The notes beneath the pieces were generated by a model. It had not been told where the DNA came from, did no database searches, and worked only from the letters and a program-made list of their open reading frames with translations. The translations under genes and the position numbers were made by a program. Below are positions 1 to 64,000 of a DNA stretch of 64,000 bases, in pieces. Origin of the DNA: Thermodesulfobacteriota bacterium (GTDB lineage Bacteria > Desulfobacterota > GWC2-55-46). The DNA is taken from positions 1,190,744 through 1,254,743 of the forward strand of contig CP129479.1 of the NCBI GenBank assembly GCA_030583865.1, read 5' to 3'. Position 1 is the stretch's first letter. Each line of letters opens with the position of its first letter.

Positions 1-786
1 CTCGACTACAGGCCAAAGGGCGTAAACATCCAGAATACGCTTACGAGATACCAGGAAGGCTATCATTACAAGCTCGAGGAGTCTGGCGGCGGGGATGAGA
101 ACAACGGGGCCAAGTCGATACACGAGATGGTGAAGGTAAAGGAGGAGGGGCTCCTTGATTATCTCAAGTACGACCGGAACCGCCGGGCCTCTTTCATCGA
201 CCATTTCCTCGACGCAGGCCTGACCCTTGATGAATTCTATTCGCACACATACCGGGAGCTTGGGGATTTCGCCTGGAGGAAGTACGAAAAGGGTCTCTTT
301 CCCGACAAGGTCGTGATGCAGAGGTCCGCGGACGTTCTGGGGTCGCCATATACGGTCAAAAAGACGCTCTCGATTGATGGCGGCAACGCCTTGATCATGG
401 CCTACGAGGTAAGCGGCGGGGCGGATAGGGAGAAAAGCGGCCTTTTCGGCGTCGAGCTTAATCTCATCCTCCCGGGGTGCGACGGCCCGGCCTGCTGGTA
501 TGAGTCTAATGCCGACCTCGGGAGCGGCGGCATAGGCCTCGGGAGCAGGGGGAGGGCGGAAGGCGTCGAATGGCTCCGGCTCGTCGACTCATGGAAGGGC
601 ATTGCCGCCTCCATTGGAATCGACAGGCCCGCTGCCCTCCTCAGATACCCTGTCCACACGGTCTCCCTTTCCGAGGGCGGTTTCGAGAAGATATACCAGG
701 GCTCGTGCCTCCTTTTCCTTTTTCCTGCCGGGAGCCGCCCGCTCCGCCTGTCCTTCAGGCTCGCGGTCGAAGGCCTTTCAAAGTAG
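1..786 (+). CDS. GH57 alpha-amylase/4-alpha-glucanotransferase, C-terminal part (5'-truncated)
   Basis: The reading frame is already open at base 1 and ends at TAG 784-786, so only the last 261 codons are present and the N-terminal catalytic barrel lies outside the window. The visible part resembles the C-terminal beta-sandwich (DUF1925/DUF1926 type) of GH57 4-alpha-glucanotransferases: a SIHEMVKVKEEGLLDYL stretch, then YDRNRRASFIDHFLD, a landmark of this family. The family rearranges alpha-1,4-glucans in glycogen metabolism, which fits the branching enzyme gene at 46-48 kb. kdsC follows after 59 bases. Family assignment is by remembered motifs; the catalytic residues cannot be seen. Confidence 0.75.
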   Translation, partial: LDYRPKGVNIQNTLTRYQEGYHYKLEESGGGDENNGAKSIHEMVKVKEEGLLDYLKYDRNRRASFIDHFLDAGLTLDEFYSHTYRELGDFAWRKYEKGLFPDKVVMQRSADVLGSPYTVKKTLSIDGGNALIMAYEVSGGADREKSGLFGVELNLILPGCDGPACWYESNADLGSGGIGLGSRGRAEGVEWLRLVDSWKGIAASIGIDRPAALLRYPVHTVSLSEGGFEKIYQGSCLLFLFPAGSRPLRLSFRLAVEGLSK

Positions 787-845
787 ACCTGGCCCGCGGT
801 ATTGTGGTAAAAAATAGCGATGAAAAGACCGTGGAGGCCGTTCCG

Positions 846-1379
846 ATGCCAGTATCCCCGACCATAGCCGAGAAGATAAAGGCGGTGAAGCTCGCCATTT
901 TCGACGTGGACGGAGTGCTTACCGACGGGCGCATAATCTTCGACGCGCACGGGACCGAGACCAAGTTCTTTGACGTGAAGGACGGGCACGGGATAAAGCT
1001 CCTCATGCGCTCGGGTATCGACGCCGCAATAATAACCGCAAGGGAGTCGAAGGTGGTCCAGCTCCGGGCCGATGACCTGGGCATCTCGCTCGTCTACCAG
1101 GGCATGAAGGACAAGAAAGCGGCGCTTGAGAGCATATCAGAGCGGACTGGCCTTCCCGTTTCGGCAATGGCGTACATGGGTGACGACATAATCGACCTCC
1201 CTGTCATTAGGAGGGTCGGCTTCTCGGCGGCGGTTTCGGACGCGGTCCAGGAGGTGAAGGAGGCGGTGGATTACGTTGCCGGAAAGCCCGGAGGCAAGGG
1301 GGCGGTAAGGGAGCTTGCGGAGCTTATCCTCAAGGTGCAGGGCAAATGGGACGATGTTATGAGGCAATTCCTCGTTTGA
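846..1379 (+). CDS. kdsC: 3-deoxy-D-manno-octulosonate 8-phosphate phosphatase (KdsC)
   Basis: HAD-superfamily phosphatase of 177 residues that removes phosphate from KDO-8-P in LPS core synthesis. HAD motif I is DVDGVLTDG (nucleophile Asp20, Asp22), and MGDDIIDLPV is the motif III/IV region. Length and the single small domain match KdsC. The open frame extends upstream to 570, but that part overlaps the glucanotransferase end in another frame. ATG 846 has a GGAGG 8 bases upstream, so I chose it. GTG 804 is a weaker alternative. It sits directly before lptC-lptA-lptB, the usual LPS context. Confidence 0.9.
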   Translation: MPVSPTIAEKIKAVKLAIFDVDGVLTDGRIIFDAHGTETKFFDVKDGHGIKLLMRSGIDAAIITARESKVVQLRADDLGISLVYQGMKDKKAALESISERTGLPVSAMAYMGDDIIDLPVIRRVGFSAAVSDAVQEVKEAVDYVAGKPGGKGAVRELAELILKVQGKWDDVMRQFLV

Positions 1380-1510
1380 TGCATCAAGCCCCTTCTTCCG
1401 GCCATCACCTGCGAGTTTTGAAAATCCTGCGTTCTCCAGGGCGCTCATGCCTCTTATAAACACCCCCGATTGCTCGGCCCCGGCCCTCCCCGAATCTGGG
1501 GACAAAAGCC

Positions 1511-1539
1511 TTTACAGTGTTATTTCCGGATGGTATAAT
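1511..1539 (+). promoter_or_regulatory. Sigma-70-type promoter of the lptC-lptA-lptB-rpoN block
   Basis: TTTACA at 1511-1516, a 17-base spacer and a perfect TATAAT at 1534-1539. It lies in the 244-base gap between kdsC and lptC. Transcription would begin near 1546, about 80 bases before the lptC ATG. The rest of the gap shows no gene. Confidence 0.75.
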
Positions 1540-1623
1540 TTTTGCTATATATGCCTATTGATTCAACAATTAGTTGCAAGCAGTTGAAATATTTTGTTTT
1601 TACGGGCTGTCGAATGCTTGCCG

Positions 1624-2187
1624 ATGAACCGAAAGCTTAGGGCCTCGCTCTCCGCCTTCATAGTCCTCTCCATAATGGGGCTCGCTGTCCTGGTCTTTAT
1701 CCATTACAAGACTAGGGAGCTTCCCCAGGAGGACTTCGTGGAGGACGAGAAGGTAGAGGTAAGCATAGACAGGATACATTACTCAGGCACCAAGGACGGC
1801 AGGGTCGAGTGGGAGCTCGATGCCAGGTCGGCCAGCCGCTCGCGTGAGGGCGACCTTACGCTTTTCGAGGACGTAAAGGCGACCTTTTACGCAAAGGACG
1901 GCTCGTCATATACGCTTACGGCCAGGGAAGGCACGCTCCGCGAGCTCTCGGGCGAGATAGGCGTCTCAGGCGACGTTGTAATAGAGTCCGGCGAGGATGG
2001 GTATGTCCTCCGGACAGCCACTCTGAAGTACGTCATAAACGAGAAGGAAGTATCGACGCCCGACCGCGTCACGGTGACTTCCGACAGGCTGGACCTGGAG
2101 GGCACCGGATTCCTGGGGCATATCGATACAGGGGAGTTCCGTCTCCTTCAAAACGTAAAGGCGGTCTTCAGGGACTCGCGCATATAG
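1624..2187 (+). CDS. lptC: LPS export system periplasmic protein LptC
   Basis: 187-residue bitopic protein: an N-terminal membrane helix (about residues 7-27, SAFIVLSIMGLAVLVF) followed by a periplasmic beta-jellyroll with alternating hydrophobic strands. LptC receives LPS from the LptB2FG transporter and passes it to LptA. The frame is open from a TTG at 1594, but ATG 1624 gives the normal short cytoplasmic N-terminus (MNRKLRAS). lptA follows after 19 bases and then lptB, which strongly supports the name even though LptC sequences are poorly conserved. Confidence 0.85.
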   Translation: MNRKLRASLSAFIVLSIMGLAVLVFIHYKTRELPQEDFVEDEKVEVSIDRIHYSGTKDGRVEWELDARSASRSREGDLTLFEDVKATFYAKDGSSYTLTAREGTLRELSGEIGVSGDVVIESGEDGYVLRTATLKYVINEKEVSTPDRVTVTSDRLDLEGTGFLGHIDTGEFRLLQNVKAVFRDSRI

Positions 2188-2206
2188 CATATAGGATGAC
2201 ATCATC

Positions 2207-2752
2207 ATGAGATTCAGGACAGGGCTGCTTGTCGCCGCGGCCCTTTTCATGCAGGCTTCGGTTTCGGGAGCCGCCCAGAAAAAGGCCGATGGAGCCCCGC
2301 GAAGCCCGGTGACCGTCACCTCCGATACGATGGAGGCCAGGTCAGGCGAGGGCAGGGTCGTCTTCAAGGGGAATGTGGTCGCTGTCGAGGACTTCACGCT
2401 CTGCTCGGACGAGCTCCATGTCACGTACGGCGACGGAAGCGACATAAAGAGCATCGAGGCCTCGGGGAACGTGAGGATATTCCAGGACCGGAAATCCTCG
2501 ACCTCCGCGCGCGCCGTGTACGACCGCGCGGAGCGGGTAATCGTCTTGACTGGCGAGCCGCATCTGAGGCAATGTTCGGATTCCGTCCGGGGCGAGAAGA
2601 TAACCGTATACCTCGACCAGGAGAACGCTCTCGTGGAGGGCGGGGACGGCGGCAGGGTCAGGGCGGTCATAATGCCCAACAAGGACTGTCCGGAAAACGA
2701 CGCACCGGAGAAATACGCAAGTGAAGAAGCTCGCTGTAAGGGGACTCGTTAA
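2207..2752 (+). CDS. lptA: LPS transport periplasmic protein LptA (OstA family)
   Basis: 181 residues with a cleavable signal peptide (MRFRTGLLVAAALFMQASVSGA). The OstA-like domain shows the usual repeated pattern: VTVTSDTMEARSGEGRVVFKGNV, then SIEASGNVRIFQ. LptA polymerises into the periplasmic bridge that carries LPS to the outer membrane. Its last 32 bases overlap the start of lptB, which implies translational coupling. The C-terminal tail after about residue 155 is charged and not conserved in type. Confidence 0.88.
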   Translation: MRFRTGLLVAAALFMQASVSGAAQKKADGAPRSPVTVTSDTMEARSGEGRVVFKGNVVAVEDFTLCSDELHVTYGDGSDIKSIEASGNVRIFQDRKSSTSARAVYDRAERVIVLTGEPHLRQCSDSVRGEKITVYLDQENALVEGGDGGRVRAVIMPNKDCPENDAPEKYASEEARCKGTR

Positions 2753-3443
2753 ATCCTTCAAGAAGCGGAGGGTCGTCGACGGCGTAAGCCTCGAGATAGG
2801 GCCCGGCGAGATAGTCGGCCTCCTCGGCCCAAACGGCGCCGGGAAGACCACCACCTTCTACATGATAGTCGGGCTCGTGAGCCCGGACGAGGGGAGCGTC
2901 TCTTTAGGCGAGAGGGAGATAACGGGCCTCCCCATGTACGAGAGGGCGAGGCTCGGCATAAGCTACCTGCCCCAGGAGCCCTCGGTATTCAGGAAACTGA
3001 CCGTCGAGGAGAACGTAAGGGCAGTCCTCGAATACATGGACATCCCGAGGCCCGAGCAGGAGGCGAGGCTTAAAGACCTCCTCGAAGAGCTCGGAGTGCT
3101 GCATATCGCCAAATCAAAGGCATACGCCCTTTCGGGCGGCGAGAGGAGAAGGGTCGAGATAGCAAGGGCGCTAGTAAACTCCCCGGCATTCCTCCTACTT
3201 GACGAGCCGTTCTCCGGCATAGACCCCATAGCGGTCGGCGACATCCAGGACATAATGCTAGAGCTGAAGAAAAAGGGCATAGGCATACTGGTAACCGACC
3301 ACAACGTGGGAGCGACACTGGGCATCTGCGACAGGGCCTATATTGTCGGCTCCGGCAAGCTCCTTAAAACCGGCACGCCGACCGAGATACTCGACTCAAG
3401 GCGCGTGAGGGAAGTCTACCTTGGCGACAGGTTCAGGCTTTAA
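2721..3443 (+). CDS. lptB: LPS export ABC transporter ATP-binding protein LptB
   Basis: 240-residue ABC ATPase, the normal LptB length. Walker A GPNGAGKTT, Q-loop in YLPQEPSVFRKLTVEENV, signature LSGGERRRVEIARAL, Walker B FLLLDEPFSGIDP and the switch His in LVTDHNVGATLGICDR. The YLPQE and FRKLTVEEN stretches are typical of LptB rather than of amino-acid importers. Starts at GTG 2721 inside the lptA end. It energises LPS extraction from the inner membrane. The permeases LptF/LptG are not in the window. Confidence 0.93.
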   Translation: MKKLAVRGLVKSFKKRRVVDGVSLEIGPGEIVGLLGPNGAGKTTTFYMIVGLVSPDEGSVSLGEREITGLPMYERARLGISYLPQEPSVFRKLTVEENVRAVLEYMDIPRPEQEARLKDLLEELGVLHIAKSKAYALSGGERRRVEIARALVNSPAFLLLDEPFSGIDPIAVGDIQDIMLELKKKGIGILVTDHNVGATLGICDRAYIVGSGKLLKTGTPTEILDSRRVREVYLGDRFRL

Positions 3444-3453
3444 ACAGGTCTAA

Positions 3454-3608
3454 CAGGCTGCTGAAAAAGCCCAATCTGCTGCGTCGTCTTCTAAATTCGT
3501 CACTGCGGCGTACATGGAAAGTACGCCTCGTTCCTCATTTTTCGACTCCTTGCATCTTGAGCCTTTTGAGCAGCCTGAATGTGGTTTTGAATTTTCAAGC
3601 AAACTGCT
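3454..3608. repeat. Family A dispersed palindromic repeat, copy 1
   Basis: Left end CAGGCTGCTGAAAAAG at 3454 and right end GAGCAGCCTG finishing at 3577 are near-perfect inverted repeats. The interior holds the family hallmark GCGGCGTAC...GTACGCCTCGTTCCTC. A tail to about 3608 (AATGTGGTTTTGAATTTTC) is shared with the copy at 42548. It fills most of the lptB-rpoN gap and could form one long hairpin. Confidence 0.8.
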
Positions 3609-3641
3609 AAAGTCAATCATCGAGAGGCATAGCCCGCACCA

Positions 3642-5195
3642 ATGGCTTACGAACTCAAACAGGAGCTCAAGCTTACACAGAACCTCGTGATGACCCCGCA
3701 GCTGCAGCTTGCGATCAAGCTACTGCAGCTATCGAGGCTCGAGCTCGTCGAGATGGTGCGGGAGGAAGTCGAGACGAACCCGGTCCTCGAGGACCTTTCG
3801 GGCCCCGAGGCGGAGGCCGAGGGGCAGGACACCTCCGACCCGGAAGCGGAGGCCGGGGGGCAGGACACCTCCGACCCGGAAACGGAGGCCGGGGGGCAGG
3901 ACACCTCCGACCCGGAAGCGGAGGCCGGGGGGCAGGAAGCGCCCACTGAGAAGCCCGAAGGCCGCGAGACGGACTGGGATGCCTACATAGATGCGCTGAG
4001 CCAGTACCAGTCCGGCGGGATTGATTTCAGCGAGCGGGACGAGGAGGACGACTACGTGTCGAACCTCTCGGACCGGGGCGAGAGCCTCTCTGAGCACCTC
4101 CTCTGGCAGCTCAGGATGCAGGGGCTTCCGGATGCGGAATTCGCTACGGGCGAGTTCATCATCGGCAATATCGACGAGGACGGCTACCTGAGGGTCATAG
4201 AGCGCGGCCAGATGGGGGACGGCGAGTACGAGGCCGCTACCCTGGCCGAGGTCGCCGCGGCGACCGGCGCGTCCCCGGAGGACGTGCTCCGCGTCCTCGA
4301 AATGATTCAGCAGTTCGACCCCCTCGGGGCAGGCTCGCGCACCCTGAGGGAGTGCCTCCTTGTCCAGGCCAGGAGCCTTCCGGTCCGCGACACCGTCATG
4401 GAGGAGGTCATATCGTCCCACCTCGACAAGCTCGCCGGCAAGAACTTCAAGGCCATAGCCAGGGCACTGGGGGTGGAGGTCGAGGAGGTGCTCGAGGCCG
4501 CGAGGAACATAAGCAGGGGCCTCAACCCCATGCCGGGCGCGGGCTTCGGCAGGGACGAATCCAGGGCGGTGCTCCCTGACATATACATACACAAGGTAGG
4601 TGAGGATTACGTCATATCGCTCAACGAAGACGGGATGCCGAAGCTCAAAATAAGTAAGAACTACATGAAGCTACTTAAGGCGGACGGCGCGTCGGCCGAG
4701 CAGGCCAGGGGGTATATACAGGACAAGCTCAGGAGCGCGCAGTGGCTCATAAAGAGCATCCACCAGAGGCAGCGCACCATCTACAAGGTGGTCGAGTGCA
4801 TAGTGAAGTTCCAGAGGGAGTTCCTGGACAAGGGCTTGAAGCACCTTAAGCCGCTGGTCTTGAAGGACGTGGCAGTGGAGATAGGGATGCACGAGTCCAC
4901 GGTGAGCAGGGTCACCTCGAACAAGTACGTCCAGACACCCAGGGGCATATTCGAGCTCAAGTACTTCTTCTCTAACGGCATAGCCGGCGACGGCGGCGAG
5001 GCGGTCGCCGTCGAGTACATAAAGGAGAAGGTCAGGAAGATCATAGAGTCAGAGGACCCTAAGTCGCCCTTGAGCGACAAGCAGATAGTCGAGGCGTTGA
5101 AGGAGTCCGGCATAGTGGTCGCAAGGAGGACCGCCACCAAGTACAGGGAGGCGCTGGGTTTCCAGTCCTCGAACAGGAGAAAGGTACATTTCTGA
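3642..5195 (+). CDS. rpoN: RNA polymerase sigma-54 factor RpoN
   Basis: 517 residues. Region I is Gln/Leu-rich at 1-50 (LTQNLVMTPQLQLAIKLLQL), as needed for activator-dependent opening. It is followed by an acidic region II, then the core-binding domain (about 135-330) and the DNA-binding C-terminus. The RpoN box that reads the -24 element is ARRTATKYRE at about 494-503 (canonical ARRTVAKYRE). Region II carries four 12-residue tandem repeats (see separate entry). ATG 3642 is the only start that keeps region I intact. Genes downstream (hpf, ptsN, hprK, rapZ) are the classical rpoN neighbours. A candidate target promoter lies at 39074-39090. Confidence 0.96.
   Translation: MAYELKQELKLTQNLVMTPQLQLAIKLLQLSRLELVEMVREEVETNPVLEDLSGPEAEAEGQDTSDPEAEAGGQDTSDPETEAGGQDTSDPEAEAGGQEAPTEKPEGRETDWDAYIDALSQYQSGGIDFSERDEEDDYVSNLSDRGESLSEHLLWQLRMQGLPDAEFATGEFIIGNIDEDGYLRVIERGQMGDGEYEAATLAEVAAATGASPEDVLRVLEMIQQFDPLGAGSRTLRECLLVQARSLPVRDTVMEEVISSHLDKLAGKNFKAIARALGVEVEEVLEAARNISRGLNPMPGAGFGRDESRAVLPDIYIHKVGEDYVISLNEDGMPKLKISKNYMKLLKADGASAEQARGYIQDKLRSAQWLIKSIHQRQRTIYKVVECIVKFQREFLDKGLKHLKPLVLKDVAVEIGMHESTVSRVTSNKYVQTPRGIFELKYFFSNGIAGDGGEAVAVEYIKEKVRKIIESEDPKSPLSDKQIVEALKESGIVVARRTATKYREALGFQSSNRRKVHF
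3804..3947 (+). repeat. In-frame 36-bp tandem repeat in rpoN acidic region
   Basis: Four head-to-tail 36-bp units encode PEAEAEGQDTSD, PEAEAGGQDTSD, PETEAGGQDTSD and PEAEAGGQEAPT (residues 55-102). Units 2 and 3 are nearly identical in DNA. The stretch lies in sigma-54 region II, an acidic linker of variable length. It probably arises by slippage and tolerates copy-number change without frameshift. Confidence 0.9.
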
Positions 5196-5228
5196 GGAGG
5201 GCCGGTACGAGGCCGTTTTTTTACGGTA

Positions 5229-5257
5229 TTGACTTTCCCTTTCTTAATGCATAAAAA
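5229..5257 (+). promoter_or_regulatory. Putative sigma-70 promoter of hpf
   Basis: TTGACT at 5229-5234, a 17-base spacer and TAAAAA at 5252-5257. It lies between rpoN and hpf just after a GGCC...GGCC/T7 stretch (5200-5227) that may act as a weak rpoN terminator. The resulting leader of about 65 bases ends in a GGAGG Shine-Dalgarno before ATG 5330. Confidence 0.55.
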
Positions 5258-5329
5258 TAGCATGTTCCCGGAAGGCGCCCCGCAGTCCGCGAAACGCATT
5301 ATTCCCCATACCATACGGAGGTCAATTAC

Positions 5330-5872
5330 ATGCAGATCAGCGTCACTTTCAGGCACATGGAATCCTCTGACGCCCTGAAAAGCTATGCGGAGGAGAAATC
5401 CGGGAGGCTCGCCAAGTACCTCCTTGAGCCGGCGGAGATACATTGGGTGCTCTCGGTCGAGAAGATACGGCACATCGCCGACGCGACCGTTACAGCTAAC
5501 GGCGTTACCCTGAAGGCCCAGTACGACACTCAGGACATGTACTCGGCGATTGACATGGTCATCGACAAGATCGAGGGCCAGGCCATGAAGCACAAGGACA
5601 GGGCAAAGGACCACAAGTCGCCCAACGGCGAGTCGGCTTCCATCAGGTACACCGCGGTCCCCGAGGGAGAGGCAGCTCCGGCGCCGGAGCGTAGGATCGT
5701 AAAGAAGGAGAACCAGTTCGTAAAGCCCATGTCCGTGGAGGAGGCCTCCATGCAGATGGACGTAATGAAGGGCGACTTCCTGGTCTTCACCGATTCGGGC
5801 ACGGGTAATACAAGCGTCATTTACAGGCTCAAGGACGGGGACTACGGGCTTATAGAGACCACCACAAGGTAG
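5330..5872 (+). CDS. hpf: Ribosome hibernation-promoting factor, long form
   Basis: 180 residues: an N-terminal S30AE/YfiA domain (about 1-100, MQISVTFRHMESSDALKSYAE) that sits in the 30S decoding centre, a charged linker, and a C-terminal domain at about 125-180 (KPMSVEEASMQMDVM...VIYRLKDGDYGLIE). That last domain makes this the long HPF type, which dimerises ribosomes into 100S particles by itself. The position right after rpoN and before ptsN is conserved in many proteobacteria. A sigma-70-like promoter precedes it, so it may be transcribed apart from rpoN. Confidence 0.93.
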   Translation: MQISVTFRHMESSDALKSYAEEKSGRLAKYLLEPAEIHWVLSVEKIRHIADATVTANGVTLKAQYDTQDMYSAIDMVIDKIEGQAMKHKDRAKDHKSPNGESASIRYTAVPEGEAAPAPERRIVKKENQFVKPMSVEEASMQMDVMKGDFLVFTDSGTGNTSVIYRLKDGDYGLIETTTR

Positions 5873-5899
5873 GGAGAAGCCCGCCTTTATAGCAGGCAG

Positions 5900-6091
5900 G
5901 AAGGCCAGGGCAAGCCCTGGCCTTCTGGCGTATCCCCTATCAGGGTGTTGAAAAGCACCCTGATAAGCAATCCACTGATGGATTGCCAAATTGAGAAGAG
6001 TATCCAAGTCGAGCAATTTGTGAGGCTTGGACGGATTCATTCCGGCCAAGCCGTAGTTGAAAAGTCCAGGAAGGACTTTTTCAACATCCTG
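5900..6091 (+). other. Array of five hairpins between hpf and ptsN
   Basis: Five consecutive inverted repeats: GAAGGCCAGGGC/GCCCTGGCCTTC (5900-5925), CAGGGTG/CACCCTG (5941-5962), GCAATCCA/TGGATTGC (5967-5986), GGCTTGG/CCAAGCC with an inner CGGA/TCCG (6024-6052), and GTTGAAAAGTCC/GGACTTTTTCAAC (6056-6085). The outer edges CAGGGTGTTGAAAAG (5941) and CTTTTTCAACATCCTG (to 6091) also pair with each other, so alternative folds exist. Those edges resemble family A repeat ends. It occupies almost the whole 237-base gap up to the ptsN ATG. Confidence 0.7.
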
Positions 6092-6109
6092 CTAGGCGGC
6101 GAGGACGCA

Positions 6110-6580
6110 ATGAGACTGGCTGACGTACTGAGCGAAGACCGCATCATGACAGGCCTCGAGGCCGGCGAGAAGAAAGAGCTCCTCGAAAAGATGGTATCGA
6201 GGGCGGCCTCGCTCGATAACGCTGTCGAGAAGGACGCGGTCCTCAATGCCCTCCTCGAAAGGGAGAGGCTCGGCACCACGGGAATAGGCCACGGAGTCGC
6301 CATACCCCACGGCCGCGTGAAGGGGCTGAAGGAGATAATCGTCTTTTTCGGGAGGAGCGAAAAGGGCGTCGATTTCGACTCGATGGACAGGATGCCCGTG
6401 CACCTTTTCTTCCTCATAATGGCCCCGGAACACTCGGCGGCCGCCCACCTCAAGGTGCTGGCCGGCATATCGCACCTCCTTAAGAACCAGGACCTGAGAC
6501 TTAAGCTCATGAACGCGAACGGCAGGTCCGAGATATACAGGGCCATCATCGAGGCCGAGAGGAGGAACGGCGTCTTCTGA
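6110..6580 (+). CDS. ptsN: PTS IIA-like nitrogen regulatory protein PtsN (EIIA-Ntr)
   Basis: 156 residues, the usual EIIA-Ntr size. The phosphorylatable His67 lies in GVAIPHGRVKG, and VDFDSMDRMPVHLFFLIMAP is the typical core. The open frame runs back to 5945 but that region is the hairpin array. ATG 6110 with GAGG five bases upstream and the classical MRLADVLSEDRIM beginning is the clear start. EIIA-Ntr is the output of a PTS branch that controls nitrogen and potassium physiology; HPr and enzyme I encoded downstream can supply the phosphate. hprK follows after 15 bases. Confidence 0.93.
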   Translation: MRLADVLSEDRIMTGLEAGEKKELLEKMVSRAASLDNAVEKDAVLNALLERERLGTTGIGHGVAIPHGRVKGLKEIIVFFGRSEKGVDFDSMDRMPVHLFFLIMAPEHSAAAHLKVLAGISHLLKNQDLRLKLMNANGRSEIYRAIIEAERRNGVF

Positions 6581-6595
6581 CGCTTTTGGTCGAGC

Positions 6596-7531
6596 ATGGG
6601 CGTACCCGTAAGAGAGCTTATAGACTGCGAGCAGGCGGAACGTTTCAGCCTGAGGCTCGTGACAGGGGAAAAGGGCCTGGGGCGCGAGGTGACGACCTCC
6701 CGCATACAGAAGCCGGGCCTCCTTCTTACCGGGCTCCTCGAGGAACTCCACTCGGACAGGCTCCAGATATTCGGCGCCGCGGAGATAAACTACCTTAAGC
6801 GCCTCGAGGAGGACGAGCTCGAAGACGTCCTCAAGGTCTTCAAGCCGGAGCTCCCTGCCATAATCATAGCCAGGGACCTCGAGCCACCCGGGTTCCTCGT
6901 CGACATTTGCGCCGGGAAGGACATACCGCTCTTCATAACGCCGCACACCTCCTCGGTGCTCATCGAGCGCGTGACCAAGTACCTCGAGGAGCGGCTTGCG
7001 CCATCGCTTACCATGCACGGCGTGCTGGTGGACGTGCTTGGAGTGGGGGTCCTCATTGCCGGGAAGAGCGGCATCGGGAAGAGCGAGTGCGCCCTTGACC
7101 TCGTATCTAGGGGGTACAGGCTCGTCTCCGACGACGTGGTCATAGTGAAGCGCATGCCCCCGAACATACTCATCGGCAGGAGCTCGGAGCTTATCAAGTA
7201 CCACATGGAGATAAGGGGCCTCGGGATAATAAACGTAAAAGACCTCTACGGCATAACCGCCATCAGGGAAAGAAAGCAGATGGACATAGTGGTCGAGCTC
7301 GTCAAGTGGGAGAGCGAGACCGAGTACGACAGGCTGGGCCTCGAGGAGAACACCTTCTCCATACTCGGCGTGGACCTACCGTACCTCAAGGTCCCGGTAA
7401 GCCCCGGAAGGAGTGTGGCGACGATAGTCGAGGTCGCCGCGAGGAACCAGATATTGAAGATAATGGGCCACCACCCGGCAAAGGCGCTTGAACGGGAGCT
7501 CGACAACGCCATGAAGGTGCTCAAGAAGTGA
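6596..7531 (+). CDS. hprK: HPr kinase/phosphorylase
   Basis: 311 residues, the normal HprK length. Walker A AGKSGIGKS at 155-163, conserved His141 in MHGVLVD, and the C-terminal signature region VEVAARNQILKIMGHHPA. It phosphorylates and dephosphorylates HPr on a serine (Ser55 of the HPr encoded at 9430) in response to ATP/Pi and metabolites. The rapZ start overlaps its stop by 4 bases (GTGA). Deltaproteobacteria commonly keep hprK next to rapZ and ptsN, and here all partners sit in one run. Confidence 0.95.
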   Translation: MGVPVRELIDCEQAERFSLRLVTGEKGLGREVTTSRIQKPGLLLTGLLEELHSDRLQIFGAAEINYLKRLEEDELEDVLKVFKPELPAIIIARDLEPPGFLVDICAGKDIPLFITPHTSSVLIERVTKYLEERLAPSLTMHGVLVDVLGVGVLIAGKSGIGKSECALDLVSRGYRLVSDDVVIVKRMPPNILIGRSSELIKYHMEIRGLGIINVKDLYGITAIRERKQMDIVVELVKWESETEYDRLGLEENTFSILGVDLPYLKVPVSPGRSVATIVEVAARNQILKIMGHHPAKALERELDNAMKVLKK

Positions 7532-8391
7532 AGGACATAAGGCTCGTTGTGATCTCCGGGCCATCGGGCTCGGGCAAGAGCACCGCCATAAAGGCATTGG
7601 AGGACCTCGGCTTCTACTGCGTGGACAACATGCCCGTGGCGCTCCTTCCCAAGTTCCTGGAGCTCCTCCCCCGCTCCGGCGAGATAGAGCGCGTGGCCGC
7701 GGTCGTCGACGTAAGGGAGAGGGGGTTCCTCAAGGACTTCATACCGGTCCTCTCGGAATTGAAGGCAGGAGGGTGCCGCCTCGAGGTCATGTACCTTGAG
7801 GCGGACGACGGTGAGCTCGTCCGGAGGTTCAGCGAGACCAGGAGAAGGCATCCGCTCGCAGCCGAGGAGAGCCCGCTCGAGGGGCTCTCCAGGGAGAGGG
7901 AGGCGCTTAAGGACCTCAAGGCCCATGCAGACCGGGTCATAGACACTACCGAGTTCAACGTCCACCAGCTGCGGGACCTCATAAAGGACATATTCTCAGG
8001 GCCCGCGGAGCGCGAGAGGATGGCCCTGAACCTCATCTCCTTCAGCTACCGCCACGGCATACCGGCCGACTCCGACCTCGTCATGGACGTAAGGTTCCTG
8101 CCTAACCCGTATTTCGTGAATTCGCTTAAGCGCCTCGACGGAACGGACGCCAGCGTCCGCGACTACCTGCTTTCGAGGGACGAGGCCGCGGAGTTCCTTT
8201 CGAGGTTCAAGGAGTTCCTCTCCTATCTCATCCCCCTTTACTGGAAGGAGGGGAAGTCATATCTGACCATCGCCGTGGGCTGCACGGGCGGAAGGCACAG
8301 GTCGGTAGCAATGGTAGAGGCGCTTTCCGAAGGCCTGAACTCCGAAAAAGTGGTGGTCAGGAAAAGGCACAGGGACATCGGCAAGACATAA
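7528..8391 (+). CDS. rapZ: RNase adapter / nucleotide-binding protein RapZ
   Basis: 287 residues. P-loop SGPSGSGKST near the N-terminus, then DLGFYCVDNMP. The C-terminal half has DVRFLPNPYF and the hallmark GCTGGRHRSV near the end. RapZ in enterobacteria senses glucosamine-6-phosphate and guides RNase E to small RNAs; in other phyla only nucleotide binding is established. Starts at GTG 7528 overlapping the hprK stop, so the two are translationally coupled. Confidence 0.93.
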   Translation: MKDIRLVVISGPSGSGKSTAIKALEDLGFYCVDNMPVALLPKFLELLPRSGEIERVAAVVDVRERGFLKDFIPVLSELKAGGCRLEVMYLEADDGELVRRFSETRRRHPLAAEESPLEGLSREREALKDLKAHADRVIDTTEFNVHQLRDLIKDIFSGPAERERMALNLISFSYRHGIPADSDLVMDVRFLPNPYFVNSLKRLDGTDASVRDYLLSRDEAAEFLSRFKEFLSYLIPLYWKEGKSYLTIAVGCTGGRHRSVAMVEALSEGLNSEKVVVRKRHRDIGKT

Positions 8392-8411
8392 AAAACGTGG
8401 GAAGGATTGAG

Positions 8412-8816
8412 ATGATAGGAGCTGTAATCGTCACGCACGGCAGGCTCGCGGAGGCGCTACTCGAGGCAGCCGAGGCGATAACCGGCAAGGTGGAGGGAGT
8501 AAGGATACTGACCCTCTCGAGATCGGACACAACCGACGGCATACGGGACGTCCTCCGGGCCGCCGTGAGCGAGGTTGACTCTGGAAAGGGAGTGCTCGTC
8601 TTTACCGACATGTTCGGCGGTACGCCCACCAACATTGCCCTCTCGGCTTTCGAGGAGGACAGGGTGGAGGTCATAACCGGGGTGAACCTCCCCATGGTCC
8701 TGAAATACGTAAGCCACAGGTCGGACAAGGGGCTCGGCGAGCTTTCGGAGCTCCTTAAGGAGTACGCGAGGAAGTCCATAGTGCTCGCGGGCGAAATGCT
8801 GAAGGATAAGAAATAG
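8412..8816 (+). CDS. PTS mannose/sorbose-family EIIA domain protein
   Basis: 134-residue stand-alone EIIA-Man domain. The phosphorylated His is His9 in AVIVTHGRLAEALL, followed by FTDMFGGTPTNIAL, typical of the ManX N-terminal fold. A GTG at 8397 is in frame, but ATG 8412 has GGAAGGA just upstream. Normally EIIA and EIIB work with membrane IIC and IID. Neither is present here, so this protein probably serves regulation rather than sugar uptake (inference). Confidence 0.88.
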   Translation: MIGAVIVTHGRLAEALLEAAEAITGKVEGVRILTLSRSDTTDGIRDVLRAAVSEVDSGKGVLVFTDMFGGTPTNIALSAFEEDRVEVITGVNLPMVLKYVSHRSDKGLGELSELLKEYARKSIVLAGEMLKDKK

Positions 8817-8871
8817 GAAAAGGCCCCGCCGTTTTGATAAAATATTCAAGGGGGCGCATCCGGCCTAACAT

Positions 8872-9336
8872 ATGCTGATCCTTATCAGGGTAGACGACAG
8901 GCTGCTGCACGGGCAGGTAATATGCTCCTGGGTGCCATTCACCAGGGCGGACGCGCTTATAGTAGCCTCGGACGAGGCGGCCGGCGACCGGCTCGCGGCG
9001 GACATCATCGCGGCCTGCGGCTGCGATGAGCTTAGCGTCCACGTGAAATCGGTCTCGGAAGCGGTGCTCTCTCTTTCAGGGCTCTCGGAGAAGAGGGTGA
9101 TGCTCGTGGTCGGCGACCTGAAAGACGCGATGAGGCTCTACGAGGCCGGGACGAGGTTCAAGGCCCTGAACCTGGGTAACATACACCACGAGGGCGGAAG
9201 GAGGATAACCCCTTCCATAATCGTGAACAAAGAGGACGAGGAGATAATGGAGCGCTTCGAGGCAATGGGAGTGGAGCTCGAGATACGGGACGTCCCGAGG
9301 AGCGCGCCAGTTACGTATGTCTCCGAGCGCAAATAG
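8872..9336 (+). CDS. PTS mannose/sorbose-family EIIB protein
   Basis: 154-residue EIIB-Man/Sor domain. Phosphorylation site His13 is in RVDDRLLHGQVICSW, the hallmark of the family. NLGNIHHEGGRRITPSI is the other conserved stretch. It would take phosphate from the EIIA encoded just upstream. The next gene is HPr, not a IIC/IID permease, so the acceptor is unknown. Starts at ATG 8872, 55 bases after EIIA. Confidence 0.9.
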   Translation: MLILIRVDDRLLHGQVICSWVPFTRADALIVASDEAAGDRLAADIIAACGCDELSVHVKSVSEAVLSLSGLSEKRVMLVVGDLKDAMRLYEAGTRFKALNLGNIHHEGGRRITPSIIVNKEDEEIMERFEAMGVELEIRDVPRSAPVTYVSERK

Positions 9337-9429
9337 AGGCACCCGCAAATAAATGGTAATGACAGCCGGGCACCGGGCGCAAGGCAAGCATGCCGCGTCG
9401 TCGGGCCCGGCGCTGGGAAAGAGGACCTG

Positions 9430-9723
9430 ATGGAGAGCGGACAGGGCAGCGCGACAAGCCTGGAGAAGACCTATACGATAAAGAACAAGCTCGGCCTGCA
9501 CGCCAGGGCGGCCGCGCTTTTCGTTCAGCTTGCGAACAGGTTCGACTCCGAGATACTGGTCAGGAAGGACGACCAGGAAGTGAACGGCAAGAGCATAATG
9601 GGGATACTCATACTCGCAGCCACCCAGGGCTCAAAGGTGACGCTCCGCGTCGAGGGGAGCGACGCCGAAGGCGCCCTCGGGGCCCTCGGCGAGCTCATCG
9701 ACAGTGGTTTTGGTGAGGATTGA
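9430..9723 (+). CDS. ptsH: Phosphocarrier protein HPr
   Basis: 97 residues. Active-site His24 in KNKLGLHARAAALF and the regulatory Ser55 in EVNGKSIMGILIL are both present, so the protein can receive phosphate from enzyme I and be modified by HprK. About 10 residues longer at the N-terminus than E. coli HPr. The ptsI ATG overlaps its stop (TGATG at 9721-9725). Confidence 0.95.
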   Translation: MESGQGSATSLEKTYTIKNKLGLHARAAALFVQLANRFDSEILVRKDDQEVNGKSIMGILILAATQGSKVTLRVEGSDAEGALGALGELIDSGFGED

Positions 9724-11495
9724 TGCCTGACAGCAGGAAACAAGTCATATTGATGAAGGGCATAGGCGTGTCTTCCGGCATCGTCATCGGAAGGGCCTAT
9801 CTCCTTGAGCGTGGCAAGGTCGAGCCCGCCCAGTTCTGCTATCTCGAGCCATCCGAGACCGAGCGCGAGATCGAGCGGTTCAAGAACGCCATGAAGGCGT
9901 CCAGGGACCAGCTCATGCGCATCAGGAACCGGATGGAGAAGGACGGCAAGGGCAAGGAGCACATCCGCATCATAGACGCGCACCTGATGATCCTCAAGGA
10001 CAACATGCTCATAAACGACACCATGAAGGTGATACGCGAGCAGAGGGTCAACGCGGAATGGGCGCTGAAGACGGTCCTCAAGGAACTGATGGACTACTTC
10101 GAGAAGATGGACGACCAGTACCTCCGCGAGCGCGCGATGGACATAGAGCACCTGGTGAACAGGGTTCTCCTCAACCTCATGGGCCGGAAGCACGAGTCGG
10201 TCTCGGCAATAAAGGAGCCGGTCGTCGTGGTAGCGCACGACCTCGCGCCGACCGACACCGCCCAGATGGTACGGGGCACCGTGCTCGGGTTCCTCACGGA
10301 CGTCGGCGGCAAGACCTCGCATACGGCCATAATGGCGCGCTCCCTCGAGATACCAGCGGTCGTGGGCCTCGAATCCATAACCAGGAAGGCCGAGTCCGGC
10401 GATATAGTCATAGTGGACGGCACGACCGGCACGGTCATCATAAACCCCTCCGAGAGCGTAGTCGAGGTCTACAAGAGGAGGCGGGAGCGGTACGAGAACT
10501 ACGGCAAGGCCCTCTTCCACTACAAGGACCTCCCGAGCGAGACTACCGACGGCAGGCGCGTAAGGCTCATGGGCAACATGGAGATTGTGGAGGAGATAGA
10601 CTCCCTCATAGAGCACGGCGCAGAGGGCATAGGCCTCTACAGGACCGAGTTCCTGTACCTCAACAGGAAGGACCTGCCGACCGAAGACGAGCACGTGAAG
10701 GCCTACCGCCAGGTCGCGAAGAGGATGTCCCCGCACCCGGTGGTCATAAGGACCCTCGACGTGGGAGGGGACAAGGTGCTTACCCAGGCAGCCCCGCCGG
10801 ACGAGATAAACCCGGCCATGGGCCTCCGGGCAATAAGGTTCTGCCTCAAGAACGTGGACATCTTCAAGACCCAGCTCCGGGGCATACTCAGGGCCAGCGC
10901 CTACGGGGACATAAAGGTGATGTTCCCCATGATATCCGGCATAGAGGAGATAAGAAGGGCGAAGCAGATACTCGAGGAGTGCAAAAAGGAGCTCAAGGGC
11001 GAGGGCAAGCCCTTCAACCAGGACATCGAAGTGGGCGTCATGATAGAAGTGCCCTCCGCCGCCATGATAGCCGACCTCATCGTCAAGGAGGTAAGGTTCA
11101 TCTCCATCGGCACGAACGACCTCCTGCAATACTCGCTCGCGATAGACAGGGTGAACGAGCACGTCGCATACCTTTACGAGCCCTTCCACCCGGCGGTCCT
11201 CCGGATAATAAAGGGGGTCATAGAGGCCGCCAACAAGGCAGGGGTGAGCGTATCCGTATGCGGCGAGATGGCCGGTGAGCCGGAGTACGCCCTCATACTA
11301 CTCGGCTTCGGGGTTGACCACCTCTCGATGAACGCGTATTCGATACTGAGGGTAAAGAGGCTCATAAGGTCCATAAGCCACGCCGAGGCCAGGAAGATAT
11401 GCAGGAACATACTCGGATTCGCAACGGCCAAGGAGGTCGAGGACCAGATAAACGCCAAGCTCCCAGGGCTCTACAGGGAGGAATTCTGGAGCTGA
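9723..11495 (+). CDS. ptsI: Phosphoenolpyruvate-protein phosphotransferase (PTS enzyme I)
   Basis: 590 residues. N-terminal HPr-binding and swivelling domain, active His200 in GGKTSHTAIMAR, then the PEP-binding TIM barrel with GIGLYRTEFLYL, MFPMISGIEEI, GVMIEVPSAAM and the C-terminal CGEMAGEPEYA. It starts the phosphorelay PEP to HPr. A TTG at 9720 also lies in frame, but ATG 9723 overlapping the ptsH stop is the natural start. The A-tract before metK suggests the operon ends here. Confidence 0.96.
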   Translation: MPDSRKQVILMKGIGVSSGIVIGRAYLLERGKVEPAQFCYLEPSETEREIERFKNAMKASRDQLMRIRNRMEKDGKGKEHIRIIDAHLMILKDNMLINDTMKVIREQRVNAEWALKTVLKELMDYFEKMDDQYLRERAMDIEHLVNRVLLNLMGRKHESVSAIKEPVVVVAHDLAPTDTAQMVRGTVLGFLTDVGGKTSHTAIMARSLEIPAVVGLESITRKAESGDIVIVDGTTGTVIINPSESVVEVYKRRRERYENYGKALFHYKDLPSETTDGRRVRLMGNMEIVEEIDSLIEHGAEGIGLYRTEFLYLNRKDLPTEDEHVKAYRQVAKRMSPHPVVIRTLDVGGDKVLTQAAPPDEINPAMGLRAIRFCLKNVDIFKTQLRGILRASAYGDIKVMFPMISGIEEIRRAKQILEECKKELKGEGKPFNQDIEVGVMIEVPSAAMIADLIVKEVRFISIGTNDLLQYSLAIDRVNEHVAYLYEPFHPAVLRIIKGVIEAANKAGVSVSVCGEMAGEPEYALILLGFGVDHLSMNAYSILRVKRLIRSISHAEARKICRNILGFATAKEVEDQINAKLPGLYREEFWS

Positions 11496-11546
11496 GGGCG
11501 GCGGCATCCTCCTTTTTTTGCGCCCGGCATCCAGAGGTGTTTTTGG

Positions 11547-11575
11547 TTGACAAACACCGGGAAAGGTTCAATAAT
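11547..11575 (+). promoter_or_regulatory. Strong sigma-70 promoter of metK
   Basis: Perfect TTGACA at 11547-11552, 17-base spacer, AATAAT at 11570-11575. The leader is about 40 bases and ends in AAGGAGG (11603-11609) before ATG 11620. The leader is too short for a SAM riboswitch, so metK control by that route is not supported. Confidence 0.8.
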
Positions 11576-11619
11576 AACGAATTCTCGGCCTTTACAAAGA
11601 CTAAGGAGGCGCCAAAACA

Positions 11620-12789
11620 ATGGGAACGAGGGAGTACCTTTTCACTTCGGAATCAGTCACCGAGGGGCATCCGGATAAAGTAGCTGACCAGGTATCTGAC
11701 GCGGTATTGGACGCGCTCTTGAAGGAGGACCCCAAGAGCAGGGTCGCTTGCGAGACCCTCGTCACCACCGGCCTCGCCCTTATAGCCGGCGAGATAACCA
11801 CAAAGGCGAGGATCGACTACCAGGACATCGTCAGGGAGACGATAAAGGATATCGGCTACACGGACGCGTCAATGGGCTTTGACTGCAAGACGTGCGCCGT
11901 CATGGTCACCCTCGACAGGCAGTCGCCCGATATAGCGATGGGCGTGGACTGCGGGGCGGAAAAGGAGCAGGGCGCCGGCGACCAGGGCCTCATGTTCGGG
12001 TACGCCTGCGACCACACCTCCGAGTTCATGCCCATGCCCATAGACCTTGCGCACAAGATAACCGCCAGGCTCGCGGAGGTCAGGAAAAAGGGAATACTTG
12101 ATTTCATAAGGCCGGACGGCAAGAGCCAGGTCACCATTAAATACGTGAACGGCAGGCCCACGACCGTCGACGCGGTGGTGGTATCAAGCCAGCACGCGCC
12201 CGAGGTCAGCCAGTCCAAGCTCAAGGAAGCGATAATCGAGGAGGTCGTGAAAAAGGTCGTGCCGGCGGACCTCCTGACCTCGAAGACCAAATACTTCATA
12301 AACCCCACCGGCAAGTTCGTCGTGGGCGGCCCGCACGGCGACTGCGGCCTCACCGGCAGGAAGATAATCGTCGACACCTACGGCGGCCACGGCAGCCACG
12401 GCGGCGGCGCCTTCTCCGGCAAGGACCCGTCCAAGGTCGACAGGAGCGCTTCCTACTTCGCCAGGTACATAGCAAAGAACGTGGTCGCCGCGGGGCTCGC
12501 GTCCGAGTGCGAGGTGCAGCTCGCGTACGCGATAGGCGTTGCCGAGCCGGTCTCGGTCATGATCGACACCTTCGGGACCGAGAAGATACCCGTCGAGAAG
12601 ATAGAGGAGATAGTAAAGGCCAACTTCCGCATGAAGCCCGCGGACATAATAAAAGACCTCGACCTCCTGCGTCCCATATACAGGAAGACCGCGGCATACG
12701 GGCACTTCGGCAGGAGCGAGTCCGGTTTCAGCTGGGAGCTCACTGACAAGGCCGAGGCATTGAGAAAGGCAGCCGGCGTCGTTGCCTGA
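11620..12789 (+). CDS. metK: S-adenosylmethionine synthetase
   Basis: 389 residues. The N-terminal signature [17 protein letters not shown], the [15 protein letters not shown] loop and the glycine-rich phosphate loop [15 protein letters not shown] with [10 protein letters not shown] all match MetK. It makes SAM from methionine and ATP. Its own strong promoter and a Shine-Dalgarno of AAGGAGG mark it as well expressed. ahcY, which disposes of the methylation product SAH, follows after a hairpin. Confidence 0.97.
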
Positions 12790-12804
12790 GCTGTCCTGAC
12801 GCTT

Positions 12805-14138
<1,334 letters not shown>

Positions 14139-14150
14139 CATGGCCTGACA

Positions 14151-14190
14151 GGGGGAGCGGGGACAAAGGTTCCCGCCCCCTTTTCATTTA
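14151..14190 (+). terminator. Intrinsic terminator after ahcY
   Basis: A GC-rich inverted repeat, GGGGGAGCGGGGA against TTCCCGCCCCC (one bulge), followed by TTTTCATTT. It ends the metK-ahcY unit. Confidence 0.8.
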
Positions 14191-14202
14191 AACCAAAAAA
14201 CC

Positions 14203-14230
14203 TTTACATGAACGCGAGTTGTGCTAAAAT
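14203..14230 (+). promoter_or_regulatory. Putative sigma-70 promoter of the cheA operon
   Basis: TTTACA at 14203-14208, 16-base spacer, TAAAAT at 14225-14230. It would produce a leader of about 240 bases before the cheA GTG. Confidence 0.6.
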
Positions 14231-14479
14231 ATAGGTTCAAAGGTTGATGGTGACCGGGACCTGCCTACGTCAGGCGGAAGATGTAACCCATGAATTCGCT
14301 ATCTATTTTGGCGGGAACTTCTCTATTTGCCCTTCTGGCGGGACCCAGTCCTGGCCGGCCCAGCCATCTTTCACTTCCCCCGGCCATATCGGCACGCACT
14401 GCTCCATATCCTTGCAGGCAAACGGCTTGAGGGCCGTGTCCGGATTATCAGGACCTTCATCTTTGACGGGCGGCTGTAG
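14231..14479 (+). other. Long leader/intergenic stretch before cheA, no confident gene
   Basis: No recognised riboswitch or RNA. One frame is open for 59 codons from 14299 to the TAG at 14477-14479 and reads smoothly (RYLFWRELLYLPFWRD, then GKRLEGRVRIIRTF), but it has no ATG/GTG and its Arg/Ile codons (CGG, CGT, ATT, ATC) differ from the AGG/ATA habit of the neighbours. An ATG at 14290 begins a different, 47-codon frame. It may be a gene remnant or a structured leader. Confidence 0.35.
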
Positions 14480-16513
14480 GTGGCTAAGAGAGACTTGAAA
14501 TCAGAGCGGTTCAGGGAATTCCTTGCCGAGGCTGAGGACGTCCTCAACTCCATGGGGAAGGGGCTCGCGAAGCTCGGCAAGGGCGTGAAGGCCGGCATAA
14601 TAGACCCCGCCGTTCTCAACAGCGTCTTCCGTTCCGCCCATACGCTCAAGGGCATGTGCGGCATATTCGAGCAGGCCGATCTCGCCGCTCTCAGCCACTC
14701 GATGGAAGACACCCTCGACCTCCTCCGCCTGGGGAGGATCGCCCTCACCGACGACGTCCTCTATAACATCATGAACGCCCAGGACCTGATGGCGAAGATA
14801 ATCGCCTCAAAAGGCTCCGGGGACTTTACCGGCGAGATAGAGGCCGCGAAGACGGCCCTCGCGATGATGCAGCATGTAAAGAGGACCAGGCCCAAAGACG
14901 AGTTCGCGAAAGACCTCGTATCCGTCCTAACCGACTACGAGGACCACAGGCTCCGCGAAAACCTGCGGGGCGGCAAGAACATACTTATAGTGAGCGTAAG
15001 GTTCCCCATCACCAGCTTCGACAGGGGATACATGGCGCTCACGGACCTCTTGAAGACCGAGTCCGAGGTCATAGCTACTCTCCCTTCATCCAAGACCAGC
15101 CACGAGTTCCTCCACTTCGACATACTCATCGGCACGGCAAGGGACAGGCATTTCCTGGCGGACCTCGTAAAGGACATCGCGGAGCCGGAGATAAAGGTGC
15201 TTGCCGAGCCCGCGGCAAGGCCGGAAAGCCGCGAGTTCGAGGTCATAAAGGGGACCGGCGGATACGTCCACCACGGAAGGGCGGGTTCGCTCCGGAGGGT
15301 GAGCAACACCGTCAGGGTGAACATATCCAAGCTCGATTCCATAATGAACCTAATTAGCGAGCTCGGCATATTGAAATCCGACATAGCCGCGCTGAGTTCC
15401 GATCTCAAGGGGCACCACGAGTTCTCCGTCTACGGGATAGAGCTCTCGAAGACCGGGAAAAACCTCGACAGGAAGCTTTCCGAGCTCAGGGACAGCGTCC
15501 TCGACGTGAGGATGGTCCCCATAGGCCAGCTCTTCGGGAGGTTCGACGCCTTCATCGGGAAGCTTTCCAGGGAGACCGGGAAGGAGATGAGGATCGTCAC
15601 TTACGGCGACGAGACCGAGCTCGACAAGCTCATAGTCGAGGAGCTTGCCGACCCTCTAATGCACATAATCAGGAACGTGGCAGACCACGCCATAGAGGCC
15701 CCGGTCGTGAGGGAGGCGCTGGGCAAGCCCAGGACAGGCACCATAACCTTTTCGGCCTACCAGAAGGGGAACCACGTGGTCGTGGAGGTCAAGGACGACG
15801 GCGCCGGCATTGACATAGACCTCGTCAAGGATAAGTCCGTCGCGAAGGGGCTCATAACCAGGGAGTACGCGGACGGGCTTTCAAGGCAGGAAGCGCTTGA
15901 GCTCATATTCACCCCCGGTTTTTCCACCAGGGACGTCGTGAGCGAGACCTCGGGCAGGGGCGTCGGCATGGACGTCGTGAAGGAGAACATAACCCGGCTT
16001 TCCGGCATAATCGACATCGAGACCGTAAAAGGCAAGGGGACCCGGCTTGTACTAACGATACCCATAACGCTCGCGATAATCCAGGCACTCATAATCGAGG
16101 ACGCCGGGAAGAGGTACGCGGTGCCGCTCAATTCCGTCGTGGAGATATTGGAATTAAGGGCCGCTTCACTCGCTTCCGTGGACAGCGAGGGGGCCATAAG
16201 CGTGGAGGACAGGGTCGTGCCTGCCGTGAGGCTGTCGAGGTTTTTCGGCCACCCCCATTCGGGTAGCAGCCACGCTTACGGCATAGTCGCCGGGCTTGCC
16301 GAGCACAGGCTCTGCCTCGTCGTGGACCATCTGCTGGAGGAGCTTGACGTCGTAATAAAGCCCCTTTCTAGGATGCTCAAGGCCCCGGGCATCGCGGGCG
16401 CGACCGACATAGGGGCCCAGGGCACCATGCTGGTGCTGGACGTCACTGGCATACTCGAAAAGGTCATGCGGGAGAGGAAGGCCGGGCTCCCGGCGCGGAC
16501 TGCAGGCGTATGA
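14480..16513 (+). CDS. cheA: Chemotaxis-type histidine kinase CheA
   Basis: 677 residues. P1/HPt domain with phospho-acceptor His54 in FRSAHTLKGMCG. A middle segment (about 110-265) holds a P2-like ferredoxin fold candidate. Then comes a P3 dimerisation helix pair (NTVRVNISKLDSIMNLISELG), the P4 ATPase with N box HIIRNVADHAIE, G1 VEVKDDGAGID and G2 SGRGVGMDVVKENI, and a P5 CheW-like regulatory domain. The start is GTG 14480, directly after a TAG in another frame. Two cheW genes follow with overlaps; no receptor, CheY, CheB or CheR is nearby, so its output is unknown. Confidence 0.93.
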   Translation: MAKRDLKSERFREFLAEAEDVLNSMGKGLAKLGKGVKAGIIDPAVLNSVFRSAHTLKGMCGIFEQADLAALSHSMEDTLDLLRLGRIALTDDVLYNIMNAQDLMAKIIASKGSGDFTGEIEAAKTALAMMQHVKRTRPKDEFAKDLVSVLTDYEDHRLRENLRGGKNILIVSVRFPITSFDRGYMALTDLLKTESEVIATLPSSKTSHEFLHFDILIGTARDRHFLADLVKDIAEPEIKVLAEPAARPESREFEVIKGTGGYVHHGRAGSLRRVSNTVRVNISKLDSIMNLISELGILKSDIAALSSDLKGHHEFSVYGIELSKTGKNLDRKLSELRDSVLDVRMVPIGQLFGRFDAFIGKLSRETGKEMRIVTYGDETELDKLIVEELADPLMHIIRNVADHAIEAPVVREALGKPRTGTITFSAYQKGNHVVVEVKDDGAGIDIDLVKDKSVAKGLITREYADGLSRQEALELIFTPGFSTRDVVSETSGRGVGMDVVKENITRLSGIIDIETVKGKGTRLVLTIPITLAIIQALIIEDAGKRYAVPLNSVVEILELRAASLASVDSEGAISVEDRVVPAVRLSRFFGHPHSGSSHAYGIVAGLAEHRLCLVVDHLLEELDVVIKPLSRMLKAPGIAGATDIGAQGTMLVLDVTGILEKVMRERKAGLPARTAGV

Positions 16514-17043
16514 AGAAGACGATAAGGCTCAAGATAGCCGAGGAGGCCCCGCGTCAGGCGACCGTTGCGCCGACCGTCGAGAACTACGACGAGAGCCTCG
16601 ACCACAGGAAGAAATCCGCCGAGGGGACGATCAACATCATCTCGTTCTTCCTCGGGGCGGACGAATACGCATTCGAGGTCTCCGAGGCCGTGGAGGTATT
16701 GAGGCCAAGGCAGGCGACAGAGGTCCCGTGGACCCCGGCTTACATACAGGGCATCCTTTCGGTAAGGGGCGAGATGGTGCCGGTCCTTGATCTGAAGATG
16801 CGCCTCGGGCTGGGGAAGGTAAACGGCAGGCCTACAGCCAGGATACTCGTCGTCGCCGTGGAAGACCTGAAGGCCGGCCTCCTGGTAGACAGGCTCTCCG
16901 GAGTAAAAGAGGTGCCCGCCAGGCTCCTTGAGCCGCCTGAGGATTCCGAGCCACAAGCCGCCTTCATGAAGGCCGTGATACATGACGGGGAAAGGGTAAT
17001 AAGGCTCCTCGACGCAGGAGTGCTGATAGCCGTAGAGAATTGA
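16510..17043 (+). CDS. cheW: CheW-domain coupling protein 1
   Basis: 177 residues. A roughly 45-residue charged N-terminal tail precedes a CheW domain with FFLGADEYAFEVSEAVEVL, YIQGILSVRGEMVPVLDLKMRLG and GLLVDRLSGVKEV. CheW links CheA to receptor arrays. ATG 16510 overlaps the cheA stop (ATGA). The N-terminal tail is longer than in E. coli CheW and may reach another partner. Confidence 0.88.
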   Translation: MKKTIRLKIAEEAPRQATVAPTVENYDESLDHRKKSAEGTINIISFFLGADEYAFEVSEAVEVLRPRQATEVPWTPAYIQGILSVRGEMVPVLDLKMRLGLGKVNGRPTARILVVAVEDLKAGLLVDRLSGVKEVPARLLEPPEDSEPQAAFMKAVIHDGERVIRLLDAGVLIAVEN

Positions 17044-17525
17044 TGAAGAGCTTCAGGTCGAAATATACCAGGCCTGATTTCCAGTTCATCCGGTTCCGGC
17101 TCGGCACCATCGAGTTCGGCATCGAAATTGGCGAGGTAAAGGAGATACTGAGGCTCAAGGAGCCGCAGAAGGCGCAGTGGGCTCCAGGTTTTATCGAGGG
17201 GCTCATAAAGGTGAGGTCGATGACGCTGCCGGTAATAGACCTCAGGAAAAGATTTTCCTTCCAGGCAGCGCCTGCGGAAACAGCAAGGATTATAGTTACT
17301 TCGGCAGATTCCCTGATAATCGGTCTTATTGTTGACGAGGTCTCGGACATCGCGCTCGGGGCCAGGGAGGTCACGTTAAGACCAGAGCCCTCGGGCTCTG
17401 GATGGGACGACTGTCTCGAAGTCACTGTCGAGACCGGGAGCGGGAAGGTCCTCATCATAAATCCTTCTAAGGTCTTAAGCGACGAGGAAAAGAGGTTCCT
17501 GGCATGCCCGGTAAAGGACGAATAA
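17043..17525 (+). CDS. CheW-domain coupling protein 2
   Basis: 160 residues, a second diverged CheW domain: FRLGTIEFGIEIGEVKEILRL, FIEGLIKVRSMTLPVIDLRKRF and GLIVDEVSDIALGAREV. The ATG at 17043 overlaps the stop of the first cheW. Two distinct CheW proteins beside one CheA suggest alternative or mixed arrays. The second is closer to the stand-alone CheW pattern but has an unusual C-terminal segment (SKVLSDEEKRF). Confidence 0.88.
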   Translation: MKSFRSKYTRPDFQFIRFRLGTIEFGIEIGEVKEILRLKEPQKAQWAPGFIEGLIKVRSMTLPVIDLRKRFSFQAAPAETARIIVTSADSLIIGLIVDEVSDIALGAREVTLRPEPSGSGWDDCLEVTVETGSGKVLIINPSKVLSDEEKRFLACPVKDE

Positions 17526-17580
17526 CGGACGCCCGGGCCGTCCAGCGGAATACTGTGCCGCTACATCAGGTTCAATTGCC

Positions 17581-17608
17581 TTGAAAATCCACCGATTCCC
17601 GTGATAAA
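17581..17608 (+). promoter_or_regulatory. Putative promoter of bamD
   Basis: TTGAAA at 17581-17586, 16-base spacer, GATAAA at 17603-17608, in the gap between cheW and bamD. A moderate match. Confidence 0.4.
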
Positions 17609-17638
17609 TTTATTTCCGTGATACCGGCAATCCAAAAG

Positions 17639-18409
17639 ATGAAAAGGGCTTTTGAGACGGCCCGGATAAGGGCCGTTTTTTCGTCTCTCCTCCTGGCGTT
17701 AGTCATAGCCGGGTTTTCGGGGTGCGCGACCGCCCCGGAGGTCTATAAGAGGGACGCTGCCGAGCTCTATAATTCCGGCATGCAGGCCTATCTCGGCGGC
17801 AGGCTGGAAGAGGCCGACAAGAGCTTCAGGTCCCTCCTCGAGGACCATCCGATGAGCCCGTATTCCACCGAGGCCGAACTCCTCCTGGGAGACGTCAGCT
17901 ACGCGATGGAGAATTACGAGGACGCCAGCGCCTATTACGCCAATTTCATCGCGCTCCGCCCGGCCCACGCCAGGGCGTCTTACGCGCTCTTCCAGAAGGG
18001 CATGAGCCACATGAAGGAGGTGCTCTCCCTCGACAGGGACCAGACCTCGACGAGAAAGGCCCTGTTCGCTTTCGAAGACCTCATTGCCGCATACCCTGGT
18101 TCACCGTACGCGGAAAGGTCAATGGAGTTCATCGCGTTCCTCAGGGGGCGGCTCGCCGAGAGGGAATTCTACGTCGCCAGCTTTTATTTCAAGAAGAAGA
18201 ACTACAAGGGCTCGCTCGGCCGGCTGAGGGACATACTCGCCGAATACCCGGACGCAGGCATAACCGACAAGGCCCTTTTCTACATAGGCGAGTCCTATCT
18301 CAAGCTCGGCGAAAAGGGACTTGCCGAGGACGCCTTCTCCACTCTTCTGAAAAACTACCCGGAAAGCCCTTACGCAGGGGACGCTAAAAACAGGCTGCGC
18401 GCGGGATAG
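17639..18409 (+). CDS. bamD: Outer membrane assembly lipoprotein BamD (YfiO family)
   Basis: 256 residues from ATG 17639 (a GTG 17618 is in frame but would bury the signal peptide). Lipoprotein signal ends at the lipobox FSGC, giving an N-terminal lipidated Cys. TPR-like helical pairs follow: AAELYNSGMQAYLGGRLEEA, FRSLLEDHPMSPY, LLGDVSYAMENYEDA, FEDLIAAYPGSPYAE and LLKNYPESPYAGDA. The PxSPYA pattern is the BamD/YfiO hallmark. It belongs to the BAM complex that inserts beta-barrels. Confidence 0.9.
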   Translation: MKRAFETARIRAVFSSLLLALVIAGFSGCATAPEVYKRDAAELYNSGMQAYLGGRLEEADKSFRSLLEDHPMSPYSTEAELLLGDVSYAMENYEDASAYYANFIALRPAHARASYALFQKGMSHMKEVLSLDRDQTSTRKALFAFEDLIAAYPGSPYAERSMEFIAFLRGRLAEREFYVASFYFKKKNYKGSLGRLRDILAEYPDAGITDKALFYIGESYLKLGEKGLAEDAFSTLLKNYPESPYAGDAKNRLRAG

Positions 18410-18444
18410 CCGCTCAGCTGACAAAAAACATCGATAATATCGTT

Positions 18445-18559
18445 CAGTCTGCTCAAAAAGCGCAGGATGCAAGCAGCCGAAAAAGAGGAATGGGCCGTGT
18501 TTCTGTACGTCGGGCCCGTTTTTGAAGGCTGGCACTCAAGTGCTTAATAAGCAGGCTGT
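18445..18559. repeat. Degenerate family A-like repeat
   Basis: CAGTCTGCTCAAAAAG at 18445 resembles the left end of family A. GAGGAATG and CTGTACGTC inside and GCAGGCTG at the far edge echo its interior and end, but both arms have decayed. It occupies most of the bamD-TPR gap. Confidence 0.35.
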
Positions 18560-18569
18560 CAGGAGGAAT

Positions 18570-19286
18570 ATGGAAAAGGGCTGGCAGCATGAATACGACC
18601 TCGGCAAAAAAGCGTTCGAAGAGAGGGACTACGAGGAGGCGCTCGCCCGCCTCGAGAAGGTGGCTGCGGAGAAGACCGCCTTCGCCGACGTGCACAACAT
18701 GCTCGGGCTCGTTTACTACAACGCGTCCAGGCACGAGGACGCCATAGCGGCGTTCCGGAAGGCCATCGAAATAAACCCGAACTACACCGAGGCCTCGCTC
18801 AATCTCGCGGTCGTCTATAACGAGCTCGGCAGGTTCGATAAATCGGCCGAGGTCTACACGCTCGCGAAGCAGGCAAGGCAGGACGCGCATTCCTACCTGG
18901 ACCCGTTTGTGAAGGGCAAGCTCGCCAACATGCACTCGAACCTCGCACGCATCTATAAAGACCTGGGCTTCTACGCCGAGGCGGTAGAGGAGTACAGGAA
19001 GGCCCTCAGGCTCAGGCCCGAGTTCGCTGACATAAGGACGAGCCTCGGCGTTTCGTTGAGGGACATGAGGGACTTTGACGCCGCCGTTACGGAGCTTAAG
19101 GAGGCCGTAAGGCTGAACCCCTCGTACCCTGATTCGAGAATTCAGCTCGGGCTCACCTATTACGCCGTGGGGCGGCGCGAGGACGCCGGGACCGAGTGGC
19201 AGGGCGTGCTCCGCGACCACCCGGACCACAGGATGGCACGGATGTACATGAACCTCCTGCTTGCGCCTGCCCGGAAACCGGAGTGA
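18570..19286 (+). CDS. TPR-repeat protein
   Basis: 238 residues made of about five or six tetratricopeptide repeats, for example VHNMLGLVYYNASRHEDAIA, AFRKAIEINPNYTEASLNLA, MHSNLARIYKDLGFYAEAVE and IRTSLGVSLRDMRDFDAAV. No signal peptide is visible, so it is probably cytoplasmic. ATG 18570 has AGGAGG three bases upstream. A TTG at 18522 is also in frame but lies in repeat-like DNA. The protein partner cannot be inferred; downstream of bamD a role in envelope assembly is possible but unproven. Confidence 0.8.
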   Translation: MEKGWQHEYDLGKKAFEERDYEEALARLEKVAAEKTAFADVHNMLGLVYYNASRHEDAIAAFRKAIEINPNYTEASLNLAVVYNELGRFDKSAEVYTLAKQARQDAHSYLDPFVKGKLANMHSNLARIYKDLGFYAEAVEEYRKALRLRPEFADIRTSLGVSLRDMRDFDAAVTELKEAVRLNPSYPDSRIQLGLTYYAVGRREDAGTEWQGVLRDHPDHRMARMYMNLLLAPARKPE

Positions 19287-19325
19287 CAAGCAACGGCGTT
19301 TTGCCGGATGTGAATGGGCGTAAAT

Positions 19326-19355
19326 AAAAGGCCCCCGTGAATACGGGGGCCTTTT
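19326..19355. terminator. Bidirectional terminator between convergent genes
   Basis: AAAAGGCCCCCGT / ACGGGGGCCTTTT, a perfect stem with a 4-base loop, A-tract on the left and T-tract on the right. It serves the TPR gene (+) and the ZraP-like gene (-). Confidence 0.95.
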
Positions 19356-19373
19356 AAATTGTCCAGGCGCTTA

Positions 19374-19871
19374 TTACCGCTTCCAGCCGTGCCCGTCCCC
19401 GGCAAGGACCGATGCGTCGAACTCCAGCTTCTGCTCAGGCGTAAGGAGGCTCCTGACCTTTATCATGTGGTCGTATTTGGTCTCGAGGGATTTTGCCTTG
19501 AGCCCGGATATCTCCGAGGCGAGCCTCGATATCGCCTTCCTGTCCGGGTTGTCTGAGGCGACCTCTTTTCTTATGTCCGTTTCCTTAAGCTCCAGCGCGG
19601 CCTTAAGCGAGGCGAGCTCCTTTTTGAGCTCCACCTTGAGGCGCTTCACTTCGGTCTTCTGCTCGCCGGTAAGGTCCTTTATCCATTGCTTGCCGCCGTG
19701 CTTGTGGTCCTTGTGCTTGCCTTCGCATCCTGCATGCTCTTTTTTATGATATTCCTTATGATGTTCCTTGCCGTGCGTTCCAGGCTCGGCGTGCACGACA
19801 GACGCCGCGAGTGTCCCTGCCGTGAGGAGCGCGGCCAGCATAACCAGTGGTTTTCTTGCCGATAGTCTCAT
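19374..19871 (-). CDS. ZraP/Spy-like periplasmic metal-responsive protein, His-rich
   Basis: 165 residues with a signal peptide (MRLSARKPLVMLAALLTAGTLAASVVHA). A His-rich stretch at about 33-60 (GKEHHKEYHKKEH, GKHKDHKHGGK) likely binds zinc, copper or nickel. Two LTxEQ motifs (LTGEQKTEV, LTPEQKLEFD) frame a long helical region, as in Spy/CpxP/ZraP chaperones. It lies last in a minus-strand run behind the ECF sigma, anti-sigma and CnrX-like genes, separated from them by a family B repeat, and is probably a target or partner of that envelope metal-stress system (inference). Confidence 0.75.
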   Translation of the reverse strand: MRLSARKPLVMLAALLTAGTLAASVVHAEPGTHGKEHHKEYHKKEHAGCEGKHKDHKHGGKQWIKDLTGEQKTEVKRLKVELKKELASLKAALELKETDIRKEVASDNPDRKAISRLASEISGLKAKSLETKYDHMIKVRSLLTPEQKLEFDASVLAGDGHGWKR

Positions 19872-19892
19872 TCTCTTCCCTTGCCTCCTTAA

Positions 19893-20034
19893 GGCAACCT
19901 CTAAAAATTGATCTTTTCCCCGGACTCTGTGTCAGGCCGTTAATAAAAATGCTCACATATTGACATATATGCTCCGCTTTTTATTCCCGGCCTTCCTTGA
20001 TTGCGGGAAAAATTTCTAATTTTTCGAGGTTGCC
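19893..20034. repeat. Family B palindromic repeat, copy 1
   Basis: GGCAACCTCTAAAAATT at 19893 and TTCTAATTTTTCGAGGTTGCC ending at 20034 are inverted ends. The interior holds TTTTCCCCGGACTC and TTATTCCCGGCCTTCC, both seen in other copies. It fills the gap between the ZraP-like and CnrX-like genes and its end forms the stop region of the latter. Confidence 0.8.
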
Positions 20035-20528
20035 TAATTGAGTGTTCCGGGCGAAGTGTGCGCCCGTTTCCATTGCCTCTCGGCCATCCGCTTTTCCATC
20101 CTCTTCTCGAGGAGCTCTATATACCTTTCCTGCTGGTCCCTGTCGAGGACCGCCTTTTCCCTCAGCATGTGCTCGATCGCCTGGGCTTCGATCATGCCCT
20201 GTACCTTGCCTATCCCGGCGAGCGAGGCGTTTATGGAAGCCATGTCAGGCTCCTCCTCCCTGAGGAGCCTGAATATCTGCCTCCTTTTTTCCGCAAGCTC
20301 GCCGTGCGATGCCAGTATCGACGCCCTGAATTTTTCGTTCTCTTCCTTGAACAACGCCTTCTGCTCGGGAGTGAGCTTGAGTTTCTCAGAAACCGCCTCG
20401 TGCCTTTTTTCGGCCTTGCCGAGGGAGGTCCCGCATTCCTTGAGGTAGAAAAAACCCGCCGCCCCGAGGATGGTTACGTTGAAGAGAAGCGATATGAAGA
20501 GTACGGGTTTCAGAAACCTACTGCCCAT
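20034..20528 (-). CDS. CnrX/NccX-like membrane-anchored periplasmic metal sensor
   Basis: 164 residues. One N-terminal membrane helix (about 7-28, no lipobox) followed by a long helical periplasmic domain of the metal-resistance (CnrX/ZraP) type with LTPEQKALFKEEN at 52-64. His43, His75, His120 and Met121 are candidate metal ligands; CnrX binds Ni/Co with similarly spaced His and Met. The gene overlaps the anti-sigma gene by 11 bases. By analogy with CnrYXH it would sense a periplasmic metal and release the sigma factor. No CnrCBA-type efflux pump is near. Confidence 0.68.
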   Translation of the reverse strand: MGSRFLKPVLFISLLFNVTILGAAGFFYLKECGTSLGKAEKRHEAVSEKLKLTPEQKALFKEENEKFRASILASHGELAEKRRQIFRLLREEEPDMASINASLAGIGKVQGMIEAQAIEHMLREKAVLDRDQQERYIELLEKRMEKRMAERQWKRAHTSPGTLN

Positions 20529-21021
20529 TGCCGTTCTCCTTTATTGACAGGTAGATGTCGCCCAGGGACTCGGGCGGCACGGGGCCGAGGTCTTCCGGCT
20601 GAACCGACGCCACGAGGCTTGAGTACGACTGTTCCAGGGCCGCGTTCTCGGCCCCGCTGGAAAAGAGGTTGTCCGAGAGCACCCCGGCCGAGTATATCCC
20701 GAGCGCCATAACGAATGCGGCAGCCGCGGCCTCCGCGAACTTGAGGCGTAGCGGCATGGCCCTGAACCAGCCGAACGCGCCCTCGTTCCCGGCGTCGAGC
20801 CCCTCGTCCCTGATCCTTTCCATCACCCCGGACGCGAAGCCAGGGGGCGCGCTGAACCTCGGGGCCGACCGGAGGGCGTCCCTGACCGCGGCGTGAACTC
20901 GGGCCTCCTCGGCGCACCCGGGGCACGAGCCCAGGTGCTCGACAAGCCCCTTCCGGACGCCGTCACCGGCGAGGCCGTCGAGATGTTCAGATAAGAGGTC
21001 CTTTGCACTTTTACAGTCCAT
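20518..21021 (-). CDS. Zinc-finger anti-sigma factor (transmembrane)
   Basis: 167 residues. N-terminal zf-HC2/ZAS domain with HLGSCPGC (His29, Cys33, Cys36) plus Cys3, which holds the partner sigma factor. A transmembrane helix at about 94-115 (FAEAAAAAFVMALGIYSAGVL) and a short periplasmic tail that could touch the CnrX-like protein. It begins 27 bases after the ECF gene and overlaps the next gene, the usual sigma/anti-sigma layout. Confidence 0.85.
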   Translation of the reverse strand: MDCKSAKDLLSEHLDGLAGDGVRKGLVEHLGSCPGCAEEARVHAAVRDALRSAPRFSAPPGFASGVMERIRDEGLDAGNEGAFGWFRAMPLRLKFAEAAAAAFVMALGIYSAGVLSDNLFSSGAENAALEQSYSSLVASVQPEDLGPVPPESLGDIYLSIKENGNGQ

Positions 21022-21048
21022 TTCAGCTCCTTGTAAATAACGACAGGC

Positions 21049-21618
21049 TTAACGGATTTGTTCCATTTGAGCGTGGAGAAGCCTCTTGAGCTCATCCCTC
21101 GCCCTCGATATCCTCGATTTAACGGTCCCTATCGAGACGCCTAACGCCTCGGAGATCTCCTCGTAGGAGAGCCCTTCCAGTTCGTAGAGCACGATGACGG
21201 CCCTGAGCTTCTCCGAAAGCCCTGCAATGGCCCTGGAAACAGCCTCAGCGGCCTTTTTGGATTCAAGCGCCGCCTCGGGGCCAGGGGAATCCGACGGGGG
21301 CTCAAGCGTGTATTCCTCGCCCTCGCGGCTCGTCGCGGCCAGCGAGACGTGGGCCGGTCTTCTCTTGTAGTCGAGGCAGGAGTTTACGGCGATGCGGGTT
21401 ATCCAGGCCTGGAAGCTCGGGGAGGGGGTGAACCTGTCGAGGTTACGGTAGGCCTTTACGAACGCGTCCTGTGCCGCGTCCTCCGCATCGGCAGGGCCGA
21501 GCATGTAGCGGCAGATGTTGTAGACCCTGTCCTGGTACTTCCTTACGAGGGCCTCGAACGCGGCGTTGTCGCCGGCCCTGGACCTCTCTATAAGAAGTAG
21601 CTCGTTATCATTGGTCAT
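21049..21618 (-). CDS. ECF (RpoE-like) RNA polymerase sigma factor
   Basis: 189 residues. Sigma region 2 with FEALVRKYQDRVYNICRYML, DAEDAAQDAFVKAYRNL and FQAWITRIAVNSCLDYKRR. Region 4 with LSEKLRAVIVLYELEGLSYEEI and ALGVSIGTVKSRISRARDEL. No region 3, so it is an ECF factor. It sits first in a run with its anti-sigma and a CnrX-like sensor. The preceding alaS has its own terminator, so this is a separate unit. A GGAAC element lies upstream, suggesting autoregulation. Confidence 0.93.
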   Translation of the reverse strand: MTNDNELLLIERSRAGDNAAFEALVRKYQDRVYNICRYMLGPADAEDAAQDAFVKAYRNLDRFTPSPSFQAWITRIAVNSCLDYKRRPAHVSLAATSREGEEYTLEPPSDSPGPEAALESKKAAEAVSRAIAGLSEKLRAVIVLYELEGLSYEEISEALGVSIGTVKSRISRARDELKRLLHAQMEQIR

Positions 21619-21636
21619 ACGCGCGCACTCTTACAA

Positions 21637-21664
21637 ATAACTCCGAGGCCCGGCATTTTGTTCC
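21637..21664 (-). promoter_or_regulatory. Possible ECF-type autoregulated promoter
   Basis: On the minus strand GGAAC (21664-21660), a 17-base spacer and AGTTAT (21642-21637), about 20 bases before the sigma ATG. GGAAC is the common -35 of RpoE-like ECF sigma factors. The -10 is less specific. Confidence 0.4.
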
Positions 21665-21786
21665 GTGGTGGAAGAAGTTCAGGTGCGTTTTCCCGGAGCC
21701 GGGCAGCAGAATATGCCTTGGGAGGTGCAGGGTCAGTGTGCGCGGTAACGCCCGGGTGTGCCGGTATGCCGAAATGTCAGGGCCGG

Positions 21787-21818
21787 AAAAAAAGCCGGGG
21801 AGCCTCAGAGCTCCCCGA
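21787..21818 (-). terminator. Intrinsic terminator of alaS
   Basis: On the minus strand CGGGGAGC, loop TCTGA, GGCTCCCCGG then TTTTTTT. The 5' arm overlaps the alaS stop codon. It separates alaS from the ECF operon. Confidence 0.88.
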
Positions 21819-24441
21819 CGGTCTTGTACGCCTCTTCCAGGGCCTCGTTTATCCTAGCGGCTTCAGGCCCTCCGGCCTGCGCCATGTCCGGCTTGCCGCC
21901 GCCCTTGCCGCCGATTATCGGCGCAAGCCTCTTTATTATCTCTCCCGCGCTGTAGCGCCCCGTGAGGTCCCTTGTGACTGCCGCAAGGAGCACGGCCTTC
22001 GAGTCCTCTTCTGCGGCGAGCACCACTATGCCTGAGCCGAGCTTCTGCCTGAGGGTGTCGGCCATCTCGCGGAGCTCCTTGCCGCCCCCGGCGACCTTTG
22101 CCGCCAGCACTGTTACGCCGTCGACCTTCCGCGCGGCATCCATGAGCTCTCCCGCAGCCCCGGCCTTTTCCCTGCTGCGGAGGCGTTCGATCTCACGCTC
22201 GAGCGCACGCTCTTCTTCGAACATCTTCCTTACCTTCTCTGGCACTCCGGCGGGCGGCACCTTTAACGCCTGCGACGCCTCCCTGAGCGCTTCTTCCGCC
22301 TGGTTCACGTATTCGAGGGCCGACTCGCCCGTAACGGCCTCTATCCTCCGCACGCCCGCGGCTACAGAGCCCTCTCCCGTTATCTTTATCATGCCTATGT
22401 CGCCGGTCCTCCGGGCGTGGGTGCCGCCGCAGAGCTCCGCGCTCACGCCCGGCACCTGCACCATACGGACCAGGTCGCCGTATTTTTCGCCGAAGAAGGC
22501 GAGAGCGCCCCTCTGTACAGCCTCGTCATAGGTCAGTACCTCGGTCAGCACCGCCTTGTTGGAAAGGACCGCTCTGTTGGCCTCCCGCTCGATATCGCGG
22601 ATGAGCTCGGGCCCGAGCTGCTCGAAGTGGCTGAAATCGAACCTGAAGCCCCTCGGGGAGACGAGCGAGCCGGCCTGCCTAACGTGCTCGCCGACCTTTC
22701 TCCTCAGGACGGCATGGAGGATGTGGGTGGCCGTGTGGTTTCTCCGCGTCGCGTCTCGCGCCTCGACGTCAATAGCAAGCTCGGCGGTGTCGTCCACGTT
22801 TATCGTGCCTTCCTCGACCGTGCAGTAATGGACGATAACGCCGTTTATGGGCCTTCTCGTCCCGTTCACCCTGAGGGTGAAGCCCTTGCCGACGATAACG
22901 CCGGTATCCCCGGCCTGGCCGCCGGATTCGGCGTAGAAGGGCGTTTCTCCGGTTATGACCTCGACCTCGTCGCCGTGGTAGGCGGCGTCTACGGTCGCGC
23001 CTTCTTTTATGAGGCAGAGCACGTTCGATGAGACCGCGTCCATGTGGTAGCCGACGAACTCTGATTTTAGGCCAGAGTTCGCGAGGCCCTTATAGAGCTC
23101 CTGGGAGGACTCCCTGCCTTCGAGCCCCTTCCACGAGGCCCGGGCCATCTTCCTCTGCTCTTCCATGAGGCGGTTGAAGCCATCCTCGTCGATCGAGAAG
23201 CCCTCGTGCCTCACGATATCGGCCGTAAGGTCGACCGGGAAACCGAAGGTGTCGTAAAGCCTGAATGCGACGTCTCCGGGCACCACCTTGCCGCCAAGCT
23301 CCCTTAATGCCGCGATCTCCTGGTCGAGCAGAGTCAGGCCCCTTTCGAGCGTTTCGAAGAAGCGCTCCTCCTCGCCCCTGGTCGCCCTCGCAACGAGGTC
23401 CGCGGCCTTCACGACCTCGGGATATGCCTCGCCCATCGACTCGACGACAGCGGCGTTGACCCTGTAGAGGAAAGGCTCGGTGAGGCCAAGGAACCTGCCG
23501 TGGCGTGCGGCCCGCCTGATTATCCTCCTGAGCACGTAGCCACGGCCCTCGTTGCTCGGCAGCACCCCGTCGGCCATGAGGAAGGTGACCGCACGCGAGT
23601 GGTCGGCTATGGCCCTTATCGAAACGTCGGTCTCCGGGTTGGAGCCGTATTTAACCGAAGAGAGCTCCTCTATCATGGCGATTATGCGTTCGAAGAGGTC
23701 GCTGTCGTAGTTGTTGAGCTTTCCCTGGACAACGGCAGTGAGGCGCTCAAGTCCCATGCCGGTATCTATGCAGGGTTTTGGAAGGGGAGTGAGCTTACCC
23801 TCAGCGCTCCTGTCGTACTGCATGAAGACGAGGTTCCATATCTCGAGATACCTGTCGCAGTCGCAGCCGACAGCGCATTCTGGCCTGCCGCAGCCGGCTT
23901 CCGGGCCCTGGTCTATGAGTATCTCGGAGCAGGGGCCGCAAGGGCCGGTATCGCCCATTGACCAGAAGTTGTCCTTCTCCCCGAGCCTCACGATCCGCTC
24001 CTTGGGAAGGCCCGAGACCTTCTTCCATATCTCCTCGGCCTCCTGGTCGGTCTCGAAGACTGTTACCCAGAGCCTCTCCTTGGGGAGGCCCATCTCGCGG
24101 GTAAGAAAGTCCCACGCGTACTCTATGGCGCCCTCCTTGAAGTAGTCACCGAAGGAGAAGTTGCCGAGCATCTCGAAAAAGGTGTGGTGGCGGGCGGTCC
24201 TGCCGACGTTTTCGAGGTCGTTGTGCTTGCCGCCGGCCCTCATGCACCTCTGGCAAGAGGCGGCCCTTGCATAGTCCCGGGTTTCCTCCTCCAGGAAGAC
24301 GCCCTTGAACTGGACCATGCCGGCGTTCGTGAAAAGGAGCGTCGGGTCGCCCTCAGGCACGAGGCCCGAAGAGGGCACGACCGTGTGCCCCTTTTTGGCG
24401 AAGAAATCAAGAAAGCGCTTTCTTATCTCCGAAGACTTCAT
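21805..24441 (-). CDS. alaS: Alanine-tRNA ligase
   Basis: 878 residues, full length. The N-terminal class II catalytic core has SSGLVPEGDPTLLFTNAGMVQF and GDTGPCGPCSEI. The editing domain has the zinc ligands HTATHILH and CGGTHARRTGDIG. The C-terminal C-Ala domain carries GGGKPDMAQAGG. All sites look intact. It follows recX on the same strand with a 140-base leader that contains an extended -10 promoter and a hairpin. Confidence 0.97.
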   Translation of the reverse strand: MKSSEIRKRFLDFFAKKGHTVVPSSGLVPEGDPTLLFTNAGMVQFKGVFLEEETRDYARAASCQRCMRAGGKHNDLENVGRTARHHTFFEMLGNFSFGDYFKEGAIEYAWDFLTREMGLPKERLWVTVFETDQEAEEIWKKVSGLPKERIVRLGEKDNFWSMGDTGPCGPCSEILIDQGPEAGCGRPECAVGCDCDRYLEIWNLVFMQYDRSAEGKLTPLPKPCIDTGMGLERLTAVVQGKLNNYDSDLFERIIAMIEELSSVKYGSNPETDVSIRAIADHSRAVTFLMADGVLPSNEGRGYVLRRIIRRAARHGRFLGLTEPFLYRVNAAVVESMGEAYPEVVKAADLVARATRGEEERFFETLERGLTLLDQEIAALRELGGKVVPGDVAFRLYDTFGFPVDLTADIVRHEGFSIDEDGFNRLMEEQRKMARASWKGLEGRESSQELYKGLANSGLKSEFVGYHMDAVSSNVLCLIKEGATVDAAYHGDEVEVITGETPFYAESGGQAGDTGVIVGKGFTLRVNGTRRPINGVIVHYCTVEEGTINVDDTAELAIDVEARDATRRNHTATHILHAVLRRKVGEHVRQAGSLVSPRGFRFDFSHFEQLGPELIRDIEREANRAVLSNKAVLTEVLTYDEAVQRGALAFFGEKYGDLVRMVQVPGVSAELCGGTHARRTGDIGMIKITGEGSVAAGVRRIEAVTGESALEYVNQAEEALREASQALKVPPAGVPEKVRKMFEEERALEREIERLRSREKAGAAGELMDAARKVDGVTVLAAKVAGGGKELREMADTLRQKLGSGIVVLAAEEDSKAVLLAAVTRDLTGRYSAGEIIKRLAPIIGGKGGGKPDMAQAGGPEAARINEALEEAYKTVGEL

Positions 24442-24498
24442 CTTTCATCTTTCCGAAAATGAAATTTTTTCAGGTGAAAAGTTCCAACTGGAAAACAA

Positions 24499-24523
24499 GG
24501 CAATCTCAAAATTGGAGATTGCC
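24499..24523 (-). terminator. Hairpin in the recX-alaS gap
   Basis: GGCAATCTC / GAGATTGCC, a 9-bp perfect stem, followed on the minus strand by TTGTTTTCC. It may terminate recX transcripts or act in the alaS leader. It resembles the ends of family B. Confidence 0.5.
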
Positions 24524-24584
24524 CCGTTTTTCCCGTTACTACTCGGAGTTGTGGAAAAGATCGATTTTAGAAGTATGCACAAGT

Positions 24585-24593
24585 ATTATAACA
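24585..24593 (-). promoter_or_regulatory. Extended -10 promoter of alaS
   Basis: On the minus strand TGTTATAAT (TG-N-TATAAT), a full extended -10. The -35 region (ATGATT) is weak. It lies just after the recX stop codon. Confidence 0.5.
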
Positions 24594-24605
24594 CGCCTTC
24601 AGGGC

Positions 24606-25088
24606 CTAATCATCCGAGGGGAGGCCGCCCAGCGCCTGCATTATGGCGGCTGTCGAAAACCCCCTTGCCCGGAGGTGCCTGAAGGCTTTTTCCCTGGCCC
24701 TGGGGCCGGTTTCCCTGCTGTTCCTCTTGAGCCAGCGCCTGTAGGCTTCGCGGGCCGAATCTTCCTCGGGCGCGCACCCGGCCAGGGCGGATTTAATCAA
24801 GCTTTCCTCAACGCCCCTTGAGGCGAGGTCGCGGGCTATCCTGGCCGGGCCCCAAGCCTTGTGCCTTGAGCGTGATTCCGCCAGGCCCCTTGCAAAACGT
24901 TCGTCGTCGAGGAGGCCGGCTAGAAGGAGGTACTCGATTGTCCTGTCGACCTCGCCGCGGTCGAACCCCTTCTGAAGGAGTTTCGATTCCAGCTCCCGGA
25001 CGCTCCTCTGCCTTACTGACAGCAGCCTGAATGCCGCCTGGGCGGCATCCTTGCTCCCGCCTTCCTTCCTCTCCGTCTTCGCTTTCAT
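24606..25088 (-). CDS. recX: RecA regulator RecX
   Basis: 160 residues from ATG 25088 (an in-frame GTG at 25094 is possible). Three-helix RecX repeats: AAFRLLSVRQRSVRELESKL, YLLLAGLLDDERFARGLAES, and later REKAFRHLRARGFSTAAI. RecX binds RecA filaments and limits or modulates them. recA lies two genes upstream with pilT in between, an unusual insertion into the common recA-recX pair. Confidence 0.9.
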   Translation of the reverse strand: MKAKTERKEGGSKDAAQAAFRLLSVRQRSVRELESKLLQKGFDRGEVDRTIEYLLLAGLLDDERFARGLAESRSRHKAWGPARIARDLASRGVEESLIKSALAGCAPEEDSAREAYRRWLKRNSRETGPRAREKAFRHLRARGFSTAAIMQALGGLPSDD

Positions 25089-25125
25089 TGGCACATGGCG
25101 AGGGGAGGTGGTGCCGCGCGCAAGC

Positions 25126-26295
25126 TCAGAACCTCTCTATGTCCGGAGGCGCGGCCGGGGCGGCCCCGCCGTCTTTTTCGTTCTTCTCGAAGTCCTTCCA
25201 GCCCATGTCGCTCGTTCCGGAGACGCCCTTCACCTTGAGCTCGAAATCGGCCGGGTTGCTGGCCTGCATGAGCGCCTCTTCATAGGTGATGAGCCCCTTG
25301 TTGAGGAGCGACAGTATCGACTGGTCGAAGGTCTGCATCCCGTAGGTGGTGAAGCCCTTGGATATGGCGTCCGAAATGTCCTTGGTCTTCTCCTTGTCCT
25401 CGATGCACTCCCTTATGCGGGCCGTGGTGACCATGACCTCTACCGCCGGGACGCGCCCCTTGCCGTCCTTCGTGGGTATGAGCCTCTGCGAGATTATGGC
25501 CTTTATGACCCCGGCGAGCTGTATCCTTATCTGCTTCTGCTGGTACGGCGGGAAGACCGATACTATCCTGTTGACCGTCTCCATGGCGTCTATCGTGTGG
25601 AGGGTCGAGAGGACGAGGTGGCCAGTCTCTGCGGCGGTCAGGGCAATCTCTATGGTTTCGAGGTCCCTCATCTCGCCGACCATGATGACGTCCGGGTCCT
25701 GCCTGAGCGCGCCTCTTAGCGCCTCGGAGAAGCCGGGAGCGTCGACCCCTATCTCCCTCTGGTTTATGATGCACCTCTTGTCCCTGTGGAGGAACTCGAT
25801 AGGGTCCTCGACGGTGATTATATGGCACGATTTCTGGCTGTTTACCTGGTCGAGGACCGAGGCCAGGGTGGTGGATTTTCCGCTCCCGGTAACGCCGGTG
25901 ACAAGCACGAGCCCCCTCACTTCGTTGGCTATGGTGTGGAGGACCTTGGGGAGGTTGAGCTCGTCGAAGCTCTGTATCTTTATGGGGATGACCCTCAAGA
26001 CTATTCCGACCGCGCCCCTCTGCTGGAAGACGTTGACCCTGAACCTTCCCAGGCCGGGGACGCTGTACGCCATGTCTATCTGGTGGTTCTGGCGGAAGGT
26101 CTCCTTCTGGACCTCGTTCATTATCCGCATCGCTGCCCTGGATATCTCGTCGGGGGCTAGCCTCTCGTGGTTCTTTATCGGGAGGAGCGAGCCGTGGACG
26201 CGGAGTATGGGGGGCACTCCGGCCTTGAGGTGCACGTCCGAGGCCTTGCTCTTTACCGCGACGTTCAGAATGGAACTCAGGTCTATTTCGGCCAT
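25126..26295 (-). CDS. pilT: Type IV pilus retraction ATPase PilT
   Basis: 389 residues. N-terminal PAS-like domain (SKASDVHLKAGVPPILRVHG), then Walker A GVTGSGKSTT, Asp box ITVEDPIEF, Walker B DPDVIMVGEMRD and His box TGHLVLSTLHT. It powers pilus retraction for twitching. The C-terminus (YGMQTFDQSILSLL) is typical of PilT, though the usual AIRNLIRE motif is replaced by DISDAISKGF, so a PilU-like or paralogous role is possible. Its ATG overlaps the recA stop (TAATG), so it is coupled to recA. Confidence 0.9.
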   Translation of the reverse strand: MAEIDLSSILNVAVKSKASDVHLKAGVPPILRVHGSLLPIKNHERLAPDEISRAAMRIMNEVQKETFRQNHQIDMAYSVPGLGRFRVNVFQQRGAVGIVLRVIPIKIQSFDELNLPKVLHTIANEVRGLVLVTGVTGSGKSTTLASVLDQVNSQKSCHIITVEDPIEFLHRDKRCIINQREIGVDAPGFSEALRGALRQDPDVIMVGEMRDLETIEIALTAAETGHLVLSTLHTIDAMETVNRIVSVFPPYQQKQIRIQLAGVIKAIISQRLIPTKDGKGRVPAVEVMVTTARIRECIEDKEKTKDISDAISKGFTTYGMQTFDQSILSLLNKGLITYEEALMQASNPADFELKVKGVSGTSDMGWKDFEKNEKDGGAAPAAPPDIERF

Positions 26296-27341
26296 TATTT
26301 GCTCTCCTCTTTTTTCCTGGGCTCTCCCGTCTTTACGCCGTAGTGCTCAAGTATCTTCGCGCCTATCTCGGAGGTTATCTGGGGGTGCTCGCGGAGGAAC
26401 GCCCTGGCTGATTCGCGCCCCTGGCCGAGCCTCTCGCCGTTGTAGGAGAACCACGAGCCGCTCTTCTCGACTATGTCGACGCCGCTCCCGAGGTCGAGGA
26501 TGTCGCCCTCCCTGGATATGCCCTCGTTGAAGAGTATGTCGAACTCCGCGTCCCTGAAGGGCGGGGCGAGCTTGTTCTTCACGACCTTTACCCGTATCCT
26601 GTTCCCTATTACCGACTCGCCCTGCTTTATCTGGCCTATCTTCCTTATGTCGAGCCTTACCGAGGCGTAGAACTTGAGGGCGTTCCCGCCCGTGGTGGTC
26701 TCGGGGCTCCCGAACATGACGCCGATCTTGTGCCTTATCTGGTTTATGAATATGACGCAGGTGTTGGATTTGCTTATCGTGGAGGTGAGCTTCCTCAGTG
26801 CCTGGCTCATGAGCCTGGCGTGGAGGCCCATGTGGGAATCTCCCATCTCGCCCTCGAGCTCGGCCCTGGGCACGAGCGCCGCCACCGAGTCCACGACGAT
26901 AAGGTCTACCGCGTTGCTCCTTATGAGGACATCGGCTATCTCGAGCGCCTGCTCGCCGGTGTCGGGCTGGGAAAGGAGAAGCTCGTCGACGTTCACGCCG
27001 AGCTTTTTCGCGTACGAGAGGTCGAGCGCGTGCTCCGCGTCTATGAAGGCGACCGTCCCGCCGAGCTTCTGCGCCTCCGCGGCCACGTGGAGGGTGAGGG
27101 TGGTCTTGCCAGAGGACTCGGGGCCGAACACCTCGACGACCCTGCCCCTCGGGACGCCGCCTATGCCGAGCGCTATGTCAAGGGCCGTAGAGCCGGTCGA
27201 TATGGCCGAGATCTCCGCCGGCGCGGCGCCGTCCTTCCCGAGCTTCATTATCGAGCCCTTGCCGAACTGCTTCTCGATCTGGCTTATGGCAAGGTCTATT
27301 GCCTTGGTCTTGTTTGCCGAGGTTCCGGGCGTGGTCGACAT
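26295..27341 (-). CDS. recA: Recombinase RecA
   Basis: 348 residues, standard length. [14 protein letters not shown] at the N-terminus, Walker [14 protein letters not shown], Walker [13 protein letters not shown], loop L1 ([20 protein letters not shown]), and loop L2 ([18 protein letters not shown]). The ATG 27341 has GGAGG nine bases upstream. I could not identify a convincing LexA box in the 50-base leader. It is translationally coupled to pilT. Confidence 0.98.
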
Positions 27342-27391
27342 CTATGCGCCTCCGTTTAAAATTTATGTTCCTGAGAGTCTGTCCCTTATCT

Positions 27392-27970
27392 TCAGGCCTT
27401 AAGAAAGGCCTCTTTCATGGCCGTGTACTCGGCCCCCTTGGGCCTTAATACGCTTTTAAAGAGTACGACCGAGTAGACCGTGAACTCCGTTTTTAAAGGG
27501 GGGCTTGCCTCGGAAAGGGCGCTCCCCATGAGCATCGAGTCTTCGGGCGTCTTTATCCTGCAGAGCGTGAGGTGAGGGGAGAACTCGCGCTCCTCAGGCT
27601 CGAAACCGAGCGGGATTACGTTATCCTCGACCCTTTGCTTAAGCTCCGTAAGCTCCGCGCTCTCTCCTATCCCTGCCCATATCACCCGGGGCCGCCTCTT
27701 ATTGGGGAACGCGCCTACGCCCTCCACGGTGAGCTTGAATGGCCCGATGCCCGATGCCGCGCTTTCAAGCCCGGCCCCGAGCGTATCGATAAGCCTTTCG
27801 TCAGTCTCGCCAAGGAACTTGAGGGTCAGGTGCATGGACTCGGGCCTTGCCCAGTTTATCGACCTCGACCCCGGGTCGAGCAGGGCCTGAACCGAGCGGA
27901 GAGCCTCTTTCACCTCCGAAGGGATCCTTATGGCTATGAAGGCCCTTATATCGTGCCTCCCACCAGGCAA
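27392..27970 (-). CDS. thpR: RNA 2',3'-cyclic phosphodiesterase ThpR (LigT family)
   Basis: 2H phosphoesterase, about 185-192 residues. Both HxTx motifs are present: HLTLKFLG and HLTLCRIK. It hydrolyses 2',3'-cyclic phosphates on RNA and was first known as an RNA ligase. The start is uncertain. No ATG is available; the family normally begins MRAFIAI, and here IRAFIAI begins with ATA at 27949-27947 preceded by GGGAGG at an ideal distance. The TTG at 27970, used here as the outer limit, lacks a Shine-Dalgarno and lies at the edge of a repeat. Confidence 0.85.
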   Translation of the reverse strand: MPGGRHDIRAFIAIRIPSEVKEALRSVQALLDPGSRSINWARPESMHLTLKFLGETDERLIDTLGAGLESAASGIGPFKLTVEGVGAFPNKRRPRVIWAGIGESAELTELKQRVEDNVIPLGFEPEEREFSPHLTLCRIKTPEDSMLMGSALSEASPPLKTEFTVYSVVLFKSVLRPKGAEYTAMKEAFLKA

Positions 27971-27975
27971 TCTCT

Positions 27976-28050
27976 AACAGGCTGCCGAAAAAGACTTTTG
28001 AGAGAAACTTTCATACAGAAAGGTTCTTTCAAAAGTCTTCAGCCCCTGTT
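27976..28050. repeat. Compact palindrome between pncC and thpR
   Basis: AACAGGCTGCCGAAAAAG at 27976 resembles a family A end. Perfect inner stem AAGACTTTTGA/TCAAAAGTCTT, further GAAACTTTC/GAAAGGTTC pairing, and outer AACAGG.../CCCCTGTT. It overlaps the pncC stop and may end its transcript. Confidence 0.65.
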
Positions 28051-28533
28051 AAAAGGGTTTCCTCTTATTCCCAGGGCGGCCCCCAGCATCCCCAGCGCCG
28101 CCTCGGCTGACTGCCTTTTTACGGCCTTCCTTCCGCCCCTGAAGAGGAACCTCCTGACCATCATGCGATTCCCCTTTGAGACGGCTATATAGACGAGCCC
28201 CACGGGCTTTTTAGGCGTCCCGCCGCCCGGCCCGGCTATGCCGGTCACGGCGGCTGATATGTCGGCTTTGAAGGCCTTTCTGGCCCCTTGGGCCATCTCT
28301 CCAGCAGTCTCCCTTGAGACTGCCCCGTATGAGGCGAGGGTTCTGCTTTTGACCTTGAGCATGCGGGCCTTTACCGGATTGGCATAGGCTATGACCGCGC
28401 CCTCGAAATAATCCGAGCTCCCGGGTATGTCCGTTATCATGCTCGAAAGGAGCCCGCCGGTGCAGGATTCCGCGATTGCGAGCTTGAGCCCCTTTTTCCT
28501 CAGGGCTTCTCCTATAAGGGCCGGGAGTGTCAT
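28039..28533 (-). CDS. pncC: CinA C-terminal domain nicotinamide-nucleotide amidohydrolase
   Basis: 164 residues, a stand-alone CinA C-terminal domain. LAIAESCTGGLLSSMITDIPGSS contains the conserved SCTGG, followed by GVIAYANPVK-like AVIAYANPVKARML, and VTGIAGPGGGTPKKPVGLVYIA. It deamidates nicotinamide mononucleotide to nicotinate mononucleotide in NAD salvage. The competence-linked N-terminal half is absent. The order pgpA-pncC-thpR-recA is a common bacterial arrangement. Confidence 0.92.
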   Translation of the reverse strand: MTLPALIGEALRKKGLKLAIAESCTGGLLSSMITDIPGSSDYFEGAVIAYANPVKARMLKVKSRTLASYGAVSRETAGEMAQGARKAFKADISAAVTGIAGPGGGTPKKPVGLVYIAVSKGNRMMVRRFLFRGGRKAVKRQSAEAALGMLGAALGIRGNPFNRG

Positions 28534-28562
28534 TCAAGGAGCCTCCGGTTAATTCATTCGCG

Positions 28563-28646
28563 GTCATTGCGAGCGTAGCGAAGCAATCTTGTCGTCAGAT
28601 AAGATGAGCGCATTGAGATTGCTTCGGAGCAAGCTCCTCGCATGAC
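28563..28646. repeat. Family C palindromic repeat (GTCATTGCGAG type)
   Basis: GTCATTGCGAGCGTAGCG and AAGCAATCT (28563-28589) face AGATTGCTTCGGAGC and CTCGCATGAC (28616-28646) as an imperfect inverted repeat. Such 'GTCATTGCGAG...AAGCAATCT' palindromes are widespread in bacterial intergenic DNA. It is the only copy seen here, in the pgpA-pncC gap. Confidence 0.7.
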
Positions 28647-28681
28647 GGCAAAATGGGAATTAATCAGGGCCTTACCTTGAC

Positions 28682-29131
28682 TCAAATGAGCCAGAGCACC
28701 GCATGGGCAGAGACATTGGCATATACCCCGGCGACGAGGTCGTCCAGCACTATGCCGGCCCCGCCGCCAAGACGCCTGTCCATGAGCCCGGCCGGATAGG
28801 GCTTAAGAATATCAAAAAACCTGAAAAGAATAAACACCAATATTGCGTTGAACGGCGTGAAAGGGATAAGGAATATGCCAACAAGATACCCGCTTATCTC
28901 GTCGGCTATTATCGACGGGTGGTCCTTTCCGCCGAGCGCCCTTGAGGCCTGTCCGGATACGGCGATGGAGGCCGCTATGACCGCGAGAGCGATGAGGGCC
29001 TGCGACTCTATCGAGAGCCCTCCAGCGAGCCAGGCGATGAAGACACCCCATAGCGTCCCGAAGGTCCCTGGCATGAAGGGTATCCTTCCCACGTACGCGC
29101 CTGTAGCTATGAAAACCATCGCTTTTTTCAT
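28682..29131 (-). CDS. pgpA: Phosphatidylglycerophosphatase A
   Basis: 149 residues, integral membrane. Conserved PgpA pieces: GRIPFMPGTFGTLWG, the DEISGYLVG motif with IIADE, FRFFDILKPYPAG and GIVLDDLVAGVYAN. Three to four membrane helices. It removes phosphate from phosphatidylglycerophosphate to give phosphatidylglycerol. It lies 30 bases after rodA on the same strand. Confidence 0.93.
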   Translation of the reverse strand: MKKAMVFIATGAYVGRIPFMPGTFGTLWGVFIAWLAGGLSIESQALIALAVIAASIAVSGQASRALGGKDHPSIIADEISGYLVGIFLIPFTPFNAILVFILFRFFDILKPYPAGLMDRRLGGGAGIVLDDLVAGVYANVSAHAVLWLI

Positions 29132-29160
29132 TGGTTTCCCTGGTTAGTTGAGGCGCTGTC

Positions 29161-30252
29161 TCAGAAGATGAAGCGCCGCATCTTTATATTGAGGAGTATC
29201 CCGGCGGATATCATCGAGGTTATGAGGAACGAGCCGCCGTAGCTTACGAACGGCAGCGGCACCCCGACCACGGGAAGCATTCCGGTGACCATGCCCAGGT
29301 TTATGGCTATTTGCCAGAAGAACATGGACGTTATGCCGAAGGCCACCAGGAACCCGAACCTGTCCTTGGAGCTCGACGCGGTATTGAGGCCTGATATGAC
29401 GAAGGCCAGGAAGAGGCCCAGGAGGACAAGGGCGCCCACGAGCCCCCATTCCTCCGCTAAGGCCGCGAATATGAAATCGGTGTGGTGCTCGGGGAGGAAC
29501 ATGAGATTGCCCTGGGTCCCCTGGAGGAAGCCCTTCCCCAGGAAGCCGCCCGAGCCGATGGCTATCTTGGACTGCATGACATGGTAGCCGGAGCCGAGGA
29601 GGTCCGACTCCGGGTTCATGAAGCTTGATATCCTGGCCTTCTGGTAGTCCTTGAGGAACATCCACCCGAGCGGCGCCATTCCCGCAAAGGCCGCGCCGAG
29701 GCCGGCTATGACCCTGAAGCGTATCTTCACGACAAAGGCCATGGACCAGAATATGAGCCAGACGATTATGCCGGTCCCGAGGTCCGGCTGTTTCGCTATG
29801 AGAAGGAAGGTGACCATCATGATGACGCCGGGGGGGATGAGGTCCTTCAGGCCCATGCCCCTTTCAGGGACCTGCTTCTCGTTAAAGTACCTTGCGAGCA
29901 TGACTATGAGCGCCAGCTTTGCGAACTCCGATGGCTGGAGCGAAAAGAACCCGAGGGATATCCACCGCCTGGCCCCTCCGAAGGAGCTCCCGATGAAATA
30001 TACGGATATGAGGAGGAGTATGGATGCCCCGTATATGAAATACGCGCTCCGTTCAAGATAGGAATAATTGACCACTATCGCCAGGAGCATGAGGCATGAG
30101 CCTATGACTATCCAGTACACGTCCTTCTTGTACACGGAAGGCATCTGGACGTGCGTGGCGCCGTATATGCTCACGAACCCGACGCAGACGAGCGCTGCTA
30201 TCAGCCCGAGCATCACCCAGTCGAAATGCGTGAACAGCCGCCTGTCTATCAT
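29161..30252 (-). CDS. rodA: Rod shape-determining SEDS glycosyltransferase RodA
   Basis: 363 residues, about ten membrane helices. SEDS motifs: GSSFGGARRWISLGFFSLQPSEFAK, KQPDLGTG, and the C-terminal GVPLPFVSYGGS. RodA polymerises glycan strands in the elongasome together with PBP2. Its ATG overlaps the mrdA stop (ATGA). Confidence 0.96.
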   Translation of the reverse strand: MIDRRLFTHFDWVMLGLIAALVCVGFVSIYGATHVQMPSVYKKDVYWIVIGSCLMLLAIVVNYSYLERSAYFIYGASILLLISVYFIGSSFGGARRWISLGFFSLQPSEFAKLALIVMLARYFNEKQVPERGMGLKDLIPPGVIMMVTFLLIAKQPDLGTGIIVWLIFWSMAFVVKIRFRVIAGLGAAFAGMAPLGWMFLKDYQKARISSFMNPESDLLGSGYHVMQSKIAIGSGGFLGKGFLQGTQGNLMFLPEHHTDFIFAALAEEWGLVGALVLLGLFLAFVISGLNTASSSKDRFGFLVAFGITSMFFWQIAINLGMVTGMLPVVGVPLPFVSYGGSFLITSMISAGILLNIKMRRFIF

Positions 30253-32168
30253 CTGGAGGCCCCCGCGCGCACGGACGCGACCCCGGCAGCATTTCCTTCC
30301 AGAGCGCCCGAATCGGCCTTTAACCCGTCAGGGAGTTCTCCTGGCTCGCCAAGGTAGGCCTTGAATATCTCTCTCGCGACCGGAGCCGCCGCGGTCGCGC
30401 CGAAACCGCCGTGCTCGACTATGACGACGACCGCTATCTGCGGGTCGTCGTAGGGGGCGAAGCCCGCGAACCACGCGTGGTCGCGGAGCTTATAGGGTAT
30501 GGACTCGACGTCCCTGGTCCTCTTTATGAGCCTCGCGACCTGGGCAGTGCCGGTCTTTCCGGCTATCTTCAAATCGGTAGTCCTGCTCAAGAACCTTGCC
30601 GTCCCGCCGTCCTCATGGGTGACGCCCGCGAGCCCGTTCCTCACGTGCTCCATCGTCTTCTCGGAGATGCCAAGCTCGCCGTTTTTCTCAGGCTCGGGAT
30701 TATAGACCACCTTGCCCTCCGGCGTCGTTATCTCGTCCACGAGTATGGGCTTCCAGAGCGTGCCGCCGTTGGCTATGGCGGCATAGGAGTTAAGCAGCTG
30801 CAAAGGGGTGGTGAGCATATAGCCCTGCCCTACGGATACGGATATGGTCTCGCCCTCGTACCACTTGGTCTTGTATGCCTTCCTCTTCCACTCGGACGAC
30901 GGCACGAGCCCCGGTTTTTCGCCATGCAGCGGCACCCCGGTCTTCGAGCCGAAGCCGAACCTCCTGCTGTACTCCGCGAGCCGGTCCACCCCGAGCTTGA
31001 GCCCCACCTGGTAGAAGAAGGTGTCAGACGACTGCACGATGGCCTTGTGGACGTTTATGTGGCCGTGCCCCTCTTCCTTCCAGTCGCGGTAGGCCCTGCC
31101 TGCGAACCAGAAGGACGGGCCCGAGAATATCTTGGTGCCCGGGGCTATAACGCCTTCCTCTAGCGCCGCCGCCGCGTGTATGGGCTTGTAGGTGGACGCA
31201 GGCGGGTACTGCCCCTGTATGACACGGTTATTGAGGACGTTGAACGGGTTGTCGATAACCGCCTTCCATTCCGCCGGAGTCATGCGGGACGAGAGCGCGT
31301 TCGCGTCGAAGGAAGGGGAGCTGACCATCGCGAGTATCTTCCCTGTTTTCGGGTCCATTGCCACGGCGGCCCCGACCTTGTCGCGCATGGCGGCCCAGGC
31401 CGCGACCTGGGTCTTCACGTCGATGGTGAGCCTCAGGTCGTTCCCGGGGTAGGGCGGCCTCCAGTTGACGACCCGTATCTTCCTCCCCACGGCGTCTACC
31501 TCGACCTCCTTGCCGCCGTCCACGCCGCGCAGTTCCTTCTCAAAGTACTTCTCGAGACCGTATTTGCCGACGAGGTCGCCGGCGGAGTACTTCTCCCCTT
31601 CGGATTCCCGCTCTTTAAGCTCCTTCTCGCTTATCTCGCCCAGGTAGCCGAGGACGTGGGAGACGGCCTCGCTGAATACGTACGACCTCTTGGGCGCGAC
31701 TTCGAGCAGCACCCCGGGCATCTCGAACCTGAAGCTCTCGACCCTGGCCGTCTCCTCCCAGGTAAGGTCCTGCTTGAGCTTCACCGCCTGGAACGGCGGC
31801 CTCTTTTTCGATTTTTCAAGCTTGTCGTCGATGTCCTCGACTTCGATATCCACGAGCCCGGTGAGCATGCGCTTGGTTGCGTCCCAGTCTTTTACGTCCT
31901 CAGGCACGATGTAGAGGTCGAAACCAGGGCGGTTCTCCGCCACCTTCACCCCCAGCCTGTCATAAATTAGGCCTCTCGGGGCCGCGGCCTTTATGAGCCG
32001 GGTTGCGTTGTTGAGCGAAAGCTCGTGAAAATGCGAATGCTGGAATACCTGCAGGTACCAGAGCCTGGCCGCAAGCATGAAGAAGGCGATGCCCGCCAGG
32101 AGGACGGCGGCATAGACCCGGCCCTTAAGTTCCCGGGGCTCTTTGTCCTTGAAGTAGCTGCCGCTCAA
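30249..32168 (-). CDS. mrdA: Penicillin-binding protein 2 (PBP2)
   Basis: 639 residues. N-terminal membrane helix (about 18-38), a pedestal/dimerisation domain, then the transpeptidase with the three active-site motifs: STYK in YPPASTYKPIHA, SSD in QSSDTFFYQ and KTG in AGKTGTAQVA. It crosslinks the glycan made by RodA. Translation starts at a TTG that overlaps the mreD stop (TTGA), showing tight coupling in the mreBCD-mrdA-rodA operon. Confidence 0.96.
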   Translation of the reverse strand: MSGSYFKDKEPRELKGRVYAAVLLAGIAFFMLAARLWYLQVFQHSHFHELSLNNATRLIKAAAPRGLIYDRLGVKVAENRPGFDLYIVPEDVKDWDATKRMLTGLVDIEVEDIDDKLEKSKKRPPFQAVKLKQDLTWEETARVESFRFEMPGVLLEVAPKRSYVFSEAVSHVLGYLGEISEKELKERESEGEKYSAGDLVGKYGLEKYFEKELRGVDGGKEVEVDAVGRKIRVVNWRPPYPGNDLRLTIDVKTQVAAWAAMRDKVGAAVAMDPKTGKILAMVSSPSFDANALSSRMTPAEWKAVIDNPFNVLNNRVIQGQYPPASTYKPIHAAAALEEGVIAPGTKIFSGPSFWFAGRAYRDWKEEGHGHINVHKAIVQSSDTFFYQVGLKLGVDRLAEYSRRFGFGSKTGVPLHGEKPGLVPSSEWKRKAYKTKWYEGETISVSVGQGYMLTTPLQLLNSYAAIANGGTLWKPILVDEITTPEGKVVYNPEPEKNGELGISEKTMEHVRNGLAGVTHEDGGTARFLSRTTDLKIAGKTGTAQVARLIKRTRDVESIPYKLRDHAWFAGFAPYDDPQIAVVVIVEHGGFGATAAAPVAREIFKAYLGEPGELPDGLKADSGALEGNAAGVASVRAGASR

Positions 32169-32653
32169 TTCTCGTTGTCCTTGAATTTGCGGGGCGTTGC
32201 GAGGTCGGCCGTCTTCTGGAGGAGGGCGAAGACAGCCGGCGCAAGGAGCCCGCTCACCGCTGCCTCAAGGACCATCCCCGGCTGGAAGATCGCACCCAGC
32301 CCGGCGGCCCTGAGGATATAGTACGCGAGCGCGCCTTTCAAGACGGAGGCGGCGAAGACGCCGCCTATCCTGATGGCCGGCGTGGTGAACTGGACGACCT
32401 TCGAGAGGAGGTGCACTGCCGCGAATATGAGGACGAGGGAGAAAGAACTCGCTCCGAGCACCCCTCCGCTCATGGCGTCGTCGAGGTATCCGAGCGCGAA
32501 CGCCGCGAGCGCGCCGTCGACGGCGGCCTTCCTGTGGGCCATGTAGAAGACGATTATGAGCGTGACGTCGGGCAGCGGAAACCCGGCGAGGACCGTGCTC
32601 TTCAAGGCCAGGTATGCGATTGTAATGGGGAGGAAAAGAAGGAACTCTTTCAT
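32165..32653 (-). CDS. mreD: Rod shape-determining protein MreD
   Basis: 162 residues, five or so hydrophobic helices, poorly conserved sequence. Recognised by size, topology (FLLFLPITIAYLALKSTVL..., PDVTLIIVFYMAH) and position between mreC and mrdA. It links MreC and the wall-synthesis enzymes in the membrane. Its start codon abuts a half copy of repeat family B. Confidence 0.88.
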   Translation of the reverse strand: MKEFLLFLPITIAYLALKSTVLAGFPLPDVTLIIVFYMAHRKAAVDGALAAFALGYLDDAMSGGVLGASSFSLVLIFAAVHLLSKVVQFTTPAIRIGGVFAASVLKGALAYYILRAAGLGAIFQPGMVLEAAVSGLLAPAVFALLQKTADLATPRKFKDNEN

Positions 32654-32700
32654 GGCAACCTCTGAAAATCGCCCTTTTCCCCGGACTCGGCCGGCGCGGA
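32654..32700. repeat. Family B half-copy at the mreD start
   Basis: GGCAACCTCTGAAAATC followed by CTTTTCCCCGGACTC matches the left half of the copy at 19893. The right arm is missing. On the minus strand its end forms the mreD ribosome-binding region. Confidence 0.7.
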
Positions 32701-32711
32701 AAAGGAGAAAG

Positions 32712-33563
32712 CTATTCCGTAACCCGCGGGCGCTCGCTTAAGACAAGCACTTCCTCGAGCTTCTTGATGTCGACCGCGGGGCGGACCTCGATGTGGTTGA
32801 AGAAGTTGTCCCTGGACTTCTCTATCTTGGTCACCTCGCCCACGACAAGCCCCTTAGGGAAGATGCCGGAGATGCCGGAGGTCAGGACCTTGTCCCCGAC
32901 CTGGACGTCGTCAATCACACGCACGTACTTGAGCACCAGCGCGTCGGTGCCGTTCCCCTCGGCAACGCCCTTTACCCTGGTGCGCTGCACTATTACGTCT
33001 ATGTTGGACCGGGCGTCGGTCACGAGGAGGACCCTTGCAGAGCTATTGTGCACGTCGAGCGTCCTGCCGACTATGCCCTGGGGGGCTATGACGGCGTGGT
33101 CCTTCCCGATGCCGTCCGAGAGGCCCTTGTTGACGGCGATGGTCCTCGTCCATCGCTCCATGTTGAAGCCGGTGACAGCCGCGCCCGTCGTACTGAAAGG
33201 CAGGGCGTCCCGGTACTCGAGGACGGCCCTGAGCCTCGCGTCACGCAGTATCTCCTCCAGGAGCCTGTTGTTCTCCTCTTCGAGGTGCGATACGGCGTTT
33301 CTCAATTCGCCGTTTTCCCGGTTCACGCCTACCAGGAGGACGTAGTCCGACCAGACGCCTTTTACGAGGGCCCCGGCGCCGAGGAGCGTTTCCTGGACCG
33401 GGGACAGCGTATACGAGAGGGCCTCTTTCAGCAGGTAGCCCCGTTCGTATCCCTTCCTGTCAGTCAACGCGAGGTGAAGTGAAAAAAACGCCAGGACGGC
33501 GGAAATGAGCACAAGCTGGTGCCTTTTGAGAAAAGAGTAGAAGTTGCGTTCAGAGCCCCTCAT
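32712..33563 (-). CDS. mreC: Rod shape-determining protein MreC
   Basis: 283 residues. A membrane helix at about 13-30, a coiled coil (RENGELRNAVSHLEEENNRLLEEIL, about 78-105), then the beta-barrel MreC domain with DHAVIAPQGIVGRTLDV, VLLVTDARSNIDVIVQ and GDKVLTSGISGIFPKGL. It activates PBP2 in the elongasome. Follows mreB by 54 bases. Confidence 0.95.
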   Translation of the reverse strand: MRGSERNFYSFLKRHQLVLISAVLAFFSLHLALTDRKGYERGYLLKEALSYTLSPVQETLLGAGALVKGVWSDYVLLVGVNRENGELRNAVSHLEEENNRLLEEILRDARLRAVLEYRDALPFSTTGAAVTGFNMERWTRTIAVNKGLSDGIGKDHAVIAPQGIVGRTLDVHNSSARVLLVTDARSNIDVIVQRTRVKGVAEGNGTDALVLKYVRVIDDVQVGDKVLTSGISGIFPKGLVVGEVTKIEKSRDNFFNHIEVRPAVDIKKLEEVLVLSERPRVTE

Positions 33564-33617
33564 TCAGACTGGTTCGCCTCCGTTGGCCGCTGCCGCCGAA
33601 TCCCGGCAGTCGCCCCG

Positions 33618-34649
33618 TCAGTTCGGTATGGTGACTTCCTTTAACAGACGTATCTCGTCCAGGACCTTCCCGGCGCCCTTGACGACGCAGGTGAGGGGGT
33701 CCTCGGCTATCGTTACCGGGAGCTGCGTTTCCTCGCGGAGTATGACGTCGAGGTTCTTAAGGAGCGCTCCTCCTCCCGCGAGCACTATGCCCTTGTCGAC
33801 CAGGTCTGCCGCGAGCTCCGGGGGTGTGGTCTCGAGGACGTTCTTCACCGCCTCGACGAGCGCGTTTATGGTCTCGTTCAGCGCCTCCCGGATCTCCCCG
33901 GACTCTATCTCGAGCGTCGTGGGGATGCCGGTTATGAGGTTCGAGCCCTTTATCTCGAGCCTCTCCGTCTTCTCGTCCGGCATGGGGAGGCCTAGCGTCA
34001 TCTTTATTATCTCCGCGACACCCGTGCCGATGGCGAGGTTGTATTTCCTCTTTATATACTGCACGATGACCTCGTCGAGCTTGTCGCCGCCGATCCTTAT
34101 GGACTTGGACTGGACTATGCCGGCGAGCGATATGACGGCTATCTCGGAGGTGCCGCCGCCTATGTCTACGATCATGTTGCCCGATGGCTCGGTTATGGGG
34201 AGGCCCGCGCCTATGGCGGCCGCCATGGGCTCCTCTATGAGATAGACCTCGGCGGCGCCAGCCGAGTAGGCGGACTCCCTTACGGCCCTTTTCTCGACCT
34301 GGGTTATGCCTGACGGTACGCCTACTATTATCCGGGGGCGGACAAGCAATCTTCTATTGTGCACCTTGGCTATGAAGTACTTGAGCATCTCCTCGGTGAC
34401 CTCGAAGTCGGCTATGACGCCGTCCTTCAAGGGCCTGATGGCCGCGATATTGCCTGGGGTGCGGCCCAGCATGGCCTTGGCCTCCTTGCCGACCGCGAGC
34501 ACCCTTTTGCCCTTGCCGTCTTTTTTTACGGCCACGACCGAGGGCTCGTTGCAGATGATGCCCTTGCCCTTTACGTATATGAGCGTGCTTGCCGTGCCGA
34601 GGTCTATGGCCAGGTCGTTTGAGAAAAGACCCAATAGGTAATTGAGCAT
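33618..34649 (-). CDS. mreB: Rod shape-determining actin homologue MreB
   Basis: 343 residues. Actin-fold phosphate loops: [16 protein letters not shown] near the N-terminus, [20 protein letters not shown], and [15 protein letters not shown] near the C-terminus. [19 protein letters not shown] is characteristic. It forms membrane filaments that guide the elongasome. First gene of the minus-strand block, with a promoter just upstream divergent from ppiD. Confidence 0.97.
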
Positions 34650-34692
34650 TATTACCGTACTCCTATCTGTAATTAATACCTAATTTATGGAA

Positions 34693-34721
34693 TATTAACA
34701 GAAAACATTTCGCACAAGCAA
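34693..34721 (-). promoter_or_regulatory. Putative promoter of the mreB operon
   Basis: On the minus strand TTGCTT (34721-34716), a 17-base spacer, TTAATA (34698-34693). A TAGGAG Shine-Dalgarno precedes ATG 34649. Confidence 0.5.
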
Positions 34722-34730
34722 GGAAAAAAG

Positions 34731-34759
34731 TTGAATTTACATGCGAATTTCATTATGAT
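34731..34759 (+). promoter_or_regulatory. Sigma-70 promoter of ppiD
   Basis: TTGAAT at 34731-34736, 17-base spacer, TATGAT at 34754-34759. Back-to-back with the mreB promoter. Confidence 0.7.
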
Positions 34760-34784
34760 AGCTGTTTAAGAAACATTTCAGTGA

Positions 34785-34802
34785 CCGGGAGCACGCTCCC
34801 GG
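34785..34802 (+). other. Hairpin in the ppiD leader
   Basis: CCGGGAGC-AC-GCTCCCGG, an 8-bp perfect GC-rich stem, followed by GCCTTTCC and then AAGGAGG. It lies about 20 bases after the expected transcription start and could shield the 5' end or slow transcription. Confidence 0.55.
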
Positions 34803-34821
34803 GCCTTTCCAAGGAGGCATG

Positions 34822-36735
34822 ATGCTCGAAAGTATCAGAAAAAGGCGGAATTCAGCCGTAATACTCGTTGCATTCGCGGCGATAATCCTCGTTTTCATAT
34901 TCTGGGGCGTAGGCCCCGGCGGAGGCGGCGGGGACTCGAACGCCGTGGCTACGGTAAACGGTGAGTCCATATCCGTAAGGGACTACATGAACCTCTATAA
35001 AAGAGAGGTCGATTATTACCGTAGCGTTTTCAAGGAACAGTTTAACGACGAGATGGAGCGCGAACTGAACCTGAAGCAGCGGTCCGTCGAGATACTGATA
35101 AACAGGATCCTCGCCGTGAAAGAGGCCAGGGTCCAGGGCATAGAGGTGTCCGAAAAGGAGGTCCAGGACACCATAAAGGCCATACCCGCCTTTAATAATA
35201 ACGGCACTTTCGACAAGGAACTTTACTTCAAGGTGCTGAACTCCAACCGCGTAAGCCCGGCGGAATTCGAAAAGAACATCGAGACCGACCTCCTGACGGC
35301 CAAGATTCGTGAAAAGATCCTGAGGGAAGTGTCCGTCACGGACGAGGAGGTCAGGGACAGGTACCTGAAGGAAAACAGGAAGATAACATTCGATTACGTG
35401 TCCGTCGACAGCGTGTCGCTCAAAAAAGGCATCGAGGTCGCAGACGAGGAGGCACTTGCCTATTACAAGCAGAACGCCTCCAGGTTCATGGTGCCCAGGA
35501 GCGTAAACGCCTTCTACGCCTTCGCCCCGTTCGCGGAATTCGCGAAGAGCGCTCCGGTCACCGCCGAGGAGGTAAGCGAGTTCTACGAAAGGAACAAGGG
35601 GCAGTTCGAGACCCCTGCCGCGGTAAAGGCCAGGCACATACTGGTAAGGCCCGAACCCGGCGTTGACACTGAAAAGGCCAGGGCGGACGCAAGGCAAAAG
35701 ATAGACGGCTTGCTCGAAAAGGTAAGGTCCGGCGGCGATTTCGCGGCCATCGCAAGGCAGAGCTCCCAGGACCCGGGGAGCGCTTCGCAGGGAGGCGACC
35801 TGGGCTGGTTCCAGAAGGGCATAATGATAAAAGAGTTCGAGGACGCCGCATTCGCGCTCGGCAAGGGCGAGGTGAGCGGGGTCGTCGAGACGGAGTTCGG
35901 CTTCCACGTCATAAAGGTCGAGGACAGGAAAGACCCTGGCCACGTGCCTCTCAAGGAAGTGGAGCCCGCCATAAGGAAGACGCTCGGCGAGAGCAAGGCG
36001 AGAAATGTGGCGAAAGAGGCCCTTGCCGGACTCGACTCAAAGATAGCCAGGGCCGGGACAGCCGAGGAGATGAGGAAGGAAGCGGCGGCCATCAAGGGCG
36101 TTAGGACCGCCGTCACCGGCTTCTTTACGGAAATGGAGCCTCCAGCGGAGCTTGCAGGCAACGAGGACCTCAGGAATACCATGCTTACCCTGCCCCCGGG
36201 GCAGGGGAGGACCGTCGATGCCGAGGACGGCGTATATCTCGTAAGGGTCCTCGAAAGGAAAGAGGCCACCGTGCCCGAGTTCAAGGACGCGGCCCCGGAG
36301 GTAAAGGACATACTCGCTACGGAGAAGGCCTTCAAGGCCGCCCGGGAAAAGGCCGTTCAGATGGTCGAGCGCCTCAAGAACGGCGAGGATTTGAAGGCGA
36401 TAGCGTCGTCCGAAAAGCTCAATGTCGAATCAACCGGCTATTTCAGCCAGCTTGACGGCTTCATGCCCAGGACGGGCATATTCACCGGGGACAAGGAAGG
36501 CCTCTTCGAGCTGAGCGAAAGCGCACCGAACTTCCCCGAGGTCCTCGTAAACGAGGGCAAGCACTATGTCCTGCGGTTCGCGGGCGCCAGGGAGGCCCCG
36601 GAGTCCGGGCTAGAGTTCAAGAAAGAAGATATACGGTCGAGGGTCCTTGCCGAGAAAGAAGAAGAGGTCCTTGGCGAGTGGCTGAACGGCCTCCGGCAGA
36701 AATCGAAGATAACCGTGAACCAGGACCTCCTTTAA
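34822..36735 (+). CDS. ppiD: Membrane-anchored periplasmic peptidyl-prolyl isomerase (PpiD/SurA-like)
   Basis: 637 residues. N-terminal membrane helix at about 12-30 (SAVILVAFAAIILVFIFWGV), a SurA_N-type chaperone region with VATVNGESISVRDYMN and LINRILAVKEARVQGI, and one parvulin domain (about 270-365) with VKARHILVRPEPG, GGDFAAIARQSSQDPGS, GGDLGWF and GFHVIKVED. PpiD helps secreted proteins fold at the Sec exit. Two ATGs are adjacent; the second (34822) is better spaced from AAGGAGG. Confidence 0.92.
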   Translation: MLESIRKRRNSAVILVAFAAIILVFIFWGVGPGGGGGDSNAVATVNGESISVRDYMNLYKREVDYYRSVFKEQFNDEMERELNLKQRSVEILINRILAVKEARVQGIEVSEKEVQDTIKAIPAFNNNGTFDKELYFKVLNSNRVSPAEFEKNIETDLLTAKIREKILREVSVTDEEVRDRYLKENRKITFDYVSVDSVSLKKGIEVADEEALAYYKQNASRFMVPRSVNAFYAFAPFAEFAKSAPVTAEEVSEFYERNKGQFETPAAVKARHILVRPEPGVDTEKARADARQKIDGLLEKVRSGGDFAAIARQSSQDPGSASQGGDLGWFQKGIMIKEFEDAAFALGKGEVSGVVETEFGFHVIKVEDRKDPGHVPLKEVEPAIRKTLGESKARNVAKEALAGLDSKIARAGTAEEMRKEAAAIKGVRTAVTGFFTEMEPPAELAGNEDLRNTMLTLPPGQGRTVDAEDGVYLVRVLERKEATVPEFKDAAPEVKDILATEKAFKAAREKAVQMVERLKNGEDLKAIASSEKLNVESTGYFSQLDGFMPRTGIFTGDKEGLFELSESAPNFPEVLVNEGKHYVLRFAGAREAPESGLEFKKEDIRSRVLAEKEEEVLGEWLNGLRQKSKITVNQDLL

Positions 36736-36748
36736 AGCCCGTTCATGA

Positions 36749-36776
36749 ACGAGAGGACCTTTCAGGGTCCTCTCGT
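36749..36776 (+). terminator. Strong hairpin between ppiD and proS
   Basis: ACGAGAGGACC / GGTCCTCTCGT, an 11-bp perfect stem, followed by CAATTT rather than a clear T-tract. It may be a weak terminator or a processing site. The proS frame happens to read through it, which is not coding. Confidence 0.5.
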
Positions 36777-36834
36777 CAATTTCCCCGGCTGCGGGCCCTG
36801 CCCTTGCACGAATCCAGATACGGAGAATAAAGAG

Positions 36835-38532
36835 ATGCGCTATTCGAGGATGCTGCTGCCTACCCTGAAGGAATCTCCGGCAGACGCCGAGGTCATAAGC
36901 CAGAAGCTCATGATACGGGCCGGGATGATAAGGAAGGTGGCCGCTGGCATTTATAACCTGCTTCCTCTCGGCCACAGGGTGGTAAAGAAGGTGGAGGCCA
37001 TAGTAAGGGAGGAGATGAACAGGGCAGGCGCCCAGGAGGTCCTGATGCCCATGGTCGTCCCCGCCGAGCTCTGGCAGGAGAGCGGCAGGTGGGAGGCTTA
37101 CGGGAAGGAGCTCTTGAGGCTCAAGGACCGGCACGAAAGAGAGTTCTGCCTGGGGCCGACGCACGAGGAGGTAATAACCGACATGGTGAGGAGGGAGGTG
37201 CGCTCATACAGGGAGCTCCCCTTGAACCTCTACCAGATTCAGGCCAAGTTCAGGGACGAGATACGCCCGAGGTTCGGGCTCATGCGGGGCCGCGAATTCA
37301 TTATGAAGGACGCGTATTCCTTCCACGCCACGCCCGAAAGCCTGGACCGGGAATACGAGAACATGCACCGCGCCTACACGAGGATATTCGAGAGGTGCGC
37401 CCTGCAGTTCAGGGCCGTCGAGGCCGAGACAGGCGCCATAGGCGGCAGGTTCTCGCACGAGTTCATGGTCCTTGCCGACAGCGGCGAGGATTCCATTGCG
37501 AGCTGCACGAGGTGCGGCTACGCCGCGAATATCGAAAGGGCCGAGGTGCGGGAGCCGCACCCTGAAAGGCCAATGGGCGAGCTTCCGATAGAGATGGTCT
37601 CAACACCCGGCATGAGGACCATAGAGGAAGTGAGCGCGTTCCTCAAGGCCGCCCCCTCTGCCATGATAAAGACGCTCATATACGAGACGGACAGGGGCAC
37701 AGTCGCGGCGCTCGTTAGGGGCGACCACCAGCTTAACGAATTCAAGTTCAGGAACGCGGCAGGGGCGGCCTGGGTGAGGCTCGCGGACGAGGCCGTCGTC
37801 GAGAGGGCCACAGGCGCGCCCGCCGGGTTCGCCGGGCCGGTCAGGCTCAAAATCCCCGTATACTCCGACCACGCCGTGAGGAGGATATTCGACGGCGTGA
37901 CAGGCGCGAACGAGAAGGACGCGCACCTCGTGCACGTGAGCGCGGCGCGGGATTTCCCCGGGGCCTCATACGCAGACATAAGGAACGCCCTGGCCGGGGA
38001 CATGTGCCCGAGGTGCGAGGGCGCGTTCGAGATACGGCGCGGGATAGAGGTGGGGCATATATTCAAGCTCGGGACCAAGTATTCGGAGGCAATGGGCGCG
38101 ACCTTCCTCGACGAGGAAGGCAAGGAGCGCCCGGCTATCATGGGCTGCTACGGCATAGGCGTAGGCAGGACCGCCGCCGCCGCCATAGAGCAGAACCATG
38201 ACGAGGCCGGGATAGTATGGCCTGGCCCGCTCGCCCCGTTCGACTGCGAGGTGCTGCCCGTTAACGTGAACGACGAGGGCACTAAAAAGACCGCGGAGGC
38301 GATATACACGCGGCTCTCCTCCGAGATGGACGTTCTCCTCGACGACAGGGACGAGAGGGCGGGGGTGAAGTTCAAGGACGCCGACCTCATAGGCATCCCC
38401 GTGCGGGTGGTCGTCGGCGAAAGGAACTTGAAGCAGGGCAAGGTGGAGCTCAAGATCAGAAAATCCGGGGAGACAAGGCTCGTCGGAATAGAGGAAGCCG
38501 CCGCCGAGGTCGGAAAGGTCCTCGGAAAGTAG
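36835..38532 (+). CDS. proS: Proline-tRNA ligase, bacterial type with editing domain
   Basis: 565 residues. Class II core with RYSRMLLPTLKESPADAE, motif 2 around QAKFRDEIRPRFGLMRGREF and motif 3 GIGVGRTAAAAIEQ. The YbaK-like insertion domain that hydrolyses Ala-tRNAPro is present (about 245-380, SAMIKTLIYETD, VRGDHQLNEFKF). The open frame goes back to 36745 through a hairpin; ATG 36835 gives the family's usual beginning. Confidence 0.97.
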   Translation: MRYSRMLLPTLKESPADAEVISQKLMIRAGMIRKVAAGIYNLLPLGHRVVKKVEAIVREEMNRAGAQEVLMPMVVPAELWQESGRWEAYGKELLRLKDRHEREFCLGPTHEEVITDMVRREVRSYRELPLNLYQIQAKFRDEIRPRFGLMRGREFIMKDAYSFHATPESLDREYENMHRAYTRIFERCALQFRAVEAETGAIGGRFSHEFMVLADSGEDSIASCTRCGYAANIERAEVREPHPERPMGELPIEMVSTPGMRTIEEVSAFLKAAPSAMIKTLIYETDRGTVAALVRGDHQLNEFKFRNAAGAAWVRLADEAVVERATGAPAGFAGPVRLKIPVYSDHAVRRIFDGVTGANEKDAHLVHVSAARDFPGASYADIRNALAGDMCPRCEGAFEIRRGIEVGHIFKLGTKYSEAMGATFLDEEGKERPAIMGCYGIGVGRTAAAAIEQNHDEAGIVWPGPLAPFDCEVLPVNVNDEGTKKTAEAIYTRLSSEMDVLLDDRDERAGVKFKDADLIGIPVRVVVGERNLKQGKVELKIRKSGETRLVGIEEAAAEVGKVLGK

Positions 38533-38546
38533 CGCGCAACTGCTTC

Positions 38547-38589
38547 AAAAGAAAAAGGCCGCTGCCATTCGCAGCGGCCTTTTTCTTTT
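38547..38589. terminator. Bidirectional terminator between proS and PEP-CTERM gene
   Basis: AAAAGAAAAAGGCCGCTG / CAGCGGCCTTTTTCTTTT with a short loop. Perfect long stem with A- and T-tracts on either side. Serves proS (+) and the convergent PEP-CTERM gene (-). Confidence 0.96.
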
Positions 38590-38605
38590 GCCGATGGTCC
38601 GGCGA

Positions 38606-39034
38606 TTACTTCGCGGACTGCCTCTTCCTTATGACTATCGCGCCCATTGCGGCTGCGAGGAGGGCCATGGTGCCGGGCTCGGGCACGGCATGGTTGTTGC
38701 CATTGTTATTCTTATCCTTTTTGTATTTCTTGCCGTGGTGCTTGCCGCCGTCGTAGTTGCCGCCGTTGCTGCTCACGGCGTTCAGGGGGCCGTTGTTCTT
38801 GCCGTTCCTGACGGGCTTGAAGTGGTTCTTGCCGCTGTTCACCTTGATGATGTTCTTGATCTTTACGATGGTCGTGTTGGTGGCGCTTGCGGCTGCGACG
38901 TTGGTGTTGGTGTTGCCGCCGTTTCCGAAAGGGGGGCCGCCGTTACCGTTATTCGGTACGCTTGCGGAGCTTACGGCAGGGACAAGGGCGAGGCATCCGA
39001 CGAGTACGGCTGCGGAAAGCAGGCTTCTTTTCAT
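38606..39034 (-). CDS. Small PEP-CTERM surface/exported protein, Asn/Gly-rich
   Basis: 142 residues. Signal peptide (MKRSLLSAAVLVGCLALVPAVSSA), an Asn/Gly/Lys-rich low-complexity middle (about 26-115), and a C-terminal PEP-CTERM sorting signal: VPEPGTMALL at about 117-126, a hydrophobic helix, then the basic RKRQSAK. Exosortase/EpsH enzymes cut such signals, and the proteins go to exopolysaccharide-rich surfaces. No exosortase is in this window. AGGAGG precedes ATG 39034, and a textbook sigma-54 promoter lies about 40 bases upstream, so RpoN should control it. Confidence 0.88.
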   Translation of the reverse strand: MKRSLLSAAVLVGCLALVPAVSSASVPNNGNGGPPFGNGGNTNTNVAAASATNTTIVKIKNIIKVNSGKNHFKPVRNGKNNGPLNAVSSNGGNYDGGKHHGKKYKKDKNNNGNNHAVPEPGTMALLAAAMGAIVIRKRQSAK

Positions 39035-39073
39035 TGCAGTTCCTCCTGTGATTTTTTTGATTCCCTTTTACTT

Positions 39074-39090
39074 AGCAAGAGCCGTGCCAG
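39074..39090 (-). promoter_or_regulatory. Sigma-54 (RpoN) promoter of the PEP-CTERM gene
   Basis: On the minus strand CTGGCACGGCTCTTGCTA: TGGCACG (-24), four bases, TTGCT (-12), matching the consensus YTGGCACGrNNNTTGCW at nearly every position. Just upstream an inverted repeat ATTGCC-N9-GGCAAT could bind a regulator. Located 40 bases before the start codon. Confidence 0.88.
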
Positions 39091-39268
39091 CCGGTATTGC
39101 CAGTATTTCGGGCAATTTTCGGATGCGCCGCGTCCTTCGGAGTAAAATGATTTTACAGCCCGGGCCGGCCTTTTCGCGTAAGCGCATGTTTTTTCTGGCT
39201 AGCGGGCCTGCAGTTTTTTTTACGCCGCTGAAGGCCTGGAGTCATGCGCATTTTTTTTGCACGTTCAT

Positions 39269-39296
39269 TTGACAACCGGGTTTTTTGAGCTATTCT
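39269..39296 (+). promoter_or_regulatory. Sigma-70 promoter of DUF3015 gene 1
   Basis: Perfect TTGACA at 39269-39274, 16-base spacer, TATTCT at 39291-39296. The leader is about 25 bases with CTGGAGG before ATG 39327. Upstream (39097-39268) I see several T-tracts and nothing coding. Confidence 0.75.
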
Positions 39297-39326
39297 CTTT
39301 TGAAAAACAACTCTGGAGGTGCTGGC

Positions 39327-39797
39327 ATGAAAAGGCTTACCATATCGGGATGCGCCCTTGCCTTATTTATGGGGTTCGCGGCGCTTCCAGCCGGGGCGCA
39401 GACCTTTGACCAGAACGTGGGCTGCGGCCTCGGGAGCGTGCTGATGAAGGAGAGGGACGCCACGCTCTTTCAGGTGCTCGCAATAACGACGAACGGGATA
39501 CTCTTCAACCAGACCATCGGCATCACCTTCGGCGTCTTCGGGTGCCAGCAGCCGGCCGTATTCGTAGAAAACGAGAAGCTCAAGACCTTCGTCGCCGCCA
39601 ACATGGACTCTCTCGCCCAGGACATGGCCGCCGGGAACGGGGAGTCCCTCGCGACGGTCGCCGAGCTCATGGGCGTGCCCGCGGAGAAGAGGTCGGAGTT
39701 CTATGCCTCGCTCCAGTCGAACTTCAGGGAGATATACACGTCAGGGGGCGTGCAGTCCGCTGACGTGATAGAAAACATCTCGGAGACCTCGCTTTAG
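39327..39797 (+). CDS. DUF3015-family exported protein 1
   Basis: 156 residues. Signal peptide (MKRLTISGCALALFMGFAALPAGA), then the DUF3015 pattern: NVGCGLGSVLMKE, FQVLAITTNGILFNQTIGIT, FGCQQPAVFVENEKLKTFV, ANMDSLAQDMAAGNGESL. Two conserved Cys (in VGCGLG and FGCQQP) could form a disulfide. The function is unknown. The frame is open from 39285, but ATG 39327 has CTGGAGG upstream. It is flanked by its own promoter and terminator. Confidence 0.85.
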   Translation: MKRLTISGCALALFMGFAALPAGAQTFDQNVGCGLGSVLMKERDATLFQVLAITTNGILFNQTIGITFGVFGCQQPAVFVENEKLKTFVAANMDSLAQDMAAGNGESLATVAELMGVPAEKRSEFYASLQSNFREIYTSGGVQSADVIENISETSL

Positions 39798-39829
39798 CTG
39801 GACTCCGGCCCAAACCGTGTCGTCCCGGC

Positions 39830-39866
39830 AGGCCATGCGGCCCTTCTGCGGCCGCATGGCCTTTCA
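39830..39866 (+). terminator. Intrinsic terminator of DUF3015 gene 1
   Basis: AGGCCATGCGGCC / GGCCGCATGGCCT, a 13-bp perfect stem with a 7-base loop, followed by TTCAAATTTG. Confidence 0.85.
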
Positions 39867-39920
39867 AATTTGTCAGTGACTTTGGTGTTTAATCTCTCCG
39901 CGTCCATTTAAATATTTCGT

Positions 39921-39947
39921 TTGACATCCAGGGGCATTAGTTATAAA
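39921..39947 (+). promoter_or_regulatory. Promoter of DUF3015 gene 2
   Basis: TTGACA at 39921-39926 and TATAAA at 39942-39947. The spacer is 15 bases, slightly short. Confidence 0.6.
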
Positions 39948-39974
39948 AGAAGAAAAACTCTCAGGAGGCCCTGG

Positions 39975-40460
39975 ATGAAAAGACTCGCTGGTTTTGGTTC
40001 CGCGCTTCTCCTTGCGGGGGCGTTCATGCTCCCGTCAAGCGCCGCTGCCCAGTCGTACGATACCAATGTGGGGTGCGGCCTCGGCAACATGCTCTTCAAG
40101 GAAATCGGCCAGGACAAGACGCTCTTCCAGATACTCGCTGTCACCACGAACGGTTTTTTCTTCAACCAGACCTTCGGGATCACCTCCGGAACCCTCGGGT
40201 GCGCGCAGCCTTCGATGATAGTCGAGAACGAGAAGGTCCTGAGGTTCGTCGCCGACAACATGGACACCCTCGCGCAGGACATCGCCGTGGGGAACGGCGA
40301 GGCGCTCTCAACCCTTGCCGAGCTCATGGAAATACCGGCCGAGCAGAGGCCCGTGTTCTTCTCGAAGCTCCAGGAGAACTTCAACGGCATCTACAGCTCC
40401 TCCGCTGTGGAGTCGGCTGACGTGATCGAGGGCATCTACAAGATTGCTTCCAACTCGTAG
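39975..40460 (+). CDS. DUF3015-family exported protein 2
   Basis: 161 residues, a paralogue of the preceding gene with the same layout: signal peptide (MKRLAGFGSALLLAGAFMLPSSAAA), NVGCGLGNMLFKE, FQILAVTTNGFFFNQTFGIT, LGCAQPSMIVENEKVLRFV, DNMDTLAQDIAVGNGEAL. Local tandem duplication followed by divergence is the simplest history. AGGAGG lies six bases before ATG 39975. A strong terminator follows, yet the Lnb-like gene starts inside it. Function unknown; probably periplasmic or outer-surface. Confidence 0.85.
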   Translation: MKRLAGFGSALLLAGAFMLPSSAAAQSYDTNVGCGLGNMLFKEIGQDKTLFQILAVTTNGFFFNQTFGITSGTLGCAQPSMIVENEKVLRFVADNMDTLAQDIAVGNGEALSTLAELMEIPAEQRPVFFSKLQENFNGIYSSSAVESADVIEGIYKIASNS

Positions 40461-40469
40461 CCCATATTC

Positions 40470-40523
40470 AAAAGAGAGTCCAGGGCCATGCCGGCCTTCC
40501 TTGCCGGCATGGCCTCTCTTTTT
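40470..40523 (+). terminator. Terminator hairpin overlapping the start of the next gene
   Basis: GGCCATGCCGGC (40484-40495) pairs with GCCGGCATGGCC (40503-40514), then TCTCTTTTT. AAAAGAGAG at 40470 also pairs with CTCTCTTTT. The TTG at 40501, the likeliest start of the Lnb-like gene, lies at the loop. Confidence 0.85.
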
Positions 40524-42399
40524 ATTGGCCCTCGCCTTTTTCGCGCTCCTGCCCCGGGAGGCGGCATCTTCCGACGCAGGGTACGCCGAAGCGCTCGCGG
40601 AAAGGGCCGTATCTAAGGGCCTCCATGACAGGCGCGAATGGCATGTGCTCCTTCATTACAGGCCCGCGCTCCTTGGCCGCTACACGAGCCTGGTCGACGA
40701 CCCCGCCTTTTTCAACTCGCCTTCCGGAAAGAACGACCCCCGGGAAGAGCTCATTGAGACTATAAAGGCGTTCTTCAGGGCCGACCCTGACGGGGACGCC
40801 CACCCACAGTGCAGGTTCATAGCCAGGTACCGGTGGCTGTCGAACGAGCTCTCGATCGACAGCTCGAAGCTCCCCGCGCCGGAGTGCAAGGGGTATGGCG
40901 AGCTCATGCAGAACATGAACCCCCGTTCGGCGGTTCTCGTATTCCCGGTATCGCACATCAACAGCCCTGCATCGATGTTCGGGCACACGCTCCTCCGTAT
41001 CGATTCCGACAGGGAATCGACCATGTTCTCCTTCGCCGTCAACTACTCGGCGGTAACGCCGGAGACGAGCGGCATCCTTTTCGCCGTGAAGGGGCTTACA
41101 GGCGCATACAAGGGGTACTTCGGCGTGCTCCCCTATTACGAGAAGATAAAGGAGTACAGCTTCCTCGAGAACAGGGACATGTGGGAGTACAGGCTGGACT
41201 TCAGCCCGGAAGAGGTCGAGAGGATGCTACTACACCTCTGGGAGCTCAAGGACATATATTCGGATTACTATTTTTTCGACGAGAACTGCTCCTATAACCT
41301 GCTCCTTGCGCTCGAAGCGGCAAGGCCTGAAACCGACCTCCTTGAGCTACTGCCGCCCTGGGTGATCCCGATGGACACGGTAAGGGCCATAAAGAAGACA
41401 GGCATGAGCTCTGGCGAGGCCCAGTACAGGCCTTCAAGGGCGTCGAGGATAAGACACATAGAGGGGCTATTGGACAAGGGCCTACGCGCCTCCGCGCTGG
41501 ACCTCGCTTCCGGCGCGCTCGATCCCAATGATCTCGCCCGCGACGGGGCCATCCCGAGGGAGAAGAGGGCGATGGCCCTGGACCTCGCCTCGGAGTACGT
41601 CCAGTACAGGTATGCGAAGAGGAAGCTCCCCAAGGAGGAATACACGTCGAGGTACATAGGCGTCCTCGGCGCAAGGAGCACGCTCGGGCTCGTACCGCCT
41701 TATGATATAAGCGCCCCGGCCCCTCCGGACGACGGCCACGGCCCGGCAAGGCTCTCCATAGGGGCCGGATTCCGTGACAAGAGAGAGTTCGCTTCGATAA
41801 AGCTCAGGCCGGCGAACCACGCCCTCATGGACCCGCAGGAGGGGTATCTGCCCGGAGCCGCCATAACCTTTCTTGAAGGCGAGGCAAGGTACGACTTCGA
41901 CGGAAGGGGGCTTCAAGCGGAAAGGCTCACGCTTCTGGAGATAGTATCAATTTCGCCCAGGGACAGGTTTTTTAAGCCAGTCTCATGGCGGGTTTCCGCG
42001 GACGTCCTCCGTAAGGAGGATACCGGGCGGGACGAGCGGAGGACAATATCCGGCCTCTCCGCCGGAATGGGGTTAAGCTACGGCTCATGGCCGGGCGCGC
42101 TCGCATACGCTTTCGCCGGGCCTGAGGCCAAGGCCGGACGAAGGCTCGACAAGGGGTACGCGCTCGGCGCGGGCGTGAAGGCTGGCGTGGTCGGAAGTAT
42201 CACGGAGAGGTGGAAGGCGCAGCTCGAATTCACTGCCCTGGCCTTCGGCCCGGGCGACAGGCACGACATACTCGCCGTAGAGTTCAATCAGACCTTCACG
42301 ACAGGAAAAGAGAGCGCCTTGATGCTGAACCTTAAGAGGGAGGACTTTGACGGCTTTTACTCGACGGAGGCGGTTTTGTATTGGAACCGTTATTATTAA
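40501..42399 (+). CDS. Lnb N-terminal (DUF4105) domain protein with putative C-terminal beta-barrel
   Basis: About 632 residues from TTG 40501 (TTG 40525 is the alternative; the start is poorly defined). Hydrophobic signal region (LFLLALAFFALLP). The DUF4105/Lnb domain spans roughly 90-330 with SHINSPASMFGHTLLRID (His162) and FFDENCSYNLLLAL (Cys263), the likely catalytic pair of this cysteine-hydrolase-like family. The last 230 residues alternate polar and hydrophobic with aromatic ends (ALMLNLKREDFDG, final YWNRYY), as expected of an outer-membrane barrel. Lnb of Gram-positives shifts an acyl chain on lipoproteins; whether this one does is unknown. It follows two DUF3015 genes. Confidence 0.8.
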   Translation: MPAWPLFLLALAFFALLPREAASSDAGYAEALAERAVSKGLHDRREWHVLLHYRPALLGRYTSLVDDPAFFNSPSGKNDPREELIETIKAFFRADPDGDAHPQCRFIARYRWLSNELSIDSSKLPAPECKGYGELMQNMNPRSAVLVFPVSHINSPASMFGHTLLRIDSDRESTMFSFAVNYSAVTPETSGILFAVKGLTGAYKGYFGVLPYYEKIKEYSFLENRDMWEYRLDFSPEEVERMLLHLWELKDIYSDYYFFDENCSYNLLLALEAARPETDLLELLPPWVIPMDTVRAIKKTGMSSGEAQYRPSRASRIRHIEGLLDKGLRASALDLASGALDPNDLARDGAIPREKRAMALDLASEYVQYRYAKRKLPKEEYTSRYIGVLGARSTLGLVPPYDISAPAPPDDGHGPARLSIGAGFRDKREFASIKLRPANHALMDPQEGYLPGAAITFLEGEARYDFDGRGLQAERLTLLEIVSISPRDRFFKPVSWRVSADVLRKEDTGRDERRTISGLSAGMGLSYGSWPGALAYAFAGPEAKAGRRLDKGYALGAGVKAGVVGSITERWKAQLEFTALAFGPGDRHDILAVEFNQTFTTGKESALMLNLKREDFDGFYSTEAVLYWNRYY

Positions 42400-42410
42400 T
42401 GGCAATCACT

Positions 42411-42468
42411 TTTTTATTCCCGGCCTTCCGGGAAAAGCGGGAAAAATCTCTAATTTTTAGAGGTTGCC
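42411..42468. repeat. Family B palindromic repeat, copy 2
   Basis: GGCAATCACTTTTTTATTCCCGGCCTTCCGG at the left is degenerate at its very end; the right arm CTAATTTTTAGAGGTTGCC is intact. Short version of the family, directly after the Lnb-like gene. Confidence 0.7.
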
Positions 42469-42547
42469 TAATGTCTCACAATGGGACTTGAAACACCCCT
42501 CAGGCAAAAAAAAAAAATTCAGTGCGTATTGAGCATTAAAATGCATT

Positions 42548-42669
42548 CGTCTTCAAAATTGGACACTCCGGCGTACCATAAAAGTATGCCTCGTTCCTCA
42601 CTTTTCGACTCCTTGCATCCTGGGCTTTTTGGCAGCCTGAATGTGATTTTGAGTTTTTCAACAGCCTGA
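42548..42669. repeat. Family A repeat, copy 2 (left end lost)
   Basis: Begins with TCTTCAAAATTGGACACTCC, continues GGCGTACCATAAAAGTATGCC, CGTTCCTCACTTTTCGACTCC, and ends GGCAGCCTG at 42639 with the extra tail TTTTCAACAGCCTG to about 42668. Between the two repeats lies a run of 12 A (42506-42517). The whole 42400-42750 gap holds no gene. Confidence 0.75.
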
Positions 42670-42713
42670 TAATCCGGCCCTTCCGTTTTTCCCCTTCCTA
42701 ATCATGTTTAGGG

Positions 42714-42719
42714 TATAAT
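42714..42719 (+). promoter_or_regulatory. -10 element of the sthA-like gene
   Basis: A perfect TATAAT at 42714-42719. The -35 position (about 42691) is C-rich and weak, so an activator may be needed. Confidence 0.4.
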
Positions 42720-42750
42720 CAACTGAAATCAAATGGCAGGGGTGCGCTTC

Positions 42751-44139
42751 ATGAGGGAATACGACGTCATCGTCGTGGGCTCGGGCCCGGGCGGGCAGAA
42801 AGCGGCCCTTCAGGCCGCGAAGCTCGGGAAAAGGGTCGTTATCGTGGAGAGGAGCCAGTATCTCGGCGGGGCCGGGATACACACCGGGACGCTCCCGAGC
42901 AAGACCCTCCGGGAGATGGCGCTCCTTTATTCAGGTTTCAGGGAGCGGGCCATATTCGGCCTCCAGCTCATAATGGACAGGGACGTCACCCTTAACGAGA
43001 TACTGCACAGGAAGACCGAGGTCATACGCCGCCAGCTCGAGGTGGTGATGGACCAGTTCACGCGGAACCGCGTCGCCATAGCCTACGGCACTGCGTCGTT
43101 CCTGGACAGCCGCACCCTGGAGGTAAGAGGAGAGGGGGGCGGCGGGGAGGTCTTCAAGGCCGGGGTCATAGTGCTCGCTCCGGGCTCAAGGCCGGCGCGC
43201 CCTCCGGAGGTCCCATTCGACTCGGGCCATATCTACGACAGCGACACCATCCTTAAGCTCGACAGTATCCCGCGGAACCTTACCGTAATAGGCGGCGGCG
43301 TCATCGGCTGCGAGTACGCGTGCATCTTCGCCGCACTGGGCGTGAAGGTGAACCTCGTCGAGAAAAAGAAAAGGCTCCTCAACTTCGTGGACGAGGAGGT
43401 CGCGGAAAACCTCACCTACAGGATGAGGCACTCTGGCGTGACCATGAGGCTTGATGAAGAGGTGGTGGACATCGCTGTAGAGGCCCCGGGAAGGGTAGTG
43501 ACGCGCTTGAAAAGCGGAAAGGCCCTTGCCTCCGAGAAGGTCCTTTACACTATGGGCAGGACCGGAAACTCCGACGCCCTCAACCTCGACGCGGCGGGTC
43601 TCAAGGCCGATGCAAGGGGGCTTATATCGGTCAACGAGGACTTCCAGACGGTCATTCCGCACATCTACGCCATAGGCGACGTGATAGGCTTCCCGTCGCT
43701 CGCCTCCACCTCGATGGAGCAGGGGAGGAGGGCCGTCTGCCATGCCTTCCACAAGGAGGGGATAACCTGCGAGCTTCCCGGGCTCCTGCCTTATGGCATA
43801 TATACCATACCCGAGATAGCGATGGTCGGGGAGACCGAGGAGAGCCTTATGCTCAAGGGCGTGCCATACGAGACCGGCTCGGCATACTTCCACGAGGTCG
43901 CGAGGGGGCAGATAATAGGCGACACGCACGGCATGCTCAAGCTCATATTCGACAGGGAGACGAGGAGGCTTCTCGGGGTCCATATCGTCGGCGAGCGCGC
44001 AAGCGAGCTCATACACCTCGGCCAGGCGGTCATGTGCTACGGCGGGCCCATAGACTACTTCAAAGACGCGGTCTTCAATTACCCGACCCTTTCGGACGCA
44101 TACAAGGAAGCGGCCCTGAACGGCCTTAACAAGCTCTGA
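42751..44139 (+). CDS. sthA: Soluble pyridine nucleotide transhydrogenase-like flavoprotein
   Basis: 462 residues, dihydrolipoamide dehydrogenase superfamily. FAD motif VVGSGPGGQKAALQAAKLG, NAD(P) motif IGGGVIGCEYACIFAALG, and AIGDVIGFPSLAST. The usual redox disulfide CxxxxC is replaced by GGAGIHTGTLPSKTLRE with no Cys, which points to SthA (E. coli SthA also lacks the pair) rather than Lpd. SthA moves hydride between NADPH and NAD+. ATG 42733 is in frame, but ATG 42751 has AGGGG at proper spacing. Confidence 0.85.
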   Translation: MREYDVIVVGSGPGGQKAALQAAKLGKRVVIVERSQYLGGAGIHTGTLPSKTLREMALLYSGFRERAIFGLQLIMDRDVTLNEILHRKTEVIRRQLEVVMDQFTRNRVAIAYGTASFLDSRTLEVRGEGGGGEVFKAGVIVLAPGSRPARPPEVPFDSGHIYDSDTILKLDSIPRNLTVIGGGVIGCEYACIFAALGVKVNLVEKKKRLLNFVDEEVAENLTYRMRHSGVTMRLDEEVVDIAVEAPGRVVTRLKSGKALASEKVLYTMGRTGNSDALNLDAAGLKADARGLISVNEDFQTVIPHIYAIGDVIGFPSLASTSMEQGRRAVCHAFHKEGITCELPGLLPYGIYTIPEIAMVGETEESLMLKGVPYETGSAYFHEVARGQIIGDTHGMLKLIFDRETRRLLGVHIVGERASELIHLGQAVMCYGGPIDYFKDAVFNYPTLSDAYKEAALNGLNKL

Positions 44140-44164
44140 CTGGTATCCCGGTTCCCGCCTGTCC

Positions 44165-44193
44165 TTGACATGTCCGGGCCCCGGGGGAATACT
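44165..44193 (+). promoter_or_regulatory. Putative promoter of the alpha/beta hydrolase gene
   Basis: TTGACA at 44165-44170, 17-base spacer, AATACT at 44188-44193. Confidence 0.45.
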
Positions 44194-44234
44194 TACCTGA
44201 TAGGACGCATCCTTAACAAAAAGAACGGTGCTGA

Positions 44235-44891
44235 ATGAGGCTCGTGAGCGACTCGGGATCTCTCGTATACATACCTGCCGGCAGGGTCAGGCTCGAGGGC
44301 GCGCTTGCCGTGCCGGACGGCGCGGAAGGCATAGTCCTTTTTGCGCACGGGAGCGGGAGTTCCCGCCACAGCCCGAGGAACAACTACGTGGCCGGGGTCC
44401 TGAGGAAAGCGGGGCTCGCTACACTCCTCATGGACCTCCTTACGAGGGACGAGGACATCGACTACGAGACCCGTTTCGACATAAACCTCCTTGCGGAAAG
44501 GCTCGACGCGGCTACGTCCTGGCTCGCTGAGGAGGACGCGACAAAGCGCCTGCGTATCGGGTACTTCGGCGCGAGCACGGGAGCTGCCGCGGCGCTAAGG
44601 AGCGCGGCAAGGGCCGGAGAATCGATAGGCGCGGTCGTCTCCAGGGGAGGGCGGCCCGACCTCGCGATGGACGCACTCCAAACGGTGAAATCGCCGACGC
44701 TGCTTATCGTCGGCGGGAGGGACGATATAGTAATAGAGCTGAACAGGAAAGCCTACGAAAAGATAACGGCTGAAAAGGAGATGGTAATAGTCCCCGGAGC
44801 TACCCACCTGTTCGAGGAGCCGGGCGCGCTCGAGGAGGTCGCAAGCCTCGCCGCCAGATGGTTCAGGGAATACCTGAAATCACCGGCATGA
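44235..44891 (+). CDS. Alpha/beta hydrolase (dienelactone hydrolase-like)
   Basis: 218 residues. Oxyanion region LFAHGSGSSRHSPRN, nucleophile elbow GYFGASTGAAAAL (Ser in GASTG), acid in LIVGGRDDIV and catalytic His in VPGATHLFEEPG. These give a complete triad. The family acts on small esters or lactones; the substrate is not predictable. RNNYVAGVLRKAGLATLLMDLLT is typical of the short hydrolases often found next to phosphoribosyltransferase genes. Confidence 0.8.
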   Translation: MRLVSDSGSLVYIPAGRVRLEGALAVPDGAEGIVLFAHGSGSSRHSPRNNYVAGVLRKAGLATLLMDLLTRDEDIDYETRFDINLLAERLDAATSWLAEEDATKRLRIGYFGASTGAAAALRSAARAGESIGAVVSRGGRPDLAMDALQTVKSPTLLIVGGRDDIVIELNRKAYEKITAEKEMVIVPGATHLFEEPGALEEVASLAARWFREYLKSPA

Positions 44892-45038
44892 CAGCTGCCC
44901 CAATTGAAGGACATCCTTGCGGCGCATCGTCCCTTCGAATTCCAGGAAAAACCGGCGTGAAAAGGTTGCGGACGGCGCTTTTTCAAAGTAAAATCCCATT
45001 GACCTGTTTGGAACCCCCTTACCATAGGGAAAATTATT

Positions 45039-46196
45039 GTGCTTAAGCTCGCCCGCATATCCGTCCTTCTGGTGGCGGCCTTATTCCTCCCTTCATCGCT
45101 CTTCGGGGAGACGCTCGCTCCCGTCCGCCTCGAAGTGCCGGAGAAGTTCAGAAAGGGCGTATTCAGCGCTGAAAGGAACCTCCAGGCCGTTCCCGGGCTG
45201 AAGGTCTCGGTATACGCGGCCGGAGTCCCGGGTGCCCGGTTCATGGCTGTAAGGGAAGACGGAGTGATATTCTTAAGCTCCCCTTCGGAAGGGAACGTCC
45301 TGGCGCTGCCCGACAGGAATAGCGACGGCGTGGCTGACGAAATCATGGTTTTCGCCAGGAACCTCAAGAGGCCCCACGGCCTGGCCTTCAGGGACGGCAC
45401 GCTCATAGTCGCGGAGACAGGGAGCCTCATAGCCATCGAGGACACTAATGGGGACCTCAAGGCCGATGTGAAAAGGATACTCAGCCAGGACGTGCCCGCC
45501 GGCGGCGGCCACTGGACAAGGACGGTCGTATTGGGGCCGGATAACGCTCTCTACGTGTCAGCCGGTTCGAGCTGCAATGCCTGCATTGAGGCGGACAAAA
45601 GGCGGGCGGCTGTTTTGAGGTTTACGGATTCGAAGGCCGAGATATTCGCAACCGGTTTGAGGAATAGCGTCGGCATCGAGTTCCACCCTCAGACGGGCGA
45701 GCTCTGGGGCGTGGACAACGGCAGGGACAGAATAGGTGACGACATCCCGCCGGAGGAGCTTAACCTCATAGAAAAAGGCGGGGACTACGGCTGGCCCTTC
45801 TGTTACGGGGACCGTGTGCCTGACCCTGAGCTCGGGAGCCCTGAAAGGTGCAGGGACACAGTGCCTCCGGCTGTCGGTATGCAGGCCCATTCCGCTCCCC
45901 TTGGGATCTCCTTCGGCTACGGCCTGGAATTCCCCAAGAGGCTCAAGGAGGCCCTTTATGTCGCATTTCACGGCTCATGGGACAGGACGGTGCCGACAGG
46001 GTATAAGCTCGTCGCAATACCGTTCAGGAACGGAAGGCCTTCTGGAGCTCCGTTCGATGTCGTGACAGGCTGGCTCGTGGAGGGCGAGGCGTGGGGAAGG
46101 CCGGTGGACGCGGTCGTGGGGAAAGACGGCGCGCTTTATCTATCCGATGACAGGGCAGGGGCAGTGTACAGGATAACGTATTCGGGAAAACGCTGA
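45039..46196 (+). CDS. PQQ-dependent sugar dehydrogenase-like secreted protein
   Basis: 385 residues from GTG 45039. Signal peptide (LARISVLLVAALFLPSSLFG), then a six-bladed propeller of the soluble glucose/sorbosone dehydrogenase type: VYAAGVPGARFMAVREDG, RPHGLAFRDGTLIVAE, LRNSVGIEFHPQTGELWGVDNGRD, GGDYGWPFCYGD, and AFHGSWDRTVPTGYKL. This matches proteins called L-sorbosone dehydrogenase. Whether PQQ is really bound is not certain from sequence. Periplasmic. Confidence 0.82.
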   Translation: MLKLARISVLLVAALFLPSSLFGETLAPVRLEVPEKFRKGVFSAERNLQAVPGLKVSVYAAGVPGARFMAVREDGVIFLSSPSEGNVLALPDRNSDGVADEIMVFARNLKRPHGLAFRDGTLIVAETGSLIAIEDTNGDLKADVKRILSQDVPAGGGHWTRTVVLGPDNALYVSAGSSCNACIEADKRRAAVLRFTDSKAEIFATGLRNSVGIEFHPQTGELWGVDNGRDRIGDDIPPEELNLIEKGGDYGWPFCYGDRVPDPELGSPERCRDTVPPAVGMQAHSAPLGISFGYGLEFPKRLKEALYVAFHGSWDRTVPTGYKLVAIPFRNGRPSGAPFDVVTGWLVEGEAWGRPVDAVVGKDGALYLSDDRAGAVYRITYSGKR

Positions 46197-46197
46197 G

Positions 46198-46328
46198 CAG
46201 GCTGTTGAAAAAGTCGTTCTCCGTCGTTGTCTTCGTCGTTCGTCACTGCGGCGTACCGAAAAGTACGCCTCATTCCTCGCTCCTCAATTCCAACGGGGCC
46301 TCGCATCTGGAGCTTTTTGAGCAGCCTG
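46198..46328. repeat. Family A repeat, copy 3 (complete)
   Basis: CAGGCTGTTGAAAAAG at 46198 and CTTTTTGAGCAGCCTG ending 46328 are inverted. Interior GCGGCGTACC...AAAGTACGCCTCATTCCTCGC. Between the convergent dehydrogenase and glgB. Confidence 0.85.
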
Positions 46329-46454
46329 AATAAAAAACGGAGTTTTGCTATTAGAAAGAAATTTATACCTGCTTCCCCTTCCTGTTTCCCCGTCTAAGGT
46401 GGAAGAATAACTATTCGCTCGCTGCGGGGAATTTGTCCTGAACATGGTTAAAGC

Positions 46455-48392
46455 CTAAGCCTTCCTCTTGAAAAAGACCGCCGAAAGGGGAGGAAGGCTG
46501 ATATCGATAGAAAAGGGCCTCTTGTGCGACGGGATATCCTCCGTTGAAACCCCGCCCAGGTTCCCCTTTCCGCTTCCGCCGTAGATTTCAGAGTCGCTGT
46601 TCAGTATCTCCTGCCACCAACCGCCCTCAGGAACTCCTATCCTGTATTGCTCCCTGTAGACCGGCGTGAGGTTGCAGACTACAAGAATGGTGTCCTCAGT
46701 GTTCCTGCCCTTCCTTAAAAAACTGATAGCGCTGTTCTCCCAATCGTGGAAGTCCACCCACTCGAAGCCATCGTCCGAGAAGTCGAGCTCATACAGGCCC
46801 GGCTCTGTCCGGTAAAGGCGGTTCAGGTCCGCTACCCACCTCTTTACGCCCGCGTGGCAGTCGTAGGCAAGCACGTGCCATTCGAGGCTCTCGTCGTGCG
46901 TCCATTCCCTTACCTGCCCGAATTCCCCGCCCATGAAGAGGAGCTTTTTACCTGGGTGTCCGTACATGTAGCCATAAAGTAGGCGCAGGTTCGCGTGCTT
47001 CTGCCACTCGTCGCCGGGCATCTTCCCTATGAGCGAGCCCTTGCCGTGCACTACCTCGTCGTGGGACAGGGGGAGGATGAAGTTCTCGGTAAAGGCGTAC
47101 CAGATGCTGAATGTGAGCTGGTTATGGTAGTACTTCCTGAAGACCGGGTCCTTTGAGAAGTATTTCAGCGTATCGTGCATCCAGCCCATGTTCCATTTCA
47201 TGCCGAAGCCCAGGCCGCCGAGCCACGTGGGCTTTGAGACCATCGGCCATGCCGTTGATTCTTCCGCAAAGGTCTGCACGTCGGGGAATTCGTGGTACAC
47301 GGCCTCGTTAAGGCGCTTGAGGAACCCTATCGCCTCTATGTTCTCCCTTCCGCCGTGCTCGTTTGGTATCCATTCGCCCTCTTCTCTCGAATAGTCGAGA
47401 TAGAGCATGGACGCCACGGCGTCCACCCTTATGCCATCCACGTGGTACTTGTCGAGCCAGAAAAGGGCCGAGCTTATGAGGAACGAGCGCACCTCGTGGC
47501 GTCCGTAGTTGAATATGTAGCTCGCCCAGTCCGGGTGGAAGCCCTTTCTCGGGTCGGAGTGCTCGAAAAGGTGGGTGCCGTCGAAGTAGGATAGGCCGTA
47601 TTCGTCGCCCGGGAAGTGCGAGGGAACCCAGTCGAGTATGACCCCTATGCCGTTTTGGTGCAGGTAGTCGACGAGGTACATGAAATCCTGCGGCGTGCCG
47701 AACCTGCTCGTCGGCGCGAAGTAGCCGAGGGTCTGGTATCCCCACGAGCCGTAGAACGGGTGCTCCATGACCGGGAGGAACTCGACGTGCGTAAACCCCG
47801 TCTCCTTTACGTATTCGGCGAGCTGGACCGCCATCTCGCGGTAGGAGAGGGACCGGCCGCCCTCTTCAGGGACCTTCCTCCACGAGCCCAGGTGCACCTC
47901 GTAGATGGAGATGGGCTTGTCGAGGGCGTTGCGCTCCTTCCTTTTAATCATCCATTCCTGGTCGCCCCATTCATAGGAGAGGTCCCAGACGACCGAGGCG
48001 GTCTTTGGCGGGCACTCCCAGTGGAAGGCGAAGGGGTCGCCCTTCTGCACCCTGTAGCCGTGGTATCTCGACTTGATGAAGTACTTGTATAGGGTTGAAT
48101 GGCCGAGGCCTGGGACGAAGCCCTCCCAAATCCCGGACCAGTCGTCGCGCACCTTGAGCCTGTGCGTCTCGGTGTTCCAGCCGTTAAAGTCTCCCATGAC
48201 ATAGACGGACTCCGCGTTCGGCGCCCAGACCGCGAAGTGCACGCCCTTGACGCCGTTTACCTCGGAAAGGTGGGCGCCGAGCTTGTTGTAGAGCTTGTAA
48301 TGGTTGCCTTCCTTGAAGAAATATATGTCGTGGTCGGTTACGTGGCTTGATTCATGAAGTACGTTTGGCGAAGTCATGGTTACCCCGTTCAT
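46455..48392 (-). CDS. glgB: 1,4-alpha-glucan branching enzyme (GH13)
   Basis: 645 residues. N-terminal CBM48 with [23 protein letters not shown], then the GH13 barrel: region I DWVPSHF, region [17 protein letters not shown] (nucleophile Asp), region [13 protein letters not shown] (acid Glu) and region [12 protein letters not shown]. It makes alpha-1,6 branches in glycogen. The start at ATG 48392 is followed by a second ATG at 48377. No other glg genes adjoin, but the GH57 enzyme at 1-786 may act on the same polymer. Confidence 0.96.
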
Positions 48393-48411
48393 AAGACCAG
48401 CTACCCCCTGT

Positions 48412-48524
48412 CAGGCTGCTGAAAAAGCCCACTTCAAGGCGTCGTCTTAAAAATTGGACACTCCGGCGTACAAAAAAGTGCGCCTCATTCGACTCCTTGC
48501 ATCTTGAGCTTTTTGTGCAGCCTG
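48412..48524. repeat. Family A repeat, copy 4 (complete)
   Basis: CAGGCTGCTGAAAAAG at 48412 and CTTTTTGTGCAGCCTG ending 48524. Interior AAAATTGGACACTCC and GCGTACAAAAAAGTGCGCC. It lies in the glgB leader, within the 369-base glgB-surE divergent gap. Confidence 0.85.
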
Positions 48525-48588
48525 AACGTTTTATTATTAAGCAGCCAGGCGGAAATATCATCAAAAAAACCCGGCGACGGCATGGACT

Positions 48589-48597
48589 AATATAGCA
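48589..48597 (-). promoter_or_regulatory. Putative extended -10 promoter of glgB
   Basis: TGCTATATT on the minus strand. The -35 is weak. It would give a leader of about 190 bases containing the family A repeat. Confidence 0.35.
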
Positions 48598-48669
48598 CAT
48601 TTCGGCGCGCTTTGAGCATGTTTAACCGAACGCCACTTGCCGGGTGCAGCAGGACCGCCTAATATACTG

Positions 48670-48698
48670 TTGAAATAATGGGCAGTTTACATTATATT
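48670..48698 (+). promoter_or_regulatory. Sigma-70 promoter of surE
   Basis: TTGAAA at 48670-48675, 17-base spacer, TATATT at 48693-48698. Confidence 0.65.
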
Positions 48699-48761
48699 TT
48701 TTTATCTGTTTCAACCCCCAAGAGAGGACAGGCGCGCCCATGCCCCTGCTAAACTTGTATA

Positions 48762-49514
48762 ATGGCGGAAAATAGAAAGAAAGTCATCCTGGTCTCCAAC
48801 GATGACGGCATACGCTCCGAGGGGATTTTGAAGCTCGCCTCGGCGCTCCGCCGGGTGGGCACCGTCTATGTGGTCGCGCCGGACAGGGAAAAGAGCGCGG
48901 CGAGCCATTCCCTTACGCTCCACAGGCCCCTGAGGGTGGAGGGCGCAGGAACGCGGATGTACGCCGTGGACGGCACCCCTACCGACTGCGTAACTCTTGC
49001 CGTAAACGGCATACTCGCCGAAAGGCCCGACATAGTGGTTTCAGGCATAAACAAGGGCGGCAACATGGGCGAGGACGTATCCTATTCCGGCACTGTCTCC
49101 GCCGCAATGGAGGGGACGCTCCTCGGGATACCGTCCATTGCCGTATCGCTCCTTGAGAAGGACGGCTACGACTTCGGATATGCGGCGGCCTTTGCAGCGA
49201 GGCTTGCAAGGCACGTGCTGAGGGAAGGGATGCCCAGGGATACCCTCCTAAACGTGAACGTCCCGCCGGAAGCCCCCAGGGGCTACAGGATTACGACCCA
49301 GGGGAAAAGGTTCTTCAGCGACGCCGTCGTGGAAAAGGTAGACCCCAGGGGCAAGAAATACTACTGGATAGGCGGCGACCTCGAAAGATGGGAAGGGGGC
49401 GCGGACGCCGACTTCAGGGCGGTGCATGACGGCTACGTCTCGATAACGCCCATACACCTCGACATGACCAATTACCGCTCGCTCACGGAACTCCGGGGCT
49501 GGAAGATAAGATGA
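48762..49514 (+). CDS. surE: 5'/3'-nucleotidase SurE
   Basis: 250 residues. The metal-binding [13 protein letters not shown] near the N-terminus, [35 protein letters not shown] and [25 protein letters not shown] are all SurE signatures. It removes phosphate from nucleoside monophosphates and short polyphosphates, helpful in stationary phase. First gene of the surE-pcm-nlpD-sigma cluster. Its ATG has no obvious Shine-Dalgarno. Confidence 0.96.
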
Positions 49515-50212
49515 AAAAGGCCGGGGCCGCGCAGCCGGCGTTGAGGATCAAGCGAGACATATACGAGCGGTCGAGGCGGCACATGCTGGAGACCCAGCTC
49601 ATACCGCGCGGCATAAGGTCGAGCGCGGTGCTCGACGCCATGCTGGCCGTCCCCAGGCACCTATTCGTGGACGAGGCGCTCCATTCGCAGGCATACTCGG
49701 ATTTCCCCCTCCCCATAGGAGAGAAGCAGACAATATCGCAGCCCTACATGGTGGCTTTCATGGCAGAGTCGCTCGGGCTTACCGGCGCCGAGCGCGTCCT
49801 TGAGATAGGCACGGGTTCCGGCTACCAGGCGGCGGTCCTTTCGCTCCTTGCCGGTAAGGTATACTCGGTAGAGCGGATATCCAAGATAGCGGACAGGGCG
49901 CGGAAGCTCCTCGACGGCCTCCTTTGCCGTAACGTCGTCATAAGGGTGGGGGATGGCACAATGGGGTGGCCCGACGAAGCGCCGTTCGACGCGGTGATCG
50001 TCGCCGCTGGCTCGCCCGAGGTGCCGCAGGCCCTCGTAGACCAGATGAAGCCGGGCGGAAGGCTGATAATACCCGTCGGGGGAGAGGACTCGCAGAGGCT
50101 TTTGAGGATAACCAGAAAGGCCGGGGGCGCGGTGACGGAAACGCTCGGCGCGTGCAGGTTCGTAAAGCTCATCGGAAAGGCGGGCTGGCGGGAAGAGAAG
50201 GACCGTGCCTGA
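49511..50212 (+). CDS. pcm: Protein-L-isoaspartate O-methyltransferase
   Basis: 233 residues. SAM-binding motif [17 protein letters not shown], and PCM-specific [15 protein letters not shown] and [10 protein letters not shown]. It repairs isoaspartyl damage in ageing proteins. ATG 49511 overlaps the surE stop (ATGA). SAM comes from metK and SAH is cleared by ahcY, both in this window. Confidence 0.95.
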
Positions 50213-50678
50213 CCGCCCGTCAAGCAGGCCCGTCATAGGGATCATCGGCTCCGGGCTTGAAGACGGATCCCTTAACGCACTCGCGGAGGTGACCGGGGCC
50301 CTAATAGCCGAAGCCGGGTGCGTTCTCGTAAACGGCGGCCTCGGCGGGGTAATGAGGGCATCGGCAAGGGGCTGCAGGTCCAAGGGCGGCATTTCAATCG
50401 GCATGCTCCCGGGGCTCGACCCAGGAGAGGCCAACGAGTACGTAGACATCCCCATCCCGACCGGCATGGGCGAGATGAGGAACGCCCTTATAGTAAGGGC
50501 GGCCTCGGCGCTCATAGCCATAGGCGGCGGCTACGGCACGCTTTCGGAGATGGCCCTTGCGCTCAAGTCAGGAAAGCCGGTCATAGGCATAAAGACGTGG
50601 GACATATCCGCCGAAGTGATGAAAACGGAAAGCCCGGCCGAGGCAGTAAGGCTCGCGTTTAAGGCGGGCGGCTTTTAG
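50205..50678 (+). CDS. TIGR00725-family Rossmann (SLOG/LOG-like) protein
   Basis: 157 residues from GTG 50205, overlapping pcm by 8 bases. [10 protein letters not shown] at the N-terminus, [51 protein letters not shown]. The GGGxGTxxE motif is shared with lysine-decarboxylase-like nucleotide-binding proteins. The exact role is unknown; a nucleotide ligand is likely. It is an insertion between pcm and nlpD compared with enteric bacteria. Confidence 0.82.
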
Positions 50679-50679
50679 C

Positions 50680-50747
50680 CAGGCTGCTGGAATAACCCGA
50701 TCCGCAGTCCTCATTTTTAGACTCCTTGTCGAGCTTTTGGTAGCCTG
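50680..50747. repeat. Family A repeat, short degenerate copy
   Basis: CAGGCTGCTGGAATAAC at 50680, CCTCATTTTTAGACTCCTTG inside and GAGCTTTTGGTAGCCTG ending at 50747. Middle of the element deleted. Confidence 0.65.
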
Positions 50748-50793
50748 TTTAAGATTTTAGTTTTTCAGCAACTTTCAGAAAAAAAGAGTCCTG

Positions 50794-51483
50794 ATGTTTT
50801 TTTTGAGCACCCCCTTCCACAGAATCGTTCCACTGTCTCTCCTCTTTTTTTTCGCGCTTCTTTCAATTCCAGGCTGCGCCGGTCCTGGCGTATATCACAC
50901 GGTCAACAAGGGTGAGACCCTCTGGAGGATATCCAAGACCTACGGGGTGGAGCTCCAGGAGGTCGCCGAGATAAACAATATAAAAGACCCCACTGACATA
51001 AAGGCAGGCGCGAAGATATTCATACCCGGAGTGGCGAAAGTAAGGAAGGTAAAGCCTTATTCGCCGCCTGCATCCGGCGGAAAGGAAGAGGCCGGGCGCA
51101 TTGTGGTGGAAAAAGGGCGGTTCATCTGGCCCGTCAAAGGGGTTGTCATATCGCATTTCGGCATGAGAAACGGCGTGCGGCACGGCGGCATGGACATAAA
51201 GGCGGAAGAGGGCGCGCCAGTCTTTGCCGCGGATTCCGGCGAGGTCGTCTTCGTTGACTCGAACATGCGCGGGTACGGGAGGATAATCATATTAAGGCAC
51301 GCGGATGACTATTATTCGGTATACGCGCATAACAGGGAAAACCTTGTAAGCCACGGTGAAAGGGTGGAAAAGGGCGCGCGAATAGCGACGGTCGGCCGCT
51401 CGGGCAACGCCTCGACACCGCACCTCCACTTCGAGATCCGGCAGGGAAAGACCGTAAGGAACCCGCTTTTTTTCTTGCCATGA
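50794..51483 (+). CDS. nlpD: NlpD-like LysM/M23 murein hydrolase activator lipoprotein
   Basis: 229 residues. Lipoprotein signal ending IPGC, a LysM domain (about 33-79, YHTVNKGETLWRISKTYGVE, ADIKAG-like TDIKAGAKIFIPG) and a C-terminal M23 (LytM) domain (about 118-225: GVVISHFGMRNGVRHGGMDI, YYSVYAHNREN, TPHLHFEIRQG). HxxxD (HGGMD) and HLHFE are present, so unlike E. coli NlpD, which is degenerate, this one may be catalytic. Its position before the RpoS-like gene supports the NlpD label. Confidence 0.88.
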   Translation: MFFLSTPFHRIVPLSLLFFFALLSIPGCAGPGVYHTVNKGETLWRISKTYGVELQEVAEINNIKDPTDIKAGAKIFIPGVAKVRKVKPYSPPASGGKEEAGRIVVEKGRFIWPVKGVVISHFGMRNGVRHGGMDIKAEEGAPVFAADSGEVVFVDSNMRGYGRIIILRHADDYYSVYAHNRENLVSHGERVEKGARIATVGRSGNASTPHLHFEIRQGKTVRNPLFFLP

Positions 51484-51577
51484 CGCGAGAATTGTTGTAA
51501 AAGGTTTAAAACCGGAAACGCGACCTGATATGCTTCTTTGTCCCGGACTAATCCTTTAGGGAAGGGGTAGAGGCCGT

Positions 51578-52489
51578 ATGGAGAAGCATGAGGGCTCAAA
51601 TCAGGGCACTTTCATCAGGAAGCACACCCGGGACGGCAGCGAAGGGTGTGACGGCTTTTCAACCGATTCTGTAAAGTTCTACTTCAACACCATCAAGAAG
51701 TTCCCGCTCCTTAAACCTCCCGAAGAAAAGCTCCTCGCGAAAAGGATAACGAAAGGCGACCAGGATGCAAGGCGCCGGATGATAGAGGCGAACCTCCGTC
51801 TCGTGGTCAATATCGCGAAGAAGTACATGAACAGGGGCTTTCCGCTGCAGGACCTTATAGAGGAAGGCAACATAGGGCTAATAAAGTCCGTGGAGCGGTT
51901 CAGGGCCTCCAAGGGCTGCAAGTTCTCCACATACGCCACCTATTGGATAAAGCAGTCCATCGAGAGAGCCATCGCCAACCAGGCTAACGTCGTTAGGCTC
52001 CCCATCCATGTCACAGCGGACATCTCGAAGCTCTGCAGGGCGACAAGGGAGCTTACGATGGCCCTCAGCAGGGAGCCTGACTGGAGCGAGCTTGCCGAAC
52101 GGACCGGCTTTACCGGGCGGTATGTAAAGAAGCTCGATTCAATCGGAAAAAAGAGCTATTCGCTCGAAGCGTCCCTCCCGGACGGAAGCGAGCAGTCGCT
52201 CCTCGACAGGCTCGAGGACCCGGCAACGCTTCCCCAGGTCGACCTCCTCGACTGCAAGCGCAAGGCCGAAAGAGTGAACGCGTGGCTCGCCTCCCTCGAC
52301 GAAAACGAGCGCAGCGTCATAAAGCTCAGGTTCGGCATAGGGAACGGCGGCCCGGAGACGCTCGAAGCCATAGGCAAGGCCTTCGGGGTCACGAGGGAAA
52401 GGGTGCGCCAGATAGAGGTGAAGGCCCTCGGGAAATTGAAAAGCCTCGCAAGGGACAGGGACAAGGTAGCTTCCCTTGATGCCCTCTGA
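51578..52489 (+). CDS. rpoS: RpoS/RpoD-type sigma-70 family sigma factor
   Basis: 303 residues, no region 1.1. Region 1.2 (SVKFYFNTIKKFPLLKPPEE), region 2 with RLVVNIAKKYMNRGFPLQDLI and ATYWIKQSIERAIANQANVVRLP, region 3, and region 4.2 ETLEAIGKAFGVTRERVRQIE. The size and the surE-pcm-nlpD neighbours match RpoS. A role in stationary phase or general stress is inferred from this context, since the sequence alone does not separate RpoS from other group 2 factors. Confidence 0.85.
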   Translation: MEKHEGSNQGTFIRKHTRDGSEGCDGFSTDSVKFYFNTIKKFPLLKPPEEKLLAKRITKGDQDARRRMIEANLRLVVNIAKKYMNRGFPLQDLIEEGNIGLIKSVERFRASKGCKFSTYATYWIKQSIERAIANQANVVRLPIHVTADISKLCRATRELTMALSREPDWSELAERTGFTGRYVKKLDSIGKKSYSLEASLPDGSEQSLLDRLEDPATLPQVDLLDCKRKAERVNAWLASLDENERSVIKLRFGIGNGGPETLEAIGKAFGVTRERVRQIEVKALGKLKSLARDRDKVASLDAL

Positions 52490-52495
52490 GCTTAG

Positions 52496-52627
52496 CAGGC
52501 TGCTGAAAAAGCCGTTCTCCGTCGAAGGCTACGTCGCTGGCTACGAAGGCGTTCAAGAAAAGTACGCTCATTCCTTGCCCCCCTGTTCCTAATGGGGGGG
52601 CGCATCTGGAACTTTTCGAGCAGCCTG
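52496..52627. repeat. Family A repeat, copy 6 (complete)
   Basis: CAGGCTGCTGAAAAAGCC at 52496 and CTTTTCGAGCAGCCTG ending 52627. Interior GTCGAAGGCTACGTCGCTGG is shared with the copy at 53304, and CCCCCCTGTTCCTAATGGGGGG is an extra hairpin. Confidence 0.85.
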
Positions 52628-52659
52628 AATAAAAATGGTTTTTTTTAGCAAGCTGTTAG

Positions 52660-52727
52660 GGCAACCTCTTTTTATCCCGGCCTTCCGGGAAAGCGGAAAA
52701 AAATCTCTATTTTTTTTAGAGGTTGCC
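52660..52727. repeat. Family B palindromic repeat, copy 3
   Basis: GGCAACCTCTTTTTATCCCGG at 52660 and CTATTTTTTTTAGAGGTTGCC ending 52727, with TTCCGGGAAAGCGG between. Head-to-tail next to the family A copy, so the 295-base sigma-apt gap is nearly all repeat. Confidence 0.8.
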
Positions 52728-52784
52728 TTGTGCTAATATGTCTTGGTTTCTGCGACAACCAGACCAACGCCAAGGAGACGGTTA

Positions 52785-53303
52785 ATGATAGACCAGCTCA
52801 AGCAGGCCATTCGCGACGTTCCGGATTTCCCTAAAAAAGGGATACTCTTCAAGGACATAACCACCCTTTGCAAGGACGCATCCTCATTCCAGCGCATGGT
52901 GGACCTGATGGGCCACAGGTACGTGGGGAAGCGCATAGATCTGGTCGTCGGCATAGAGGCTAGGGGGTTTGTCGTGGGCGCGGCCCTGGCCTACAAGCTC
53001 GGGGCGGGCGTGATACTCGTAAGGAAGCCGGGGAAGCTCCCGCATAAGACGCACAAGGCGAGCTACTCGCTCGAATACGGCACGGACAGCCTGGAGATAC
53101 ACCAAGACGCCATCGAGCCCGGCCAGAACGTGATAATTGCCGACGACCTCCTTGCAACCGGCGGCACGGCTGCTGCGGTCGCTGGGCTTGTTCAGAGCAT
53201 GGGCGCCAATATCGTCGAGTGCTCATTCATAGTAGAGCTCGACGAGCTTAAGGGAAGGGAGAAGCTCGCGCCCCATCCGGTATTCTCGCTACTTTCGTAC
53301 TAG
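52785..53303 (+). CDS. apt: Adenine phosphoribosyltransferase
   Basis: 172 residues from ATG 52785 (AAGGAG upstream); the frame extends to 52743 but without support. [23 protein letters not shown] at the N-terminus, [21 protein letters not shown], and the PRPP loop [16 protein letters not shown]. It salvages adenine to AMP, including adenine released from methyl-cycle by-products. Confidence 0.96.
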
Positions 53304-53382
53304 CAGGCTGCTCAAAAAGTCGTTCTCCGTCGAAGGCTACGTCGCTGGACACTCCGGTGCGTACACGAAAAGTACGCTTTCT
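53304..53382. repeat. Family A repeat, truncated copy
   Basis: CAGGCTGCTCAAAAAGTCG at 53304, directly after the apt stop, then GTCGAAGGCTACGTCGCTGG, ACACTCCGG and GTACACGAAAAGTACGC. The right end is missing. Confidence 0.7.
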
Positions 53383-53416
53383 AAAGGTTTGCCTCAAGGC
53401 AGCTCCATGTTAACGG

Positions 53417-53442
53417 GGGCAGCGGCTTGAATGCCGCTGCCC
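53417..53442 (+). other. Hairpin just upstream of the permease start
   Basis: GGGCAGCGGC-TTGAAT-GCCGCTGCCC, a 10-bp perfect stem ending 7 bases before ATG 53450, in the place where a Shine-Dalgarno would lie. It may be an apt terminator (weak ATTATTT tail) or a translational control element. Confidence 0.6.
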
Positions 53443-53449
53443 ATTATTT

Positions 53450-54715
53450 ATGCCTCCATTCAACCCCGTGCCGGGGATAATCCTTTCAGTGGTCTTCGCG
53501 CTAATCGCCGTAAGGCAGGTGGGCACCCTGAGGCTCGCCATCTGGCAGATAATGCTCGGCGGCGCGCTTGCCGCGCTCCTTTCAGGCTCCATAGGCCCCG
53601 CGCGCGCCCTCTCCTCGATCGATATCGACGTGATGGTCTTCCTTTTCGGCATGTTTGTGGTGGGGGAGGCGATGGTCGAGAGCAGGTACCTGCACCATAT
53701 TGCCGACAGGCTTTTCAGGAGCGCCGGGAGCGCTAGCGCCCTGATACTCTACATACTCTTCATAATGGCCTTCTTTTCGGCTGTCCTCATGAACGATACC
53801 ATAGCCATAATCGGCACGCCTCTCATGTTGTCGTTCGCGGCCAAGCATAATATGAAGCATAAGCTATTGCTCCTGACACTTTGTTTCGCGATAACTTTGG
53901 GAAGTGTCGTAAGCCCCATCGGCAACCCGCAGAACCTTCTCATCGCGCTCCACGGCGGCATCATCAACCCGTTCGTTACCTTCTTTAAATACCTTGCGGT
54001 GCCTACTATCATTAACCTCTTCATGGCTTTTTTCGTCCTCAGGCTTTTTTTCAGGGAGGAATTCCATGCCGTAAGGCTAACGCACCCGGCTGAGGAGGTG
54101 AGCGACAGGGCGCTTGCCGGGCTTTGCAGGCTCTCTATCGCGGTACTCCTCATAATGGTCTCTATAAAAGTAGGCTCCGTCTTTCTCGGGTTTGATCCGG
54201 GACTCAAGCTCACCTATATAGCGGTAGCGGCTGTCGCCCCGCTCGTCGCCTTAAGCCCGAGGCGCGTGGATATCGTAAGGAAAATAGACTGGCATACGCT
54301 CGTCTTTTTCGCGTCGATGTTCGTCCTCATGACGAGCGTCTGGGACTCGGGGCTCATACAGTGGCTTGCGGCCGGATGGTCCGGGGCCGGGTCGCACGGC
54401 TCGATACTGGCCCTGAGCGTCATTTTAAGCCAGCTCCTCTCGAACGTGCCCTTTGTCGCGCTTTACATTCCCGTGCTCGACGTGGCAGGCGGGAGCGTGG
54501 CCGACCTCATGGCCCTTGCCGCCGGGAGCACCATAGCCGGGAACCTCCTCATACTCGGCGCGGCAAGCAATATCATAGTAATCCAGAATTCCGAGAAGAA
54601 CGGTGTCCCGGGCGTATCCTTTCTCGATTTTGCCAGGGTAGGCGTGCCGCTTACGATGGCTAACACGGCAGTCTACTGGGCGTACTTCGAGCTGATCCTC
54701 CATATGCCCGCTTGA
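53450..54715 (+). CDS. Ion-transporter superfamily permease (SLC13/ArsB/NhaD-like)
   Basis: 421 residues, about eleven membrane helices. NDTIAIIGTPLMLSFAAKH and GSVVSPIGNPQNLLIAL form the first signature, with AGNLLILGAASNIIVIQNSE the pseudo-symmetric second one, as in ArsB, NhaD and DASS carriers. The IT-superfamily repeats are clear but the substrate (arsenite, Na+/H+, or dicarboxylate/sulfate) cannot be decided. No arsenic genes are near. ATG 53450 lacks a Shine-Dalgarno and sits behind a hairpin. Confidence 0.82.
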   Translation: MPPFNPVPGIILSVVFALIAVRQVGTLRLAIWQIMLGGALAALLSGSIGPARALSSIDIDVMVFLFGMFVVGEAMVESRYLHHIADRLFRSAGSASALILYILFIMAFFSAVLMNDTIAIIGTPLMLSFAAKHNMKHKLLLLTLCFAITLGSVVSPIGNPQNLLIALHGGIINPFVTFFKYLAVPTIINLFMAFFVLRLFFREEFHAVRLTHPAEEVSDRALAGLCRLSIAVLLIMVSIKVGSVFLGFDPGLKLTYIAVAAVAPLVALSPRRVDIVRKIDWHTLVFFASMFVLMTSVWDSGLIQWLAAGWSGAGSHGSILALSVILSQLLSNVPFVALYIPVLDVAGGSVADLMALAAGSTIAGNLLILGAASNIIVIQNSEKNGVPGVSFLDFARVGVPLTMANTAVYWAYFELILHMPA

Positions 54716-54739
54716 CAAAATCTTAACTTCAGCTATTTT
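54712..54739 (+). promoter_or_regulatory. Promoter of the 51-residue basic protein
   Basis: TTGACA at 54712-54717 (overlapping the permease stop), 16-base spacer, TATTTT at 54734-54739. Confidence 0.65.
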
Positions 54740-54768
54740 GAGTAGAAAAATCTGATGAGGTCCGTCGA

Positions 54769-54924
54769 ATGAGCAAGAATATCGAGAAGGTGCTTCAGGA
54801 GCTTAAGGAAAGAAGGGACAACCTGGATATCGCGATAAGGATACTCCAGAGCGAGGTGAAGGAGACGAGGCCAGCCAAGAGGCGCGGCAGGCCGAGGAAG
54901 AAGGCCGAGGCCAAGGAGGGGTGA
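54769..54924 (+). CDS. Small basic protein with AT-hook-like tail (51 residues)
   Basis: ATG 54769 to TGA 54922-54924. The N-terminal half is a predicted amphipathic helix (NIEKVLQELKERRDNLDIAI), and the C-terminus KRRGRPRKKAEAKEG contains the AT-hook core RGRP flanked by basic residues. A sigma-70 promoter lies upstream and GATGAGG precedes the start. Similar short helix plus RGRPRK proteins occur in many proteobacteria. A DNA-binding role is inferred only from the tail. It has AGG/ATA codon habits like its neighbours, supporting that it is real. Confidence 0.72.
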   Translation: MSKNIEKVLQELKERRDNLDIAIRILQSEVKETRPAKRRGRPRKKAEAKEG

Positions 54925-55052
54925 GTGGGTCCCGGATAAGGTGTATGACTAAAAAACCGTCCGTGTCGCCCGCTGCGACCACGCGGGACCGCAGGAAATA
55001 GTCCACGGCAGAGGCTTACTTCTAACAGCTTGCAGAAAACTCCGTTTTTATC

Positions 55053-55185
55053 CAGGCTGCTTAAAAAGTTCCAGATGCGAGGCCCCCGTTGGAACAGGGG
55101 AGCGAGGAATGAGGTGTACTTTTCGTGTATGCCGGAGTGTCCAGCGACGAAGACAACGACGCAGATGGACTTTTTCAGCAGCCTG
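55053..55185. repeat. Family A repeat, copy 8 (reverse orientation)
   Basis: CAGGCTGCTTAAAAAG at 55053 and CTTTTTCAGCAGCCTG ending 55185. The interior GAGCGAGGAATGAGGTGTAC and CCGGAGTGTCCAGCGACG is the reverse complement of the other copies. It sits between the small basic gene and the end of rlmI. Confidence 0.85.
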
Positions 55186-55189
55186 CAAA

Positions 55190-56353
55190 TCAAACCACTT
55201 CCATCAGCACGCATTTCAGGTACTCGGTCTCGGGCACGGCGAGCGAGACCGGGTGGTCCTTTGCCTGCGAGCGTATCTCGATTATGCGGGCCTGCCTGCC
55301 CGCCTTCTTCCCGGCAGCGCGGAGCATATCGAGGAACATGGCCCTGTCCACGTGGTACGAGCACGAGGACGTGGCGAAGAGGCCGCCCGGGCTGAGGAGC
55401 CGCATGCACGCGGCGTTAGTCTCGGTATAGGCTTTTAGCCCTTCGGCCGTCCGCGCCTTCGATTTCACGAACGCCGGCGGGTCGAGCACTATGCAGTCGT
55501 ATCTCTTCTGCGCCTCGGCCTCCTCTTTCATGAGCTCGAAGACGTCGGCCTTTATGAACTCGCACCTCTCGGTCAGGCCCGAGAGGGCGGCGTTTTTCCT
55601 GGCCTGTCCGATGGCGTAATCGGAGGAATCCACGCCCCTCATCCTCATGCCCGACCTGGCGAGCGAGATGCTCCAGGCGCCGGTGTAGCAGAAGAGGTCG
55701 AGCCCGTCGCCTTCGGTTGCGAAGGACGCGAATGTTTTCCTGTTCTCGGCCTGGTCGAGGAAAAACCCGGTCTTCTGCCCTGACATGGGGTCCACTTCGA
55801 GCACCGCCCCGTCCTCTTCGAGCCTCGGCAGTGGGTCGATAGAGCCCTTCAATACCTTCTTTTCAAGGGGAAGGCCTTCGAGGGAGCGGATTGAGCTGTC
55901 GTTTCTGATGACTATCGAAGAAGGCTTATAGACCTCTTCGAGCGCTTCCAGCACCATGCCTGAGAGGGCTTCCATGCCGAGGGTGAGGAACTGCAGCGAC
56001 AGGCAGTCCCCGAACTTGTCGACTATAAGGCCCGGGAGGAAGTCGCTTTCGCTGTAGACCGCCCTGAACGAGCTTTTCTCCCCTATTGCCCTCTTCCTGT
56101 ATTCCAGGGCCGCCTCTATCCTCCGCTTGAAAAAAGCGGTATTTATCTCTTCCCTTTTCCGGGTCAGTATCCTTATGGATATGAGGGACTGGGGGTTTGC
56201 ATAGCCTATCCCGAGGAAGTTTCCATTCCTGTCTGTAAGCTCGACCAGAGAGCCGGGGACGAAGTTTTTGGGGCTGGTGAAGAGCTCGTTCGAGAAGACC
56301 CATAAGTGCCCGCCCAGTATGCGCGTTATCCTGTTTACGGCAGCTATTTCCAT
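55190..56353 (-). CDS. rlmI: 23S rRNA (cytosine-5) methyltransferase RlmI-like
   Basis: 387 residues from ATG 56353 (the frame opens further to 56422 without support). N-terminal PUA domain (ITRILGGHLWVFSNELF..., GNFLGIGYANPQSLISIRIL), the central EEHD-like part, then a Rossmann methyltransferase: GQKTGFFLDQAENR, DLFCYTGAWSISLARSG, VLDPPAFVKSKA and TSSCSYHVD. The last Cys-containing motif is the expected nucleophile site. It methylates 23S rRNA C1962 in E. coli. Confidence 0.9.
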   Translation of the reverse strand: MEIAAVNRITRILGGHLWVFSNELFTSPKNFVPGSLVELTDRNGNFLGIGYANPQSLISIRILTRKREEINTAFFKRRIEAALEYRKRAIGEKSSFRAVYSESDFLPGLIVDKFGDCLSLQFLTLGMEALSGMVLEALEEVYKPSSIVIRNDSSIRSLEGLPLEKKVLKGSIDPLPRLEEDGAVLEVDPMSGQKTGFFLDQAENRKTFASFATEGDGLDLFCYTGAWSISLARSGMRMRGVDSSDYAIGQARKNAALSGLTERCEFIKADVFELMKEEAEAQKRYDCIVLDPPAFVKSKARTAEGLKAYTETNAACMRLLSPGGLFATSSCSYHVDRAMFLDMLRAAGKKAGRQARIIEIRSQAKDHPVSLAVPETEYLKCVLMEVV

Positions 56354-56496
56354 TTCGACTCCAAAACGAAGCGTATTATAATCATTAAACCTGCAATCCG
56401 GACCTGGCGGCGGGGGTTGCAATTTTCCGTGTTATGGGAAAGACTTGATTATATCCGGTTTTTACATTAGTACATATAAAAAAGAAGAGGTGCCTG

Positions 56497-59211
56497 ATGG
56501 CTGTGGAAAAGAGGCGCGAAGGCGGCGAGCCGGAGAGCATAGAGGTCATACTGAGGACCGGGCAGAGCCTCAAGCTACGGCCCATACGCCCGACTGACAG
56601 GCAGAAGCTAAGGGATTTTTTCTACCGGCTGAGCCCCCGGACAAGGTATCTCAGGTTCCAGTACGCCAAGGAGCATATAACCGAGGAGGAGCTCAAGTAT
56701 TTCACCGAGGTCACCCCTCCCGCAAGGTACGCGTATGTCGCGGCCATAGGCGAGGCCGAAAAGGAGCAGATAGTAGCGGTCGCGAGGTGGGACCTGCTCC
56801 CCGGCACATCCAATGCCGAGGTGGCCTTTACCGTCGAGGACAATATCCAGCTCCACGGGATAGGCACGCTCCTCCTTGAGGAGCTCGCGAAGGCGGCCCT
56901 TTCCTACGGCATAACCCTTTTCAGGGCGCAGGTGCTCAATGAGAACACCCGTATGCTCGAGGTCTTCGACGAGAGCGGGTTCATATTCAAGAAGGCCTTC
57001 TCCGAGGGCGTATACCATTACACCATAGACCTCAAGGACCAGGAGGAGTATTCCAAGCGGCAGGCCTACAGGGAGCACATAGCCCGCAGCGAAGGCGTGA
57101 GAAAGCTCCTGAACCCTAAGCGGGTCGCCATAATCGGCGCGTCCAGGAGCCCGGAGAGCGTGGGCGGCGCGCTCTTCAGGAACATGCTCAGGGACGGGTT
57201 CAAGGGGGTCGTCTTCCCCGTGAACCCAAAGACCGATTCCATTGCCGGCGTCCTTTCATATCCGACGGTGCTGGACGTGCCCGTTGACATAGACCTCGCT
57301 GTCGTGGTCGTGCCTGCCGAGCACGTGCCGGCTGTCGTGGACCAGTGCGCGCAGAAGGGCATAGGGACGCTCGTAATCATCTCGGCGGGGTTCGGGGAAT
57401 CCGGGCCAGAGGGCAGGGAAAGGGAGCGGCAGCTCAGGGAAAAGATACTCTCCTACGGGATACGGGTTGTCGGGCCCAACTGCCTCGGCGTCCTTAACAA
57501 CGTTCCGGATGTGCGGCTCAATGCCACCTTCTCGCCCGTCATAGCGCCGCCCGGGAACCTGAGCATCGGCTCCCAGAGCGGCGCCCTGGGATTGGCGCTC
57601 CTTGACCACGCGAAAAGCATAGACCTCGGCATCTCCTCTTTCGTGAGCTTCGGGAACAGGATCGATATCGCGACCGACGACCTCCTCGAATACTGGGAGG
57701 ACGACAAGAACACCGACGTAATCGTCCTCTACCAGGAGTCGTTCGGGAGCCCGAGGAAGTTCGGACGCATCGCCAAGAGGATATCGCACAAAAAGCCGAT
57801 AATAGCGGTGAAGGCAGGGCGCTCGCTCGTGGGCGCGCGGGCCGCGACCTCGCATACGGGCGCGCTTGCGGCATCCGACGTTGCCGTGGACGCGCTATTC
57901 AGGCAGGCCGGGGTCATAAGGGTGACTACCATAGAGGAGATGTTCAACGCGGCGGAGGTGCTTGCGCACCAGCCGCTCCCCAAGGGGCCGAGGGTCGGCA
58001 TACTCACGAACGCCGGGGGCCCGGGCGTGCTTGCGGCGGACGCCTGCGAAGGCTTCGGCCTCAAGGTGCCGCCGCTATCTGAGGAGACGCAGACGAAACT
58101 AAGGGAGTTCCTCCCCAAGGCCGCGGCGGTCACGAACCCGGTGGACATGATAGCCACCGCCCCTCCCGAGTCGTTCAGGAGGGCGCTCGAGGTGATGCTC
58201 GGCGACCCGGAGCTTGATTCCATAATATTGATCTACATACCGCCGCTCGTCACAAAGCCCGAGGACATAGCAAGCTCGGTAAGAGCGGCACTCGAAGGTT
58301 ACAGGGGGGGCAAGCCTGTCGTCACCTGCTTCATGATGTCGCAGGCCACGATGGAAGGGATAAGGAAGGAGGCTGGGCTCCGCCCGTTCGTCTTCCCCGA
58401 GGACGCGGTCCAGGCGCTTTCGCTCTCGTACACTTACTCGCTCTACAAGCACAGGGCCGAGGGCTCGCCCGTCAGGTTCCCGGGGCTCGATACCGAAGCC
58501 ATAAGGGACTCGGTCTTCGGCGACGGGGCCGAGAGGGGCTGGATGATGCCCGAGGCCGCGCTCGACCTCCTTAAGCAGTACGGCATCAAGGCGGTGGAGA
58601 CTAGGGTCGCGATGGACGCGGATGCTGCCGCAAGGGCCGCCGCTGAGCTCGGCTTCCCGGTAGTCATGAAGGTGCGCTCCCGGAGGATAGTCCACAAGAC
58701 CGACATCGGCGGCATAGCCGTCGGGCTTGCCAGCGAGGACGAGGTGAGAAAGGCCTTTAACGGGATTCAGCTCAGGGTGGAAGAGGCGGGCATGCTTGAC
58801 GAGATGCAGGGAGTGATTGTGCAGCCGATGATAAAAGGCGGGCAGGAGATGATAATCGGCATGTCGGTAGACCCGCTCTTCGGCCCGCTCATCATGACAG
58901 GGCTCGGGGGAGTGGAGGTAGAGCTTTTAAAGGACGTATCCTTCGCCATACACCCGCTTAACGACATCGAGCCCGAGAGGATGCTTACGCAGCTCAAGAG
59001 CTATCCGCTCCTAAAGGGCTACAGGGGCAGGCCGCCCAGGGACATAGCGAGCCTAAAGGACACCATACTCCGCTTTTCGGCCCTCATAGAAGACTTCCCG
59101 GAGCTTGAGACCATAGAGATAAACCCACTCATGGTCCTTGGCGAAGGCAAGGGCTCGGTAGCGGTCGACGCCAGGGTCTACATCCGGGCCCAGGAATCGC
59201 CGGCTTTCTAA
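56497..59211 (+). CDS. GNAT acetyltransferase fused to ADP-forming acyl-CoA synthetase (Pat-like)
   Basis: 904 residues. Residues about 20-185 are a GNAT domain (LRPIRPTDRQKLRDFF, FTVEDNIQLHGIGTLLLEELA). From about 200 on comes an acyl-CoA synthetase chain: CoA-binding VAIIGASRSPESVGG, ligase CoA domain with VGPNCLGVLN and SQSGALGLALLD, phospho-His453 in ATSHTGALA, and an ATP-grasp (PVVMKVRSRRIVHKTDIGG). E. coli PatZ has the same parts with GNAT at the C-terminus; here the order is reversed. Possible roles are lysine acetylation control of metabolic enzymes. Active-site residues look intact. Confidence 0.9.
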   Translation: MAVEKRREGGEPESIEVILRTGQSLKLRPIRPTDRQKLRDFFYRLSPRTRYLRFQYAKEHITEEELKYFTEVTPPARYAYVAAIGEAEKEQIVAVARWDLLPGTSNAEVAFTVEDNIQLHGIGTLLLEELAKAALSYGITLFRAQVLNENTRMLEVFDESGFIFKKAFSEGVYHYTIDLKDQEEYSKRQAYREHIARSEGVRKLLNPKRVAIIGASRSPESVGGALFRNMLRDGFKGVVFPVNPKTDSIAGVLSYPTVLDVPVDIDLAVVVVPAEHVPAVVDQCAQKGIGTLVIISAGFGESGPEGRERERQLREKILSYGIRVVGPNCLGVLNNVPDVRLNATFSPVIAPPGNLSIGSQSGALGLALLDHAKSIDLGISSFVSFGNRIDIATDDLLEYWEDDKNTDVIVLYQESFGSPRKFGRIAKRISHKKPIIAVKAGRSLVGARAATSHTGALAASDVAVDALFRQAGVIRVTTIEEMFNAAEVLAHQPLPKGPRVGILTNAGGPGVLAADACEGFGLKVPPLSEETQTKLREFLPKAAAVTNPVDMIATAPPESFRRALEVMLGDPELDSIILIYIPPLVTKPEDIASSVRAALEGYRGGKPVVTCFMMSQATMEGIRKEAGLRPFVFPEDAVQALSLSYTYSLYKHRAEGSPVRFPGLDTEAIRDSVFGDGAERGWMMPEAALDLLKQYGIKAVETRVAMDADAAARAAAELGFPVVMKVRSRRIVHKTDIGGIAVGLASEDEVRKAFNGIQLRVEEAGMLDEMQGVIVQPMIKGGQEMIIGMSVDPLFGPLIMTGLGGVEVELLKDVSFAIHPLNDIEPERMLTQLKSYPLLKGYRGRPPRDIASLKDTILRFSALIEDFPELETIEINPLMVLGEGKGSVAVDARVYIRAQESPAF

Positions 59212-59243
59212 AGAGGTTGCAAACACTTTTCAGAGCTCTCTCA

Positions 59244-59273
59244 TTGACCAGGGCGCCTCTTTTGAGGTAGAAT
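59244..59273 (+). promoter_or_regulatory. Putative promoter of gspN
   Basis: TTGACC at 59244-59249, 18-base spacer, TAGAAT at 59268-59273. The leader to 59435 shows no gene. Confidence 0.5.
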
Positions 59274-59435
59274 AACTTGGTCCGGCTGAACTGGCCCTTC
59301 GTATGCGCATCGCACGGAACGCGCACGCAACTCTATCCCGCTCACGCTCTATCCAGACGCCTGAACCGCCGGAGTTATCTCATGCGGTCCTGTGGAATCC
59401 CCGATACTGCATAATGCTGGAAGGAAGGTTTCTCA

Positions 59436-60317
59436 TTGGAAAGGAACAAGGCCCCTGAAAGAACCGGGGCGCCCTTCTTAAAAAAGCTCATTCTGGCTTC
59501 GGTCCTTGCCGTCCTCGGCATATTCATATTCGCCTTGACGCTCTTCCATCTCGTGCCTTCCCATGTCTACGAGAGGCTTATCTCCGCCACACTCAGGGAA
59601 AAGACGGGGCTCGCGCTCGAGAGCGCGTCCTCGTCGACCGTCTTCCCGTTCGGGTTCGAGCTGAAGGACGCAAGGCTCAGCGACTCCAACGGCAGGGGCA
59701 TCGCGCGCCTTGACTCCGTAAGGGCGGACCTGATGCTCAGGGGTATCCTGTCGGGATTGAGGATGGACTTCAAGGGTGCCGCCGGGGAGGGCACTGTCGA
59801 GGGGTCGTTCCGTTACTGGCTTTTCGGGTCGTCTATTGACATGGAATCGAGGGATGTCGATTTCAGATACATCGAGGCGCTCGGCGCTGCCGGCGTCAAG
59901 GTCGAAGGCTCGTTCGACGGCAGGTTCTCCGTGAAGTCAGCCGGGGGCTGCCCTAAAGGCTTTGCCAGGATGGAGGGTTCGGACCTCAGGAACGCGGAGT
60001 TCCGTTTAAGGGGGATCCCGCTCTCGTTCGGCGATATCGAGGAGGCGGGCCTTTCCGCGGACTTGAGAAACTGCTCCGTCTTTTTAAACGGGTTATGGGT
60101 GGAGGGGGACAAGGCCTCCCTGAGGCTCCAGGGGAGCATAAAGCCGCTTACGCCGTTGGCGTCGAGCCCCGTCGACCTTACTCTCGAAATAGTGCCCCAT
60201 GCCGAGCTCCTTCAAAACAACTATCTCCTCGCCTTTATCGAGGCCTACCGCAAATCGGCGAACTTCTATTCCATACCCGTAAGGGGCACTCTCGGAAGCC
60301 TACTGCCTGGCCTCTGA
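59436..60317 (+). CDS. gspN: Type II secretion system protein GspN-like (AsmA-related)
   Basis: 293 residues from TTG 59436 (AAGGAAGG upstream). Membrane helix at about 17-37, then a periplasmic beta-rich domain: LVPSHVYERLISATLREKTGL, FPFGFELKDARLSD, GEGTVEGSFRYWLFG. This is the delta-proteobacterial GspN pattern. Other gsp genes are not in the window. Its 3' end overlaps the convergent TPR gene by 18 bases. Confidence 0.75.
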   Translation: MERNKAPERTGAPFLKKLILASVLAVLGIFIFALTLFHLVPSHVYERLISATLREKTGLALESASSSTVFPFGFELKDARLSDSNGRGIARLDSVRADLMLRGILSGLRMDFKGAAGEGTVEGSFRYWLFGSSIDMESRDVDFRYIEALGAAGVKVEGSFDGRFSVKSAGGCPKGFARMEGSDLRNAEFRLRGIPLSFGDIEEAGLSADLRNCSVFLNGLWVEGDKASLRLQGSIKPLTPLASSPVDLTLEIVPHAELLQNNYLLAFIEAYRKSANFYSIPVRGTLGSLLPGL

Positions 60318-62630
60318 CAGCCGCTCTCTTTTTTCCAGCTCAAGGAGCGCGCTGCGGGCTTCCTCCTGGCCCGGGAAATCCTTACCCGCCGCGAGCGCTG
60401 CCTTGAGCTCCTCTTTCGCGAGCTTGAGGTTCTCCCTCTCGATGTACGCGACCGCCAGGTGGAATCTTACAAGAGGGTTCCCGGGGAGCTTGGCCGCGCT
60501 TTCCTTAAGGAGCGACAGCGCCCTCATATGCGCTCCCTTTTTTAAATAGATCCAGCCCAGGGTGTCGGAAATCATCGGGTCGTCCGGCATTATCTCCTTT
60601 GCCATTTCCGCCAGCGGGAGCGCTTCGTCGAGATAGCCGTGCTCGGCGTATATCCAGGCCAGGTTGTTCGCTGCCGGGGCGAACCTCGGGTTTATCTCGA
60701 GGGCCCGGGCGTAATGCTCCGCGGCCTCCTGGTAGCTCTCCTGCGATTCGTAAGCGAGCGCGAGGAGCATGTGCGCCGGAAGCGAATCCGGGCTGTTCTC
60801 GACGGCCTTTTTGAAGTTGTCAATCGATTCGGCAAAGGAGCCTTTCCGCGAATACAGGCTGCCGAGCTCGATGTAAGGCTCTACGTAGTCGCTTTTCAGC
60901 TCGATCGCCTTCCTGAACGACTCTTCGGCCTTTTCGAGGTCGTTGACCGCGAGGTAAACCTTCCCCATGAGGTGATGGAGCCAGAATCTGCCCGGGTCAA
61001 GGGCTATCTCCTTTTTAATCCGAGCTACTGCAGGGCCGTGCTCTTTTCTCTCGATGAGTATGTTCGCGACCATCGTTATGGGGCGGGGGTCGCTCCTGTC
61101 GAGCGCGAACGCCTTCTCGAACAAGGCCAGGCTGCCTGGCACGTCTTTCTCCATCAGGCGCAGGGTGCCGAGACCGTAATGGCCCCTGGGGTCGCCGGGT
61201 TCGGCCTCGACTGCCGCCGCGAACATCTCTGCGGCCTTCTTGAGCTTCTTCTCCTTGATGTACAGGCTCCCGGAAGAGAGAAGCGCGGCAGCGTTTTGAG
61301 GGTCTTTCCGGAGGACCGCCTTGAGCTCGCCGAGCGCGAGCCATGTATCGCCTGTCTCCGCGTATACTGACGCGAGCGCAAGCCTCGCGTCGACTGATTC
61401 CGGGGCGAGCCGCACGGCTTCCTTAAGCTCCGTCTTGGCCTGCTCATGCCTCCCCCTGGCGCTGTGCACAAGGCCGATGGCGTAATGTGCCATCGCATGG
61501 CCGGGCTCCATCCGCACAGCGGTATTAAGGTCCGTAAGCGCCTCGGTGGTCTTTCCCTCGGTGGCCCTTAACCTGCCCCTCAGGTAGAGCCCGAAGTAGC
61601 CGTCAGGCTCCCCGGCCAGTATCTCTTCCACAAGCGGTGCCGCCTCTTTCGCATCCCCGCTGCTTATAAGGAATTCCGCGTATTTCTTCCTCAGGACGAG
61701 CCCTTCTCGTATTTTCGAAATGCCCTCGGCGTAGACAGCCCTGGCATCACCGGGCTTGCGCGACGCGAGATAATAATCGGCGAGCTTGATATAAGCGTCC
61801 GGCACTCCGGGCCATGCCCCAGTCATCCTCTTGTATGCTTCCTCTGCCTCCTTATCCCTGTCCATGCGGGAATAGAGGCCCCCAAGGGCGTCGAGCACGG
61901 CCAGATTGTCGCCTGTTTCCCTGGCGGCGCTCAACAGCTCTTTTTCGGCTTCCGTGAACCTTTTGAGGCCGATAAACATCCTGGCGAGCGCGATCCGGGG
62001 TGCCGGGTCGCCGCCTCCGGCGCCTATTGCCTTCCTGAAGCTTTCTTCAGCCGCCGGGTAGTCTTTCCTCTCAATGTGGATCTCCGCAGCCGCCATGAAA
62101 AGGCCGGCGTCAGGAGGGCCGAGGGAGACTGCATCGTCGATTAAGGAGAGCGCCTTGCCGAATTCTTTTTTCCCGGCGCTCGCCAAGGCCATCAGGAGGA
62201 GCGCTTCCCTGCTTTTTTGGCCGTCGTTATAAACGCTTTCGGCCAGCCTTAGCGCCTCGTCATGGTCACCCGAGGCGCGGTAGAGCTCGGAAAGCCCAAG
62301 GCGCGCGCCAGCGTGCGCTGGGGACAGCTCTATTGCCCTTTTGAACTGCCGCATCGCTGACAGCGGGCTTGACGGGCCGTCTATCCCGAGATAGGAAAGG
62401 CCGAGGCTGTAGTTGGCTTCGGCGCTTTCGGGCCTGAGCTGGACCGCTTTCCTGAACTCCCTGGACGCCTCCAGCAGTTCTCCGGATTCGAGCAGGATGC
62501 GGCCCCTTTCCATGTGGCCGTTAAAGGCCTTCTCCGGGCCGCGGCCGCACCCTGCTGCGGCGATGATAAAAAAGAGTACGATTGCGACCGAGACTGACGC
62601 CGTTTTTCCATTGCTTTTGATGGTTTTCAT
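60300..62630 (-). CDS. Large TPR-repeat lipoprotein
   Basis: 776 residues. Lipoprotein signal with lipobox AAGC (VAIVLFFIIAAAGCGRG), then about 20 TPR units, for example FRKAVQLRPESAEANYSLGL, KTELKEAVRLAPESVDARLA, FRKAIELKSDYVEPYIELGS and DTLGWIYLKKGAHMRALSLL. Giant TPR lipoproteins of this shape occur in exopolysaccharide/PEP-CTERM (PrsT-like) loci, but the family cannot be fixed without a model search. Separated by one base from the TPR gene upstream on the same strand, so the two form an operon. Confidence 0.82.
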   Translation of the reverse strand: MKTIKSNGKTASVSVAIVLFFIIAAAGCGRGPEKAFNGHMERGRILLESGELLEASREFRKAVQLRPESAEANYSLGLSYLGIDGPSSPLSAMRQFKRAIELSPAHAGARLGLSELYRASGDHDEALRLAESVYNDGQKSREALLLMALASAGKKEFGKALSLIDDAVSLGPPDAGLFMAAAEIHIERKDYPAAEESFRKAIGAGGGDPAPRIALARMFIGLKRFTEAEKELLSAARETGDNLAVLDALGGLYSRMDRDKEAEEAYKRMTGAWPGVPDAYIKLADYYLASRKPGDARAVYAEGISKIREGLVLRKKYAEFLISSGDAKEAAPLVEEILAGEPDGYFGLYLRGRLRATEGKTTEALTDLNTAVRMEPGHAMAHYAIGLVHSARGRHEQAKTELKEAVRLAPESVDARLALASVYAETGDTWLALGELKAVLRKDPQNAAALLSSGSLYIKEKKLKKAAEMFAAAVEAEPGDPRGHYGLGTLRLMEKDVPGSLALFEKAFALDRSDPRPITMVANILIERKEHGPAVARIKKEIALDPGRFWLHHLMGKVYLAVNDLEKAEESFRKAIELKSDYVEPYIELGSLYSRKGSFAESIDNFKKAVENSPDSLPAHMLLALAYESQESYQEAAEHYARALEINPRFAPAANNLAWIYAEHGYLDEALPLAEMAKEIMPDDPMISDTLGWIYLKKGAHMRALSLLKESAAKLPGNPLVRFHLAVAYIERENLKLAKEELKAALAAGKDFPGQEEARSALLELEKRERLSEARQ

Positions 62631-62631
62631 G

Positions 62632-64000
62632 TCAGCTTAGCCCGCTTATCCTTTTGAGTGTTTGTTTGGCCTCGTCCGAGCCGGGGAACTCGTCATTCAG
62701 GTCCAGCGCCTTCTCGATGGCCGCCCCGGCCCTCTCGGGGTCTCCAAGCTTTATGTAAACGAGGCCGAGCCTGTACAGGGCTACCGGGTCGGCAGCCCCG
62801 TTCCGCTCAAGCCTCGAATAAAGGGCGAGCGCGTCGCCGTGCCTGCCCATCCTGTAATATATCCACCCGAGCGTGTCGGCCATGGCCGCGTCCTCGGGGT
62901 CGAGAGAGCTTCCTTTCCTGGCGTATTTGAGCGCGCCCTTGAGGTCGCCGCGTTGCTCCGCAAGGAGCGACGCGAGTTTTTGGTACGCCTCCACGGACCT
63001 GGCCGACGATATTATCTTCTTGTATTCCCGCGCCGCGTCTTCGACCTTGCCGGCTTTCGCATACGAGTCGGCGAGCCTGGTCATTATCCGGACCGACTCG
63101 GGAGCCCTGCGTGCGGCTTCCGAATAGAAGCCTGCCGCCCGCTCGAATTCGTTTCTCGACTCGAGGATCTCTCCGAGCCCGGCGTAGGCAGAGACCATCC
63201 CCGGGTGGTCTTCTATTATTCCCCTGTACACTTTTTCGGCCTCAGCCGGATCTCCCAGCCTCTCTATGGCGCTGGCGCGGAGTACCCTCAGGAGCGGGTT
63301 CCTTTCCGTTTTCGGTACGGAGGCAAGTGTTTCCCGGTAGAGCCCGGCCCTGTTATAGAGCAGGGCCAGGCTCACCCTGGCCGCTTCCGCCCCGCCCGGG
63401 CCGAAGAGGAGGTCGGATCCGCCTTCGAGCGCCTGGAGCTCGGGGAAAAGGTCGGCGGCCTTGCCGAGCTCCTCCCTTCCTTCTTCCAGCTCGCCGAGAG
63501 AAAGGAGCACGCCGCCGAGGGCTATCCTTGCGACAGGGTCGAGCGGGTCTTCTTCGACCGCCTTAAGCGCCATGTCCTTTGCCCGTGAGCGCTCCTCCTG
63601 TAGCTGCAGAGTCACAGCGGCGTTCAGAAAACCCTCCCTGAGCCCCGGCGAGGTGGCTATAAGCGACTGAAAGCTCCTCAGCGCCTCGTTATAGTCCTCC
63701 TCTATAAGGCCTATCACCCCGAGGAAATAGGAGGTGAGGGAAAACTCGGGGTTCGAGCGGCTGAGCGCCTGGAAGCTTGCCCTGGCCTCCTTTGCCTGGC
63801 TGTTAAGGAGGTAGGCGGTTCCGAGTACCAGGTGCGCCCCGGGAGAATCCGGCTCGGATTTCAGGACCTCGCCCGCGTACTCTATCGCCCTGCCAAATTC
63901 GGCCTCGGCCAGGTGGATCCGGCTCAGGTTAAGGTAGTCAGGCTCCGTCCCGATGAGCCGTTCATAGCACTCCCTCGCGTTCCTGAGGAGTCCCTGGGAA
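62632..64000 (-). CDS. Large TPR-repeat protein, 3' part (continues past the window)
   Basis: The frame is open from the window edge (64000) to the TGA at 62634-62632, at least 455 codons. An internal GTG at 63717 is not the true start, because upstream codons keep reading TPR sequence (LNSQAKEARASFQALSRSNPEFS). About 12 TPR units, ending DTLGWIYYRMGRHGDALALYSRLE and AAIEKALDLNDEFPGSDEAK. Its last repeats resemble the end of the neighbouring 776-residue protein, so the pair may be duplicates. Confidence 0.82.
   Translation of the reverse strand, partial: SQGLLRNARECYERLIGTEPDYLNLSRIHLAEAEFGRAIEYAGEVLKSEPDSPGAHLVLGTAYLLNSQAKEARASFQALSRSNPEFSLTSYFLGVIGLIEEDYNEALRSFQSLIATSPGLREGFLNAAVTLQLQEERSRAKDMALKAVEEDPLDPVARIALGGVLLSLGELEEGREELGKAADLFPELQALEGGSDLLFGPGGAEAARVSLALLYNRAGLYRETLASVPKTERNPLLRVLRASAIERLGDPAEAEKVYRGIIEDHPGMVSAYAGLGEILESRNEFERAAGFYSEAARRAPESVRIMTRLADSYAKAGKVEDAAREYKKIISSARSVEAYQKLASLLAEQRGDLKGALKYARKGSSLDPEDAAMADTLGWIYYRMGRHGDALALYSRLERNGAADPVALYRLGLVYIKLGDPERAGAAIEKALDLNDEFPGSDEAKQTLKRISGLS

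Follow-up and report, generated by a model that had tools for sequence, protein, structure and literature searches.

A predicted sigma-54 promoter with a candidate PrsR-type activator box ahead of a small PEP-CTERM gene in a Thermodesulfobacteriota genome

Results

A small PEP-CTERM gene and its upstream region

The window, by which we mean the whole 64,000-nt stretch analysed here, carries a short PEP-CTERM gene together with a promoter, a candidate activator site and a possible terminator, and further along it the genes for the sigma factor RpoN and for the PEP-CTERM system protein PrsT. Within its single-contig genome of 2.75 Mb, the window covers bases 1190744-1254743. The features, in window positions, are as follows.

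3642..5195, plus strand: rpoN (TIGR02395, 423.5 bits, cut-off 277.35)
38558..38578, minus strand: terminator-like hairpin, bidirectional, between convergent genes and common to the PEP-CTERM gene and proS
38606..39034, minus strand: PEP-CTERM gene encoding an Asn/Gly-rich secreted protein of 142 aa with the C-terminal PEP-CTERM signal VPEPGTMALLAAAMGAIVIRKRQSAK
39035..39053, minus strand: ribosome-binding region of the PEP-CTERM gene, ACAGGAGGAACTGCA
39073..39090, minus strand: -24/-12 sigma-54 promoter, CTGGCACG-GCTC-TTGCTA, a perfect consensus match that is invariant in orthologues
39141..39157, minus strand: candidate palindromic upstream activator site of 17 nt, TGTAAAATCATTTTACT, with arms invariant in orthologues
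60300..62630, minus strand: prsT, PEP-CTERM system TPR protein (TIGR02917, 339.7 bits, cut-off 312.2)
62632..63717, minus strand: TPR protein adjoining prsT (TIGR02917, 90.2 bits, below cut-off)

The 142-aa protein scores above cut-off with two PEP-CTERM models, TIGR02595 (27.1 bits, cut-off 16) and PF07589 (25.2 bits, cut-off 20.7), and has orthologues of 71-81% identity in three genomes of the same genus. Against the flocculation protein PepA model (NF033554) it reaches 29.6 bits, below that model's cut-off of 80. As judged from its sequence, the protein is probably surface-bound. Its gene looks monocistronic, and it is followed by the hairpin at 38558-38578, a type of match of which 2.6 would be expected by chance, on average, in the stretch scanned. 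Divergent from the PEP-CTERM gene are two DUF3015 genes in tandem (39327-40460), the first of which has its own sigma-70-type promoter at 39269-39296, with hexamers that are conserved in orthologues.

A conserved -24/-12 element

The initial annotation had proposed a near-perfect sigma-54 promoter on the minus strand some 40 bases ahead of an Asn/Gly-rich PEP-CTERM gene, and this description holds in each of its parts. In a pattern scan, TGGCACGGCTCTTGCT at 39074-39089 on the minus strand shows no mismatch to TGGCACGN4TTGCW; the 64-kb window has no other perfect match, and the 2.75-Mb genome has six in all. The -12 GC lies about 41 nt (38-41) from the ATG at 39034, with an AGGAGG between the two, and the transcript is predicted to start near 39064. 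In an alignment of four orthologous promoters (that of the window gene and those of its three genus relatives) all 20 of 20 columns of the promoter block GCTGGCACGGCTCTTGCTAA are identical while the flanks vary; the -24(GG)/-12(GC) motif TGGCACGGCTCTTGCTA, which defines the promoter class, thus stands unchanged ahead of the start codon, and AGGAGGAA in the ribosome-binding region is invariant across the same number of genomes.

When one mismatch is allowed, the pattern has 22 matches in the genome, as against 14 for a reversed-pattern control. Other sites with no mismatch or one lie ahead of genes that, from a reading of their sequences, are flagellar, pilin-like or regulatory, a spread that is as expected of a sigma-54 regulon. 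One more perfect site, near a sub-cut-off PEP-CTERM match at 713223, is followed by an ORF for a response-regulator-like protein, and the match was dropped; another PEP-CTERM match, at 434437, was set aside as an open frame of 26 aa. The genuine PEP-CTERM set of this genome, taken without that frame and without sub-cut-off matches, numbers five genes. Three of the five have both a sigma-54 site and an activator box, so that the motif recurs at two of the four genes other than the window gene, in keeping with the initial annotation's expectation that it would be found at further PEP-CTERM genes. An upstream check of the remaining two, at 1701459 and 2279772, found no sigma-54 promoter; the protein encoded at 2279772 consists mostly of EEPTVGRAPIPVA repeats.

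Extension of the scan to the family also supports the initial annotation. Thirty genomes of the same family hold about 120 PEP-CTERM matches, from which 86 PEP-CTERM genes were recovered with at least 200 nt of upstream sequence. A GG/GC site within two mismatches occurs in 71 of these 86 upstream regions, compared with 1/86 in their reverse complements and 2/86 in coding starts, a difference that places the promoter beyond chance.

A palindromic box upstream of the promoter

The palindrome TGTAAAATCATTTTACT lies about 50 nt from the -24 element, its centre at about -85 relative to the predicted start. Both of its arms are kept in all four genomes of the orthologue alignment, and no other site in the window matches its pattern as well. 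Its sequence makes it a probable PrsR box of the motif 1 type described by Haft and colleagues (discussed below); the last six bases of the box are TTTACT at the window gene and TTTACA in the text of Haft et al. The combination of a window-type box with a sigma-54 site is also found upstream of PEP-CTERM genes of the family. Across the family, an activator box within one mismatch (counted as TGTCA-N6-TTTACA or TGTAAA-N5-TTTAC[AT]) accompanies 56 of the 69 sigma-54-type PEP-CTERM promoters, where shuffled sequence would yield 0.2. Helical phasing of box and promoter is suggestive only: over all promoters the distance between them has a best period of 11.0 nt (R 0.60, reached by 0 of 5000 jittered sets), and with one promoter per protein cluster p = 0.08.

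Two box-bearing regions elsewhere in the genome may extend the regulon. In the first (genome 2463196-2463380), a sigma-54-type site, TGGTATGGTAATTGC, is combined with two activator boxes ahead of a glycosyltransferase-like gene (2463366), which suggests from sequence that polysaccharide genes belong to the PrsR regulon. In the second (genome 274721-274872), a sigma-54-type site, TGGCCCGCGGCTTGC, and two perfect activator boxes stand before a 130-aa ORF (274857) that resembles the N-terminus of a relative's PEP-CTERM protein without the tail and is possibly a decayed gene. Separately, two perfect GTAAA-N5-TTTAC palindromes lie 108 nt apart in an intergenic region at about 1761061-1761183 of the genome; no clear -24/-12 element was seen there, and the minus-strand neighbour encodes CxxCH haem motifs.

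Two PEP-CTERM/exopolysaccharide sets in one genome

In this genome PrsR, PrsT and exosortase each score above cut-off twice. The first set, at 2.51-2.55 Mb, comprises an exosortase (2512298) identified as XrtW (NF038142, 514.2 bits, cut-off 425), prsK (393.0 bits, cut-off 300), prsR (2541051), prsT and two PEP-CTERM genes, whose boxes read TGTCAG[CG]TTGTTTTACA, that is, TGTCAG-N5-TTTACA. The second set starts with prsT at the window's right edge and runs on beyond it, through an NtrC-like regulator, a nucleotide-sugar dehydrogenase, prsR (1257951), a PrsK-like kinase (270.9 bits, below the family cut-off of 300), a CFI-box protein and an exosortase. The tie to a PrsK/PrsR-type system that the initial annotation had drawn is supported, and what that annotation overlooked is prsT within the window, with prsR, the prsK-like gene and the exosortase just past its end. 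The last of these is

1263481..1264482 (genome coordinates): second-set exosortase (1263541), general exosortase model 129.8 bits, cut-off 105.55

and it passes no named subtype model, the closest being XrtC (TIGR04151; 191.2 bits, cut-off 300). A tblastn search found that one locus of another genome (G027_C21) encodes a relative of it. The CFI-box protein adjoining this exosortase (genome 1261640-1263451) is a large secreted repeat protein with the CFI-box domain at its C-terminus.

The rpoN gene lies 34 kb from the PEP-CTERM promoter. Its presence in the same window had been read as a meaningful link; we regard the proximity as incidental, because sigma-54 acts in trans and other sigma-54-type promoters lie far from rpoN. 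Within rpoN, at 3803-3937, a 36-nt repeat runs through 3.8 copies (94% match) and encodes an acidic EAEAGGQDTSDP linker.

Discussion

The PEP-CTERM gene described here is preceded by a perfect, conserved -24/-12 element and a conserved palindromic box, in a genome that holds all of the partners known to act with such sites. We consider it very probable that the gene is driven by an enhancer-dependent sigma-54 promoter belonging to the PrsK-PrsR/PEP-CTERM regulon. On this model, RpoN-RNA polymerase would occupy the -24/-12 element at 39073-39090 as a closed complex, PrsK would phosphorylate a PrsR-type activator of the NtrC family, and the phosphorylated activator would bind TGTAAAATCATTTTACT at 39141-39157 and open the complex. 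The small Asn-rich protein would then be exported, its PEP-CTERM tail recognised by an exosortase, and the product delivered to the cell surface or to the exopolysaccharide matrix. Binding and activation by PrsR are inferred for this gene from its sites and partners, and PrsR binding and RpoN dependence have been shown in other species.

Which of the two sets serves the window gene is a matter of sequence comparison, and the cognate set is most likely the second: prsR 1257951 with its prsK-like neighbour, exosortase 1263541 and prsT. In PrsR trees the two copies split, and the 1257951 copy (G000) groups with those of six genomes (G001, G002, G004, G005, G019 and G027), each of them a carrier of window-type genes. 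That the window gene is instead served by the first set (prsR 2541051, XrtW 2512298), or by both PrsR copies, strikes us as unlikely, if well short of negligible. The two PrsR copies have closely similar recognition helices (SRPTLHQLVKKYN versus SRPTVHHIIKKYN), which makes cross-binding plausible and cross-talk between the copies possible, and the halves of the boxes overlap in sequence. Against this, the two PEP-CTERM genes of the first set use TGTCAG-N5-TTTACA, whereas the window gene has TGTAAAA-N3-TTTTACT, and small PEP-CTERM genes lie about 1-3 kb from the prsR of loci of the second type, with their exosortases, in two genomes (G007 and G021). Moreover, the TGTAAA box accompanies 10/10 family genes that have the window-type tail and 8/46 of the others, an association of box type with tail type (Fisher p = 1.2e-6) in which the classes were defined post hoc and shared ancestry is uncorrected.

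A broader idea, which we offer tentatively and rate somewhat below an even chance, is that the genome keeps two PEP-CTERM channels running in parallel and insulated from each other, with a separate exosortase, PrsR and promoter box for each. With its TGTAAAA-N3-TTTTACT box and its PEPGTMALL-AA tail, the window gene would belong to the channel with the unnamed exosortase subtype, and on the two-channel reading the type of sorting signal and the type of promoter box would therefore have diverged together. The idea carries a hint, open to testing, that where a genome has two exosortase systems it separates them both by promoter and by sorting signal, and it may be the sole part of our analysis that is new.

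A second alternative accepts the sigma-54 promoter and places a different NtrC-family activator on the nearby inverted repeat ATTGCC-N9-GGCAAT (39096-39101/39111-39116), which the initial annotation had put forward as the activator site. The repeat is present, and the genome has 18 near-full-length NtrC-like matches from which such an activator might come. Yet the pair is broken in all three orthologues, in which the promoter and the arms of TGTAAAA-N3-TTTTAC are intact, and we reject it as the activator site because it is not conserved. At about -42 it would also lie directly against the polymerase, and repeats of six bases occur often in this stretch: 292 nt contain nine inverted repeats of 6 nt or longer, this one included. 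We hold this alternative to be very improbable; as a candidate activator site TGTAAAATCATTTTACT is better on sequence grounds.

Least probable of all is that the -24/-12 match is coincidental and an ordinary promoter reads the gene, a view to which the frequency of one-mismatch matches in the genome and the PEP-CTERM genes here that lack a sigma-54 site lend something, and against which stand the 20 invariant nucleotides, the family-wide excess over controls, the co-occurring activator box and a sigma-70-type scan that found no minus-strand site at the PEP-CTERM promoter.

Taken with the sigma-54 promoter of the window gene, the survey of one family of uncultured deltaproteobacteria gives an independent quantitative confirmation that sigma-54 controls the majority of PEP-CTERM genes, as predicted from their sites. 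The arrangement was first described by Haft et al. (2006; PMC1569441), who found a 17-nt motif 1 ending in TTTACA, a spacer of 32-92 nt and a sigma-54 motif 2 upstream of 99/167 proteobacterial PEP-CTERM genes, and whose promoter is matched in its occurrence by PrsR, PrsK and PrsT. The window gene has the same order of 17-nt activator box, -24/-12 promoter and single-gene PEP-CTERM operon, with a spacer of about 50 nt and with 38-41 nt to the start codon against a published minimum of 23. PrsR, PrsK (above cut-off in its first-set copy), PrsT and exosortase are likewise all in the genome. It differs in that the box is a fuller palindrome with T for A as its last base, as judged against the text of Haft et al., and in that the system is present in two copies.

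Two experimental systems bear on the mechanism. In Desulfovibrio vulgaris, DAP-chip showed PrsR (DVUA0057) bound to all five of its predicted PEP-CTERM targets (PMC3333781); that regulon is experimental where ours is predicted, and its regulator is plasmid-borne. In Aquincola tertiaricarbonis, pepA, which has a role in flocculation, depends on RpoN1 for its high transcription, and the mapped start belongs to a -24/-12 promoter (PMC9850573). Like the window gene, Aquincola pepA is a PEP-CTERM gene with -24/-12 elements (TGGCAC/CTGCTT in Aquincola), but it encodes a different protein and belongs to a betaproteobacterium. Set beside these systems, the promoter of the window gene adds a well-supported new case to a regulatory system known since 2006.
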